Shown here: positions 1-64,000 of the stretch, one piece after another
Layout: every line of letters begins with the position of its first letter
Numbering within the stretch: position 1 is the stretch's first letter
From: Perkinsus olseni
Lineage: Eukaryota > Perkinsozoa > Perkinsida > Perkinsidae
DNA: 64,000 bases
Assembly: GCA_013115135.1 (NCBI GenBank)
Contig: JABANP010000017.1
Span: forward strand, 62,001 to 126,000
Reading direction: 5' to 3'
Translations under genes and position numbers: made by a program
The notes under the pieces: generated by a model
Database searches by the model: none
What the model saw: only the letters and a program-made list of their open reading frames with translations
Told to the model about the DNA's origin: nothing

Positions 1-228
1 GGCTGGCTATCCGGGAGGATCGCACAAGCGGACGCATCTTCGTTCACATGATAAACGACAATTACTACGGGGTGGGTTCCGCTATGTTTATCACAGCTTT
101 GTCATCATCATACCTCTCAGGATGAGGAATATAACTTACTTTCCACTTTCGAGTGGATAACCGCAGGTGGCGAGAGTCCTGGGTGGTGCCAAATCGACGG
201 TGTTAGATATCAGTTAGAACGGTCATGA
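1..228 (+). CDS. 3' end of a phytase-like family gene (copy 0, partial)
   Basis: This is the end of another member of the secreted PF13449-like family described for copy A. Exon 8 occupies 1-71 (5' part outside the window), a GT...AG intron 72-120, and the last exon 121-228 with stop TGA at 226-228. Visible residues include GLAIREDRTSGRIFVHM in exon 8 and LLSTFEWI in exon 9, the typical end of the propeller. The DNA is almost identical to the end of copy A, because 1-1311 and 7493-8803 are a recent duplication. The boundaries were set by comparison with copies A, B and C. Confidence 0.75.
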
Positions 229-757
229 AGATAATGGGCAGGCGCAGCGCGAAAGTGTTATCAGTAGCTGACAGTGCTACTGCTTTTGCCGAAAAGTCTC
301 CGGCTGAAACCTCTGAGGACGAGTGACTATTGATACCTCTTAGTGGCAGACAGTGCTACCGCTTTTGCCGACAACCGTTCAGGAGTATTGTACTCCTTGA
401 CTCCAGTTTTCGGTTTTGTAACATAGATGTGCAGCATGAGATTTGACGAGCAGACCGCCGTCTACATCTGGTATGCACAACATGTGCTAATCTTCGCGGC
501 CTCCAGCCATTTCAGATGTTTTTGCAGCACAACAGACTAAAATGGTCGCTCTGAGGGCTCATGCTACCCCCTCGCCAACATAAGGCTTTTTTCTTTCGTT
601 CATTGTCTCAGTATAGGGACAGATTCGGGTTTCACACGATCATATCGGCATGGTGCTCTCCAGTGGCTAGTGTCAATTTGGATTCGCGGTTGCAACATAT
701 ATCCGCTTATCGAACCGCTTAGTGTGTCTTCGAGGTGAAATGGTCAGCGGAGATGAG

Positions 758-902
758 TGCGTGTGAGTTTAAAGTCCAGCGCCGACAAACGGCTTTGTCA
801 GACCAGCATCGATGTACCTTTCCGTGGGAGAGTGGTTCAGCTGTTGACTAGGCCCTGTTCATCAAGCCAGGAATGTTGCTCACAGAGCGAGGTCATCGTG
901 AG
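758..902 (+). repeat. Dispersed ~140-bp repeat, copy 1
   Basis: This block begins near GCGTGTGAGTTTAAAGTCCA and ends near GAGGTCATCGTGAG. It recurs at 8250-8394 (within the duplication), at about 18275-18425 (plus) and at about 20029-20150 (minus, inside the 5'-nucleotidase gene). The last two are diverged but clearly alignable by eye. No coding potential is shared. It is probably a short interspersed element. Confidence 0.7.
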
Positions 903-1027
903 CCTGGATACTCTTAGATGAGTACTCAGTTCTCTTGAGATCTCGTGGTCGAGTCGGGGGTCTGCACGCGAGGGACATGAGTTGTAGTGGGCCGTCCACT
1001 ACAACTCCGTCCACTGTGGACGGCAGC

Positions 1028-1285
1028 ATGCTCAGCGTTGAAAGACTTTATGAGACTTTTGAGGTCAAAATTCCTCCTTAAACGGCAGCCCGCCGGAGGT
1101 CCTTCAAGTGGACATATCCGATTCTCATCATATCGTTGCCACGCCTGATCAGAGAACGACCCATCAATCGGCCCCGGCATCCATGATTGAAGATCTCACG
1201 ATGAGGAGAGTATCATGATGTTTCCGTTGCTTAGCTCCGCCATATCAGTGGGTTTGTCGTGTCGACCTCCACCCGAATAGACCGA
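1028..1285 (-). pseudogene. Inverted exon 6-7 relic of the phytase-like family
   Basis: On the minus strand, 1285-1200 is an 86-nt exon with intact AG acceptor and GT donor, the same length as exon 6 in copies A and B. It encodes DMAELSNGNIMIL, matching DMAELSNGDIMVL in copy B. After a short intron, 1144-1028 resembles exon 7 (MMRIGYVHLKDLRRAAV compared with MRIGYVRRDELRQAI in copy C) but has two in-frame stops. No neighbouring exons were found, so it is a non-functional fragment in opposite orientation to the array. Confidence 0.75.
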
Positions 1286-1309
1286 CTGAGAAAACTGATA
1301 TATGGCAAT

Positions 1310-1340
1310 CGAACCCACGTGGGGCCCCCACGTGGGTTCG
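1310..1340. repeat. Perfect 15-bp-arm hairpin at the duplication boundary
   Basis: The arms CGAACCCACGTGGGG (1310-1324) and CCCCACGTGGGTTCG (1326-1340) are perfect inverted repeats around a single C. The hairpin starts where homology between the two 1.3-kb copies ends, so it may mark an insertion or rearrangement point. Confidence 0.85.
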
Positions 1341-1448
1341 ATCCCCCACGGTGGGGGACGGAAACCACGCAACTCTCTCGAGGCACTCACAGTGATGCAT
1401 ATCGCGCGAAAACTGCAAACTCATGGGCACTACTAGACCGCTCTCACT

Positions 1449-2263
1449 ATGGTATTCGTGTACAGCGATTTGGAAGACATGATAGAGGTTGGAGAGGTCT
1501 TAGAGCAGGCCAGGTCTCCTATTGCAGATGGGTTCAATTTCTTTGAAACGCTGACCGACGCAAGCTTTCACGAGAGATTGCGGTTCACGAAACGCGTTTG
1601 CCTTGCTATATTGGAGGAGCTTGGTCCTTATTTGGAAGGCCCTGCACCTGGAGGGAAGCCTGGCACGCTACCTTTCCCTAGACTGCTAGTAACTTTGGAG
1701 TATTTGGGAAAAGGAAACTTCTATTGGTGTGTCGGGCAGGGATTCGGCACCTCCAAGTCCAGCTGCTGGAGCTATGTTAGATGTGGTATAAAAGCAGTTA
1801 CCGCGGGTAGCGTCGTCAGAAAATGGATTCCGTGGTGTACTCCATAATCGGCAAGAAGCATGAGTTTGCGGCATGCTGCTCAGTATGGCATTGCCACTGA
1901 TCATCGGCGCGGTCGACGGAAGCATATCCCCATCTTGGCACCTACCGAACACGAGCAGGCACTCATTAATCGCAAAGGATGAGCGAGTTATAATATCTTA
2001 GCAGTTGCAGATGTCCAGGGCTGCTTCAGATACATGGATGTGCAGTGGCCAGGGGCCACTCGTGATTCGAGGATATTCAGTGAAGGCGAACTCCCAAATC
2101 TCCTAGCTCAGCTCCGACCATACGCTCTATTTGGTGATTCGGGGTTTCCGTGCAGATCATACTGTTTAACGCCGTATCCTCAGAACGTCGCATTGTCTCG
2201 AGCACAGCCTGTTTATCAGAGAAGTCTGTGCGCCGCACGGTTTATCGCACCGTCTATATAGCA
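1449..2263 (+). pseudogene. PIF/Harbinger-type transposase relic
   Basis: The first open stretch (1449-1847) matches the N-terminal part of HARBI1-like DDE transposases, with a FHERLRFTKR segment, EELGPYLEGP, and an HTH-like GTSKSSCWSYV region. Further on, in other frames, are the DDE motifs IIGAVDGS (about 1900-1925) and WPGATRDSRIF (about 2046-2080), then LFGDSGFP and LTPYP. At least one frame change and an in-frame stop (near 1998) separate the parts. I did not find the C-terminal acidic residue. It is a decayed transposase. Its terminal inverted repeats were not identified. Confidence 0.75.
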
Positions 2264-2345
2264 CTTATCTCGTTCTTCAATGAGCAACCCATGTCACACT
2301 CGCGTGACGCTCGCCCCATGGTGACTGTGGTGCCAGGAGGCGTAG

Positions 2346-2732
2346 CTATAATGGCACGCATACCGACCGCACGTAATCCTGTCCCCTTTTGTGTACGAAC
2401 AGACGCTGACCGAAGGTATCGCAAAGCGTGTCCCAAGCTAAGCTATTGAATAACTCAACGCTATAGTTTACGTAGAAACCATTACAAACTACAATCGTAT
2501 ATCTACTGCTTGGTACGTGTTCCGACCGTACTAGTATTTGGTATCCGTACACAGTCTGGTCCTTGAGCTGGTTAATAAGGTTTGGGCAAACTTCCCCTAT
2601 ATATAACCTTACAGTGACCATGGCATGGTCCGGTGCGTATGCGTACACAAGCTTCGTCGTGTACCCCAAAGTCACAGACCCTCCAATACGAGCAGAAAGG
2701 GCAACTTTTCTGTCGGATATGAGGTTAATCAA
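2346..2732 (-). CDS. Unidentified 128-aa open reading frame
   Basis: This open frame runs on the minus strand downstream of the Harbinger relic. It has no motif I recognise, signal peptide or splice context. The opposite strand is also partly open (2563-2772). It could be an old exon, transposon cargo or chance. Confidence 0.2.
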   Translation of the reverse strand: MINLISDRKVALSARIGGSVTLGYTTKLVYAYAPDHAMVTVRLYIGEVCPNLINQLKDQTVYGYQILVRSEHVPSSRYTIVVCNGFYVNYSVELFNSLAWDTLCDTFGQRLFVHKRGQDYVRSVCVPL

Positions 2733-2879
2733 ATCATTGTCGTGCTCAGCTTCGCCCTACAGAGTGGCATAATGTATGAGAGCGAGTTGAGCAAGCAACT
2801 AAGTAAGACGCTTCAAGCAACTAGAAAGAGGAGATTTAAGACCGCGGAAGAAATTGAAGCTAGATAGTGAATTTCCGCT

Positions 2880-4800
2880 AAACTCGCACTAAGGGCATAA
2901 AACCCGCCCATAGCCTCCTCCCGAGGAGGTTAAGCTTCTTGAGCTGCAAACCTCGAGAAAGACCGCCTTTTGAAACAAGTTAAGGATTCTTGAACTTCTT
3001 GAGGGGTTTATCGGGTGATTTTTGCCTCATGAAGCGTTCTTAAGGGAGTGCTTCTCAGCCCGTAGGAAGCCGGTGGATGAAGGAAACCTTCTTCAGGTTG
3101 TTAGGGCAACCTTTTGAACTCAGATAAACAAAAATCCAGCCGTTTCCCGCTCAAGAACTTGAAGGAGTCCTCTTTAAAAAGGCTTTTGAAATAGGCCTCT
3201 GGATAGAATCCCTATCATAGAGACTCTCGTCATGGAGTATGGCATACTCAGTATAACGAGTCTATACAGGGAACTCCATCCACCGGAAGGACTTGGCAAG
3301 TTGAACTTGCCAAGTTCTCTCAGCGCTAGAGTAGAGTCAGCTCTTGCCGCACTACACTGAAGATCTCCTTCATGACTCATGAATCATGATAGTCAGCGGC
3401 CTGCTAGGCAGGGCCTACCTGAAGTTCAGGTCCTGAACATAAATGCGACAAGGTGAGTCACATTAGCTTACCTCGATTTCGTGGGATCAGGCTGATCACA
3501 CGCTGATCCGATCAGCGTGAAAGAAATTCAGTGAATTTAATTCACGAACAGAGCAGAGAAGCACTGATGGATCGCCAAAAAGTGAATCACTTAAGCTAGG
3601 CATTAAGTCTAACTATGCCAGCGACGGCTAGAGGGGAAGGCAGGACACCCGGTAGTTCCAGATAGGGTGGCCCATCGAAGGAAAAATAGAAAAATTATTT
3701 CCTTCGGGAGGGGTTATGAAATTTGTAGGAAAAAAATGGAAAAATAAAATTTTTCGCTCGGCCTGCCAGCTTTGGCAAGCCCGAACATTACTATCAACTC
3801 CGAGTAAGTTGTGAGCAGATGTCTTGGACCCAGCCATCTTGTTCACAGCTCCGATCAACCCGTTCAATTGAACCGCAACCGTTTCAGGACCGCAACCCAC
3901 CGGTCTGCAGAGAAAGCGGACGTGCGCTGAACTAGATGCGCTTTCTAGTGTGTCTCGCAGTTCAACTGTGACAGTTGACTTTTTCTGCGTGTATCCTGTT
4001 TCTAGGACCTAGTATATCATACACCCTCTGCGGTTCTTTGCTACCATATGATCTAGCGCCTCAAGTTGAAGCCCTCAACGTGGCATGGGAGTGATACTCG
4101 GTCGGAGTACGGGAAGCTAGCCCGACCCCACCGAACTCGACAAACCTCCAACAAGTGGTGAGTGAGTGACAGTGAGAGTTCCTTCTTTCCCCCTTTCATG
4201 AATCCATGCCCCCCTCTCCGAGAGGGGGGAGAAGCGCCAATCGATTTACAGCAAAAAACGAATAATAATCCTATTGGCGCTGCTGCCACATTCACAATGA
4301 ACTGATTATGTAAGACTCGCAGCATACATGCTGCTCCTACTCACGAATCAACTTCCAATCAAGAAAAGCAGTATTATCCCGGAAGGTCAGCCAACGGCCG
4401 TTATAACCACACGTTTCACACCGAGTGTGTATAACACATTTCGCATTTCACGCGTTATATGCGGTATTTCAGGCCATAACGCGTTATGTTATGTGTTATG
4501 CGTTGAACACTAGCGTTTTACATAACGGGGGTGAAACTCCATTGTATGACGCCACCGTGCGAGCGATGATTATCGAGTCGCGTGTCGGAAGCGTCTGCCG
4601 GAGAAGCAATTGACAGATCATTCGTAGCGGCGTCTATGTATCTAGCGCGTCGCCTCAAGCGTGTTGACAAGCATGCACATCTGTGTCGGGATAGCCGGAA
4701 ATACTATCTCCGAAATAGACACACGTTAATGTTTCCGCGGCTGCGATGTCACTCGTGCCACTATGCAACTGTTGTATAGTTCGGAGAGATCATGCGTGAC
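2880..4800. other. Non-coding stretch rich in short inverted repeats
   Basis: I see no supportable gene here. There are several small palindromes, for example ACTTGGCAAG / CTTGCCAAGT at 3291-3300 and 3306-3315, the GCTGATCAC...GATCAGC area near 3490-3520, and CGCGTTAT / ATAACGCG around 4450-4490. The open frames on both strands are short and of unlikely composition. Confidence 0.5.
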
Positions 4801-4805
4801 CGTGC

Positions 4806-5033
4806 TTAATAGACACTAAACGTGACAAGGACGGGACAGATGGCCAAAGCCACAGGGAGTGACAGCCTTTTGCGTCACCACCCACTCACTAACCCCTTCG
4901 GGATATTTCGGCATCGAATAAGCGTCGCAGGTATGCGGATGGAGAATTGCATCTCTAAAATGGAGGCCTTGTATGACTAATGTTATAAAAACATAGCTAC
5001 CGATAGTATCAACGCGTTGCAAACATTCGCGCA
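4806..5033 (+). promoter_or_regulatory. Upstream block shared by copies A and B (A copy)
   Basis: This block aligns with 9094-9306. Shared words include TGACAAGGACGGGACAGATG and TATTTCGGCATCGAATAAGC. Each block lies about 0.8-1.1 kb upstream of the start codon of its gene (5805 and 10183), in the same orientation. It may be an ancestral regulatory region kept after tandem duplication, or plain duplicated spacer. No equivalent was found before copy C. Confidence 0.5.
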
Positions 5034-5804
5034 GCTTCTATCAGCAACGAGCAGGTAGACAGCAACTGTCCGAAATGTCCAGTTACTGGACTCTACTGTA
5101 GGGTCGAATGTGCACAGCATTGACAAGCTGCTACTAGCAGCCTGCTATGATCGCTCAACTGCGGAAAGGGATGCACGTCCGAGAAAACCCATTTGGGACG
5201 TCGGTAGCGTCGACTTCCCTCGACCTGCACTCTATTGATGCTCGGAACGTGCAGCACGTAATGTGACGTTGCGTGCTCCTCGTCTACGTGCAATGCTTCG
5301 TCCCCACCCAGCTCTCTCCCGCGAAGGGAGTCCCCTCCTCTGTTCTTTGCTAGGATTATGCCGCAACAAGAGTCTCGTCACGAGACTTCCGGTTCTCCCT
5401 GAGGACTGCGACCTCACCGGCTCTCGCACGAAACTTCGTCCTTTCAAGTACACGGCTCAGAGCCACGGGAGTCTCGTGATTACCAAACCTTCGAGATGTT
5501 CCTTGCGGATCCTTGCTGCTAACCCGACCATTTTCGCGATCTTGCTTGGCAGCCTGTCGTTCGAATCGCATGTTGTATCTATTGAACCGCTGATGTCGCG
5601 GACTCTTCAGCTTCTGCAACTTGCCTCTTTTGCGCGGATAAGGTCCTTATGTGCGGACCTCGAGTATCCGATAGAGACCTCAGCAGTCCAATTAAATGGA
5701 TAAGAGTCTCCCCAATATAATGCGGCCCGTTTGTCTTCGTTCGTCCCGTTTGTTCTAATCCCCAGGGGATCGGAATAGCTTCTCTATGATCGTAGTTCTT
5801 ATTC
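5034..5804. other. 5' flank of copy A
   Basis: A plus-strand open frame of 146 codons (5263-5703) and overlapping minus-strand frames occur here, but none resembles a known family. I treat the stretch as the upstream and 5' untranslated region of copy A. Confidence 0.35.
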
Positions 5805-7720
5805 ATGTATTTCAACTCTGTCTTATTGGCAGTTCTGCTCGGCACAGTTGCCGGCCAGGGGACTGTTATCAGGATCCACCAGCAGAGGCTACCCTTCAGC
5901 AACAGGCGCCCAGACGATGACATCCATTCTCGTCTTGGTGAGTAGATAGATGTTGTAGCCTTTTTTCGCAGTCTTTTGTTCTCAGCCTGAGATTCTCAGG
6001 CACTCTCAGACATATCCAGACACTGGAACTCGACGACGCTGATAATGGCGACGACTTTCTATGGCTTACTTCGATCATAGCAAAGGAGGACGGTACTGGT
6101 CTGCTCGCTGTCAGCGATGATGGGTGAGTCTCGCGTGTGATCAGAGTTTTGGTATATCGGCTGCCCCTGTGCTTAGGTCGTTCGCCGTCATGGACCTTTC
6201 ACCGTCAGCCAATGAAGGGTTTGATGTGGCTGCGGTGACGATGTATCCTATTAGTGATCCTGAGGGCGGGATTGAAGAATATCCCGCGGATGGTTTGACC
6301 GTCAATGGTCCTTATCGCGGCGGGGGAAGAGGAGACCTCATTGTCAGTGGTACGGATGACCGAGGGGTGCTGAGGTAGGAGATACAACTCAGATCCTACT
6401 CGCCCGTCTGGGGCTTGAGTGTATCCTACTCCACGCCGATTGTTATGCTCAGATTTCCCGATGGGATTCAGTCGCAACAGAGCGTTGATCTGAACTTCAA
6501 AGTTATTTTCCCTGAATGCAGTGGAGCGGTGGAAGCCATACTGAGTATCCAGCCTCAACCTGCAAATCACGTTGAAGCCTTTTTCAGAATATCCTCAGGT
6601 TCACAACGAGATCCCGTTGAATACCTGCTCATGTTCTGTAATGAACCGACTGATTCGGCTCCAACCTCAGGCTCTGGAAACACAGTCTACGCCGGCTCCG
6701 CATATGACGGGTTCGTCGCTAGGCCATTTTTTCTCGAGGTAACATGACGGCCTGAACGCGAGGAGGGTGCGACTCCCGTATGAAAGTGGCTCATTGATAG
6801 CACTGTGACTCTACGCCGTGAGGCTCATGGTGAAAGTTCTGTTGCATTTGCAATGCAAATGCCGAGCGTGCGCATAAAAGCGCTACTACGTGCGAGATCG
6901 GCCAGTGCAGACTACCATGCTATTTCGGCCAAGACCGCAATTATACATTTGTTCCTTCCTCAGTCCGGAGATTCGGGTGGTGGGAAGCCCTTCAGACCCA
7001 CCGATACTGCGGAGCTACGCAATGGCGACATCATGATACTCTTCGCGAAGTAAGTTGTTCGGTGGCTCCGTCTTTCAGCGACGATCCGCTTCCTTCGTTA
7101 AGGCAGGATGAAGATATGATGAGGATTGGTTATGTTACGAGGGACGAACTGCGGCAGGCTATTTTTGGCAAAGGAACTTTGAGACCGGAAATCATAGCCG
7201 AGGGCGCGCGGAGGGATGGGTGAGTAAACCATGACCTGATACCAACCGAGTGATACACTCGATATCCACCCAAGGGGTTCGAAGCGTCCGCTGAATACAG
7301 TATTCAGAATACTGCCCACGAGTGATATTTTACTCAACCTCGAAGTTCTCGGACGGGCTTTGTCTCAAAAGTTTGAGTTAATACCCGTGTAATAGTGCAT
7401 CGCCGTGGTCGCTCATTGATTGATCACTCGTCTCTGGTTGCCCAGCGGCAAGGCCAAGCGTGATGCCAGGTACAACATCGGCGAACAAACTGGGCTGGCT
7501 ATCCGGGAGGATCGCACAAGCGGACGCATCTTCGTTCACATGATAAACGACAATTACTACGGGGTGGGTTCCGCTATGTTTATCACAGCTTTGTCATCAT
7601 CATACCTCTCAGGATGAGGAATATAACTTACTTTCCACTTTCGAGTGGATAGCCGCAGGTGGCGAGAGTCCTGGGTGGTGCCAAATCGACGGTGTTAGAT
7701 ATCAGTTAGAACGGTCATGA
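5805..7720 (+). CDS. Secreted phytase-like (PF13449-type) propeller protein, copy A
   Basis: Nine exons join to an uninterrupted 371-aa frame: 5805-5937, 6000-6123, 6177-6374, 6453-6544, 6599-6738, 6964-7049, 7103-7219, 7446-7563 and 7613-7720. All introns are GT...AG, and exon phases agree with copies B and C. The protein starts with a signal peptide (MYFNSVLLAVLLGTVAG). Family-like segments follow: LLAVSDDG (exon 2), GRGDLIVSG and RGVLRFPDG (exons 3-4), LLMFCNEP (exon 5), NGDIMILF (exon 6), MRIGYVTRDELRQAI (exon 7), TGLAIRED and LLSTFEWI (exons 8-9). The order matches the 'esterase-like activity of phytase' domain, including its usual start (LAVSD.G) and end (EGIA...LL.FE). The substrate is unknown, and location is probably extracellular or endomembrane. 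Exon 7 uses an unusual TTAAG acceptor. The family assignment is by eye. Confidence 0.82.
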
Positions 7721-8249
7721 AGATAATAGGCAGGCGCAGCGCGAAAGTGTTATCAGTAGCTGACAGTGCTACTGCTTTTGCCGAAAAGTCTCCGGCTGAA
7801 ACCTCTGAGGACGAGTGACTATTGATACCTCTTAGTGGCAGACAGTGCTACCGCTTTTGCCGACAACCGTTCAGGAGTATTGTACTCCTTGACTCCAGTT
7901 TTCGGTTTTGTAACATAGATGTGCAGCATGAGATTTGACGAGCAGACCGCCGTCTACATCTGGTATGCACAACATGTGCTAATCTTCGCGGCCTCCAGCC
8001 ATTTCAGATGTTTTTGCAGCACAACAGACTAAAATGGTCGCTCTGAGGGCTCATGCTACCCCCTCGCCAACATAAGGCTTTTTTCTTTCGTTCATTGTCT
8101 CAGTATAGGGACAGATTCGGGTTTCACACGATCATATCGGCATGGTGCTCTCCAGTGGCTAGTGTCAATTTGGATTCGCGGTTGCAACATATATCCGCTT
8201 ATCGAACCGCTTAGTGTGTCTTCGAGGTGAAATGGTCAGCGGAGATGAG

Positions 8250-8394
8250 TGCGTGTGAGTTTAAAGTCCAGCGCCGACAAACGGCTTTGTCAGACCAGCA
8301 TCGATGTACCTTTCCGTGGGAGAGTGGTTCAGCTGTTGACTAGGCCCTGTTCATCAAGCCAGGAATGTTGCTCACAGAGCGAGGTCATCGTGAG
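8250..8394 (+). repeat. Dispersed ~140-bp repeat, copy 2
   Basis: This is the same element as at 758-902, carried along by the 1.3-kb duplication. Confidence 0.7.
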
Positions 8395-8519
8395 CCTGGA
8401 TACTCTTAGATGAGTACTCAGTTCTCTTGAGATCTCGTGGTCGAGTCGGGGGTCTGCACGCGAGGAACATGAGTTGTAGTGGACCGTCCACTACAACTCC
8501 GTCCACTGTGGACGGCAGC

Positions 8520-8777
8520 GTGCCCACCGTTGAAAGACTTTATGAGACTTTTGAGGTCAAAATTGCTCCTTAAACGGCAGCCCGCCGGAGGTCCTTCAAG
8601 TGGGCATATCCGATTCTCATCATATCGTTGCCACGCCTGATCAGAGAACGACCCATCAATCGGCCCCGGCATCCATGATTGAGGATCTCACGATGAGGAG
8701 AGTATCATGATGTTTCCGTTGCTTAGCTCCGCCATATCAGTGGGTTTGTAGTGTCGACCTCCACCCGAATAGACCGA
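8520..8777 (-). pseudogene. Inverted exon 6-7 relic, second copy
   Basis: This is the duplicate of the relic at 1028-1285. The 86-nt exon 6 lies at 8692-8777 on the minus strand with conserved splice sites and one codon changed (Asp to Tyr, near 8746). The exon 7 relic at 8520-8636 retains the TAA stop seen in the other copy. Confidence 0.72.
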
Positions 8778-9093
8778 CTGAGAAAACTGATATATGGCAA
8801 TCGTAGAGGCTGGCCAACGGCATGCTCAGCCCCGCGGCTGGGCCCCAGTCGGGTGAGCTAGAGAATGTCAACACAGTCAACGCTTGGAAGTTGATGAGCT
8901 TCCAATTTACAAGGACACAACTCGGCTATCTATTCCGTTCCCGGCCAGCTAACCCGATTACTTGAAAGATCAAACGCCTGGTGCTCGTTCCATCGTACCT
9001 GAGACCGCGATAAACGGTGCTTCGCGGAGGAGTCACAATGCGACTGTCGCATAGTTGGGAGAGAGAATGTGAGGCAGCTGATGTGGACGGGAT

Positions 9094-9306
9094 TCAATAG
9101 CCACAAAACATGACAAGGACGGGACAGATGGCCGAGGCCTGGTAACGTGACAGCCTCTCGCGTCACCACCCAGTCACTAACCCCTCGGGGTATTTCGGCA
9201 TCGAATAAGCGGCGCACATATGCGGATGAAGAATTGCATCTCTGAAATTGTGGCATTCTGTAACAGATGTTATCGCTGCAATCAACGCGTTGCACGCACC
9301 GCTGCG
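9094..9306 (+). promoter_or_regulatory. Upstream block shared by copies A and B (B copy)
   Basis: This is the counterpart of 4806-5033, placed 0.9-1.1 kb before the start of copy B. See that entry for shared words. The function is not shown by sequence. Confidence 0.5.
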
Positions 9307-10182
9307 GTGCGAGTCTCGCACCCTTAGGCGTGCTAGTCCTGCCATGACTTGCACGTCACTCCCCAGGGATCTGTTCCTGCGTCTGATGTACGAAGGGAAA
9401 CCATCTTGTAGTATCATTTTACAGAGGACGTCGTCACCTGCAAATCATTGAAAGTCTCGGGAACTCCCCTCGAGTCAGAGAAAAATTCCCCAGAGGAGCC
9501 TGGCCATTGTGACGGCGTCACAGCGACGTCAGTAGTCACTCGTCCTCGCTGTCCCTGTGGTGTCTCCACTGCGATTTACATGATAATAGGAACCCGCCAG
9601 TCCTTTCTGCGCTCATGGCACTTACATGACTCGGCCATGCGGTCGCGGTGACACCGTTGCATGGCGCGGTTGTGACGCTAGAATTATTCCTGGGATCTGT
9701 CCCCGAAAGGGGGCGTCACCATCATCGATTTTATCGGAATTACACGGCCCTCTGTTTCTTGCTTGATGACGTCGCTATCCTGAAGTAAAACAGGGTCAGA
9801 GATTGGCCCGAAGGATACCCGGCCAACTCCGGGAGCTCTACAGTTTGACAGTTTTCTGGTGTTGTGGTCAGCTTCTTGATGGTCTACCGATGTTCAGCAC
9901 AAATTCCTGAAGATGTTCTTTTCTGTGCTCATGACCTCATGGTAGACGAAGGCTCCAGTAAAATGCATGTGTAATCTCAGCGATGAAGCTGCAGGCAGCC
10001 TGCAGGCTGAATGCTCTGCCGAACCTGACGAGCCCTCCTTCGAGAACAGGATTTTCTGGTTATGCTAGTATTTCAGCATGAATCAATGTCTATAGGTGTT
10101 GACCACACCAATCCACCCTCTAGGCTGAGCTCTCCCGCCCGAGGTTTGAGAGGAGTTTGTTTAGATCAGGAGTTTATTCATT
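9307..10182. other. 5' flank of copy B
   Basis: No gene is recognisable here. Small open frames occur on both strands without family resemblance. Confidence 0.35.
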
Positions 10183-11947
10183 ATGTTCACCTCTGTTTTC
10201 TTGGCAGTCCTACTCGGTATAGCCACCGGCCAGGGAACTGTTGTTGAAATTGAACAGTCGAACTTACCGCTCCGTAATAATAGCCAGGAGAAAATCCTCC
10301 GTTCTTCTCTTGGTGAGTGGATGGATCGTAACCCTGTTGTCACCTCGTATCACCTTCAGGCACCCTGAGGCATGTTCAAACACTGCAACTTGTGGGCGTC
10401 GGCGTGAATGGTCGTAATTTTCGTTACTTGTCGTCGTTGGCTGTGACAGCAGACGGTTCCGAAATGCTCGCCGTCAACGATGATGGGTAAGTCTCAGCCG
10501 ATGAAAGGCTTTCGGTCTTCATGCTAGCATGTGCTCTCCGCTCTCTCTTGTTGCTAGCCTTTTCATCGACATAAAGATCAAGCCGATCTCCGGTGGCGTG
10601 TTCGAGGTGCTGGGAGCGACCACTTTCCCGATGCGTGATCCACAAGGAAAAATCATACCCTTTGGCGCGCAAGGTTTGGCTGTCGAGGGCATCTATCAAG
10701 GCAGGGGTATAGGAAACTTCTTCGTCAGCTCTTTGGCTGACAAGCAAGTGTATAGGTAGGAGGATGATAATTCAGACTATACTCGGCCGCCTGAGGGTGG
10801 AGCTACCACTGATGACGTTCAGATTCCCTAATGGTATTAAGTCGCGACAGAGCGTTGACCTCGGCTTGACCGATGTATTCGGTGACTGCCGACATGATGA
10901 GGGGCCGGAAGCTATACTACGTATTAACATGCTATTTCGGCTGATGGGTTGGGCCGTGTGTCGTGGCTATCCTCAATTTTCAGGTCCAGAAGATAAAAGC
11001 GAGTTCTCCCTGCTCATGTTCTGCCGCGTTGCTATGTCCTTGGCTCCAACCTCCACTCCAGGGAGAGAGGTTTTCATCGGCTTCGCCTATAATAAATTCA
11101 AAAACGTTGCCAAGCGCTTTTACCTCGAGGTAACTCAATGATCGAGAGGACCTCAGCGAGGGGGAGCAGTCGTTTCCTCAGTCCACCAGACGTCCGTGGG
11201 CGGGCACCTTACAAATTACGGATATGGCGGAGCTTAGCAATGGCGATATTATGGTACTCTTCTCAGAGTAAGTTGTTGAATGACTTACGCTCGTCATGCA
11301 CTTTTAGTTCGTTTTTCGATTAGATTTAAGGAGGATATCATGACAATCGGCTATGTGAGGAGGAAGGATTTGAGCCGAGCTCTGAGCCAAGGAGAAACAG
11401 TGAAGCCAGTATCTATCGCTGATATCTCGCGGAGGGAAAAGTAAGTGATGGTCGCTTCTAAGATAGCTCACCGCGCGATGCTTTGGTTGTCCTAACCAGA
11501 AAACCTAGATGACCATGGCATGGCTTTATAGGACATAGGCATTCCATTCCCATGGGCTCCATGGGAATGGAATGCCGGCTTCGGTTGGTGTTTTTCATAA
11601 CAACTTGTTACCTGGACTATCTCAGCGTTGGAATTGCTATCCTCGTAGCACTGTTGCTCTTACAGTGAGAATGGCCAACTACGCGACTCTTCCTCACGCG
11701 CTTTTCGCTATTGGGCGTAATGGTTCGGTGGTACCGGTACGACAGATACAATATCGGTGAAGAGGTTGGATTGGCTGTCCGAGAGGATCCCAAGAGCGGG
11801 AAAACCTTCGTCTACATTGTCAATCACGACTTTTACGGGGTAGATCACTCGTCAACGACTATTTACAGCTCAGCTCACCGTTCTACTCTTCAGGAAGCTG
11901 GTGTGACCCTCCTGACCACTTTCGAGTGGAAGACAGTAAGCCGTTGA
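10183..11947 (+). CDS. Phytase-like family protein, copy B (exon 8 damaged?)
   Basis: Exons that match copy A are 10183-10312, 10360-10486, 10558-10755, 10823-10920, 10984-11129, 11182-11267, 11324-11440 and the last exon 11894-11947, with stop TGA at 11945. The signal peptide is MFTSVFLAVLLGIATG. Exons 3, 6 and 7 are exactly as long as in copy A (198, 86 and 117 nt). Exon 8 coding sequence is clear up to 11839 (GLAVREDPKSGKTFVYI), but there is no in-phase AG acceptor at its expected start near 11722. The nearest upstream AGs give the wrong phase or reach a stop. Copy B may be a recent pseudogene or use an unusual acceptor. A perfect 18-bp hairpin lies in the preceding intron. Confidence 0.72.
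11538..11576. repeat. Perfect 18-bp-arm hairpin in copy B intron 7
   Basis: The arms GGCATTCCATTCCCATGG (11538-11555) and CCATGGGAATGGAATGCC (11559-11576) pair perfectly around a 3-nt loop. The hairpin lies in the intron before the exon 8 whose acceptor cannot be found. Confidence 0.88.
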
Positions 11948-14080
11948 TGCTGAAAACTCTATCCTCTTTCTGCGAGTTGGTTTACATTCAATACACCTGT
12001 AGCAGCCATCGCCATTTATTTCACCGTCGACCGACCAGGACGGGTAACTTCCCAATCTTTCAATGGGACCCAGGGAGAATGATTTCGCCGATAACCGTTC
12101 AGGTTGGGGAACTTTTGTATCTCTCAGTAGCAGTCAGTGCTACTGCTTTTGTCGATATACGCCACACTGGCCAGAGCCCTGGCCCGCCGCCCAGTCGACT
12201 CGGTATACGGGTCTTAAAGGCCCTGGAGGAGATATTGATGTGCCGGTTCTGTTTATTATCATCATCCAAGTTAGCTTTGAAACCTAAATGGAAATAAGTT
12301 AATTCTCGGGCCTCTTCACACCGGAAGACTTGTGTTTGATTGTAAGCTGGTCGTCTTTTCAAATCCGGTAGCAATGATGGTGGTGCTATGATAGCACTGC
12401 TATCTTTGAGACCACACAAACGCGTCCCGTGGAATTACTGGGTACGTAATACCCTGCAACGCGAGTGCCGCTAGAGGAATGATTCCTCAGAAATCACGTA
12501 TTCTCAGGACTTAAGGCATTCTGATAGCAGGGGCCCCGGTGCAGGGACGGTCCATCCCTCATCTATCATGAGTGGTCGATGCCCGCTTCAGTGGTTTCTG
12601 AGAACACTCGATCATCGATACTATGGGGGGTCACGATCTACTACTAGTAGACTACTAGGACAGCTTGTGTCTTATCTACGGAACATATCAGATAATGGGA
12701 CACAGCCGCATGACTCATGCGGGTATTTTCTACACTGTGAGTGTAGAAAAGTGTGTAGTCTCTTTTCTGCCTCATGCGGCATGAGGCACTCTTCGAAGTC
12801 AGAGATCTACCATCAACACTTCACACTCCCAACCTCTGAGAGTGTGGCAATTTCGAACGCGCGTAACCGCGATTGGCTATGCCCACCGCATTACGTGATT
12901 CGTACAATGACACAGCGATGGTTCATTCCGCCTTGCAAGGCAACGTTAGCGTCCACAATAGAGATTGCGAGACTAGACAGGAGTTTTGTCACGGAACTGT
13001 CGTGCACAGGCTGTGCAGAACAACACTCGTGCTCAATCGTGCCACAACCGTGCTTCAGGCGATGGCCACCCTGAGTTGATCGATCTCCCACTATCGACAT
13101 CGATCCCTAGTCCTGGAATCCTAGGGTGAAATCCTCCCATGCTGCTTATGAGCATGATGTTGCCAACAATGTTGGCCCAACATCCTGCTGGTAATATTAA
13201 TCAAGTGTATCAACAGAGCTGGTCTATCATCGGCAGGGAGGGACGAGTCGATTCCGATGATTTTTTGGCGGGTCGTGGGTGACGAGGTAGGAGTCAGCAC
13301 GCGTACTTCGAGTAGCTGTGGGACACTCAGCGGCTGAGTGCTAGCCCGAGTGTCACATCAGGCTGAGTGCCTGAGTCATTCAGATCCTTGCCCGACTTGG
13401 GGACCGAATTTCTGGTCAAACCTTTTGAATAATGATCAACCATCACTCTAGCACTACCAAGTCAGTACCAAGCCTCAGACTGGAGTTGTCAGGGGCAACT
13501 GGTCACCGAAGGACCGCGCTCCAGCGGCTAGAGTCCAGCCCCGAGCGTCTTGACTCGAGACGCTATAACCAGATCGCACTCATCCTGTCACCGTGACGGG
13601 ACAGTGTGATGTCACTGAACCGCTAGCCCTGTCCCGTTCACCTATTTACTTGGAACCTCATTTCATCTGCGTTATGATAATCATAATATGATTTTCTTGT
13701 CTTCCCAACAAGTGAGATGATCATCTCGAAGCCCGCGTGACAGCGCTACCTTAAGGCAAATTTGGGCCATTTCCTTGAAGATTTACAAGCTCAAGCGCCA
13801 TTCCAGCCAAGCAACATGCGCCATGGCTATGTGCTCGCGTACTACAATTAGCTCTTTCAGCTCCGGAAGGGTCCCGAATATTATCCGATTACAACGGAAC
13901 TAGACAACTTTCGTCGCCGACGATCCCCCGGCTACTGCTATCGACTGACTTGAGGCTCAAAAATCGGATTGGTCTCTTCTGTGTCTGATTTTCGGAATGA
14001 CCAGGTTACCCTCGCCCTGTCGCTAAGCTCCTGAGTTTTTGTCCCGTTCATATCTTCGCTATGCGCCCGCTACGCACTAC
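11948..14080. other. Hairpin-dense spacer between copies B and C
   Basis: No gene is seen. Around 12110-12180 the 3' flank resembles the flanks of the other copies (a GTGCTACTGCTTTTG word, also near 270 and 7760). From about 12,550 to 13,700 short perfect inverted repeats follow one another, for example TTTTCTACAC / GTGTAGAAAA (12726-12750), GCCTCATGC / GCATGAGGC near 12770-12787, and GCTGAGTG repeats near 13330-13375. Confidence 0.6.
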
Positions 14081-14744
14081 CCTAATGTTGTGGTCAGTTC
14101 CCTGGTCGTCCTCTAATGTTGTGGTCAGTTCCCTGGTCGTCCTCTAATGTTGTGGTCAGTTCCCTGGTTACTCCTTAACGTTCTGGTCAGTTCCCTGGTC
14201 GCCCTCTAATGTTGTGGTCAGTTCCCTGGTCGCCCTCTAATGTTGTGGTCAGTTCCCTGGTTGCCCTCTAATGTTGTGGTCAGTTCCCTGGTTACTCCTT
14301 AACGTTGTGGTCAGTTCCCTGGTCGCCCTCTAATGTTGTGGTCAGTTCCCTGGTTACTCCTTAACGTTGTGGTCAGTTCCCTGGTCGCCCTCTAATGTTG
14401 TGGTCAGTTCCCTGGTTACTCCTTAACGTTGTGGTCAGTTCCCTGGTCGCCCTCTAATGTTGTGGTCAGTTCCCTGGTTGCCCTCTAATGTTGTGGTCAG
14501 TTCTCTGGTCGCCCTCTAATGTTGTGGTCAGTTCCCTGGTTACTCCTTAACGTTGTGGTCAGTTCCCTGGTCGCCCTCTAATGTTGTGGTCAGTTCCCTG
14601 GTTACTCCTTAACGTTGTGGTCAGTTCCCTGGTCGCCCTCTAATGTTGTGGTCAGTTCCCTGGTCGCCCTCTAATGTTGTGGTCAGTTCCCTGGTCGCCC
14701 TCTAATGTTGTGGTCAGTTCCCTGGTTGCCCTCTAATGTTGTGG
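14081..14744. repeat. 31-bp satellite, about 21 units
   Basis: A 31-bp unit built around AATGTTGTGGTCAGTTCCCT is repeated head to tail. The word starts at 14083 and last recurs at 14734, exactly 21 periods. Two variants are mixed: one with CTGGTCGCCCTCTAATG and one with CTGGTTACTCCTTAACG. The second recurs in a partly regular pattern, which suggests multi-unit amplification. It lies between copies B and C. Confidence 0.96.
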
Positions 14745-14894
14745 ACCACAACTTGTGGCCACTGGCCAACTCTCTGAGGCTCGAGTGACTTGAGCCAAGT
14801 CCCTAATCATTAGAGTTCGTAAGCGCACTAGCGCTGCGACCAGCTCTTCAAGTGCGAGAACCTTGGTTGTTTGGGATCTGACGTCGAGGGTCCC

Positions 14895-14925
14895 ATATGC
14901 CGGGCGATCTGATCGCCCGGCATAT
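14895..14925. repeat. Perfect 15-bp-arm hairpin
   Basis: The arms ATATGCCGGGCGATC (14895-14909) and GATCGCCCGGCATAT (14911-14925) flank a single T. It lies about 0.3 kb upstream of copy C. Confidence 0.88.
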
Positions 14926-15236
14926 AGGACCGCGGCGACTCGACGCGATCAAGCGATGGGCCACACCCTTGCCGCTGCCGTCTTACTTTTGTGTGGAGAC
15001 GCGCTAGTGCCACAACTTCAATTTGGACCGGCTTATGCGCCCTAGGTCACTGTGTGACTGTCACTCAGAGAATTCACAATAGTGCAAAGTTTCGAACGAG
15101 TCGGTCGGAACGACTAAGGCTTGTAGTAAAAGCGGCAGTTCGGCTCTGTCCCAGCCTTCAGAATTGATTCCTGAGTTTCACCCTGTTTAGTTTCGAGCGG
15201 CTCAGTAAGATCTTCTCCTTGATCGGCAGTATATTG

Positions 15237-17116
15237 ATGTCTTTCTACTCACTCCTGTTTGCAGCCTCACTCGCCGCGGTCTTAGGCAAGGTCATAAGGA
15301 TCAAGCAATCGAGGTTGCCGCTCCGCGAGGGGAGCCGGGAAGATACCATTCATTCTTATTTCGGTGAGCGACAAGATCCCGGTGTCCGTTGTCACAGTCT
15401 GTTCACCAGACTCTGTTGATCTTAGCCTAAGATTCTTAGGCACTTTGAGGCTCGTTCAGACGCTACAACTCGATGACGCAGAGGCCCATAGCTCGGATTC
15501 GGAGTTTCGTTATGTTGCCTCCCTAATTGTCAAGCCAGACGGGTCTGAGCTGCTCGCCATCACCGAAGAATCGTAAGTCTGGTGTGAACAACAAATCGAC
15601 ATTCGCACTGTGTTGTAGGCTCTCGAGTCGAGTGCTCATTGCTCTTCAGAAAGTTTGTTACCGTCAATCTTTGGCCGTCCACCAATGACAAGTTTGATGT
15701 GACTGAGGTGAAGATTGATCCGATGTATGATCCTCAAGGCGAGATCCTAGACTATGAATCGCTGGGGGGAAGCCTGGCCATCAGAGGCACTTACAGTGGC
15801 GGTGGCAGAGGAGACCTAATCGTGAGTTTCTCAGAGCAGGAAAAAGTGCTCAGGTAGGAAAACAGCTTGGACTCTACTCGCCTGTCTGCGGTCGAGGTGA
15901 ATCTCTCGCCACACAGGTTGCTCATTTTCAGATTCCCAACAGGGATTCAGACGCGACGAAGCGTCGACCTCAATTTCTCGGATCTGTTGCCTGATTGCGA
16001 GAGGCCGGACGCCATATTAAGTATTCAACTGCGAATAACGGTCGCCGATTCCCACCTTCTGCCTATCCTTAGCCTCAGGTTCAAAGCGGGAGCTCGCCGC
16101 ATCCTTGCTCATGCTCTGCCATCACTCGACTGATTCAGGGCCAACGCCCGCTCCTGGAAACGCAATCTATGACGGCGTCGCATTTGACGGATTCAACACG
16201 AAGCATTTTTACCTCGAGACGGTAAGAGAGGGAGTCGAGTCTCGTGTGCACGAGGCAGTACATCGCTACAGCTCGGTGCCCTGATATTCTGCTACTGCAT
16301 GCGAACTTTAAGTGTTGTACACCCGTTCCTTTTTTAGTCCCTCAATACATTTGGAGATTTCTCTCCCCCGTACGGGATTCACGATATGGCAGAGCTGAAC
16401 AATGGCGACCTTATGATACTGTTCGTGGGGTGAGTTGCTCGATACCTGTATCCCTCCATCATGGCCTGCTCTTTCCGACCAGGGGCTTCGATGATAAGAT
16501 GAGAATCGGCTATGTTAGAAGGGATGAGTTGCGGCAGGCTATTCATCGAGGGGGAATAGTCAGACCAGAAATCATAGCCCACCTCTCGCGAAATGAAGGG
16601 TGAGTGAGGTATGATAATCATGCCGTGATGTGTTGATTGCGCGATACCCCTCGATGCCCTGGCGGGACATGGAGGATTCCCAAGTCGGGCTGGAGACGAA
16701 GCCTACCTAGAACCCGACTTGGGACTGACCACTGGTGGCCGCAGTGCGGTCAGCGCACTGATTAACCGCCAACCTTGAACCTGTTAATCATCATTGCTTT
16801 CGAGTTCAAACTGGCATCCATGAAACTGAGAGATCATCTGATGGATCGTGTTGCGGTCCGGTTTTGGTTAGTACGTGTTATGAAAGGTACATTATCGGTG
16901 ACGCAACTGGGTTGGACATTCGGCAGGATCCAAGAAGCGCAAGGATCTTCGTTTACATCACCTATGATTATTATGACGGAGTAGGCCTCTCTCATACCAG
17001 CAGTATATTTCAGTTATCATTATGTTGCTCAGGAAGAGGACCATGTTCTCCTCTCAACTTTCGAGTGGATACCGGAGGAGACTGCGGGTCGCTGCGCCAA
17101 TGTTGCTACGAATTAG
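15237..17116 (+). CDS. Secreted phytase-like (PF13449-type) propeller protein, copy C
   Basis: Nine exons give a 365-aa frame: 15237-15363, 15440-15572, 15650-15853, 15932-16020, 16079-16221, 16338-16429, 16483-16599, 16872-16980 and 17033-17116 (stop TAG). Splice phases are the same as in copy A at every junction. The N-terminus MSFYSLLFAASLAAVLG is a signal peptide. Conserved segments are ELLAITEES, GRGDLIVSF, KVLRFPTGIQ, DMAELNNGDLMILF, RIGYVRRDELRQAI, TGLDIRQDPRSARIFVYI and LLSTFEWI. It is clearly diverged from A and B, so this duplication is older. The start was chosen at the ATG aligned with the other signal peptides. Confidence 0.82.
16679..16723. repeat. 11-bp-arm inverted repeat in copy C intron 7
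   Basis: CCCAAGTCGGG (16679-16689) and CCCGACTTGGG (16713-16723) are perfect inverted repeats in the long intron before exon 8. Copy B has a hairpin in the same intron. Confidence 0.8.
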
Positions 17117-18274
17117 TCCGACCCGGTTGCTACGTAGTCAGTGGCAAGCACGGTTCTCCGCGATTGACGTTAACGGTGATTAATTCTTGTACCACTTAAC
17201 TGTAGACAATGCTGCTACTTGTCCCGACCGGTGTTCAGGATAGATATTTTTGTAGTTCACGGTAGCAACCAGTGCTACTGCGACATTCTTTGTCGATATC
17301 CGCTGCTTTTAGTCCTAGCTGGTCAATCAGCCAAGTTTACCGAGTCAAAGAGCATGAGAACTTGTGTTTGTAGTACCACGACCACGCCGTAGACTAAAGA
17401 CTGAAGTTGCCTACAGCGGAGTGAAGGTGGTTCAACTACCGTGGTTGTTTACCCCTCTTAAGCAGCGGGACAGGACTGGGACGTGGGTCTTCTGACACCA
17501 GCGAAATGAACGGCTCGGATGTACCCGATGTAAGCTTTACATCAATTATCGAGCTCCTTCTCGGAGGCGGATATGAAGAGCTTCTAAGAGCAGTCGTATT
17601 AGCCCTAGCCCGGCTAAATTAGCCGCGCTTTCTTTCACAAGCTTAGAAGGCGCGCAGTACGGATACTCGCATTTTGCGGGAGATTGCCGTTCTTGATGGC
17701 ATGGCAATTATGCGGCATGACTTATGCTCTATATATCACCGAGGCCCGTTCGAATTTCAGCCATTGAGAGCACAGAGCTACAGCATGCGCAACCCCATAG
17801 GGGCGAACCTGTTCTTCCGGGAGACTGTCTGGGATTCCACCAACTACAAGGAGATGCGCACGTGAAATTCGATTGTACACTCTCATACTCTGAGGGTATA
17901 ATACGACTATTAGTTGTATTATAAGCAGCCCGGGACCTCAGGCCCGGGTCCCAGCAAGTTACTGGAAGCAACGCAACTGAAGCGCTGGGTAGCCGCAACC
18001 AACCTCAGACGGGACGAATTCAGATAGCGCAGGACACCGCGTCGGACGGGAAATCCCGGGGATTCAATCCTGCTGCATTCTCGACAGGGCGTAGTGCTAG
18101 TCAAGCAGTTCATCAACAACGTACTGATGGGCTTACTAATAGGCAGGTCGCTTATTGGGCTGGCGATCTCGACCTGCTACCTCTCACAGTGCTCTTGACC
18201 TCAGCGATAGCTTCTTGGTCCCTGACTCAGCAGGAAACATCATTATCGAAAAGAACCAGTAACCGAAGCCAGTA
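17117..18274. other. 3' flank of copy C and spacer
   Basis: The first part has CAGTGCTACTGC-type words also seen after the other family copies. Hairpin-like words occur near 17897-17935 (TATAATAC...GTATTATA and CCCGGGACC...GGCCCGGG). No gene is recognised. Confidence 0.4.
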
Positions 18275-18425
18275 GCGTGCGTGTGAGTTCAAAGTCCAAC
18301 GCCGACAGTACGGCTTGGTTAGACTAGCACCGACGTAACTTTCTGTGGGGGACCAGTTCAGCCTGTTGAATAGGCTCTGTTCGTCAAGCCAAAGAACGTT
18401 GCTCTCAGAGCGAGGCCATCGTCAG
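18275..18425 (+). repeat. Dispersed ~140-bp repeat, copy 3
   Basis: This is a diverged plus-strand copy of the element at 758-902. Shared words include GCGTGTGAGTT and TGTTCGTCAAGCCA (TGTTCATCAAGCCA in copy 1). DNA on either side is unrelated, so the element itself is the repeated unit. Confidence 0.65.
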
Positions 18426-19096
18426 TTGGGGAACGTCCTGTCCTCCCGGCAAAATCCGCTTCCACAGCTGCGGGGGCTGGGCACGACCACGAAACACTAG
18501 CACATCCCACAGTTCGTCGTAGCAGTAGCATTTCTATTGACATGAACACCGCTATCGCCATATGGACAGAGTTCGGGTCTGCATAACTGGAAGTGGAACC
18601 CATCAACGACCGACCTTTTCTATGAGAGAATCATACAAGTCGTGGATCACTGATACAGTATCAGTAAAACACGGTGTGTCTCGCGTTTCTCGTGTAATGC
18701 AGTATCATACGGGAATCGTTCTGCCAGACGATATGGAAGCGAAGGTTCCAACTGAAGGGGGCGGTCTGTGTGGGAGACGCCAATAATGCCGATTGCAAAT
18801 CTGAGGATATGTGGACTGCTACAGACCATAAACGAGCTGTTGGCACTCCATTAGGTTGTCTATCGCCCTAAACCTCCCCCCCCGGATTAATATTCTTCGA
18901 ACACGTATTCTCGCAATTTCGTATTTTGGCCTTTTCAAAAGACCGTCTCCTTCGTACGTGAGATTCACAACTATTGTGAGACGCTCATCATCAGTGCACA
19001 ATACGACACACGAGGATTCACAAAGCTGCTGGTACGAACTATGAGCACAACACTTCCTCTGGTCAGTGAGCAACGTTAATGCTTAGTATATGCATA

Positions 19097-21583
19097 CTAT
19101 TGGCTGTTACTGCTGCTTCCTCCAGCGACTGCTTGAAGGACTGCTAGGACAACGTCCATGGACCCATCACCAGTAACCACGATGTCATAGTAATCCAAAT
19201 AGTGCTCTAACAACTCCTTAGCCTCGGGAGAGGACTCGGGAGAATCCGCCTGAAGCTCGAAAATCCAGAAACAACATGACTGACACTTTTGGCTACCAAG
19301 AAACCGATGGCGATTGAGGTGTGTAGCTCCGGAACAGAATCGATGAAATCAACGTCAGCGATGAGATCACCTAGACCTGCCAAAGAAGACAAAAATATCG
19401 TCGGAGTCGACCAACGCTTCCATGTACCGCCCGTTCGAAAAGGCAACTCTGAAACTGAGAATTGGTCCCGGATTTTTGCACGCGAAATGCGGTTCGTCAT
19501 CGGGGCATCATCGTATACCATATATCGAGTTCAATATTGAATGACAACAATCTCGGTCATTGCTCGATACTTTGCCAGGATCATCAAGATGGTTGTCTAT
19601 ACCACTCCAAAGCGAACTTTTCCCAACCGAGAAGGTGCCTACAGATGACGTTGTGGCGCTCCTTCCGCCTCTGGTCGTGAACGATGTAGTCCGTGAGGGC
19701 CGACTTCTTAGTAAGGCAGTGAATTTGTGGTCCCCGGAAGGACACCAGCCTCTCAGTATCAGCATCGAACTGCATGATATTCGACACAATCGTCGCGTTG
19801 TCGAGAAAGAGGGCGTCATAGCCTCTGAAGAAGGAGTAGCGGATAAGGTGGTACAAGTAGTTGTTATTGACCCATCTCACTTCAGTATGTATTCGATGAT
19901 GTTGCCAATGCCAGCGCTGAGGATGGTGACAGGAACGCCCTGCTCATGGGCCAGCTGCAACATCTCCAGGGTGCCATTGATCGGAGAGCGAATTTATTCG
20001 ACCGACTGAAACCAGGAAAACCACAGCGTGGGCTTGATGAACAGAGGCTATTCAACAGGCTAAACTGATCTCCCCACGAGAAGGTACATCGTTGCTTGTC
20101 TGACTAAGCCGTACTGTCGTAGGCGTTGGACTTTAAACTCACACACACAGCCTGCCAGGCTGAGCCTGGTCAGAGATTTGCGCCATCCGATCACTGCCGT
20201 TGTTTGAGAGAAGCCGTGCCTCAACAGCACATCAATGAAGCATAATACCGGGTCGACGGCGAACAGATTCACACGCGACCCGTCCGAGGTACAAAGTGCG
20301 ACGGGTCTAATAATGATGCCGCGTGTCAGGTTACCATAAATCGCCCAATTCACGACTGGTTACCGCTAAGACACCAATGATGGTACGCATCGGCGCGCTA
20401 AAAGTAATGATATGCCGTACCATACCACCAGTCACCATGCGAGGTCACGCATTTTTCCCGAGAGCAGCTCCAATACCGCACCTCCCGCTACTCGCAGGGG
20501 GCCGATCGATGACATGTAGGTTCCCAGAGTGCGTGACTTACCGGGCGAAATCGACAACCTCTTCAACGCCATGCTTGTAGACCTCCTGTTCGCAGATCAA
20601 CTTCTCCGACTCCGTCCACCAGTAGTCCATATGCCTATGCTTCTCCTCGCGCGCCATGGTGGGGTCCATCTGAACAGCTCGCCAATTTCTATATTACTTC
20701 AATCGGCGATCTCCCGGGTCACCTCTATAGGATAGTATTTCTCCACAAGAGATCGGGACTTGGCGAAAAAATCATCAGTGAACTTCGGGTAGGTCTCGAA
20801 GATGCCGTGGCACGATTGGCCGGCCACGCCAGGCGACACATAGTGGCTGAAAGGAGACTATCGCCCAAGACAAAGGAGTTCATATTATTACGATTCCCGA
20901 GATCTCTTATAAAATATACATTAGATTAGTTTATTGACACCATAGGAAGCTTTAATAATGTATTGAAGAGGTAACCCCTATGTGACAGATAAACAGAATT
21001 AGGCCTTGGCAACGAAAAGCGTCGCACGACCATTTCGGCAGGTAAAATGAGAGTGAAAGCGTTCTCGTCTATACAATATAATACGCAGACCGCGCGCTTT
21101 TGGATGGTATATGTCTCGCGAGCTCAATCAACGCAGTCCTGGAGGAATTATTTTGAACGAACGCACAAAAACGCGCAGAAGTGGCGGTATATGCTCCGCT
21201 GGCTCCACCATAATATGGATATGTTTATATACCATTTTTGCCTCCATACTAGACAGCTAGAGGTGTCAGATAATCCTCTGTGGCAAGCATGTCTCCGACT
21301 TCGACGAGAGTAAATTCACGATACTACCCAGAGCCTCGGTGGATCGAGGACATAAACGATGACGTGGGCAGCACTAGAGTACGAGCGCGGAGTCTTCCGA
21401 AGCACGTCTCATGGCCCACCTCGTCAACGTGCGGTCGAAATCCGTGACAATCTGCAAATTTTCAAGACCTCCATCCGCCATTATCTTGTGCAGTTTCTCC
21501 CGAAGTGTGGCGGTATCCCGAACATGGATGTTGGAGCGGGCGGCGAGCCGGGCCAGACTAGGGGACGTCATTGGAGGACTCAT
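19097..21583 (-). CDS. Pyrimidine-type 5'-nucleotidase (UMPH-1/NT5C3 family), HAD fold
   Basis: This cytosolic nucleotidase family dephosphorylates pyrimidine nucleoside monophosphates. On the minus strand, exon 1 (21583-21420) has the HAD motif VTDFDRTLT with the nucleophile aspartate. Exon 2 (20846-20723) reads SCHGIFETYPKF and EKYYPIE. Exon 3 (20669-20542) has MDYWWTESEKLICEQ. Around 19990-19882 the text is GVPVTILSAGIGNIIEYIL. A further exon (about 19825-19640) has IVSNIMQFDADTERLVSF. Near 19400-19300 is GLGDLIADVDF, and the last exon (19249-19097) ends HYLDYYDIVVTGDGSMDVVL. Some joins fail: an upstream in-frame stop precedes the SAG exon, and the LLGDS segment appears frame-shifted. The gene may be decaying or have junctions I cannot place. 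Confidence 0.75.
20029..20150 (-). repeat. Dispersed ~140-bp repeat, copy 4 (inverted, in an intron)
   Basis: The reverse complement of this stretch aligns with the elements at 758-902 and 18275-18425 (TTCATCAAGCCC, TTTAAAGTCCAACGCC). It lies between exons of the 5'-nucleotidase gene. Confidence 0.6.
21062..21210 (-). repeat. Interspersed repeat shared with 34767-34900
   Basis: The reverse complement reads CCACTTCTGCGCGTTTTTGT and continues through GTGCGTTCGTTCAAA and CTCGCGAGACATATACCAT. The plus strand at 34767-34900 carries the same series with about 15-20% change. This copy is in intron 1 of the 5'-nucleotidase gene. Confidence 0.65.
21254..21270 (-). repeat. 17-bp recurrent intron word, copy 1
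   Basis: TCTGACACCTCTAGCTG (minus strand) lies in intron 1 of the 5'-nucleotidase gene. Identical copies are at 26925-26941 and 27654-27670 (minus, SEC63 introns). A copy with two mismatches is at 30506-30523 in an RCL1 intron, in the opposite orientation relative to that gene. Confidence 0.75.
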
Positions 21584-22349
21584 AGGGCAGTTAGGGGAGT
21601 AACAATGATATGGGTAACACTGCGTCGAAAAATCCCCACATCAAGCTGTGCGATAGATGAGCCGGGGCGAACCGCCGCACAGAAGCGATCATACCAACAA
21701 TTGCCGAACGAGCAGAAGATTGGCTAAGAAGGCAGTGTGTCAGCGGCCCTCTATGAAGTGAATGACCCCGACCCCCAAGACGACGCAAACCACTGAAGTC
21801 CGATTCTCCTCGAGGTTTGAAGCTACGGTCTTCATAAGGGACAAGGTGTTATATGCTGAGCGCTATGGGATTCCATTGCCCGACCGCCCGCCACACGTTC
21901 GACGAGACTCTTCAACCGCTAGCGAGATCGAAGGTTCGTTGAGCTTCCGGGTTCCCGCCGACTCTTTCACCTGTGGAGTAGCGTTTCTTCGCATCGGGCT
22001 CAAGTACAGCTGGCGGTTGTGTCTGTCACTGTATGTGAAACCACTTAGTTTGACGGCCTCGAGCGATGCCAAGCCAATGGGGATGGAGGAACTCCCGGCC
22101 ATGCGATAGGACGTAGCGCCAGGATTGAGGCTTGACAAACGTTCAGAGCGCAATATGGCTAGCTATCCGTGTCCGGCCTCCCCAAGGCAGTACCCCGGTG
22201 AAATACCGCGTGAGAATCCAGAAGCCGCCCAAGGACTCATCAAATCCGAAAGAGGACACTGACAAATCAGGCGAGCATACGAGAGGCTTCGATAAGACGT
22301 CCCAATAGAAAACCGCCCCCTCTAACTTAAAACAAAAAGTTCATCACTC
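21584..22349. other. Spacer between the 5'-nucleotidase gene and SEN54
   Basis: There are short open frames on both strands and no recognisable product. It should hold the 5'-nucleotidase promoter and the SEN54 3' end. Confidence 0.35.
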
Positions 22350-23236
22350 TCAGAAACGCCGCCGTTTTCGCACAGCGCCATCGAGCGTTGATTGCGGCGG
22401 TTGAAATCGGGATTCGGCCGCCAAGTACATAACCGTGCCCATCTCGACGACAGCCACCACGGTCGCTCTGTCAGTGGGGAGCTCCGCCTCGCCGAAACGC
22501 GTGTAAGCACTAGAAACCACGACGACGTCAAACTCGCCACGTACTGCAGCCGAATCGGAGGTCGTTACCGTGAAGAGTAGCGGTGGCTGCCTAATAAGAA
22601 TAAGATTTATCCAAGTTTTTTCCAGAGGCATTAGGGAGGAATATGCGCCCTGATTTGAGAATGCTCTCAAGGGGGTATAGAACCGTCGAATGGTAGCTAA
22701 CTCGAACACTCTCAGGCCGCCATCACAGCAAAACTGTTTTCCTGAACGCAGACTAAAGGCCCCAGTGGCAAGTTCGGACGTCCCATCGTCATTGGAAAGC
22801 TGCAACGAGTTTATGTAACTTCACTAATTTGGACCAACCTCCCCGACGCCCCTATCACCTGTCCTCAAATCCCCTTTCCTCTCTGAACATCATATCCCGC
22901 CCGTTTCAAATTGGCATATACCAAATAAGCGTCCACAGCCTTCTGGCCCATGCGCTCCAACAACCGCCATAAGTCCTCCACACCAAGACCGTCAACCACC
23001 AGGGATCCGCGCTCGGCCAAGTAGAGAGCTTCCTCCAAGTTAAGGTCCCTTCTATTGGGAGCGATCGATTGCAGCGCCTTGCCGCTCCGAGAGGTGACAG
23101 TCACCTTGCACCCTTCCGCGTCCCACACACCCCGGGATTCTCCCTGCTCTTGCGCGGCCAGCTGGGACCGCAATAGCTGCTCTGTCACGATCAACTCTCC
23201 CCGTTTCTCATCGACGCATGGCGACTCTTCCGACAT
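22350..23236 (-). CDS. SEN54: tRNA-splicing endonuclease subunit Sen54
   Basis: Sen54 is a structural subunit of the nuclear endonuclease that removes introns from pre-tRNA. The first exon (from ATG at 23236 down to about 22866) has the Sen54 N-terminal pattern: VWDAEGCKVTVTSRSGKAL, then LEEALYLAERGSLVV, and AYLVYANLKRAGYDVQR. A second open stretch (about 22805-22350) ends the protein and carries the C-terminal pattern FDVVVVSSAYTRFGEAELPT followed by VVAVVEMGTVMYL, as in the Sen54 C-terminal fold, with a basic tail ending at TGA 22350-22352. The donor and acceptor linking the two parts, around 22800-22900, are not certain. The family's presence alongside tRNA-like introns in this window is suggestive only. 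Confidence 0.8.
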
Positions 23237-23783
23237 GGCGAAGGAGAAAACTGATTCAGATCACACTGACCCTCCACATCAAATCTGAGCCTTCGCCTTT
23301 CAAGCGCATCATTAAAATGCGATCTGTCGGCATAAGACCTTTCTTGCTTTGAATAATACCGGAAGCATTACTGTCGGATAGTCTACGAGTATCCATTTCT
23401 CCTTCATATCCCTTGCGCTGTGATATTCCCCGCTAAACCGAACTGACAGGGTTGACTAGCCTCGCGATGGGCTCCAAAAAGCGTTGGCGAAGCCGACCAA
23501 ATCACCAAAACCTGCTTAGTATAATTACCCACTACGGTCTGATCCCCAAGACGCCGTCGCTGAACAGTTTAGCGCCCCAGTACGCAGATGGAGTTCAAGT
23601 TGTTTTCCGCTGAATTGAATGATGACTATACTCAACACTCGTCCTCCCCAGGGGTATACAGCAGTAGCGACTGCGAGTGTTAAGAATGGCAATCAGCAAA
23701 TCTTGCTCTCTTGCCAATCCTAGCCTTTCCTCAACGTTCTCAACAAATGTGCAAAGCAAGAGTTCTCTCTGAGTGATCACTGA
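23237..23783. other. Spacer between SEN54 and SEC63
   Basis: No gene, repeat or clear regulatory motif was seen in this 0.55-kb interval between two minus-strand genes. Confidence 0.4.
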
Positions 23784-26700
23784 TCAGTCGCCCTGCTCGC
23801 TAACACTAGGCGGTGTCTCCACTTTCGGTTTGGGCTTCTTCCCATCTTCATCATCATCGTCAGACTCGTACTCGTCATCGGAGTCGACCTCAGCACCTGT
23901 CCACAGGACGATGTCAGTTCATCTCATTTCATCAGGAAGAATAGCCGAGAGAACATTTAGCCTCTCAATATGGTGGAAGGTCCCGGGTTCGAATCCCACG
24001 GCCGTCAATTCTACTGTCAACTCACCCATCATCTGTTGGAAGAGCGAAGGTGCGAGATCAATGTCGACATCCTCTTGGTGGATAATCACTTCGCGCTTAA
24101 CCTGAGCGCCAAACTGTGAGTCAGCTATCATCTTGCAATCTTGCTCACCTCGTCTTTCTTCAACGCAGTGAACTCGACTGGTATGCGCTGATCCAGACCA
24201 GCGTAGGAGTCGCACATTATTTGCAGCATGAATTGATGCTTGCCGGCCTCCCTTATCGGGAAGAGTATCTTAACTTCACCCTCCTTCTCAAGCGAGCGGT
24301 ATCGCTCCATTGCGAGGAAGCGTCCGCTGTGGCCATCCAGTCTGAAGAAGCAAGAGCCCTACTAAACGGCATCGAGATATCGGAAAACGCGTATTCAGCC
24401 GAAAGCGTTCAAAATTCATTCGCAACTCAGTGAAGACTTAGTGGACTAAAACCCTCCGGCCCTTCCGCCATCCACTGCTGCTTCCTCCGTAGATATGAGG
24501 GTCAACATTGAGGTTCGCGAGCTATAGCGACGAGTCAGGACTTTTCCCACCCCGGGATTGAACCCACGACCTTCCGCCTGCTTACAAGAAAATCCACCAC
24601 TCCTCGAATTTGGCTTGAGGATAATACGGGGCATGCACTGGTCCAGCCGCCTCGCCCTCCTGCAGGTTCTCGCGATTCAGCTTGATTACGAGCGTTCCGA
24701 TGTCTCCCTCCACAACCTCGTTCTCATCGACAACCTCAACCCTGGTCTGAAAGAGAAACACCAATCACTAGTAGCGCACGCCCTAAGTGATCGATTTGGG
24801 CTCACCTCAATGCTCATCTTCGTCACGTGCTGAACAAACGCCTCAACGTCGGCGAGCTCTTGATCATTCATGTCGGCGCAGCCTGAAGATAAAAAGATAC
24901 GCCACGGAGAACCAGCCGGCGGCGATGACCCGACTGACGAATGCAAGATCGTCCCAGGAATTCGTGAGTGGAGTGGTACTGACGATATCGACAGCAGTCG
25001 GTTCAAATACAGGCGAGCAAGAGGCGAGGACGAACACGGCCAGAGAAAGCAACATGCGCTACCGGGAGCTGAATATTGAAACTAGACGCTGGGCGACTCA
25101 CCCTTTCGGTCCTTCCCAGTCTTATCAGAGTTGAGGAAGTCCTTGAAAGCAGTAGCAGTGTTGGGCTTATTCTTCGTAGCATGACGGGCCTGCTACGACG
25201 AATAAGAGCAAAAGATGGACTGGCCGGGAATCGATCCCGGGTGATCGTCATAGGAGGGCTTGGCTCAACCACCACACCATATTTCCAGTACTACCCTCTC
25301 GCCATCGAAGTGGGGCACCTGATACATGGCGTTACAGCGTTGGTCAAGAGCTTGCACCAAGCATCGCAGGAGCTCCACCATGCTCATACAGGTCGGCCTG
25401 AATTTCAGAGCAACATACAGCCGCCAGGGATCGAACCCGGGACCTCGGACTTACAGCCACTCTCTCATTGCTGAGATCTCCACCATGGCTTGCACTACCG
25501 GCACCAAGCGGACCACGAGAGTGTCCGTGACAGCCCTGATCACCACAAAGTTATACTCATCCTGATACTCGAAAAAATTACAAAAACTCCGGTTATTTTC
25601 GAGGCTCAAGAGAAGCAAAGACGACGTCAAAAACCGCTACACCGACAGAATCCCTCCAAAACTCAGATGACCCCAGGAGCAGTCACCCGGTCGATCCACT
25701 ACTACCGTAGCCTTGGAGTCATCAAGTCCTGCAGTCTCTGCATGTGAGCTTCGATGAGAATCCTGTTGCGTCTGATGACACCTGGACGATCGAACTGCGG
25801 CTTCTTGGGTTCTTGGACGGCTCCGATCTGCCAGAGACAATAATATCAACACCAGCTGACGAGGCGCGTCTTCCTTCACCGCCCAAGGAACACAAATTCC
25901 GCGACCAAAAACCCCGTCACACTTATCCGAGCAAAAATTTGCGGATACACCCGAGTTCAAGGACAAGAGCTTCACCCCAACCACCATCATACAAGAGATC
26001 CAGCGAGGAAGTCAGCTACTAGTGCCGAACTTATAGCGTCGGGTCGAACGATAGATACTAGGCAATTAGGACTCAGAGCATGGCCGAGCTTGACCCACAG
26101 TTAGCCACTTGACTCAGATGCACTATCGTCACTACTGAGCGCCCTGCTTTCGAGAGATAATTCTGTCGAATCACGCTCCTCAGGATGAGATCAAACCACA
26201 AGGGTTGAAAGCTGCACCACAACGCCGCTCGAAACTCATCAATTTCCATTTACGCTATCGACCGAGGAGTCACCGCAAGGAATTGTTCTTTCCCGCAGCC
26301 GCCTTTCTCACCAATGGTTTCATCTCGGCTTCGTCATTGAGATCCGAGTCCATCGTACGGGACTCCGCCGCACAGGATAGGAGCTCCGGACCTACCATCG
26401 ACGATAATTTCGTGGCGCGCGGTCATTCCGTTTGGTACCATTCTTGACTCTGGTCGTTTCGGTAAGGTAGTATCCCATGAACTGCAAGGTCTCCACCATA
26501 ACACCATTAGGTGCGTACCTACGCCAGGTCCCCGGTTCGAACTCCAGCAGCGGTAATTTTTCTTACAATTTCTGCCTCTGATAATAGTAGATGAATCCAG
26601 CAGGAATCACGAAGAGGAGAATTAAGAAAAAAATGATCAGAACGACGACCTGGTTCTGTTGCTCCAACAAGAAGGACGGCAGACCAACACCAATCTGATA

Positions 26701-27950
26701 GAAAAACAGGAAAACCATTTCCCGCGACTCAGGTTCGATCCCCGGGCCCTCCATTTTACCTTCATCGTTTGAGGGCCATCAGGGTTGCCATACTTCTCAT
26801 AGTTAGCCTTAGCAACCTCATCAGTGAGGGCCTGGTAGGCCTTCGAAATTTGAATGAATTTGGCATTGGCCAAAGGGTCACCCTGGTTCCGATCAGGATG
26901 GTATCTGGCATTGAGAAAATTCTACAGCTAGAGGTGTCAGAAAAATACCAACTTACACGAGGGATTGCTTTCGGTAAGCTTTTTTGATCTGCGCGTCTGT
27001 GGCTCCAACCTCGATGCCGAGAATTGAAAATGGGTCGAAGGATTTCACCTCGACTTCCTAGGAGAGAGAATCTTTTGTCATGAGAATGACTAGCATCAAC
27101 CTCAAGATACTCACCGAGTTCATACAGTGTACTGCAGTGAGGCCCAAAAGATACCATAATGAGCATAGTACAACTGCACGTATCCAGAAGCCTTTGGAGA
27201 AACGCTTCGACCTGAAAGATACCTCGAGCGCATGCGGAAGATTTTGCATCTAACAGTATGACTTTTGAGCTCCCGTAGAACAGCTACCTGAATGCTCCCG
27301 GGTCAATAGGTTGAAGCAAGGAATTTATGAAAGTAAAGATTCCTTCTTTCGCTTGCTAAGGTAATTCGCTATTTTCACAAACACTCCGGGCGTCGAAGTC
27401 CGAGACAACTTCATAGTTAAACGATACGTTACTTGAGACGCGACTGTATCAACCTCGCATACACCCACACAGCACAAACAACAGATCCGTCAGCCCTGCT
27501 GACCCAAGCACTCAGAGCGAACAACGAATTTGTCGCGCCGAGAAAGCCGTAATGACCGACAACTCACCATTTCTTCTCCTCTGCTTTGCATTCGTCGACC
27601 TTCTCCGACCATAGTCGATGATTTACAGTATCTATGGAGGGTTGGCGGAAGTACAGCTAGAGGTGTCAGAATAGGAGCCGCACTTCAGTTTAGAGCCTTT
27701 TTCGCTGTACAAAGGCCACTGCTCGTCATGAACCTTGTGCTCTGGGCCAGATCAAACTGTAGATGATGCTATAAGTCCACGGCACCTGAAAGTAATCACA
27801 TTAGTCGACTTATTTTGTATCCTGCAAGCATCAACCTAGGATTCCCGGTATTACCACTATGCAACATAGAACGGCGCCAGCGAAGAAAAAGAAGGCCGAG
27901 TCATCGTAGGCCAGAGTCCCCTCCTTATGCTCGTCCTTCGTGAAGGTGTC
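23784..27950 (-). CDS. SEC63: SEC63, ER translocon J-domain protein
   Basis: Sec63 recruits BiP to the Sec61 channel through a lumenal J domain. On the minus strand, a first membrane segment [15 protein letters not shown] lies near 27900-27850, and a second, [19 protein letters not shown], near 27195-27140. Exon 27057-26957 reads [14 protein letters not shown] and KKAYRKQS. Exon 26921-26760 has the HPD motif ([12 protein letters not shown]) and [11 protein letters not shown]. Exon 26694-26567 holds a third membrane segment. Later come [19 protein letters not shown] (about 25350), [17 protein letters not shown] (about 24600) and [14 protein letters not shown] (about 24170), typical of the Sec63 Brl domain. 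Exons 24113-24026 and 23896-23784 give the acidic tail [17 protein letters not shown]. The start codon was not resolved. Many introns carry tRNA-like sequence. Confidence 0.92.
23979..24000 (+). repeat. tRNA T-arm-like sequence in the last SEC63 intron
   Basis: GGTCCCGGGTTCGAATCCC carries a perfect B-box core. It lies antisense to SEC63, in the intron between 23897 and 24025. No complete cloverleaf could be folded by eye. Confidence 0.7.
24551..24573 (-). repeat. tRNA T-arm-like sequence in a SEC63 intron
   Basis: On the coding strand this reads AAGGTCGTGGGTTCAATCCC. It begins about ten bases after the GTAAGC donor that follows the EEWWIFL exon. Confidence 0.7.
24998..25025 (+). repeat. Weak B-box-like word in a SEC63 intron
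   Basis: CAGTCGGTTCAAATACAGGC resembles a T loop but lacks the closing CC. It is in an intron region, antisense to SEC63. It is listed because it fits the pattern of the neighbouring introns. Confidence 0.35.
25200..25285 (-). repeat. tRNA-like body in a SEC63 intron
   Basis: On the coding strand a D-arm-like TGGTGTGGTGGTTGAGCCA is followed by CCGGGATCGATTCCCGG, a perfect 5-bp T stem with a 7-nt loop. Flanking ACTGG and CCAGT could form an acceptor stem of at least five pairs, giving a body of about 71 nt. The anticodon arm does not fold well. The intron donor GTAGTACTGG overlaps the 5' side of the acceptor stem. Confidence 0.65.
25425..25450 (-). repeat. tRNA T-arm-like sequence at a SEC63 5' splice site
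   Basis: The coding strand reads GTAAGTCCGAGGTCCCGGGT, then TCGATCCCTGG. The candidate 5' splice site GTAAGT is directly joined to the T-arm-like sequence. The T stem pairs with one G-T wobble. Confidence 0.7.
26525..26550 (+). repeat. tRNA T-arm-like sequence in a SEC63 intron (antisense)
   Basis: GGTCCCCGGTTCGAACTCC is antisense to SEC63. On the coding strand, the donor GTAAGA (26566 downward) is followed within about 20 bases by its complement. Confidence 0.65.
26695..26759 (+). repeat. 65-nt SEC63 intron largely made of tRNA-like sequence
   Basis: The intron between the J-domain exon and the third membrane exon is only 65 nt (coding strand GTAAAATGG...CTATCAG). Its plus strand contains GACTCAGGTTCGATCCCCGG, a T-arm-like sequence followed by GGCCCTCCA. 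More than half of this intron is accounted for by the tRNA-like segment and its flanks. Confidence 0.7.
26922..26956 (-). other. 35-nt SEC63 intron
   Basis: This very short intron interrupts the J domain between [10 protein letters not shown] and [12 protein letters not shown]. It starts GTAAGTTGG and ends CTAGCTGTAG. The 3' part contains the 17-bp word found at three other places in the window (see 21254-21270). Confidence 0.75.
27654..27670 (-). repeat. 17-bp recurrent intron word, copy 3
   Basis: This is identical to the word at 21254-21270. It lies in the SEC63 intron upstream of the exon reading [14 protein letters not shown], about 25 bases before a plausible acceptor. Confidence 0.7.
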
Positions 27951-28004
27951 GCGGAAAAGACGACATTACCGGTAAAAAAGGTCGCTCAGACTAACAACAC
28001 ATCC

Positions 28005-28440
28005 ACTCCTAGTGATACAGCAGCAAATCCCGATGGACCTATCCTAGTGCCTTCGAAAGGTATCCTTCTCACGCCCATCAGTCACGGAAGCTTCCAAGGA
28101 GCATTAACCCAGCTCTAGGATACAGCAGAGACTCTCAATGGCCCGTTGACAACGGGCTTATCCTAGTGCCAGGTATCTTTCTTACGGCCATTAGTAAAAT
28201 AAGCTTCCAACGAGCAAGGAACATTAACCCAGTACTCCTAGTGATACAGCACAGTGACGAAAGACCCGTCTAAGTGCCTTTGAGGAGTATCTTTCTTACG
28301 GCCATTAGTCACAGAAGCTTCCAAATAGCATCAAACCCAGCGCTCTTGGATACGGTAAAGCACTGAGCACTGTGGACTGCCTGCCAAGAGCATCTTTCTG
28401 ACGCCCATCAGTCGCAGGAGCTGTCAAGGACTACGCTGAG
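28005..28440. repeat. Imperfect tandem repeat, ~110-125 bp unit, about four copies
   Basis: Each unit carries words such as CCTAGTG, GTATCTTTCTTACGGCCATT, CAGAAGCTTCCAA and AACCCAG. Starts fall near 28010, 28150, 28265 and 28370. Copies differ by substitutions and indels. It lies between the divergent SEC63 and RCL1 genes. Confidence 0.75.
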
Positions 28441-29324
28441 ACTACCGACAGATTTAACCCACCAATGACACAGTATTGTCAGCGCAAGTGGTCGAGCTCA
28501 GCCATGCGTCCGCCCTTACCGATGTTGTTAACAGCAACAGATCACAGTATCAATACACAATACACAGAAGGCCTTCCTGATGCAGGGGCGAAGCTCGTTT
28601 TCTTCGACAACTTCTACAGAGTCATGTCATCGTCTTTCTTGATAAGTTAGTCAGTGATCCTTCGTGTAAGATCGCAATCTTATTAATAAATTTCTGATTC
28701 CTTTCTAGGAGTTTTCAACTGCACAGTGACAAGGCAGACAGGATCTAGGGGATCACGGTGGCCATACCACGTAAACACCAGGTAAATATTTCCCTCATTC
28801 ACCAACCTGTATATGATACAGCTAACAACGTCTATCAGCTCATAGGAACCCGCTGTCGGCAGTACGAAAATCATCATGAGAAAACTGCACGAAAGATTTT
28901 CATGCATTTAGGTCGAATGTCACCAGACTCGGCGGCGGAGGAGAAAGTTGAATTTTATCCTCTTGAGCGAATCCATTTCTCTGAGGACTTTTCCGGTATC
29001 CTGGGGATGGCTGTTCTTTCATGCTGGCATGGTACGGGTTAACTTCACCTGGTCCTGTTTCTGCTGTTGTAAACGTTTCACTAGTGACTCGTCTACTTAC
29101 CATGTCGAACGTGCATGGTTCTGTTTCCACTGAGAGAAAGGATAATCTTATCCTCTGTTCAGTAAAGTAATTCGGAGTATTCAGAATCGATTCTAAAATT
29201 GATTTGTACGCGTAAAATGCGGTTCCAGAATCGACTCTGATTTCCAAAATTGGTTTGTTCAACGGCCCTTGGGAGTATCTTTTTCCATGCTGGCATGATA
29301 TAGGTTAACCTCAGTTGGTCTACC
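28441..29324. other. Spacer upstream of RCL1
   Basis: A minus-strand open frame (28683-28907, with FTWYGHRDPLDP) has no family I recognise. A ~40-bp word is repeated directly: CATGCTGGCATGGTACGGGT near 29018 and CATGCTGGCATGATATAGGT near 29286, each followed by TAAC. The second is just before the RCL1 start codon. Confidence 0.4.
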
Positions 29325-32066
29325 ATGGTGACAGATACCCACCACTATCGAGGCGCCAACTACCTTCGTCAAAGGCTCATCCTCAGCACTCTCACCAGGA
29401 GGCCCGTCCGAGTGACTGACATCCGAACTCAAGCTGAGAACCCCGGTCTGCAAGATTTCGAAGCGAATCTTTTGCGGCTGCTGGATACCATAACAAACGG
29501 TACCAATATCACCGTTAGCGAGACCGGAACTAGTCTCTACTTTTCCCCTGGGGAATTGGTGGGTGGTGAAGTGACGCACGACTGCAACCCGAGCAGGCCG
29601 ATTTCGTATTATCTGGAAGTGTTGCTGAGCTTGGCACCGTTCTGCAAGTTTCCGGTGAAGGCGAGGCTGAGAGGAATCACGCACAGCGAAGGATTCCCTA
29701 GTATTGATACTATTCGTACCGTAACTTTGCCAACTCTTGCGAAGTTGGGAGTGAATAATGACAATTTGGCGTCGACTGCGCAAGGTAGTACTCGGGGGAA
29801 GGTGGCCTTTCTCGCAAGAAAATTTTTGTTGCTTTCTCGCCGGTAAAGCTTGGACTGAGGGAATAAAATTTAGTTCGTTAATACCAAACTTTCCGAACTT
29901 CATGGTTTTCCCTCCGCCCGGTCGGATTTTCGCGGGCAGCCAGACACCGACGTCTAGCGCTCGCGAGAGAATTGCCCGCATAGCGAATCGGGCTCCATAT
30001 TAGTAAACCTTGCTCTTAGCTCCATAGCGCTGTGCTGTGCCGGACGCTCGATATCAACCGGTATGGAAGTCCTCAGGAAGAGGTCCTAACAACTTTCCGA
30101 TCACCAGTAAACTAGTTTGTCAGCAGGCCTATCAGATCGATTGCATTGGTTGTTTGGAAATAGATCAAGAAAATCTAAGAATATGGATTGTGTTGAAATA
30201 TACTATAGATTTGAAGCGCCCATTCCGGGACTAAGATTCTCCTGCCATTGATAGCGGAGATGGTATCTTTCTTTTTGTCAGGAAGCTTGCACATAGTTCA
30301 GCCGCCATTGGCCTTGAAGGTCGAGTCCCGGGGGGATCCTGCCGCGCCGGGAATAGTATCTTTCACTTGTCCCATCGTTAAGAGTAATACACGGTGATTT
30401 GATCCCGTCTGGGGAATCTTTTCTGTGAGGTATTCCGCCCGTGGAGCTCCTTAAGGAGGGAAGAATCAGAAGGGTTAGAGGCGTTGCATGGACGAGCAAG
30501 GTGACCTAGCTAGAAGTGTCAGAAAAAGTCGGACTGGTGAGCGTGTAGGTGTCCCCGCAGTACGCTCCGATGATGATCGATTCGTGTCGCGCCGTGTTGA
30601 ATCCGTACCTGGCTGATGTATGGGTGTTCACGGACGCGGCGAAGAAGCTGCCAAAGGAGGCCCGGGGAGGATACGGCATCAGTCTGGTGGCTGAGACGGA
30701 GAGCGGGGCACTGATCAGTGCTGATGGAATGTCTGAGTAATAGGAGTGGCATGTTGGTTCCGTGGTAGTGCGCGTGGCTCTCCACCGAGAGGTCGCCGGT
30801 TCTTTTCCGGCGGGTGAAATGGTTGAGTTCCTTTTGCTTGCGTAATAGCCCCCTTGATGACAGTTCCGAAACATCAGTTTAAACTCCATTGTTCTCTCTG
30901 CATCAAGGCCTCTTCGCCTTGAATAAAAGTCTATCAGCAATGGTTTAAATATCTTAGCAGTGCCATGCAGTAGCAGTGCCCGGTAGCAAGTATGTTTGAG
31001 CAAATAATATAGTATCTGTTGAAGTACTGCGTGGTCTCGTAATACTCCGCATTACTTGTACACCAGGAAGCTGCGTCTGAGATGAGGTTGGAGTGGTCTT
31101 GATGCGTGAATTTCGTGCCCTTCTATCACACTTGCTGCTAAGGCGTTACAAATCGATACCTGGGAGAAGTGCAAAGTTAGTCCGCCCATACCGCAATAGA
31201 TCTCTTTGTTTTCAGGGCCGAGGCCATCACATCTTCCCACGCCGTAACTGAGCCGGGTCAGCTGGGAGAGGAAGTAGCGCGCGCCCTGCTGGGTGAAGTG
31301 GATTGTGGCGGAGTAGTCGATCGACAGCATCAATGGCTGGCGGCCCTATTCATGAGCATGGCGGCGGATCATAAGGTTATAACGGGGAATCTTAGGTTGA
31401 CCCGTGGCTTTCACAAGTATGCCCGATTATAGGGCGCAGTGGCAGTAGGAAATTCTTCTGTAGTTGTGAACTGTACTCGAATTGAGTCAGGGGATGAATA
31501 GTTGCGCCAGGCGAGGGTCGCAGAGACCAAATTTGAAACGGAAAATTCTTGTGTGGATCGATTGGCCCTCTTCGTTGAGAATATTCTCGAAAAGGTATCA
31601 CGCTGTGTTAGTAGTATTAGGGGCATTGATCGCTATAGCCTTACTTGGTAATCGTGGATTCCATGAGATTTCTCGCATGGTGCTCTATGGTGTACCACTC
31701 TGCGTTCATTAATTATATGAGCTTCAAACTTTAAGAGGGTTGAAGGTCGGGTTAAACTGGGTTCGTCAATTATGAGCTTCAAACTTTAAGAGGGTTGAAG
31801 ATCGTGTTAAACTGGGTTCGTTAGTTTTATCCTCTTTCCAGGTTTCTACTGTTGTATTCGGCCAGGAGCTCACACCCTACACGATAGCCATGCTCCGGAA
31901 CATACGGGACTTCATGGGAGTGGTGTTCAAGTTCAACTCGCAGCAAGTGGAAGAGGAGGTCGTGCTGGATGAGGAGAGTGACGAGAAGGAGATGGCGCTG
32001 AGTCGGTCGGTGCGGCTAAGATGTGTCGGGGCGGGCCTGAAGAACGTCACGAGGCGGACGTTCTGA
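29325..32066 (+). CDS. RCL1: RNA 3'-terminal phosphate cyclase-like protein RCL1
   Basis: Rcl1 is a nucleolar protein of 18S rRNA processing, working with Bms1 in the SSU processome. Exon 1 (29325-29750) starts MVTDTHHYRGANYLRQRL and includes PGLQDFEANLLRLLD, NETGTS-like VSETGTSLYFSPG and GGEVTHDC. Small exons follow, near 30301-30354 (PPLALKVESRGDPAAPG) and 30428-30500 (KEGRIRRVRGVAW). Exon 30549-30736 has VSPQYAPMMIDSCRAVLNPY and YGISLVAET. Exon 31216-31375 has PGQLGEEVARALLGEV and CGGVVD. Exon 31842-32066 has LTPYTIAMLRNIRDFMGVVF and ends at TGA. The phase between the second and third exons was not settled. The intron after 30736 contains a tRNA-Gly-like sequence. Confidence 0.9.
30506..30523 (+). 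repeat. 17-bp recurrent intron word, copy 4 (variant)
   Basis: CTAGCTAGAAGTGTCAGA is the complement of the SEC63 intron word with two changes. It is placed five bases after the donor of a 48-nt RCL1 intron. Confidence 0.6.
30749..30815 (+). repeat. tRNA-Gly-like sequence inside an RCL1 intron
   Basis: Starting twelve bases after the GTAATA donor, the sequence reads GCATGTTGGTTCCGTGGTAG, then a CTCTCCACCGAGAG anticodon-arm-like stretch, then CGCCGGTTCTTTTCCGGCG. The order and spacing of A box, anticodon arm and T arm follow eukaryotic tRNA-Gly. The 3' side does not pair with the GCATGTT acceptor strand, so it is tRNA-derived and not an evident functional tRNA gene. Confidence 0.65.
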
Positions 32067-34151
32067 GAGCACAAGCACTACGTCAATTCCTTACCAACAA
32101 CGTCTCTATCAGCTCCGAGAGTTTGGTTGTAGTGATCTGTTCTAATTTCGTGTCCTGGTCTCCATTAGTGGCCGCTCATTGAGTGCATTCTCAATGATAC
32201 TAACGAAAGATACTCGGGGAGTTTCGACTAGCTTCTTTTAAAGGACACTATCCGCCGTATTAAAGCGTCCTATAGTGAGTTCCGGTACTCTTACAGATTC
32301 GATAATTTTAAATTTGCGCCCCAGGTGGTAACATTGTCGTCTTGCCCTATTTTGTATCCCGGTGATTGGCCTTGATCTTAGGAACCGTTGGTGCCGTGAC
32401 AGTAATAATTTTCCTGGCAATTAAACGCAACAAAGTATAGCAACACTCAGAAGCTAGGGAGAAGTCGGGCTTAGGAATCGAGATTGTGTACAGGTGTCTT
32501 CGAAGAAAGGCCAAAAATTGTCTAAATCGGTGGCTGTTTCGAGCACATTCACTATGGTAATAGCGTCCGATAGTCGCTGCTATAGAGACAGGCTAGATGG
32601 GTTTTTAATATGTGCATTAGTTCTATTGCGACGAAAAAGTCCCCTTGCGGACCGTGTCGCCGCCGCCCGTCTTGATAGCCGTCTGGTCTGCTGCTCGCCT
32701 CGCGGGAAATGTAGTGAAAATCGAAGAGTTCGTCATCTGTTCCGGTGAGCTGGTGGGAGAAAGTCAGCAGAGTCGGTCGCGTACCCGCTGCATTGGCTTA
32801 CAGTGTTTGCTGGTCGTTTCTGAGGAATGCTCTGGTCGAAAGCCGCTGTCGCGATGAGTATGGACTTGATTCTTGTCTCTTGATGTGACTAGATTATGCT
32901 TATGGCCATATTTTGTCGACTAAGGGAACGCGGCGGCTGCGCGGAAAAGCGTGGAGATGAACTGGGACTGAGGATTATCAGGCACTGGATTACAAAATTG
33001 GGAGAAATGTGGTAGTAATTTTGGGGCGGATCTGAACGCTTTCCTGTTCTCTGGGCAGAGGTGAACGTATTTTCCGGTGTGCTCGAGCATCACAGCTGAT
33101 CTCAACATTTCGCGTCCCCTAGGGGGTCACCCAAGCCGAACTTGTCGAATCTTGATTTAGTTGCGGATGGAGTGGTTCATAAATATAGAAATCCAGCACA
33201 CAATTCCTGTCCCCGTGCAGAGGCTCGTCGTTCGTCTAGCAGAAGATTCCGGGAAATTTTTCGTTGTATCTTTCCGGGGCACTCGATCTCAGCCGTGTTT
33301 CTATTCACAGCCTGGAAGAGCGTGATTAGTCGAGGAGGGGAACTTTCCGGTACGCCTCTCGTGCGGACTAACCCCCCTTCCTCACGCGGAGCGTATCTAG
33401 GAGAGACTGGACTGAGTTCGGCAGCTGGCTCAGCAAGAAAAATCTCTCGGATATCGTTCACGGTGTTAGCGGCGAGAGCTCCCGCGTTTATCATTTTCAG
33501 GAAAATATAGCTGAGTGAATACGCCCACCGCGAATATTACTGCATACCGTAACTTCCCGAAATCAGGGTCATGGTCTACTAGACCGCGGATTGAACCGTT
33601 TCCACAGTTTCCGAGCATCGTGAGGAGCAGACGGGAGAAGTTTACTTGGGGCTTTCAGAGGTGCATACCGTATTAAACGCAAGAGATGCTGCTTGGGAAA
33701 GTGAGGCAACTTCTCAGTTTCGGGCCACGCCGGAGATTGAATTGAACATCTGGGGGAAAGCATAACCTGAGCTCGGAAAGGGTCCCTTAAAAGCTCAAAG
33801 ATTCTTGCTGGATGAGTATCAATTTAGTCATAAGTTATAACTAAATTGATACTCATTCAGGAAGAATATAACTCATAACAAGAGATGAGACTCGTTCGGC
33901 GGAATTGATGAGCGATTCGATTTCGACCCACATACTCCACTGGATCAGTCGTGTATAATTTTCAATTTCATTCAATAGTAATCTGATGGATTTCTTGTTA
34001 TGGCTGGACAATTCTTTGCTTACCATGCTATGTAAGTGGGTTGGCGTTGTGGGGACGATCGTTTGAGGGCCGGAATCGCTCCTGGCTGGGCGCTAGTGCC
34101 ACAATAGCATTCGAATTCAGTCAGCATTTGTTTTTTCCGTACCCTATTTAC
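32067..34151. other. Interval after RCL1, no gene identified
   Basis: Both strands have open frames near 33140-33510, and possible small exons (for example RLVVRLAEDSGKFFVVSF near 33224) could belong to a plus-strand gene. I cannot name it. An inverted pair of TAGTTATAACTTATGACTA type occurs near 33822-33850. Confidence 0.3.
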
Positions 34152-35563
34152 GATGGGTTGGCTAAGTAATATTCTCCAGTGGTGTTGCGGGCCGGATGAG
34201 CGATCGAAGGAAGAAGCGTTGGAGTTGGATATCGACAGAGACGAGGAGGCTGCTGTTGTGGCTGATGAGGTGATTCCGTTGGGCAGTAAAATTTCTTTTT
34301 TGGGCGCTTGATGAGAGGGGGGTAGCTTTTCGTGGACCTTCTGGGAAGACGTATTTTCTCGTTTCTGGCTAGCACTTGAGAAAATAGCGCATACGGAGAA
34401 GGGACAGAAAAATTTTGGTCGTTTTTTTCTTTGAGCGGGCTGCTAGGCATGGTCCACTTGCTGTTCAGCAAATTAATTTCGTCAAGTAGGGTTGATAAAC
34501 CTCCCGCACGTGAGTCGTACGATCTACGATCTCAGACGTGTATGATTTTGTTTGAACATAGAAAGAATTTTGACTACCGCACAGCCTCTCCGATACCATC
34601 TCTTCCCGAGTTCACTGGTCGCCCCTCGTTGTGGTTGGGGTCCGGCTCTACCATCGAACAGGGTTGGCAGCTGTCTTGGGGAGACAGATTCTGATGAAGT
34701 TCGATAGCCTAGTGATTGCGTACCATGCGACCTACTAGTGTCGTGAATTGCGGAGCGAGCGGAGCATATACTGTCACTTCTGCGCTTTTTTGTGCGTTCG
34801 TTCGTTCGTTCAAATTATTTCTCCACGACTACGTCGATTCAACTCGCGAGACACATACCATTCGAAAGCACGTGGTTTGTGTATTCTATAAAAAATACGA
34901 AATCGCTCCCATCCCCGTTCCACCAAGCAAAACCGTCGTGGACCGTTGTAGATGGACCCGAAAAAAATACGGGAAAAAACCCGGGCTGGGGTTCGAACCC
35001 GAGACTTCGTGCCGAGCTCCGCTTTTTTCGTTACGAAGGCCTAGTGATACTAGATTTTGCGAACCGGCGTATTTTTGAGGTGGTTGTGGATGGTCGTCAA
35101 TGGTTGTATTCACTCGTAGCCATTAGTGCTGGTGCTGAGAATTTTTTTCGTGGAAATTTTACCGAAATTTTCAGGGAAAATTTTTGGGCTCGTCGGGAAC
35201 TATTTTAGCGCCTAAAAATTGATGATGGATTTTCTCTGTAGTTCTCTCCCCTCTCGATCCAGAGTTCTCCTGGAGGTGATGATGAAGACAAGGAGGTTGA
35301 CCGCGCGCCACGAAATTCACAAGAGTATCAACAGCCTGGTAGTCCCTCTACGGCCGCTTCAAGTAAACAGCAAAAAGTGGTCACTCATGGTAATGACGGA
35401 TGCAGCCTGACGAGGAGGTGGGTCAGTGTCACTTGCTATCTTGCATTTCCTCAACGGTTCGGCCGGGCTTCGATTTCTGTTCTTTCAGACCTACAAGATT
35501 CACGACTTCGGAGTCGGAGCTCCGCAAAAGGTTGGCGGTTTCACATTCCTAACCGATCATTAG
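34152..35563 (+). CDS. Unidentified multi-exon gene, possible N-myristoylated product
   Basis: A first exon begins at ATG 34152 with MGWLSNILQWCCGPDERSKE, where Gly2 and Ser5-like context would suit N-myristoylation and nearby cysteines palmitoylation (inference). Further likely exons read PSLPEFTGRPSLWLGSGST (about 34600), GGDDEDKEVDRAPRNSQEY (about 35270) and TYKIHDFGVGAPQKVGGFTF (about 35495), ending at TAG 35561-35563. Splice joins were not all verified. No domain is recognised. Confidence 0.4.
34767..34900 (+). repeat. Interspersed repeat shared with 21062-21210
   Basis: CACTTCTGCGC, TTTTTGTGCGTTCGTTCG and AACTCGCGAGACACATACCA follow one another as in the inverted copy at 21.1 kb. A tRNA T-arm-like sequence (34981-35003, minus) lies 80 bp downstream, so the pair might be parts of one tRNA-related element. 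Confidence 0.65.
34981..35003 (-). repeat. tRNA T-arm-like sequence
   Basis: The minus strand reads GAAGTCTCGGGTTCGAACCC. It probably lies in an intron of the unidentified gene at 34152-35563. Confidence 0.6.
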
Positions 35564-36019
35564 TATTATAAGTTACTCGTGGTAAAGGTATCTTTCGGTT
35601 ACCTATGCAAGATGCAAAATAGGTCAAGATTTGTATATGAGAGTTTCAGCTGGCGCGGGGTCCCTGGTGCTCTCCTTACGACTGTTGTTCGTTCTAGCTG
35701 TCCACTGTGTCCATAAGATTATCTAATACTATCCAGCTTCGTTGGGTTGTTGTTCTGAATCGGCGCGCGAAGGGATAATTTGTGGAGGATAGGTGTCAAC
35801 CAGCGCGTCTAATGCGTATCTTCTGAAAGCCTTCGCCAACTCTATCGAGTTGTTGCAGCCCTTGTGAGGTCTCAAGGATCTTTGGTGAGGCTGCGGACAG
35901 TACTGTCCGACAGACAGTTATGTTAGACGTTATTGAGGCCCAGTTGTTCACGGAAGTCTGAGGGTGCATACCACTCCTTCACCAATTCCCAACCCCTTCA
36001 GTATCAGTCTTCAAATGCC

Positions 36020-37709
36020 ATGGGTCGCTCCCTCTCTCTGGCGACAAAATTACGGTATCCATTGCGCGCACGCTACCTCACAACCACAACAGCAGCGTCG
36101 CCATTGAAGCGTTTAGAAGCTGCTTCAAGGGGCCACAGTATCGATGATGTTCAGGCGGAATATGTCTTCGAGCAGGCAGCTCTGGCGAGTCGGGTCCGGG
36201 ACGTCCTGCTGAATCGGCTGCCCAGGTGGTTGACGGAGCCTCTGGTTTCGGTGGAGGAGGGAAGGTATCTTTATGATGATGGTGATGCTGGTGGTGACAC
36301 GGACGCTGACGTGATTTTCGAGAAATTGTGGAAGCGGTTGCCGGCGGCGATTGACCGGCCGGAGTACATACCACTCCTTTCGTATGAAACGGTTCGAGCG
36401 GTACTTGGAAGGGCGGTGGAGTGGTTCGAGAGAAATCCGTCAGAAGCATTGGTTGACGTAAAGATTCCTCGGAATTTTGGGAAAGTTACGGTATGTGGTG
36501 ACACGCATGGACAGCTCCAGGACGTCTTATGGTTGATTTTCGAGAACGGAGCGCCGAGCGAGAGCCACACTTACGTCATCAACGGTGACGTCTGTGACCG
36601 AGGGATGTTTTCGGTGGAAATCTGGACGCTATTTTTAGCGTACAAACTGAAGGTTCCGAGCAGCGTGGTCTTGCTAAGGGGAAATCATGAGAATCCTTAT
36701 TGTAATGAGAGGCCACGGCAGATTTTCGGAGGAGGGTTCGCCATAGAGTGCCGCGAGAAGTACCCCGATCGACCCGATATTTATGCGAACTTGTTCAAAC
36801 CGTTATTTAGGGAGCTGCCAGTTTTCGCGGTTGTTGACGAGAAAATCTTTGTAGTGCATGGGGGTATCTTTAGGGATGGGAAGGTTCGGTTGGAGGATTT
36901 ACGAAAGGCTAATCATAGACAATTTTTGGAACCGGCAAGTGGGAGCAAGATGAGCAAGATTTCCGGCGAGGAGAGCGGCAGTGAGGAGGTGGAGACTCCT
37001 GGTAAGGGGATTGCCATACCACATTTTCACCAAATTTCGTCAGATGATTGGACCTGGGATTATCGTGTCCTGTTCGATGCGCAGTGGGCGGATCCTCATG
37101 GAGGAAATGGCATAATACGGGGCTCGAGAGGTTATAGTGGGGATTGTAGCATAAAATTTTGGAGTTGTGAGATAGGCTAGGCAAGGGTCGGGCGATGACA
37201 ATCAAACAGAATCTGTAGACGGACTTACGAAGGCGAAAAGATTAGAAAAAAGACGATGGGAAAAGATGAGTGGTGCTCTACTCTAGCGATGATACCCTGG
37301 AGCAATCGTGTGTGACTCAACACATACTGGTGATTATCAGTTCATACCGAGCAGCGTGCGTATTGATGATGGCTTGACAGTGGCATGGTGGATTGTTTGA
37401 TACGTTGCGGATGGCGTGGTATCAGTCAGCCCTCTCGCGTGGATTCTCATCCCTGTTTCAGGCCCGGTAACAATCCGATGGGGGAGGGATGTCACCGAGG
37501 AGTTCCTAGCGACCAATCGCCTACAGATGATCGTACGGAGCCATCAGTGCATGTCAAGAAGAGGCTTCGGATTTGACCATAACCGTCGTGTACTGACTAT
37601 CTTCTCGGCGAGTAATTACCAGAAGAATCGGAACAAAGGGGCGGTGGCGATTTTGAGACAAGATGAGGGAGGCAGGGCCGGAGGAGCGGCGCCATTGGAT
37701 GTAATATAA
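36020..37709 (+). CDS. PPP-family serine/threonine phosphatase
   Basis: Two exons (36020-37130 and 37462-37709) join in phase to a 452-aa protein. The metal-dependent PPP core is complete: GDTHGQ, the GDVCDRG version of GDxVDRG, RGNHEN, a VVHGG segment, then FSASNY after the intron. The usual RSHE is RSHQ here, and Cys replaces Val in GDxVDRG. The ~150-residue N-terminal region is unlike PP1/PP2A and includes RYLTTTTAASPLKRLEAASRG, possibly a targeting segment. The acidic insert SGEESGSEEVETPGKG lies between the HGG motif and the WADP motif. It is closest in style to divergent protist PP5/PPEF-like enzymes, without a TPR visible. The ATG at 36020 is the first in frame; upstream frame is open without ATG. 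Confidence 0.85.
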
Positions 37710-38110
37710 CGGGAGGAGCACTCGACCGTGGCGAGGATAAATACGCTCGGATCATGGCGAGGACTCTTCTTATCTGTGTTTTATAAGATTGGTTTGATGC
37801 GTTGCAGCAGGTGATGGAATCCTGTCGCGTGCGTACCGTAGTTAGCATATCTTTGCTGCTTACAATTGACTAGCCTTAGCAGACCGGTCCTATCCGAGGT
37901 GGATGAATGTTTCACTTGCGGTTCATATCATGTACTTCGTCATGCGTTCATATTTGTAAGTCCCTCTGTACCGAGTAATAACGACCGATCAGGTCTGTTA
38001 TCGTCTGGTAGTGTTCACTTACCGCTTATTCTGTGGCATGAAGGAAATAATGAGTCATGGCAGTGTGATTGACCTGCTCGTCATAGCGACTGAGTTGACG
38101 AACAGCGCAG
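37710..38110. other. Spacer after the PPP gene
   Basis: No gene or repeat was recognised here. Confidence 0.35.
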
Positions 38111-41100
38111 TTTCCCGTAGGTGGACCTGCTGGAATACAGGCCGCCCGATGTGAAGACGCTAGCCCATCTCGGTTCGATGACAAGAGCTGCTTCGAGGCG
38201 GACGGATGGGGAGGACAGCGGCTCGGAGACGACTACTGATGAGAAGGCTGCCAAGGAGGGAGGTAGTATGCACGGCGGTAGCGTAGGTGCTCGGCAACCG
38301 AGCCTCGGTTGGACGAAAGCGTGAACTCAATAGAGGTTGTGGATAGTAATGGTATCATATCCTGACTCATGCATCTGATGAATGATAGTCCAGAATCAGT
38401 ACATGAGTCAATCTAGTAGAATGGTAGAATGTAAGAGTATCAAATACTCCCTTTAGAATTACAGCTTTCAGTTTTCCTGCTACTTGCCATTTCCGTCATC
38501 TAGTCCACAGTGAAGGCGGGTTAAGATTAGATATGCGTGGCTTTGGTGATCGGAGAAGGATCCGTCTAATTACTTCTATGGCCCCATCGGGTTTGTGTTA
38601 GGGCCAAGTGGCCGAAGGTTCAACTTCAGCGACATCGACCTCCACATCTTTCGTCCACCCGACTCGTCTACGATGGAGCTTGCCACGCACCTTTTGGCGG
38701 CCCGCAAGCATGTAGAGGATATTCTCGCGCGCCCGGAAATATCTTTGAGGTGGCTTCGGTTCAGGATATCATCGAGTATGCTATCCCTGTATTATCGGCG
38801 TTGAACGACCCGAGCGAGGAAGAGACAGCGCAGGCGTGGACTCGGATTTTGGCGACTGTTGTTACGGACGGGGTAGTTACAAGGCTGGGAAAATTGTTAT
38901 GGTACTCGCCCGGGGTTAGCCGCTTTCACAGAATAGTACTGATGATCATTTCCTTTGTGATTCGGGAGAATAGCAAAATTTGCACGGACTTGGTCGCGGT
39001 AGAGGAAGCACCTGAGTTCATCAACATCACAGTAGTTGGTAAGGAGCAGGGCGTCTAGTAAGGGGGTTTCGCATCTATCGCAGTATCCTTCGCTGTGCGC
39101 GATATTGGAGATATCAGTTGTACGACTGTGGAGACAGCCCTACCCGTCAGTTGGACTGGGCGCATCTGATCAAGTCCGGCACGCTGCTATTGGACGATCA
39201 TGACGGTGTGTTGTTGGGCCGAGTGACGGTTCACGTCACGCATCCCCATAATGGGAAGCTGCTGTTGTACAGACGGGTTTGGAAGAGGAATTAAGGTAGG
39301 CTTAGCAGGATTGCGACGGATGTCCGGTAGGAGGTAGAGAGATTGGCGAATGACAACGGCGTCTCTTCTGAGGAGTTGGTCTTTCGTCTGCATCATACGG
39401 TCTTGTTGGGTATGTCTTTGATCCCCTTTGCACTCTCCTCTTCAATCTCGGATGAAGCCCGCGTCGATCCCTCTACTCGTGAATAGCGATAACGCTCATG
39501 ATGCTGGTGTAGTTGGTCCACGATCGGTCGTGATCGGGAATCCAATTTTATATTTCGGAGCTCATGGCAGGTGTAGGTGGTGTTACGTTATGGGCGCCTG
39601 AATGCTGTATACTGGATCGGTAGCGGTGCCCAAGATATATCCTTGTGCTCAGTCGGCCAGTCTGTCAGCGGCAGAGATGACTCGCCTGATACCGGAGGCC
39701 CTGCGTGGTCATGGGGTGTTGACTGCTCCCTATACTGCAGCTAATGATGAGACAGATGAGACTGTGCGTGAATATGCAACAGGTGAGGGTGCTGTCGCTG
39801 GGTCTGACCTCTGTGGATATTGTAGCGAAAAATATGGTATCAAATTTTCAAGGAATCCGGCTAGGAATTTGATGTTGATAATGACGTTGAATAGGGAAGG
39901 GAAGTTTCATAGTATTTACTCAATACAGTAACAAATCCTCGACTATCCCGTGATTGCTTGTGCATGTTGTTTCGGAAAATGTGGTAGTAATTTGTTACTA
40001 CTTTCAGGCTCGGCGATTGGCCCATCAATTCCTGTTAGTGAAGGACGATGATGGTAACGTCCAGTTGCGGCGAGACTCGGACGGGAAAGGTAGGCGGGTA
40101 GTTTTTTACCATCTTGTTTGTAGAATCGGGATTTTCCTCTTTCCCCTCCCGTGTTCCATTGTGGGCGAGCATTGCCTGGTAGGCTGGTTTGGCACTGTGA
40201 AATAATGAGAGGGAGCCCGGAATTAAAGTGAGTTTCTTTTTACGTATCCCGACCTGCAGGTCCCTATCCAGTCAGCCGCGGTTTAAGGGACGTGTTGGAG
40301 TCAGTGCTACCCGGCTCCCCAGATCTCGATGAAGTGCTCGTCCGAGGCGGTCACGAGCCGGGCGAGCGCGCTTGCTACAGACTGCATGAGAAAATGTATG
40401 GCTTACTTATTTTATGCTACTATCGTGACTGCTTTAGAATTTCCCAATTCGCCCACGACATGGCGGAAACGATTTTGCTGTTCCTGTGCGGCAACCGTCT
40501 GGCGATATGCGGAGCGTGCAAACTAGCTGATCATCAGCAAACCGGCCTTCTGGACCGAGACCTCTTTAAGGTCGGAAAAGTCGTCGCTCTCTGATTGATA
40601 CGCTGAGATGCAGGCGTGCTTGCGAGCTGTCTCACAGGAGACTGCCTCTTATGGAGGCTGGCAGACATCGCGGACCGAGGCACAGCAGCATGTGAGTGGA
40701 CGACGCATTCCTCTTGGTGGGGCTCGTGAGTAGAGCGTGTAGCTCGGGTTGATTGTAGAGGGTGCACATGGTATGAAGACCCAGGAAAATTGCCGGCGAA
40801 TGACCAATCCATAACCATACATTTGTTCTCAAGTCGATTCACGATGTCTGTCTGAAGGTTCGCCTCGGACATGGCCAGCCTAACATGCCATTATCCGAAA
40901 CCTGGCTCACAGTAGCTACTAACTGGGCAGCTCAAGATTCGGCTCCAACGCAGAGCGGAGCGAAGGTGAGCTTGATTCAGAGGTCTCACGGTACACATAG
41001 CTGATGTTCTCGTCTTGTGAAGGGCCGATCGACGAGAGCTGTAGAGACGATTGAGTCAGGCTCGCGCTGGTGGTGGATGCTTATATTCCTAGGAAGGGAC

Positions 41101-44100
41101 GGTCTACGGCGATGCGCCGTTGATTCCATCCTAGTCGTTTCGCGTACTTAGATTAGAGTCTCAGAAACTGTGCTCAATTCTGTCTGAAGACGCTTAATTT
41201 TCGAAGGAACTTTTCCGTTTTCTTTCCAATTGGGGGCGGGGGGGTGCTGCAAAAACGCGGAGAGTGGACATGTGCTGCTGGCAAAAGACGGTATATCCGG
41301 TCCCTACGTTGACGTTGCGATGCATACCAGAAACTTCACTCGAAGGTACGCTGGCGGTCGCTTCTGGATAATCTAGAGGCGACGCTGCTGGAGGACGGCC
41401 CACAGAAGATCCCAGTGGCGCGACCACCGGGGATCATTTGGAGATGAATATCCCTTAATCTTGTCCCTTATATGATTGGTCAATAGTTGGCCTCAGTCGG
41501 CCAACTCGATATAAGTCATGTTAGTCTAAGGCGATCGTTTTTGGGTTAGAACACGTAACTGGCTGCGTTAAGAAATCGCAAGATTGATCAAGAGCATCAA
41601 GATGGCGAAAGCGTAAGTGAATGAGTCGGGATGGATAGTGTGTACACTGTCAGTTTAATTGTTTATCAAATGTCATCTGCCCATCGTGGGGCGGCTAACG
41701 GTTCAGGTGAGAGTGATTCGGAATTGCTCGACTCCTGGGCTGGGAGCGCCACATTCGACGATGATCCGGCCGAGTCTCGCCGAGAAAGGCCATCACCTCC
41801 GCAATCTCCCGCCACATCGCGAGTTTCGGTAGGCTCACCTCAGGAGATCTCTTTGCTTGAACGCCCTCTGCATTGCGCAGAGAGATCAATTGTACGGCGA
41901 AAAGAGCGGGAGATCAGGAGTTTTTTTCAGGCCCTGTTCTCGGCTGGAAAGCGGGCTATGTCGAGTGGGATAAGCGCAACAGGTGCTCTGATTCGAGGGC
42001 TATCAGAATCCTTGCCGGAAGCACTAGCAGGACCTGAACCAGCATCGCCTGAGGTGAGGATAACCACAGCTGCGATCGTACTGTGCTCCCACTACTAGTA
42101 ATTCAACATATCTTTATACCGAAATTCAAGTTGACTGGGGCGCTGCTGTTGAGACAATCATTTTCATCCTCATGTCCGTTCGTACTCACAGTGTACTGGT
42201 ACTCTGTTATCTGTTAGCCGTCATCTTGTCGAGGCTTTCAGGTAGAGACGATCCTTCTCCATTTGCGGCAACTGTTGGCCGAGTTGTTATTGGACATGTC
42301 GGGCTCAGCTGATGCGTCCTCGGTGACCGTTGGAATTCTGTCTGATACTCGGGTTAAGAAGTAAGTTGGGCCATGGGAGTGGTTAAGTCATTCAATTTGG
42401 GTTGATTCTACATCTGTACTGACGTTATTAAATCTCTCACACTGTTACCCTAGGTAACTTTAACGTGTAACGTCGTCTTCAGTTATTGTCTCTGTGCATG
42501 CCCGTTTCAATTCCAAGGCTGCGTTGTCGACGCGCATGAATGCCGACCAAGATTCCCTCCCTCTCATATGACTAGCAACGTCGGTCGAGCCTGAATGCAT
42601 CGTAAAAGTGGCGTGTCTTCTGAGTGATGTGTCACTGGAAGGTGATCACAGAAACAGTGCGGGTTCAATTCCCTGAATTTGAGAGCTACTGCTCCCTGGA
42701 TCATGGGGACACGAATGAGCCGACGCTGAGGACGAGCAGCTGTCTCGACCGTAGTGACATGCAAGTTGTGAGTATCAACTTGTAACTGCGTCACAGTGAC
42801 TTGGGAGTCCGATGTTGGCTGTTCATTAGAGGGCATCGCATTTGTGCTGCGAAAGATACTGTGGCAAGCGGCATAACTGCATCAGGGCCTGATGATCAGG
42901 CTAGCCGGTGCCTTCTAGGAGTGACGGAGCCGACTGGCTGGACTTCCTGTGGCTTAGCTCGGGTCCATCACATCCTTGCATCAAGACCAACTGAACAAAT
43001 GGCCTTTGTGAGACGCACGGATTGGGTTGACTAGCGTACAGTGGCGCTCAATGTCGAGCCAGGATCGCCAAGCAACATACGTTTTCAAGAATGGTTCCCA
43101 TTCTTGAATGTGATCGATACTCTTCTGCATCTCCTGCTTGCTTCTGTCACTCAATATCATTCAATGGGAAGTTGACGGTACCGCAGGCGGCAAAAACCGA
43201 GTATCACCAGGTTGGAGGCTCCATTACGGTTATGTACGCCGACAGGTCATTCAGTATTGTCATCGCAGGATGTTTCTTGTCGTGGCGTTCAAGGGGGAAT
43301 GCGGGAGCTGCGGCAATGGCTCCCAATAGAGCTCCCTGATTTCGTCTGTTGGTTCCCCTGCGCGGCGCACAGCTTTCACCTCTACGTGGTAAACGCGCTG
43401 GGGTTCTACAAGAGAGTCCCTTCAGACGAATCAAACTGGGACAAGCTAGATGAGTGTCACATTTTTCCTAGTGCTGTTCTGTCACTGGAATTGAACTTGA
43501 CAAAGTGACGTAGTATAACTTCACTTTCACGCGGATTGTCGTGGCTGGTGGAGGCAATCGCATTTTCAACGCCACAGCGGTCGATCTGTTATCCATGAGC
43601 TCGCTGAACCCTTTAAACGATGTCCTCCCAGAGAACTTCCGTGGACTCCTTCGGTGGCAGACCAGCCAAAATATGATGGCTCACCCAGTAGAGGCTGATT
43701 TCTTCCAGGCTTCCCGAGTGGGTGGGTCTGTATGGCTACGAAATACCATGGGGTGTCCTGAATCTGCTTCGATTAGTTTTGTGTTGCCAAATTAGTCTCG
43801 CCAAGTGCGTATACAGCGAGAGAAGGGCTTTTTCGTTCAACAATCATTAAAGTAGAACATTGACCGAACAACTAGCACCCGCTTGAAGCGAGTCGCTTTA
43901 CGAGGAGGAAAGCCAGCACGAATTTTGAATCGGCGTGAATAATCACATTAAATGGCTGATGGTTAGCTTCGCGCGATTTACCATTCATTGCCTCAATCAG
44001 GTGTCTGGACGAGGCTGTGCTAGCTACGACGAGTTTAGACGAGCTAGCTGATGCGTTGTTGGATATTTGGTAAGCTGCCTCCTGTCACCAATTCGTAGTT

Positions 44101-46510
44101 GATTGAGTTCTCCTCTGAGGTACGTCTCCCGGTTCGACGACGGAGTGCTGAGCAACTGGAGCGAGGTGTCCCAAACGGCCTGGCTGCAGCAGCTGTTTAA
44201 CGTCACTGTTGGTACGGAAATAAACAACTCAAGCGTCCTTAGGTGAGTCAATAATCGTGCTGGACTGGGGTGGATCGCGTAGTGAGAATAGTATTCACTG
44301 CGATTCACTGTCAGCTCAGTATACCCGTGTGCTTATTTTCTGTTGATCACTGGATATGGCTCTCTGCGTCAAATCCTGTAGGAGCGAACACATCGGCTGA
44401 GGATGATAGTGTCGTTCGACCACAGCCTCGCAAGCCCGTCAATCTCCAGTTTTGCCGCCGTGAACTAATTGGCCGGTGACTGGAACGGCGAGTTGACACC
44501 TGTCTGTGTTTCTTAACCATTGCTTGTCGTGCGACTGGCTGGTTCGAGTCGGAGGTCCTTTTTCCCCTCCTCAGTGTCCGGTTGGGAATCCATCTGCTCA
44601 TATCAGCGGTCTATCAGCTTGGCATGGCGATCATGGCCGAGCTAGAAGGGGATACCTTCGACCGGTAAGACCCTGCTGTTCGAGAAGGCTTCCGATGATT
44701 CAATCGCCCTCGGTGTCAGGTGGCGCTCGTCTATGGCGTCGCTGCTCGGAGAGGGTTGAGAATCTTTCCAGGTGAGAGCTCCCGCTGACCTCCCCACGAG
44801 GCTTTCATAGAACACTTTTCAGTGCTTGCGGAGATAAAGCGGCCGGCAGCGTCTTCTTCTCCCAGCTGGCTTTCATCTCCTACTATGACGACTCTATGAT
44901 CGAGACTGAGGGCAAGGCTAGGATCTTCAAGCTGGTGAGTTGGCGCGGCCCGCGTTTAGACGTTCCCGTCGGACTGGGGAAATTCAGAGACCAGAGGGTT
45001 GGATTTGGAGAGATGCTGTAAACAAGATCCAGCCGGTCGCCCTATCGGTCGGAGGAAGCCTCGAGTATAGCTCACGCAAAGTCAATAGGTCCTGGCCTTG
45101 ATTAAAATACTAGTCAAGATAGCATGATTCCTCAAGGGGGAAGGTGGTCAACCCCGTGCTCCATGCTCGCTCTATCGACTTGCCTGGATATCCTCGTGCT
45201 TGCGCGCCTCTCAGGTTACTCTACCAGAGTCTCGCAACAAGACAGTGGTGGACACCAGGCTGTTCATCAACTCTGTGGAGGACGGCTCGGGCACCTACCT
45301 CCCGGTAAGGGCCTCGCAGCTAGCGCATGAACAGACGGCTTGTTTGTTCAGGACATTGACTCGAGTGAAGTGCTGGTGTCTCAAGGTCGTGGTGGTTCGA
45401 GGCGCCCTACTCTCGTCCCGCCAGTGGGAGACGCTGAACTGGAAGTCGCAGACGAAGGTAGCGCCGGACATGCTTCGCTCCGCCGTTATTTTTGATGTTC
45501 TCTTAGAAGCTAGCGAGGGAGTTGTTCATCCGCAAGACTAAACCAATCACGTTGATCAACCGACATAGCGAGCCTCTCACGGTACGACTTTACAACAGGA
45601 TGGACCAGATCTGTGCAGTACGTATACTGGCCGGAGTGGTCGTTGTAGGCTTGGCGTCCTAGATACCAGTAGGGGGGCTGAAGGGCCCGGGGGTGGGGAC
45701 GGCCAAGGAAGGCAAGAGACTCCAACTGCGGCCTCCTTCTGTCCACGATATCTTCTGGATGAAGGTGAGCTGACACCTAGTGGATCGCTGCTCGGTTGGT
45801 TGTGCCCCGCTCTAGCCCAGTTCAGAGTCTAGTGCAAGCAGTCATCCTCCAGGAGCGCATAAGAAAACCACATCATTTAGTTGTTGTGTAGGTGTTTCCT
45901 GCTGGATCGACAAGAGCCGTCTACAACTGCGAAGTCCATCGTGGCCAGACATGGGAGCTTCGTGGCCACGACGCTTCCCTTCTGGTCGGCTCTAGCTCCA
46001 GGCGAAGTTGAACTGACGCCTCTCCACTTCGTTATACTTGCTTTCTAAGTTGTTTCCTTCTTTTGGCTGAATAATTGTTGTCAATCCTGGAAGGGCTCGC
46101 ACTACTTGCCGGCGATGGTGGTGCTAAGGGCACCCGAACGCCGTGGAACTTTCACCTGCCCGAGCAGCGGCCTTTCCCCCTTCTCGGTTGTCCTCTCCCT
46201 GCGAAGATTATGGGGAGGCTTTGCGCTCTGGCCAGAAGCTCGAAGGAGTTACGGACGGCGTCGGGATATTATTATGACAGCTTCAGTTAGAAGAATCCGC
46301 ATGGCTGACTCCGGACTGCGGAACAGCGGCGGCTCTGCTGTGTCTCATGGCTTCTCCCTATCATCCTCGATCGGGTCCTCCGTGTACTCATCGATGGAAG
46401 TGCCCCGGACTGAGTACGACCAGCTCAGCCCGAGCAGCTCGTCTTCGTCGAGTCGGAGTACGGATGAAGCCTCTCCGGCGTCGAGGGGAATGCAGGTCGG
46501 TGGTCATCAC
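38111..46510 (+). CDS. Exons of one or more large unidentified plus-strand genes
   Basis: Likely exons, judged by open frame, splice-like borders and natural composition, include about 38115-38310 (EYRPPDVKTLAHLGSMTRAA), 38605-39055 (SDIDLHIFRPPDSS and IPVLSALNDPSEEETAQAW), 39140-39290 (LLLDDHDGVLLGRVTVHVTH), 41700-42050 (DSELLDSWAGSATFDDDP), 42241-42360 (VETILLHLRQLLAELLLDMS), 43330-43500, 43540-43795, 44120-44245, 45208-45310 (TVVDTRLFINSVEDGSGTYL), 45510-45640 (ARELFIRKTKPITLINRHSE) and 45890-46000. The beta-rich pieces bring VPS13-type lipid-transfer proteins to mind, but I found no diagnostic motif. It may be more than one gene. All borders are approximate. Confidence 0.35.
42659..42676 (+). 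repeat. tRNA T-arm-like sequence in the 38-46.5 kb gene region
   Basis: GTGCGGGTTCAATTCCCTG has a B-box core. It lies between likely exons of the unidentified plus-strand gene region, so the intronic pattern may extend beyond SEC63 and RCL1. Confidence 0.5.
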
Positions 46511-47173
46511 CTTCCCAAGCGGAAGTGACCGAGCGCCAGAATCTGGAAACCGCTTCGGGATTTGTTCACTGGTAGATAGCAGCTGAGCTTCCATTCGAAT
46601 AGGGGTAGAAAGAAGGGCAAAAACGACGGAACGATGCGGAGAATGGAACTGAGCTTCACTATAGCGTTGGCGCGCCGCGGTCTCTCGATGCTGCCGAAAA
46701 GTGCCTCCCGCTGTGGCCAATCGGGATCCCCGGTCCGCTCCGAGGTGGGAGTTATCTTGACAGGTTCGAAAATCCGTGATCTCCTTACGAGTGCCTTCAC
46801 ATCGACCGGTACGGAGCGCAAGCCTGGCCCCACGACGATCTGCCAGCTCAATTGACCACCGGAGTTTGCAGGACCACAGCCATCGCCGCTCTAGGTATGC
46901 TCTCCCCGTCTTCTCCCTATGATCGCAACGGCGGAAAAGTGTGCCATTACTATTAATATATTCAGAAATTGCATTAATTTTTATCATTATTATAATAGAA
47001 GTTCAGAAGGCATAAGAGTCCTTATCCTTAAGGTTCTTATTTTAAGTATAAGTAAGAAGGAAAACTTCATTATCTAAAACCTATACAAGTTCTTTTGTCA
47101 GTCCGGTATATGCATTTTTGTCAACTTGTCAACGTCTTACATCATAACGAGGATTTCAAGTATTTTCCCCAGG
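46511..47173. other. Serine-rich tail and AT-rich spacer
   Basis: A 199-codon minus-strand frame (46388-46987) overlaps plus-strand coding-like sequence rich in Ser (about 46340-46500) and is probably a shadow. From 46,930 to 47,120 the DNA is AT-rich with many TTAT/ATAA words and precedes the AG acceptor at 47173. Confidence 0.35.
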
Positions 47174-48454
47174 TCATTGGTGGACGACTTCGTAACCAGC
47201 AGCTACCAAGCCCCGGACGCAGAAGTATCTTTGGACCTGACTCCTACCAGTGTGTGCTCATCGGCGCCACAGCGGACTGAGCAGGTCATCCCGAACATGC
47301 TATCGACTGAATCGGTACCTCCGGAGGTCTCTAACGAACCAGTGGAGGAGACGGAGGTCACTCCGGAGGTGCAGCCACCTGATGATGACGATGTTCTCGC
47401 GGGGTACCTCGCCGCAGCCCGGACCGAGCCCAAACGAAGATCCCCTGGCAAACCGCCTTTGAGTCGAAGCAGCAGCTCGCCGACACTGGCAACAGCCATA
47501 AGGAACGTTCGACGCTCGATGGGTGCCTTGAGTGACCCAGATTCTCCCGAAAAACCAACGAGCGAGGCGGAGTCCCCGGACAGATCAACCGAGAGGGGGA
47601 GTTTGAACTCTGTGTGTGGTTTCGGTTCCCCAGTCCGACCCTTCTCGATCGACAGGGTGGCCGAGGGTGAGATCGAAATTCCTGTTGTTGAGCGTCTCCA
47701 AGGAGCTGTCATCTGTGCGGAGGATCTTGACGCCTGTGAAGTGCCTTTGGAGAACGGCCTCACGATTAGGGTGGGGTACCCCGAACGTGGTTGGGTTAGT
47801 GTCTTTGCTAGAGGCGGGCCAGTCCTCAGGGTCCGCCCTTCCGGTGTGGGTGTGCAATATAACGGCGAGGAATACCGTCTCCGCGACATTGAGAGCGAGA
47901 GTGAGGTGCACGTGCTGTATCATACGGCCAGAGAGATCATCGACAGACTGCGCGAGACCACCGTTCGCATCCGCGCTGATGGCGACCAGAACTCTTTTCT
48001 GATGGCTGATGACATCGCGGTGTCTTCGAGAACTTCTGCTCTCCGCTTTGACGGTCAGGATCGTCCTTGGAAGGGCAGCGTCTCCGTGAAGGAGGTGAAA
48101 GTGGTAGGCGACGAGAGCGTGTGGAAGTTCCTTTGCAACGGTCTGGACTTGCCCGCCGTGTCCGTGCCCGTCTCGGTGGTGGACAAGAGTCAGAGCGAAG
48201 CAATGGAGGTTCTCATCAAGCGTGAAACAGCAACAACGTCTATGGCTATTGACATCAACGCAATTGTTGCTCTGATGACTTCGGTGTGGCCCTCGGTGAT
48301 CTCGAGAAGAGGCGAGCTTATTGAGCGAGACTTCGACGCCATGGCGAGAGCGCACAGCGAATATTTGCAGAAGATGCGAGCTAGTGCTATCCCGAAAGAT
48401 ATCCTGGCTAAGCTTGGTGGCATATCTTCGGCTATTGCTGCTAGCGGTGGGTGA
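47174..48454 (+). CDS. Unidentified ~427-aa exon; low-complexity front, folded C-terminal half
   Basis: The frame is open from an AG acceptor at 47173 to TGA at 48452-48454; it could also start at ATG 47126. The first ~170 residues are Ser/Pro/Glu-rich (PPDDDDVLAGYLAAARTEP, SRSSSSPTLATAI). The next part has strand-like alternation (NGLTIRVGYPERGWVSVFAR, VGVQYNGEEYRL) followed by a helix (VLYHTAREIIDRLRE), which recalls a polo-box-like fold. The end is helical (DFDAMARAHSEYLQKMR). It may be the last exon of the preceding gene. I cannot name it. Confidence 0.5.
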   Translation, partial: SLVDDFVTSSYQAPDAEVSLDLTPTSVCSSAPQRTEQVIPNMLSTESVPPEVSNEPVEETEVTPEVQPPDDDDVLAGYLAAARTEPKRRSPGKPPLSRSSSSPTLATAIRNVRRSMGALSDPDSPEKPTSEAESPDRSTERGSLNSVCGFGSPVRPFSIDRVAEGEIEIPVVERLQGAVICAEDLDACEVPLENGLTIRVGYPERGWVSVFARGGPVLRVRPSGVGVQYNGEEYRLRDIESESEVHVLYHTAREIIDRLRETTVRIRADGDQNSFLMADDIAVSSRTSALRFDGQDRPWKGSVSVKEVKVVGDESVWKFLCNGLDLPAVSVPVSVVDKSQSEAMEVLIKRETATTSMAIDINAIVALMTSVWPSVISRRGELIERDFDAMARAHSEYLQKMRASAIPKDILAKLGGISSAIAASGG

Positions 48455-48799
48455 TCTAATCTACCGCACCACAGTCAATTAGGCAAGCCTGTATCATTAA
48501 CGATATTTCCTGCCTCGAATCGCTGTGTTATGAGTATTATCAGTTGTAGCGACCGTACAGGGGAAGTTTCTCAAAGAGCTGTTCACTATCCTTTTGTAGA
48601 AGGTGTAGTTGTAGAACACGACATATGTAGATTGGGCTCATAGTGAACGAGATAGAGCAGATAGAATGTGGAATAATTGAGAGAGTGGTTGATAATGCGA
48701 AGCTAGTATGAGCACAGCTTGATTGTGTTATGTAGACAGTGCGGACCGCTGAGGATTTCCCGTCCTCGCCCAGAACAACGTGGGTAGATACATCTACGA

Positions 48800-49768
48800 C
48801 AGCTAACACAACTCCCTGAGGAGTGGGCGAGACTGCTGAGTCCAGGGGGGGGGGACATCTCAGTCCGCGGTAAAGATGGTTTTGACTGTACGGCGATCTT
48901 CTTGTGGGTTGAAGCAGCACACGCTGCATACGCCAAGTCGGGATTCGGTGAGTCCTGGGAAGAGACAGAGACGTCGGAACTATTAGATGGGTCTCGTCCA
49001 TTGCAGTGCCGTCAGGGTGCCTGACTCAGGCATCGGATTGGCTGCCACGAGTTTTTATCGGCTTTTCCGGGATGTCGGTCGTGTTCCCTGAGACTACCGA
49101 TCAGCTTCAATCTCTCTTCCAGACGGTTTCTATACGTACTTCGCGGCCACTGGCTTCGTGTACGGCAGTACTCCCTCCAACTGGCCCCACATGAACAGAG
49201 TGGCTCGAGATGAGGGCATTTACTTCATACCAAGTGTGAGTGTGTGATGACCAACATGGCCCCGTTCTATTGCGGGACTCGGGTCTCGCCGGGAAAACTG
49301 CTGCTCAGAACCGACGAGGACTGCTGTTTCCAGTTGCCTCGATAACCACCATGTTAGGGCCACCTGATCGCTCGGTGGATTATTTGTCCTTCGGCTTGTT
49401 CGCACTTCTGAGACCGGATAGTTCCATCCGGATATCGCTGATCTTTCGGTGCTAGTATGCCATGGTATCACACCGACAGGGCCGCGCTCAAGTCTGGTGG
49501 GTTTTTCCGAGTCGTATCCTCGTGAGAGTCGGGGCGTCGCTCATATCAGGTCTCCATAACTTCCTTCAACGAGTGGCATGAGGGCACCAATATCGAGCCC
49601 GCCGTGGATCGCAAATCAACCGTAGCTTCACTGAAGTGGCCGTCCCGAGCAAACCTGAGCTGCGGCACCGATCCTGAGTTCTATCTGACTGAGACCAGGC
49701 AGTGGGCTGAACGCATGTTCAAGCCCTCCCATGATGTGATGACTCGCCATCCTCTCATGGTGAGCTAG
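48800..49768 (+). CDS. GH99-type endo-alpha-1,2-mannosidase, C-terminal part
   Basis: This Golgi family cleaves glucosylated mannose from N-glycans. Segments in order: LPEEWARLLSPGG and DGFDCTAIFLWVEAAHAAY (48818-48945), FYTYFAATGFVYGSTPSNW (about 49128-49190), RDEGIYFIPSV (about 49207-49240) and the signature VSITSFNEWHEGTNIEPAV (49549-49610). A C-terminal exon ends RQWAERMFKPSHDVMT, and the frame closes at TAG 49766-49768. The order and spacing match MANEA. The N-terminal half of the catalytic domain was not found upstream, and the start of the first segment shows a one-base frame slip near 48800. It may be a partial or decaying gene. Confidence 0.72.
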
Positions 49769-50012
49769 TTGAGTACGCAGAAGTCGCTGACATGACTGCA
49801 ATGAGATGGCTTGCTAGATGCTTTTGGTGAAGGCGCAGCGCTGAAGTTCAGCGCTCATTCAGGCTCCCGACGTCACCGCGAAATCTCACTAGGTAACACC
49901 GTTCGAGCTGGCTGATGGCAGTGATATCACCAGGCATACAATACGCCGCTTATTATATCACAGTCACCAGACTGGTGACCATATCTTGTGCCTGGTGACT
50001 GCTGGCAATGGT
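49769..50012. other. Spacer before the MITE
   Basis: A GATATCAC word and several CTGGTGAC repeats (49915-50010) are present, and no gene. Confidence 0.35.
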
Positions 50013-50013
50013 C

Positions 50014-50753
50014 TACACCTTTTCCCGAGCAAATAAAATGTTTTTTCGTTCGGTTTAAACCATTTTGATAGCAATTTAGCGAGTGTCATTGGAATTAAAA
50101 AATTGTCAAACCAAATTCGTTTTGTCACCCAAATTAATATTATGAGCAAATACGATTTAACCCGTGTCATTCTATTTAAATCGATTTTGATCCAATTTCG
50201 CTATCTAAATCATTCTGTTACTACGACCCCCTTCCTGCAACTCGAACACATACTCTAAGCTCATGAAACACGGTAGAACACTAAAGCTCGTGAATCACGA
50301 GTCGTGATTCTTGCCAACGGTAACCATACTTCAATGATTCGATCCGGTGGAAGTTCCTCCGAGAACGCTGCCATGTGTGACATCATGTCACTGGCGTGAT
50401 GTCACGGCTACTACTGTATATGAACTATCTACCATGTTGCGTGTTACCCGCAGCTAATGCTGTGCCTTAGAAGTCCGACGCCATTGACGTTGATCATATT
50501 GAGATAGAAGCTACGGGATGAAAATTTCACGATGATGCATGCAATTAACAACGGGGATGCGCGCGACTAATTCGGCGACTACTGTAGAGCATTCTAAATT
50601 GCATGGAAAGTGAGATTTAATATGCGTGACACAAGTATTTTAAACTTGCTGAAGTATTCACAGTGGATAAAAACTTTTTTAAAATAAAATTTGATTTTCC
50701 GTGCCCTTTTAAATCCAACGAAAAAACATTTTATTTGCTCGGGAAAAGGTGTA
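50014..50753. mobile_element. Mariner-like MITE with ~36-bp terminal inverted repeats
   Basis: CACCTTTTCCCGAGCAAATA and the following ~15 bases at the left end are the exact inverse of the right end (about 50717-50751). Both ends are flanked by TA (50014-50015 and 50752-50753), the target duplication of Tc1/mariner elements. The 0.74-kb interior is AT-rich and has no transposase frame, so the element is non-autonomous. Confidence 0.85.
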
Positions 50754-52043
50754 GTACCTGATGAGCCATCAGTGATGCCTGATTACGCTGTCACCGCGAC
50801 AGCGATTATTGGCTCCGTGTCGGATACCTCACCGGTCACGATGGATATCGGTATCAATATAACGATAGCATCGCCCTTGAAGAGCGGAGAACACAAGGTT
50901 CGATCCAGCTCGGTGAAGCTCGATCAGCGAGTTCCACGAAGTTCGTGGGTGGTGCTCGGCCAGCGTATCTCGCCATTAAGGAATTCTTCATCAGTGACCC
51001 ACAAGCTGAACTACGGTGTCGGACGGGAGTGGATGAGTGGTGTAAACTGTGCGGAATTTTCCTGTGAGCTGTCCCTATGAACGTGTGGACAGCACAGTCC
51101 AGCACAAGCTCTAATAGTCGTATAGATCACTGTAGTGAGCACAGGTTTACGTGCGGCACGTGCGTGACCATGCGCGGACCCCCTTTATTTATAGACAATA
51201 GCTCCTGTGCTGGCTAGGATGACGAGGATCCCGTACGCCCCTTGAACACGACTCTTTCCTACATCCTTTTCATCTTCTTTATCTAAACCCAACGCTTATT
51301 GCGTTCGTCAACCTACAGTGGCCTACAGTGCTAAATTGCGTGACAAGGCGCGCGCACACCTGCTCAAGGACTATGCTACCACACATTCTCTGTCTCCCGC
51401 TAAGCTGTGCTAGATTCCATTGCATAATATAACAGAGTTGTATTATCTAGTTGAGTCAACAAGCATAACAGCTGAGTGGATTGCGTTGACGGGTTACAGC
51501 ACGCAAGCAAAATGCTACGATGAATTTCATGATGGACTCTGTGACATGGAGTTTTTGCACGGCCGCCGGGGGATCCAGATCAATTAATCCCAGAAAAGCG
51601 CTCAGGCAGCAGCAGTGACGACAGTAAGGAAATACAGCAGTGCGAAATTCGCACTGCGAATGAATCATCCGAGGATACCATCATTCATGGGCGTTGAAAC
51701 CGTCTCTCGTCGAGCAGAAAGATACCGCTAGCTAGGAAGATAGTGCTGGGATCGAGAAGCTCGATGTTTCGAGAAACATTTCAATCGACGAGTGATGGGA
51801 GTCTCCCATTGGGAGCTGGGAACTAACTTTTGAACACAAGCAGTACTTTAATTAAGAGGCTCCTAGCAAGAGCCACAATGGCCTAAACGATCATCTTTGC
51901 CGTCAAGGAAGTTGCACGACATTGGATAATCTTAAGGATTATCCTCTAGGATCATAGGATTACCCTGTGGGAAGGACCAAGTCCTTCCAAAAGGCTAAAA
52001 AGTTCAACAGCAAGGTGCTCCAGCTCATACTCTGAAGCTATGC
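50754..52043. other. Spacer between the MITE and the esterase gene
   Basis: Only short open frames without family resemblance occur (50754-51080 plus, 51456-51668 minus). Small palindromes occur, for example around 51930-51960 (AGGATTATCC). Confidence 0.4.
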
Positions 52044-52991
52044 TTACACCAAAAAGCCTCGTGGGGTAGATTCTGCTGCCCTCTCTTCCCCTTTTCCCAA
52101 CAAGAAGTCGATCACGAACTTAGGAGTGTTGAAATCGCCAGACCCATGCCACGTATGCCCACCCCAATTATGGCGTACAAGCAGAACTCGAGAGCTCTTC
52201 TGTCGACAGCCCTCGTATTCGAGGAAGTCGTACTCCTGATCAGTTCGGACCTTGCTGTAGCTGGTGTCGCAACCCAGCCTGGATGACCATGCTTTCATGT
52301 CATCTTCGACTGGTGGGAATCCGAGCAAGCTGTTGCCTCCATAAGGAACGACGGGATCGAAGGTTCCGTGAACGTTGGCCACCTTCGCTTCGAGTTCGGT
52401 AAAGCTTCCGCTGCAAGTTTTGATACCCCCCTCGTTGCCTGGCTCAAGGGCCACCACGCCACTGACAGAGACTGCTCTCGTGACTATGTTGAGACACAAG
52501 AGGCCTTCGGCCATCATCCCACCGTTGCTGAACCCCGCTGTGAAGACTGGCAGAACGCTGCCCGAGTTTACATCGGACAGAATGGTCTTAATGAAACCGA
52601 AGTCGTCAATCGTCTTGTTGGTCTGACAACACACGCCCGCATTCCAGGAGTGGAGATGGAAGCCATTGCGCAGTCCACACGGGGTCACGACCATCAGACC
52701 ATTCTCGTCGGCCAAGTCGACAAGGCCGCTTGTATGGCGAAAGTTCTGACATGAATCGCCCAAGCCGTGGATGTTGAACAGGATAGCGCTTGTTGTCGTA
52801 TTGGGAGTATACACGTAGTAGAAGCGAGCTCCATTCTGATGGGTCAAATTACGGTAATCTTCGACACCACCGAGCACCGGGTTAGCGACTCCTCGCCTCT
52901 CAGTGACTGACGGGACGGCCATGAAAGCGTTGCTCACCTCCGAAGCCGTCACTAGTGGCCATAGGACGGTGCATAACGAGACGATAAACAT
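52044..52991 (-). CDS. Secreted CE1/LpqC-type esterase (polyhydroxybutyrate depolymerase-like)
   Basis: This single 315-aa frame is an alpha/beta-hydrolase of the feruloyl esterase / PHB depolymerase (LpqC) group, expected to cleave ester bonds in extracellular substrates. The start MFIVSLCTVLWPLVTASEV is a signal peptide. The nucleophile serine is in AGFSNGGMMAEGLL (about residue 150). The catalytic Asp is probably in HGTFDPVVPYGG, and the His in WGGHTWHGSG. The oxyanion region is ILFNIHGLGDSCQNF. Several cysteines (CCQTNKT, TCSGS, RLGCDT, EGCRQK) fit a secreted, disulfide-bonded protein. It is intronless in a window where other genes are split, which may reflect later acquisition or retroposition. 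Confidence 0.87.
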   Translation of the reverse strand: MFIVSLCTVLWPLVTASEVSNAFMAVPSVTERRGVANPVLGGVEDYRNLTHQNGARFYYVYTPNTTTSAILFNIHGLGDSCQNFRHTSGLVDLADENGLMVVTPCGLRNGFHLHSWNAGVCCQTNKTIDDFGFIKTILSDVNSGSVLPVFTAGFSNGGMMAEGLLCLNIVTRAVSVSGVVALEPGNEGGIKTCSGSFTELEAKVANVHGTFDPVVPYGGNSLLGFPPVEDDMKAWSSRLGCDTSYSKVRTDQEYDFLEYEGCRQKSSRVLLVRHNWGGHTWHGSGDFNTPKFVIDFLLGKGEERAAESTPRGFLV

Positions 52992-53200
52992 GATAACAAA
53001 GAAGCCTGGTCAACCCGATGTTATGACACGCGCGAGTGTCTCGTACTAGCGCAACACCGGGGTCCTACGAGCCAATGATATCAGTATGCAACGTAACCGG
53101 TGAGGGCCTCTCGAGGGGGTACTGTGTGTACACGTGCTGATAGCTGATTTCGATGAAATCAGTCGCAGAATCCGTGCGGCACAATTACAGATACCAGGCC

Positions 53201-53465
53201 AACTAACACATACCCCACTGGAGCGACGCCAACACGACACAGTGTAATTATACATGGGAAAACCTTCAGCCCGTACGCTGGGAGCGTGGGGGAAGTCTAG
53301 CGATTGATTGCTGAATAGTCTCAGTCGGACGCACGGACCTGGGCTTGGCATACGAGGCTAACAGAGACAGCCGATATAACCGCCATGGCGCAGGCCATGG
53401 GCACGATGTCGAGAGATGGTGGAAGTGTGGTAGGAGCACAACCGCAGAGGGAGCCTATAGAGGCC
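53201..53465. repeat. Retroelement terminal block R1, copy 1
   Basis: This 265-bp block repeats at 59790-60054 in the same orientation with very few changes (for example CAGGCCATGGG versus CAGGCCGTGGG). The second copy adjoins the 3' end of the tyrosine recombinase frame, so R1 is a terminal repeat of that element. Confidence 0.9.
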
Positions 53466-53550
53466 AGGGCGGTGTGGGTGGGTGCGAAAAAGAAATAATG
53501 GTTGAGAGCTACAGCCGTCTACACCATGTTATGGCAACGGGCGAGTGATG

Positions 53551-53660
53551 AAACGGCGAGAAAATCCCGGCTCTTCGTCCGCGACCTTGCGTAACATACA
53601 ATGGGAAAAGAGCTCAAGTCGCGAATCGATCAGCCGGGGAGGAGACACTCCTACCAGGCG
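53551..53660. repeat. Retroelement block R4, copy 1
   Basis: AAATCCCGGCTCTTCGTCCG and the following ~90 bp recur directly at about 53850-53952. The two copies flank blocks R3 and R2. Confidence 0.88.
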
Positions 53661-53686
53661 ACCCCACCATTGAGGGAGGGACGGGT

Positions 53687-53754
53687 GGGTCAAAAACATC
53701 GACAGGACACCCGGCACTACCGTGCCAGACGCTGACCTCTCACGATGAACGGCT
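53687..53754. repeat. Retroelement block R3, copy 1
   Basis: GGTCAAAAACATCGACAGGA through GATGAACGGCT is identical to 59162-59228. Here it is fused directly to R2 at the shared word GGCT. Confidence 0.9.
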
Positions 53755-53850
53755 CGGTGACGTACACCGCCCCGCACGCATACACACGATTGTCTCCTGC
53801 GGCGGACTACCGTGGATTTTCCTTCGACACACGGAGTGTATCGATTACTA
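53751..53850. repeat. Retroelement block R2, copy 1
   Basis: GGTGACGTACACCGCCCCGC through CGATTACTAAA is identical to about 59630-59732. In that copy R2 and R3 are 0.4 kb apart. Confidence 0.9.
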
Positions 53851-53952
53851 AAATCCCGGCTCTTCGTCCGCGACCTTGCGTAACATACAATGGGAAAAGA
53901 GCTCAAGTCGCGAATCGATCAGCCGGGGAGGAGACACTCCTACCAGGCGACC
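53850..53952. repeat. Retroelement block R4, copy 2
   Basis: This is a direct repeat of 53551-53660, diverging only at its 3' edge. Confidence 0.88.
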
Positions 53953-54049
53953 CCCATCGTTGAGATCGATTCGAGACGACGAGGTCTCTTCCCATGCCCA
54001 TCGTAGTAGGGGGCAGAAGAGGCTGCTGTGCAGTTGAGGTTAGATTGAG

Positions 54050-54600
54050 ATGAATGAGCCACCGACGCTTGGCTGGTTACTGGCAGAATGGCAAGACTGG
54101 GGAGAAAAAGAAACACTGCGGGCTAAACCCACGGTGCCGCGGTGGAAAGGAGAGGGCGACAGAAATGTGGCACGGTTGAAGCAAGATGCGTGGGCGGTCG
54201 CAGCGCGCAGCATCCGCCCAGCCACGGCGAAGACGTATGCGGTGGGGATGCGGTCGTGGATCAGGTTCACGGTCGAGTTGACTAAAGCCGACAAGAGGAT
54301 GCGGGCACCGATGCCAGCCAATCTACAGGAGATGCAGGACTGGATTACTAGCATAGGAAACGCTGGGACCGCTAAGACGTACTTGATGGGGTGAAGAAGG
54401 CGCATGAGCTGCCGGGGTATGAGATCAACACGAGTAGCCCTATGCTAATAGCAACGGTGAAGGGACTCGAAGCCGCCGCGCCACCCATGGGAAGACAGCT
54501 CGTGTCGCGAATCGAACAGCCGGGGAGAAGGCACTTCTGCCGGGCGAACAACGTTACGATCGAGTCGAGACCGAGCTCAGCTGCCCAATCGTGTGCATGA
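54050..54600 (+). pseudogene. Tyrosine recombinase fragment (N-terminal core-binding domain), frame-shifted
   Basis: The first frame (54050-54394) reads ARSIRPATAKTYAVGMRSWI and EMQDWITSIGNAGTAKTYL, the SAM-like core-binding part of YR integrases of the Crypton/Ngaro type. After a one-base slip near 54388 it continues KKAHELPGYEINTSSPMLI and VKGLEAAAPP. No catalytic Arg/His/Tyr part follows. It differs from the complete recombinase at 60044-61213 and lies on the opposite strand, so it belongs to another element. Confidence 0.7.
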
Positions 54601-56900
54601 GAGCACATAGAACGGGGACGAACATGACGGGACGTGACCATATTGAAGACGCTGTGGTACGCCCCGGAGCTCCGACTAAAAAAAACATAATGTGGTCTGG
54701 TTCAGCACTGCATGCGCAGAAAATGCTGCGAGTGATGGAAATCCCGTCGTCGCGAGTTCCATACGGGGTGAAGCACACCTGCTGTAGGTCCTACAGGGTA
54801 GGGCCACTACGTTGCAGGACTCGTGCCGGTTTAACGGCCAAACTAACCGAATGGGGCAACCCCGCCGCCTGAGGCTGAGGTGAATCATAGCTGTGTCGAA
54901 GCTGCTGGATACACAGGAATGCGATGGATCAAGGTCGCCCCCAGACTGGAGGAGACACTGACTGGGGGCTCCAGTCAGTCACTGGTGAGGTTGCGCGTTG
55001 ATGCAAATGTCGCGCCGAGAAGCGGAAGTTCCGCTTCGGAACTGTAGCATAGTCGGGACTCCCGAACCAGCCTCCCGACTCGGGAGGCCGTATGCGCGAG
55101 GTGCTAGTACAACCCCGACACCCACCGAGGAAGAATCTCCGGGAAGGCCTCGTGAAGGCCGTGCCTACTACCGAAGCAGCACGAGTCAGTGGCCGGAGAA
55201 GAGGGTAGGAGAAACTTCCCCGTGGGAAGCGACACCAGCCGCCGGAAGGTTGTAGAGAGAAGGAAGCAGAACCCGGACACGTCTGAGGCTCGGACTCCGA
55301 GCAACACCTGATGCTCGATGAACTGCATGCCGGGTTGGTGCACCGGCAGCGCAGATCCTGCGCCGCAGAATGGTGGCTGCTCGGGTAGCGGCAGTGCAGT
55401 ACCCACAAGCGGTAATCTGCCCGCCCTGTACCGTCGGGTGAGCAGTGCTCACTGAGCACGAAACGGAGTCTACGCGGGAAGCGTCACCAGAGTGGAGGAC
55501 AAAAACCATGAGCGAAGTAGACGACTCAAAACGACGTGAACGGGCACGTAGCTCCACGAACTGTGTGACACAAGAGCTGGTGGCTGTGGACCACAGTCTG
55601 TGGTATGAGACAAAAGGAGTTGTCACAAATCACGCGTATAAAGTGGACACACAAATGGTCGCGAGTCGCCACTGGAGATAACGACACCGAAGCTCATGAC
55701 GCAACTAGCGTCACGTAACGAGAGAATGAGTCCGGCGGACTCAGTCCGCGCAGGCGCTACAAACGACAGAGTAGCCGCGGTGGCTGAACAGTGCAGCGGA
55801 GCCTGGAGTTACTCCAGGAGTTCACCTCCTCGACCGCCTTCGCGACTCGCGGGCGGGCGGGAAACCCAGCGGGAGCCTACCTCTGGCTCTGAGGCTGAGA
55901 GCGAATGAGTAAGCCGTTCCGCTAGTCTGCAAGAGCAGGACACTATCAGTGGAAGCTTCCATTGAGCAGGACGCCATCATGCACAGGATGAAGTCCGTCC
56001 ACCCAGGTGCCATGGTGCAGAGCAGTGAGTCATCCCTAAGCTGGGAGCCCTGACCCGTGCAAGGTGCAGTGGGGCCAACATGGCCGGGCCAATTGCGTCA
56101 GGCGATCCGAACCACTGCCGGGCAACGGACTGGGGTAGCGCGGAAAGGACCGAGTCGGTCCGACCGACGCGGTGTGCAGTGACTGCCGCAGGTACTCGAA
56201 GCGAGCGAACAGCCCATCGCGGAAACCTGCGCTGTCCACACTGCGGAACACACAGGGACCAACTCTGGGGTAGGCACAGCGTGGACTTGCAAAGCTGCAA
56301 ACCCAAGGTCCATGCGAACTGCGCGAAGGACGAACCCAAGAGACTTGAGGAAACAGAGCCCGGTCAACCCCTTGGTCCGCACGAAGATAGCGGGAAAGCA
56401 GACCGGGCAGTGCCGGATATGTGTCGGTGCAGCCAATGCGGCAGAAGGGTAGGGTAACCCTAGTAGGGTAATGTTTGCCAGGCGCGGAGGGTGTACAGTG
56501 CACGGGTCGTCGTGACGTGACTCGGAACCGTGAATCCGGAGATGTCCTAGTGTCGATCCCGGATCCACCCTGGTGTCGATCGGGCGGACCGCCCGAAGTA
56601 AGAGTACGCGACGAGGGCGAGGCGGCCTGTCACAGGAGCAAGACAAAAGGAGCCTCGAGACCTCTAGGGGGCAGGTCCTCGAGAACCTCAGATCCACGTG
56701 AGGCCCGTGACGTGACCACTTGGGCGGTCCCAGAGCAGAAGAAATGCAAGACAGAGAGCCAGATTATGGCGTACGAGCTGGACGATGGTAGGTACTGATC
56801 CCCGCAGGGTAAGGAAGCAGACTCATCGCGACGCAGAAGCGGTAACGGCGAAGGGGAGCCGAGGAGCAGGCCAGCTAGTAGCCACGAATCGGATAGAGGG
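54601..56900. other. GC-rich, decayed retroelement DNA
   Basis: Long open frames on both strands are a result of high GC and stop-poor composition. The plus strand is purine-rich. No intact domain is recognised. It probably belongs to the same element family as the 56.9-58.5 kb fragments. Confidence 0.4.
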
Positions 56901-56949
56901 TGCCACCCACTAGCCCACTGGGAGGGGTCGGGGACAAGATAGCGGCAAA

Positions 56950-57025
56950 GCCGCTGAAGGTGTACGTGAGTAGAGTAACAAGCGGAGCTAATGCGGCCGA
57001 TGCCCCCCTCGAAGGGGAACCCAAG
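56950..57025 (+). pseudogene. Degenerate RNase H end, fragment 1
   Basis: YVSRVTSGANAADAPLEGE resembles the V.S..NPAD.PSR motif that ends DIRS-type RNase H domains (INRVTSEENPADLPSRL in the intact element near 61.48 kb). Confidence 0.55.
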
Positions 57026-57374
57026 ACCGCAAGAGAGGAAGGATGTGCCACGAAAGGCGTAGAGGCGTGTACTAAGGTGGTACTATGAACCCCCGAGCCT
57101 GGGGGCCCCGGGAAGGAGCAGTCCCTCTAAGAGGGAACTTCCCTCAGGAAGCAACTAGGCCGAAGCAGACGTGTAGTAGTGGAGTAAGCAGGGAAGGAGA
57201 GAACCACGGCTTGGCGGGATCCCCGCCGAGAAACCGAGCAGCCGATAAGGCGCTCAAGGCTAAGCGAGGGAACCCGGGAACCGCAAGTCCGGAAGGCGGG
57301 AAGCGTCCGCCGGGAACGTCGGGGCGAAGAGGGAGGCGGCGCCGCAGCCGACGGCAACCGCTGCTATGGCGGAT

Positions 57375-57540
57375 GTGAACCGCGTAGTCTGCCAGATGTG
57401 AAAGACTCCCACAGCCTGTGGGAGGCTCTCACAGTCTGTGGGCCACAGGGAGGATATCGCGGTGGACCACAACGGCACGTTGTCGCACGGGTAGAGTCGG
57501 AAGCGAACCCGGCTGACAAACCCTCCCGAGGTGAGGGTGT
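57375..57540 (+). pseudogene. Degenerate RNase H end, fragment 2
   Basis: VARVESEANPADKPSRGEG is encoded at about 57483-57537, downstream of a DVNRVVCQM-like segment. It is the second of three plus-strand copies. Confidence 0.65.
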
Positions 57541-57796
57541 AGGCCGGCGATGGAAAAAAAAGGTTGTGTTCCATCTGCAGTCGTGCACCCGTGAGGCACT
57601 GAACCGGCGGGCCTGTCGCTACAGGTGGTGGTCAGCTGGGAAGTTGCAGGAGAAGTTCTCCTGGACAACAGACTATAACACGGCGCCAAGAAAGTTCCCA
57701 CAACGCGCAGAGAGTGTTGGCACAACACTGGGAAAGTTGGGATCTGGCGAGTCACAGAGACCCGTAGCATGAGATACGGCGCCGCCGTGACGGCGG

Positions 57797-58190
57797 TCCA
57801 AGCCTCGAGGTAGTCGAGTCGAGTACAGACGGAGGCGCCAAGAAACAAGCAGCGAGGAGGAGAGCACGGATCGTGCACGAGGGGGAGGGAAGTCAGAGTG
57901 GCGCGTGAACGTGACAGCGGGCCACTGGCAAAGCACGAGGGAGCGGGGTAGTGTGCAAGGCACGACCCCTAGGCAAGGCGCAAGGAGCGGTCCCAGCCTC
58001 GAGTACGGTCGGAGGCGCCAGGGATCCTGGCCCAGGGGACACGCGCCGGGGAGAGGAGCACGGAGCGCGCACGAGAACGAGGGGAGCCAGAGGGGCACGT
58101 GAGCGTGACAGCGTACCACTGGCAAGGCACGAGGGGGAGAGGAAGTGTGCAAGGCACGACCCCTGGGCAAGGCGCAAGGAGTGACGGGGG
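57797..58190. repeat. Tandem repeat of ~195-bp unit, two copies
   Basis: Words such as GTGTGCAAGGCACGACCCCT, GGCAAGGCGCAAGGAG, CGGAGGCGCCA and GTGACAGCG(G/T) recur in the same order in two successive units. Confidence 0.75.
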
Positions 58191-58329
58191 CAGTGGAGCA
58201 AGGTGAGACTCAGCCGCAAAGGGAGTCGCAGGCCCAGCTCGGCGCGTTGTAGAAACCGTCTGGGACGCCCTTTCTACGAGAAAGGGAGCAGAAAGTCTAC
58301 AGCGCACCCGACAACAGAGTGGCCGACAC

Positions 58330-58490
58330 CAACTCGGCAGGTGAAGAAGGAGTCAGCCGCCTCGTCGGACGTGAACGGCGTAGTCGGGCGGTTGTGGGAA
58401 TACGTTGCCGTGAACCACATCGCGATGCATGTCTCCCGAGTAGCCTCAGAAGCAAACCCAGCGGACAAGCCGTCCCGAGGCAAAGCTGGG
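58330..58490 (+). pseudogene. Degenerate RNase H end, fragment 3
   Basis: SDVNGVVGRLWEYVAVNHIA is followed by VSRVASEANPADKPSRG at about 58430-58480. This is the best preserved of three RNase H tails on the plus strand. It is followed by a stop and unrelated repeats. Confidence 0.7.
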
Positions 58491-58774
58491 GAGACACACT
58501 GGGAATTAGTGGCGTGTGTACCCCCGCCGGGGGTCCCCCGGCGGTCGTACATCCGTGACGCCTAGAGAAGGAGAGAACCCGCGGGGGTCCCCCCCCGGGG
58601 GGAAGAGGAGCGCACGTGGGCCCCAGGAAGTGGAGACAAGCACAGTTTCGTAACGCCTGTGTGTTGAGTCAAGTGGTAACCCGGGGGTAAAGTGCTGCAC
58701 GGGTGCGTGCATGGGAGCCACAGTGGCTCAGCCACTGGCGGGAGGCGGGTAGCACGGCAGGAGGGAGGCAGAGT

Positions 58775-59085
58775 GTGCCAAATGGGAGCGTGAGAGTCCC
58801 GAGAGTCGTGAGAGACTGCAGGTGAGGGAGGTAACACGCCAGGAGGGAGGCAGAGTGTGCCAAAGGGGAGCGTGAGAGTCCCGAGAGCCGTGAGAGACGG
58901 CAGGTGAGGGAGAGCCCAATAGGAGCGTGAGAGTCCCGAGAGCCGTGAGAGACGGCAGGTGAGGGAGAGCCCAATGGGAGCGTGAGAGTCCCGAGAGCCG
59001 TGAGAGACGGCAGGTGAGGGAGAGCCCAATGGGAGCGTGAGAGTCCCGAGAGCCGTGAGAGACGGCAGGTGAGGGGGAGCCCCAA
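58775..59085. repeat. 55-bp tandem repeat, about five units
   Basis: GAGAGTCCCGAGAGCCGTGA recurs at 55-bp spacing near 58930, 58985 and 59040, with two longer-spaced variants before (near 58790 and 58878). The long minus-strand frame across it (58562-59191) is a by-product of the 3n-compatible composition and not a credible protein. Confidence 0.85.
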
Positions 59086-59161
59086 GGAGGAGAGGGCGGC
59101 GGAGCAAGGTGAACTCAACCTGGCGGGAGCTGCAAACCGAGCTCGTGTCCGGAGCGACGTA

Positions 59162-59228
59162 GGTCAAAAACATCGACAGGACACCCGGCACTACCGTGCC
59201 AGACGCTGACCTCTCACGATGAACGGCT
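59162..59228. repeat. Retroelement block R3, copy 2
   Basis: This is identical to 53687-53754. Unique sequence follows. Confidence 0.9.
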
Positions 59229-59629
59229 TGTGGCAGGAGGATCTGCCCGCTCCTGTTGGCCAGTGTTCTAGCTGCGAGATATCGATTGTTCGCTATATGT
59301 AAATCGACTCCGTTCGGCCTTACTTGCTGCTTTAACTTTTTGACTGTGCGGCCCGCGCGTGCAAGGTAGACAGATAGACAGTATTTGGCGGGCGCGAGAG
59401 TGTTAAGCGCAGCTTGTATGTGTATGCGTCAAAGGATCGATTGCATTTAGAGTCTTTCGTGGATTCTTTTGTGGATTACAGTTGGCCCGTCCGCCAACTC
59501 GTCAGCAGCAGCTCAACTATTATCTGATATCTGTATTGCCTTTGGGATTGTGTTACCAGAGTCACTGGCATCGACTACCTATAGTATCAATCGACGACTC
59601 GATCACGACGTTGAAGATTTCCGCCCACA
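59229..59629. other. Unique insert between R3 and R2
   Basis: The sequence is less GC-rich than its surroundings and lacks a recognisable gene. It could be a remnant of host DNA or of another element. Confidence 0.4.
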
Positions 59630-59732
59630 GGCTCGGTGACGTACACCGCCCCGCACGCATACACACGATTGTCTCCTGCGGCGGACTACCGTGGATTTTC
59701 CTTCGACACACGGAGTGTATCGATTACTAAAG
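59630..59732. repeat. Retroelement block R2, copy 2
   Basis: This is identical to 53751-53850. Confidence 0.9.
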
Positions 59733-59789
59733 ATATGGGGGCGCGCTCCCGTGGCGTGCTAGTCACTTCGTGTGCGAACACACGCCGCG

Positions 59790-60054
59790 AACTAACACAT
59801 ACCCCACTGGAGCGACGCCAACACGACACAGTGTAATTATACATGGGAAAACCTTCAGCCCGTACGCTGGGAGCGTGGGGGAAGTCTAGCGATTGATTGC
59901 TGAATAGTCTCAGTCGGACGCACGGACCTGGGCTTGGCATACGAGGCTAGCAGAGACAGCCGATATAACCGCCATGGCGCAGGCCGTGGGCACGATGTCG
60001 AGAGATGGTGGAAGTGTGGTAGGAGCACAACCGCAGAGGGAGCCTATAGAGGCC
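59790..60054. repeat. Retroelement terminal block R1, copy 2
   Basis: This is the partner of 53201-53465. The recombinase frame ends inside it (stop at 60044-60046), so the terminal repeat supplies the last codons. Confidence 0.9.
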
Positions 60055-61213
60055 CATGTGACGGGATCCCTCCGCGGTCAGCCCCATTGGTAGCATTTGT
60101 ACCCTTGTCCGATTCGACGATGTTCCCCATTAGCTGAAGGAATTCCAGGCTCTCGGCCTTGTGCAGGTCCATGTAGCGCTTGTAGCTGCTGCTGCAGACC
60201 TGTTGATGTCGCAGTACTTGGGTTAGGGTCGCCTGGCCGCCTCCGGTAGTTAGGTCTTCAGTGGAGCCCCTCCTCAGGCTGTGGGAGGCGTAGGCCGAGA
60301 CCTCGGTCTCAGGATAGCCGCATAGTGTTAGCGTCCTTCGCAGCTCGCCGTTGAAGTGCTCGAGAGACATTGGGAACCAGCGCCCGAACCGAGGACTGCT
60401 CGTCGTGGGGCCCATGTGAGGCGGCGAGCCAGTCAGAAGGTCGTGTAGGTAGCGGAGTCGGTGGGAGGCACAGAACTCCGGGTCAACTCGGCATACACAG
60501 GGACGCTGTATCTCCGTGGGCTCCGGGATGTTTTTCCTGCGCTTGAGGTGTATCGTGAAGCCCCCCTCTTTGTCGAAGGAGATGGCAGAGTCGTTCAGGA
60601 TGAGCAGCTCGGACCGTACCCGGAGAGCGCAGCTGTAGGCCGTTAGGCAGGCGACGGCGAACCGGGCCGTCTTGAAGGCGTCCATTAGAGTGTCGTTGTC
60701 GCAGGGAGTCTTTGTGGCGGCTTCCCAGGTGTGGTCAGCGCGCTTGACGATAGACTTGACCGTGGCGTAGTGGATACCCCGCTTGCCTTGGGGCTTCGGG
60801 CTCAGGCGGAAGACCGCACGCATAGAGTTTGAGACGACGTCGCTGTTGAAGGCGTCCATGCAGTCGTCCGAGTGGGAGACCAGGCGCGTGAAGAACTTGA
60901 CGCCGTTCATGTAGTTCTTGAGGGTACTGTGGCACCGGAAGCAGCGTATAGCCCACCACGCCAAGACGAGCGGTTTAGGGGGAAAGTAGTCGCTCACCTC
61001 CAGGGCCCGGCAGAACCTGGCATAGTGTCTCGCGCCTTGTAAGTAGGTCTTGAAAGTAGAGCTCTCGACGCTCCTCAGATGCCGTAGGATCCTCGTTGCC
61101 TCGAGATGGCGAGAGATGTCATGTGGGGTCTGACCTGAAGTGACAAGGGAAAAGATAAAGCTGAAAAGGTACAGCTGCGGGGCAGAGCAAGTTGCGCGGG
61201 CGGTGTCCGCCAT
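60044..61213 (-). CDS. Tyrosine recombinase of a DIRS/Ngaro-like retroelement
   Basis: This 389-aa frame would integrate the circular cDNA. A core-binding region (STFKTYLQGARHYARFCRAL, HSTLKNYMNGVKFF) precedes the catalytic domain. The first arginine is in SCALRVRSELLIL, the His and second Arg in YASHSLRRGSTEDL, and the nucleophile tyrosine is probably in SSSYKRYMDLHKAE. All four key positions appear intact. It follows the RT-RNase H frame in the same orientation, the usual order in DIRS/Ngaro elements, and ends in terminal block R1. It has no introns. Confidence 0.88.
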   Translation of the reverse strand: MADTARATCSAPQLYLFSFIFSLVTSGQTPHDISRHLEATRILRHLRSVESSTFKTYLQGARHYARFCRALEVSDYFPPKPLVLAWWAIRCFRCHSTLKNYMNGVKFFTRLVSHSDDCMDAFNSDVVSNSMRAVFRLSPKPQGKRGIHYATVKSIVKRADHTWEAATKTPCDNDTLMDAFKTARFAVACLTAYSCALRVRSELLILNDSAISFDKEGGFTIHLKRRKNIPEPTEIQRPCVCRVDPEFCASHRLRYLHDLLTGSPPHMGPTTSSPRFGRWFPMSLEHFNGELRRTLTLCGYPETEVSAYASHSLRRGSTEDLTTGGGQATLTQVLRHQQVCSSSYKRYMDLHKAESLEFLQLMGNIVESDKGTNATNGADRGGIPSHGPL

Positions 61214-61367
61214 CGAAGGGTAACCCGAAGCAGGTGGTGACCACCGTTGGGGGACGCGGGTGGCCCGTCGTGCCCTCTCTAGCGCAAGCGCGGCGGCCTT
61301 AGCTAGAAACGAAGGTAGTGGTGGCCACTGTTGGGGTGACGGTGCCCGTCCGCGGGGGTGCCGTAGC
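61214..61367. other. Linker between RNase H and recombinase frames
   Basis: This is a short G/C-rich linker with the word GTGGTGACCACCG / GTGGTGGCCACTG repeated near 61233 and 61318. Confidence 0.4.
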
Positions 61368-63458
61368 TCACTTGAGCTCCTGTAGCCATTCGCGCCAGGG
61401 GGGAGTGGTCTCCATATTGCTTGTCGTCCACCCCAGCCTCCGGGTTGTGTCAGTCCTCAGGCGGCTGGGTAGGTCGGCGGGGTTTTCCTCGGAGGTAACC
61501 CGGTTAATCCAGAGGCCCACGTTGTTCTCGGCGCAGAGTTTCCATGTGGCCGCTACCAGGTTGTTGATGTTCCTGCAGGGGGAAGATCCCTTAGTGAGGG
61601 CCCCCTGTGCGACCGTGGAGTCCGTGTAGAGGGAGATGTTGATGCCGCCGGTTCGCCGAAGTAGAAGCTGCAGAGGGACCGTAGTGGTAAGCCAGTGGTG
61701 TAGTGCGATTGGGATCGCCATGACCTCCAGTGGATGGATGTCGGTCTGCCGTTGCTCCAGAAAGTCGAAGACGTCCGCGGGGAGTGGCCAGGAGAGGCAG
61801 AACACGCGCTGGTGGTTGGGGATCGCAAGAACCGCTCCAATGCCGCCGCTCTTCGCGGTTGGGGGGTCGCCGGTGTAGGAGAACTCGGCGTCGGTGTAGA
61901 GGATGACATGCGGGGTGTTGGCGTGGAGGTGCACGATCTTCCTAGGGCAGGCCGTAATGGCCCATCTGAACCACCTGAGCGCTGCCAGGGCCTAGTCGTT
62001 GTTGTTAACATGATGACCGTAGTTGGTGTCGTTGGCCCTGTGGTATAGGGCTCTCAGGAAAGCCCGGCCGCAGCGGCTGTGGAAGCTCGTGGCTGCGAAG
62101 GATAGTCTCCCCGCCAGCTTCGAGGCCTGGGTAGGGGTGATTGACGCTGACTGGAGGTGATCGTCGATGGTTTTGGTCAGCCGCTTGGCCCGATCCGGGC
62201 AGATGTCGAGCGTGATGGAGTCGTCGTCAATCCTCACCAGTATACCTAGGAGCTTGCCTTCGGCGGAGGGCTCGAGCGACTTCTCCCGCTTAACCTCGAA
62301 GCCCAAAAGCTCGTTCAGTCTGATGAAGATCTGGTAGCACAGAGCGGCCTGGTCCTTGTCGCATAAGGAGAAGTAGTCGTCCACGTAACTGAAGGCCAGG
62401 CACTTGAACTCCGCCCGCATGATGGCCACGAGAGCTCTGGCCAGGCGGGTGTACTGCAACATGCTTGCCTTGCTGCCGAACGGTAAGGTGAGGTGTTGGA
62501 AGAAGTTCCAAGTGCCGGTGTTGGGGTTGCGGAGGCGGACGTAGAGGACGTCGTAGTCGTCGCCGTGGACCGGTACCTGGCGGTATGCCTGCCGGTGGTC
62601 GCCCTTCGCGATGACGTAGTGTCTTCTCAGCTTATGCTGCGAGTCGTGCTCCTTGCAGAGTTGTAGGGCGGCGATGAGGTTGTCGAGATTATCCAAGCGG
62701 ATGAGCTCTGGGACCGACGTGAGGAGGTTCACCGACGAGGCCTTCATGTCGTCTATCTCCCGGATCTTGTCGCTCTCGCGCTTGGGGAACCTGGGGGAGT
62801 AGAGCCAGCGCCCGTTGTGGTTGTGGTTGAGCTGTTGCTCGGTGAAGGGGCCTCGTAGTCGGTTGGTAGTGGTCTCGGCCAGGGCCTGTTGCCAGAGTGC
62901 CTCGTCGAGCTCGTGATCGGAGTTCCCACCGTAGTGCCCCAGCTCAGCGCGCTGTTGGGAAGCACCACCGAGATCGGCCTCCTTGTCTACCGGCGGGTCG
63001 GCGTCCTTGGGCTCGTACAGGCCGTTGGTGGTGAGGGTACCGGTGATCCTCATGCCGTCGCAAAGGTCGTGGGGTAGTGCGGTGTCGCAGTGGCCTATAG
63101 TAGTGAGCATCTCAGAGAACAGCGGTAGGTTTACCTTCCTGAGTCTGTGCTGGGTGGCTTCGTCAGCGCCCTGGAGCAGCTCGGCTCTCAGCGCCTCGAT
63201 CTCTGGGGAGGTAGATCGCCTCTCCCAGAATCTGAGCCTCTCTGTGCGATAGTCGTTGAGGGCTTTGGAGTCGCCGATGGCATTAGCCTCCTTGATGGTC
63301 TTGGTGAGCGAGGGCTCCGGGGGGCGTCGAAGGGGTGGGCCGTCTGCTTGGCTTGGTCGATGTGTCTGGACCAGGGATCCGGGGGTTCCGGTGGTACGCT
63401 CGCCTTCGGCGTAGTAGATGTCGGAGTCGGTGATGCGGGGCCTCCGCATGACCGTCAA
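61368..63458 (-). CDS. Reverse transcriptase-RNase H, interrupted by an in-frame TAG
   Basis: One reading frame spans the whole interval on the minus strand. The RT part shows KGDHRQAYRQVPVH, LPFGSKASMLQYTRLARAL and the catalytic FSYVDDYFSL. The thumb/connection ends SFHSRCGRAFLRALYHRAND. After NNND a TAG stop (61992-61994) interrupts, and the frame goes on with ALRWFRWAI, then RNase H motifs ILYTDAEFSYTGD, HPLEVMAI and LYTDSTVAQGAL, ending INRVTSEENPADLPSRL. The RT type, RNase H tail and adjacent recombinase place it with DIRS/Ngaro elements. The 5' end overlaps the gag stop by a few bases; the first true ATG is at 63449. The stop may be one recent mutation or a readthrough point. Confidence 0.88.
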
Positions 63459-64000
63459 TGTTGAGACTTAGATGTCGAGGGGGCGGCAGAGGTCGGTTTC
63501 TTCGCCGGATTGGGGTTGAGCAACACGTCCTCGCGGGAGGCTTTCCCCTTGTGCTGGGCGGCGCCGTGGTTGGAGTTGCGGCATATCCTGCACCGGTGGG
63601 AGTAGGGACAGTTTTTCCTGGTGCAACCTCCCGGCCCCTTGTTGTTAAAGTTGTTGCAGTAGTTGGCTGTAGACCTTTGGCCTCTGCCCGCTTTGCTGGC
63701 GTCGTTCTGTAGAAGTACCATTGCCTCGAGGTCGAGGGTGGAAGTCTCGTGGGAGATGTCAAAGTCGCTGTTGGTGACGCTTTTGACGGCCCACTTCTCT
63801 CTCACTAGTGCGTAATACTTAGCCGACAGGGTGGGGCTATGCTGCGCGGCCAGCTTGGTCAGGGCATTGCAGTAGTTTGCGCCGTCTGCCGGCTTCCAGA
63901 AACCCGCGAGGGTGTAGGCGGTTGCCAAGCACATGCCCCTGGTGGACACCGTCGAGGCGTAGCTGTCGGGTAGCGTCATACCGGTCATGGATATAGGGGT
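63455..64000 (-). CDS. Gag-like protein with zinc knuckle (5' end beyond window)
   Basis: The minus-strand frame is open to the window edge and ends at TGA 63455-63457. It contains a helical region (YCNALTKLAAQHSPTLSAKY, KWAVKSVTNSDFDIS) and a Cys/His cluster (YCNNFNNKGPGGCTRKNC, then SHRCRICRNSNHG) suited to nucleic-acid binding, followed by a Lys/Pro/Ser-rich tail. Its position before RT identifies it as the gag equivalent. The start lies outside the window. Confidence 0.75.
   Translation of the reverse strand, partial: TPISMTGMTLPDSYASTVSTRGMCLATAYTLAGFWKPADGANYCNALTKLAAQHSPTLSAKYYALVREKWAVKSVTNSDFDISHETSTLDLEAMVLLQNDASKAGRGQRSTANYCNNFNNKGPGGCTRKNCPYSHRCRICRNSNHGAAQHKGKASREDVLLNPNPAKKPTSAAPSTSKSQH

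Follow-up and report, generated by a model that had tools for sequence, protein, structure and literature searches.

A short tRNA-3'-end-like core recurrent in introns of Perkinsus olseni

The origin of new spliceosomal introns is an old open question. Introners are known from Micromonas and others (PMC9860276, PMC7789003, PMC3488318); in the available excerpts of this literature, they are related mainly to DNA transposons (PMC9860276) and reported from Amoebophrya, an alveolate relative (PMC7789003). The words 'tRNA' and 'SINE' are absent from the text of the introner survey (PMC9860276). Introns from transposon insertion are also described, with rice catalase and maize Dissociation cited in the excerpt of PMC3443670. 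For Perkinsus marinus, the excerpt of PMC3706591 describes Dada DNA transposons, which insert into tRNA genes at the A box, as well as >500 copies of five tRNA types. In the open-licence PMC literature, tRNA-like introns were not found by title or opening of the abstract among the matches listed; Perkinsus combined with introners yielded the Amoebophrya paper alone, and tRNA-derived combined with introner or intron gain yielded none.

Here we analyse a core of about 38 nt in Perkinsus olseni, a parasite of shellfish. Genome-wide counts refer to the 61.5-Mb assembly of 968 contigs, in which the window lies on contig C79. We surveyed 264 kb, consisting of the window (the whole 64-kb stretch of DNA that was analysed) and 20 stretches of 10 kb, about 19 of which were placed around B-box matches. 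Introns were predicted with a gene finder that was trained on the surveyed stretches themselves and whose acceptor model favours T-rich sequence. Of the 18 SEC63 introns, it recovered 13 with exact boundaries, and for RCL1 the predicted protein is identical to the annotated one.

A core resembling the 3' end of a tRNA

Exact B boxes (GGTTCGANTCC) occur 1835 times in the genome, real tRNA genes counted in, compared to 155 matches of the reversed pattern that served as control. Among 84 exact B boxes read in fetched stretches, 11 overlap tRNA genes called by ARAGORN (three of them doubtful, being calls with long introns, once on stretch L015 and twice on L037) and 73 have no such overlap. These 73 share a core that extends from about -12 to +26 relative to the B box, and conservation outside this range is almost nil. 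The core consists of AGGTCCC, GGTTCGAWTCCCRG, three free bases, CGG, CA and an oligo-T, which in tRNA numbering we take to be the variable loop, the T arm, C72, A73 and a Pol III-type terminator. A weight-matrix search at a threshold of at least 14 bits detected 54 core sites in the 264 kb, including real tRNAs and the sites that chose stretches or trained the matrix, compared to a mean of 1.3 in three simulated sets with the dinucleotide frequencies of the 264 kb. Among 255 short introns, eight score at least 9 (0.1 expected), and there is a weak surplus at low scores, which gives no decision between a gradual and a two-peaked decay of the cores. Exact or one-mismatch B boxes in the window number 13, compared to 9 with the reversed pattern; the signal comes from the longer core and the genome-wide count. 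One core in the window (34972-35009, minus strand, 26.7 bits) lies outside any predicted gene and is followed by long T runs.

Pooled tRNA genes would account for the conserved core positions, and the likeness to a tRNA 3' end is established. The sequence-only reading had gone further and proposed a tRNA-derived element; for whole tRNAs as the source, the support is weaker. In the window, ARAGORN called no tRNA gene and no Rfam tRNA match reached the gathering score; in positions 18000-46000, the Rfam tRNA model gave nothing even with E values of up to 10 allowed. Among full-length cases, the highest score belongs to the SEC63 intron at 25294-25190, with 15.4 bits in a search of a short stretch compared to a cut-off of 29. 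The RCL1 core intron, which had been credited with a nearly complete tRNA-Gly-like body, gives no Rfam tRNA match. The three outer T-stem pairs are formed at chance level (34, 29 and 30 of 71 cores, where composition expects 36.6, 27.8 and 29.4), and the acceptor halves are no more complementary than controls. A boxes at tRNA spacing with at most two mismatches are in slight surplus (29 of 103 sampled cores versus 12-19 in six control windows). Offsets -15, -14, -12 and -11 are slightly enriched in A, A, C and G, respectively, which suggests that the likeness extends into the anticodon arm. The 71 cores show no T-stem covariation that would point to RNA structure, and this reading was rejected; CpG decay is an unlikely cause of the unpaired T stems (CpG observed/expected 0.89).

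Similarity between copies beyond the core is absent among the 103 sampled cores (27 of 44 positions at best). Decay from one single source is thus not supported, as the sampled copies share the core alone. One relative of the element at 23986 matched it at 40 of 45 positions, reaching about 8 nt beyond the core. By eye, no target-site duplication was noticed in the SEC63 and phosphatase introns.

Cores within introns of SEC63, RCL1 and a phosphatase

SEC63 (23787..27965, minus strand) encodes a J domain and a Sec63 Brl domain and has 18 introns, which were defined by a spliced alignment with P0001, the annotated protein of P. olseni, this species being the best match; two of the introns (27 and 23 nt) are doubtful. 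The core is present in six of the 18, three times in sense and three times in antisense, with B-box starts at 23986 (+), 24564 (-), 25237 (-), 25437 (-), 26534 (+) and 26732 (+) and weight-matrix scores of 15.6-40.0 bits. All intron positions that follow are on the minus strand. The antisense cores lie in introns of 65, 48 and 129 nt. In the 65-nt intron (26695..26759), the 3' end of the core (26722-26759) forms the donor, and 38 nt of core leave a remainder of 27 nt. The core at 26524-26561 makes up nearly the whole 48-nt intron (26519..26566), and the 129-nt intron (23897..24025) contains the core at 23976-24013, which scores 40 bits. The sense cores are found in introns of 57, 105 and 244 nt. 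In the 57-nt intron (25398..25454, core 25410-25447), the B box follows the GTAAG donor at a distance of 17 nt, the 105-nt intron (25190..25294, core 25210-25247) holds the degenerate full-length tRNA-like body with the Rfam tRNA score given above, and the 244-nt intron (24342..24585) has a weak core of 15.6 bits at 24537-24574, 11 nt off the donor. A second SEC63 copy, which would allow an empty-site comparison, was not found in the assembly, where the gene is single-copy. Metagenome proteins that are 42-50% identical to the Perkinsus SEC63 and phosphatase proteins are present on contigs of up to about 130 kb or more; these possibly belong to uncultured perkinsids whose introns could be used for comparison.

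RCL1 (29325..32066, plus strand; protein identical to P. olseni P0241) has five introns, one of which carries a core: the 479-nt intron at 30737..31215, with a sense core at 30788-30825 (B-box start 30798+, 18.0 bits). The observation made from the letters alone is thus confirmed: the weight matrix recovers cores in six SEC63 introns and one RCL1 intron, all of them protein-checked. The four core-free introns of RCL1 measure 46-497 nt. By eye, the 46-nt one (30384-30429 of the window), with the sequence GATTTGATCCC ... TTTTC, might represent a core that has decayed. In a PPEF-type phosphatase on stretch L014, 27 introns were defined by alignment to its annotated P. olseni protein, and five of them contain a core (lengths 50, 60, 51, 54 and 97 nt).

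Across these three protein-checked genes, 12 of 50 introns have a core, which is not a genome-wide rate because the genes were chosen for having cores. Without the 38 nt of the core, the 12 introns would measure 10, 12, 13, 16, 19, 22, 27, 59, 67, 91, 206 and 441 nt. Seven of them are 48-65 nt long and leave 10-27 nt. The smallest of 32 core-free introns in SEC63 and the phosphatase, with the two doubtful SEC63 calls excluded, has 46 nt, and the core-free introns of RCL1, which are not among the 32, leave this minimum standing. As the remainder is below this minimum, the seven short introns are introns in part by virtue of the core; barring later deletions, they can hardly have existed as ordinary introns prior to it. 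The proposal that an element creates introns thus fits the short introns better than colonisation of existing ones. The five longer introns (97-479 nt) give no decision between creation and colonisation. For comparison, the excerpt of PMC3101222 reports P. marinus introns of 39-1622 bp, mostly <100.

Intron enrichment, placement and further intron motifs

Cores were detected in 33 of 638 predicted introns, a proportion that is no genome-wide rate since the stretches were mostly picked for a B box; the 16 gene models listed are of different kinds. The 264 kb contain 50 non-tRNA cores, of which 18 had been used to choose stretches and 32 are unselected. By gene prediction, 21 of the unselected cores are located in introns, seven outside genes and four in exons. 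The core at 24564 was predicted to be exonic, yet it is intronic by protein alignment, which gives 22 of 32 in introns, compared to the 29% of bases that introns occupy (p 3.5e-6). The excess of B boxes in introns, which had been set beforehand as the test, is therefore present. When only bases outside genes are taken for comparison, 22 of 29 unselected cores are intronic (p 0.001). The selected cores are distributed over introns (12), exons (four) and sequence outside genes (two). A further 53 cores on short stretches of 0.6-1.2 kb were kept out of this count; the gene finder placed six of them in introns, four in exons and 43 outside any gene, the latter in our reading owing to too little sequence per stretch.

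The six intronic cores from the short stretches were included in the analysis of placement. Both orientations occur, as had been noted, with 21 sense and 18 antisense cores among the 39 that lie in introns. The core was also said to lie near the 5' splice site. In each of the six SEC63 introns, the distance from the donor to the start of the core is 0-47 nt; across 33 intronic cores, however, donor and acceptor distances are alike (medians of 21 and 20 nt, counted by hand), and we rejected a general nearness to the 5' splice site. Instead, the element tends to have its 3' end close to the splice site that this end faces (39 introns, KS p 0.004 versus random placement), with p 0.11 for sense and p 0.010 for antisense cores alone. 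In an antisense example, the donor is the complement of the tail (GTAAAATGG); in a sense example, the T tract runs into the acceptor (GTCTTTTAG).

We also counted splice-like words beside B boxes independently of gene models. TTCAG downstream of a B box has 139 matches genome-wide, and 53 of the 100 listed are tRNA-Arg-like repeats (46 judged from the letters and seven from array spacing). With these left out, TTCAG is found 47 times and TTGAC 13 times up to the same contig among the matches listed, compared to a genome word ratio TTCAG/TTGAC of 1.27. At the 3' end of 103 cores, neither YAG nor YAC shows a surplus over composition, so that the word counts give a mixed picture. Little weight can be given to GTAAG upstream of the B box (70 versus 38 for GATAG), as the GTAAG matches include real tRNA-Thr genes and GATAG, the control word, overlaps AGGTCC. 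The antisense comparison of GTAA with AATG (108 versus 320) was discarded, as AATG complements the CATT of the core itself and is unsuitable as a control; from the genome-wide frequency of GTAA, 68 rather than 108 matches would be expected, a surplus that is unreadable because the place is T-rich. Arrays of tRNA-Arg-like repeats are located on contigs G000:C96 and G000:C137, with regular spacings of about 316 and 653 bases, and end in TTTCAG.

The B box is not the only recurrent word in these introns. A motif-free 10-mer search, with simple repeats removed beforehand, found 21 words in at least seven introns, compared to 0 in three simulations, and the leading groups are the B box and three further families, m2, m3 and m4. 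For m2 (GCTTCGCTCCGCTAG), 12 of 14 matches are intronic. All 12 matches of its form TGCTTCGCTCCGCTAG in stretches with gene models (L010, L012, L013, L014, L017, L019, L020 and L027) lie within predicted introns, eight of which are 45-64 nt long, and a close variant has 50 exact copies in the genome. For m3 (CGCGCGCCACGAAATTC), 11 of 14 matches are intronic, in both orientations (e.g. in a 78-nt intron on L014); the variant GCGCGCCACGAAATTC has 263 exact genome copies. For m4 (TTCTGACACCTCTAGCT), seven of 10 matches are intronic, and the variant TTCTGACACCTCTAGCTRT has 107 exact genome copies. The reversed control gave 0 for each of the three variants. Protein-checked introns with these motifs are two in SEC63 (minus strand), namely the 47-nt intron at 26392..26438 with m3 (CGCGCGCCACGAAATT) and the 52-nt intron at 26905..26956 with m4 (TTCTGACACCTCTAGCTGT), one in RCL1, namely the 48-nt intron at 30501..30548 (plus strand) with m4 in antisense, and two in the phosphatase (m2 or m3). 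Sites of m4 in the window are 26942 (-), 27671 (-), 21271 (-) and 30501-30548. The presence of several motif families makes a general cause more likely than something specific to tRNAs; such a cause could lie in multiple introner-like families or in multiple intron motifs under selection.

Repeats of other kinds were observed in the window. A near-perfect inverted repeat at 33797-33871, with sub-threshold Rfam similarity to animal microRNA hairpins, is probably a short inverted-repeat element. A 31-base tandem repeat with at least 21 overlapping registers is located at 13956-14875, and two recent duplications are 99% identical (1-300 with 7493-7792, and 53198-53465 with 59787-60054).

Possible origins and comparison with known systems

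The explanation that we favour, at about even odds, is an introner-like creation of introns from short tRNA-3'-end-like pieces; the interpretation offered by the sequence-only reading is supported in part. Short tRNA-like or Pol III-type sequences would have been inserted into exons, and the insertions would have survived where their own ends could serve as splice sites. In sense orientation, the T tract would lead into the AG acceptor, and in antisense orientation the complement of the T tract would supply a GTAA-like donor; the 5' side is variable. The inserted pieces would have decayed afterwards. Insertion may have followed a retro-insertion route with 5' truncation; the cores would be tRNA-derived, and we infer that the source was a tRNA rather than a SINE-like relative, and likewise the direction of change. 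We speak of introner-like sequences and not of a proven introner family because the copies fail end-to-end similarity, and intron gain would be part of the same model. No fewer than four families of short motifs recur in P. olseni introns, and the core family, which would act like introners, is among them. More tentatively, a sizeable share of the short introns might come from several minimal intron-making families of about 45-65 nt, the largest being derived from 3' ends of tRNA-like Pol III transcripts whose oligo-T terminator became a polypyrimidine tract in one orientation and part of a 5' splice site in the other; tRNA fragments would then supply material from which new spliceosomal introns are made.

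It is rather unlikely, in our view, that tRNA-related or SINE-like debris entered pre-existing introns, where it was tolerated, with subsequent deletions bringing some core introns down to their present short length. Such debris would explain why five of the 12 protein-checked core introns (97-479 nt) need no core to be introns and why seven of the 32 unselected cores lie outside genes, and the slight A-box surplus would allow some copies to be remnants of longer pieces. However, seven of the 12 leave 10-27 nt, under the 46-nt minimum of other introns, and the element tends to have a splice site close to its 3' end. We consider it still less probable that the core is a selected site maintained both within introns and outside them, e.g. 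a B box of the TFIIIC type or a signal linked to splicing, and that no element arrived at all. This would be consistent with copies that have the B box and its near flanks in common and differ in all else, with the existence of further intron motifs, and with the unpaired T stems, which are expected if protein binding and not tRNA folding matters; yet the near-equal orientations speak against a signal at the RNA level, and the match exceeds what a bare B box would require, as it takes in the variable loop, C72-A73 and, at tRNA spacing, an oligo-T. Very improbable are chance matches or ordinary tRNA pseudogenes unrelated to introns: the B boxes of the window alone, 13 versus 9 in the control, would be compatible with chance, whereas the core count (54 versus 1.3), the genome-wide B boxes (1835 versus 155), the intronic location of 22 of 32 unselected cores and the introns checked by protein contradict it.

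A large class of introns built on a tRNA-3'-end-like core would have a different source than DNA transposons and a simple route to splice signals. Perkinsus would then be a testable system, where intron presence or absence can be scored between isolates and species. If the core is instead a selected binding site, protein-coding introns would harbour a B-box-like element that is widespread and of an unusual kind.

SINEs derived from tRNAs have a B box, an oligo-T and a degenerate resemblance to tRNAs. These three traits are common to the P. olseni cores. Unlike SINEs, the cores have no shared body or tail (no conservation past +26 in the 73 exact B boxes without tRNA overlap, and none between the 103 sampled copies), and the A box at tRNA spacing is present in slight surplus only. 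The rice catalase intron is reportedly a SINE-like case. In the introns from transposon insertion described in the excerpt of PMC3443670, a mobile element is spliced out as a new intron, as we propose for the cores; those are few events, whereas the motif in P. olseni is recurrent genome-wide. Dada transposons resemble our case in the genus and in tying mobile DNA to tRNA genes; however, Dada targets tRNA genes (PMC3706591, in excerpt), whereas the intron cores are tRNA-like 3' ends within protein genes. According to the excerpts of the introner literature (PMC9860276, PMC7789003, PMC3488318), introners share the whole intron, whereas the P. olseni copies share the core of about 38 nt alone. 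Furthermore, the element reaches nearly both splice sites in Micromonas, and likewise in the short core introns of P. olseni; the core is near both donor and acceptor in seven of the 12 protein-checked core introns and not in the other five. Introners are likewise a recurrent sequence in introns of unrelated genes, and, as with the motifs of P. olseni, several families occur per genome.
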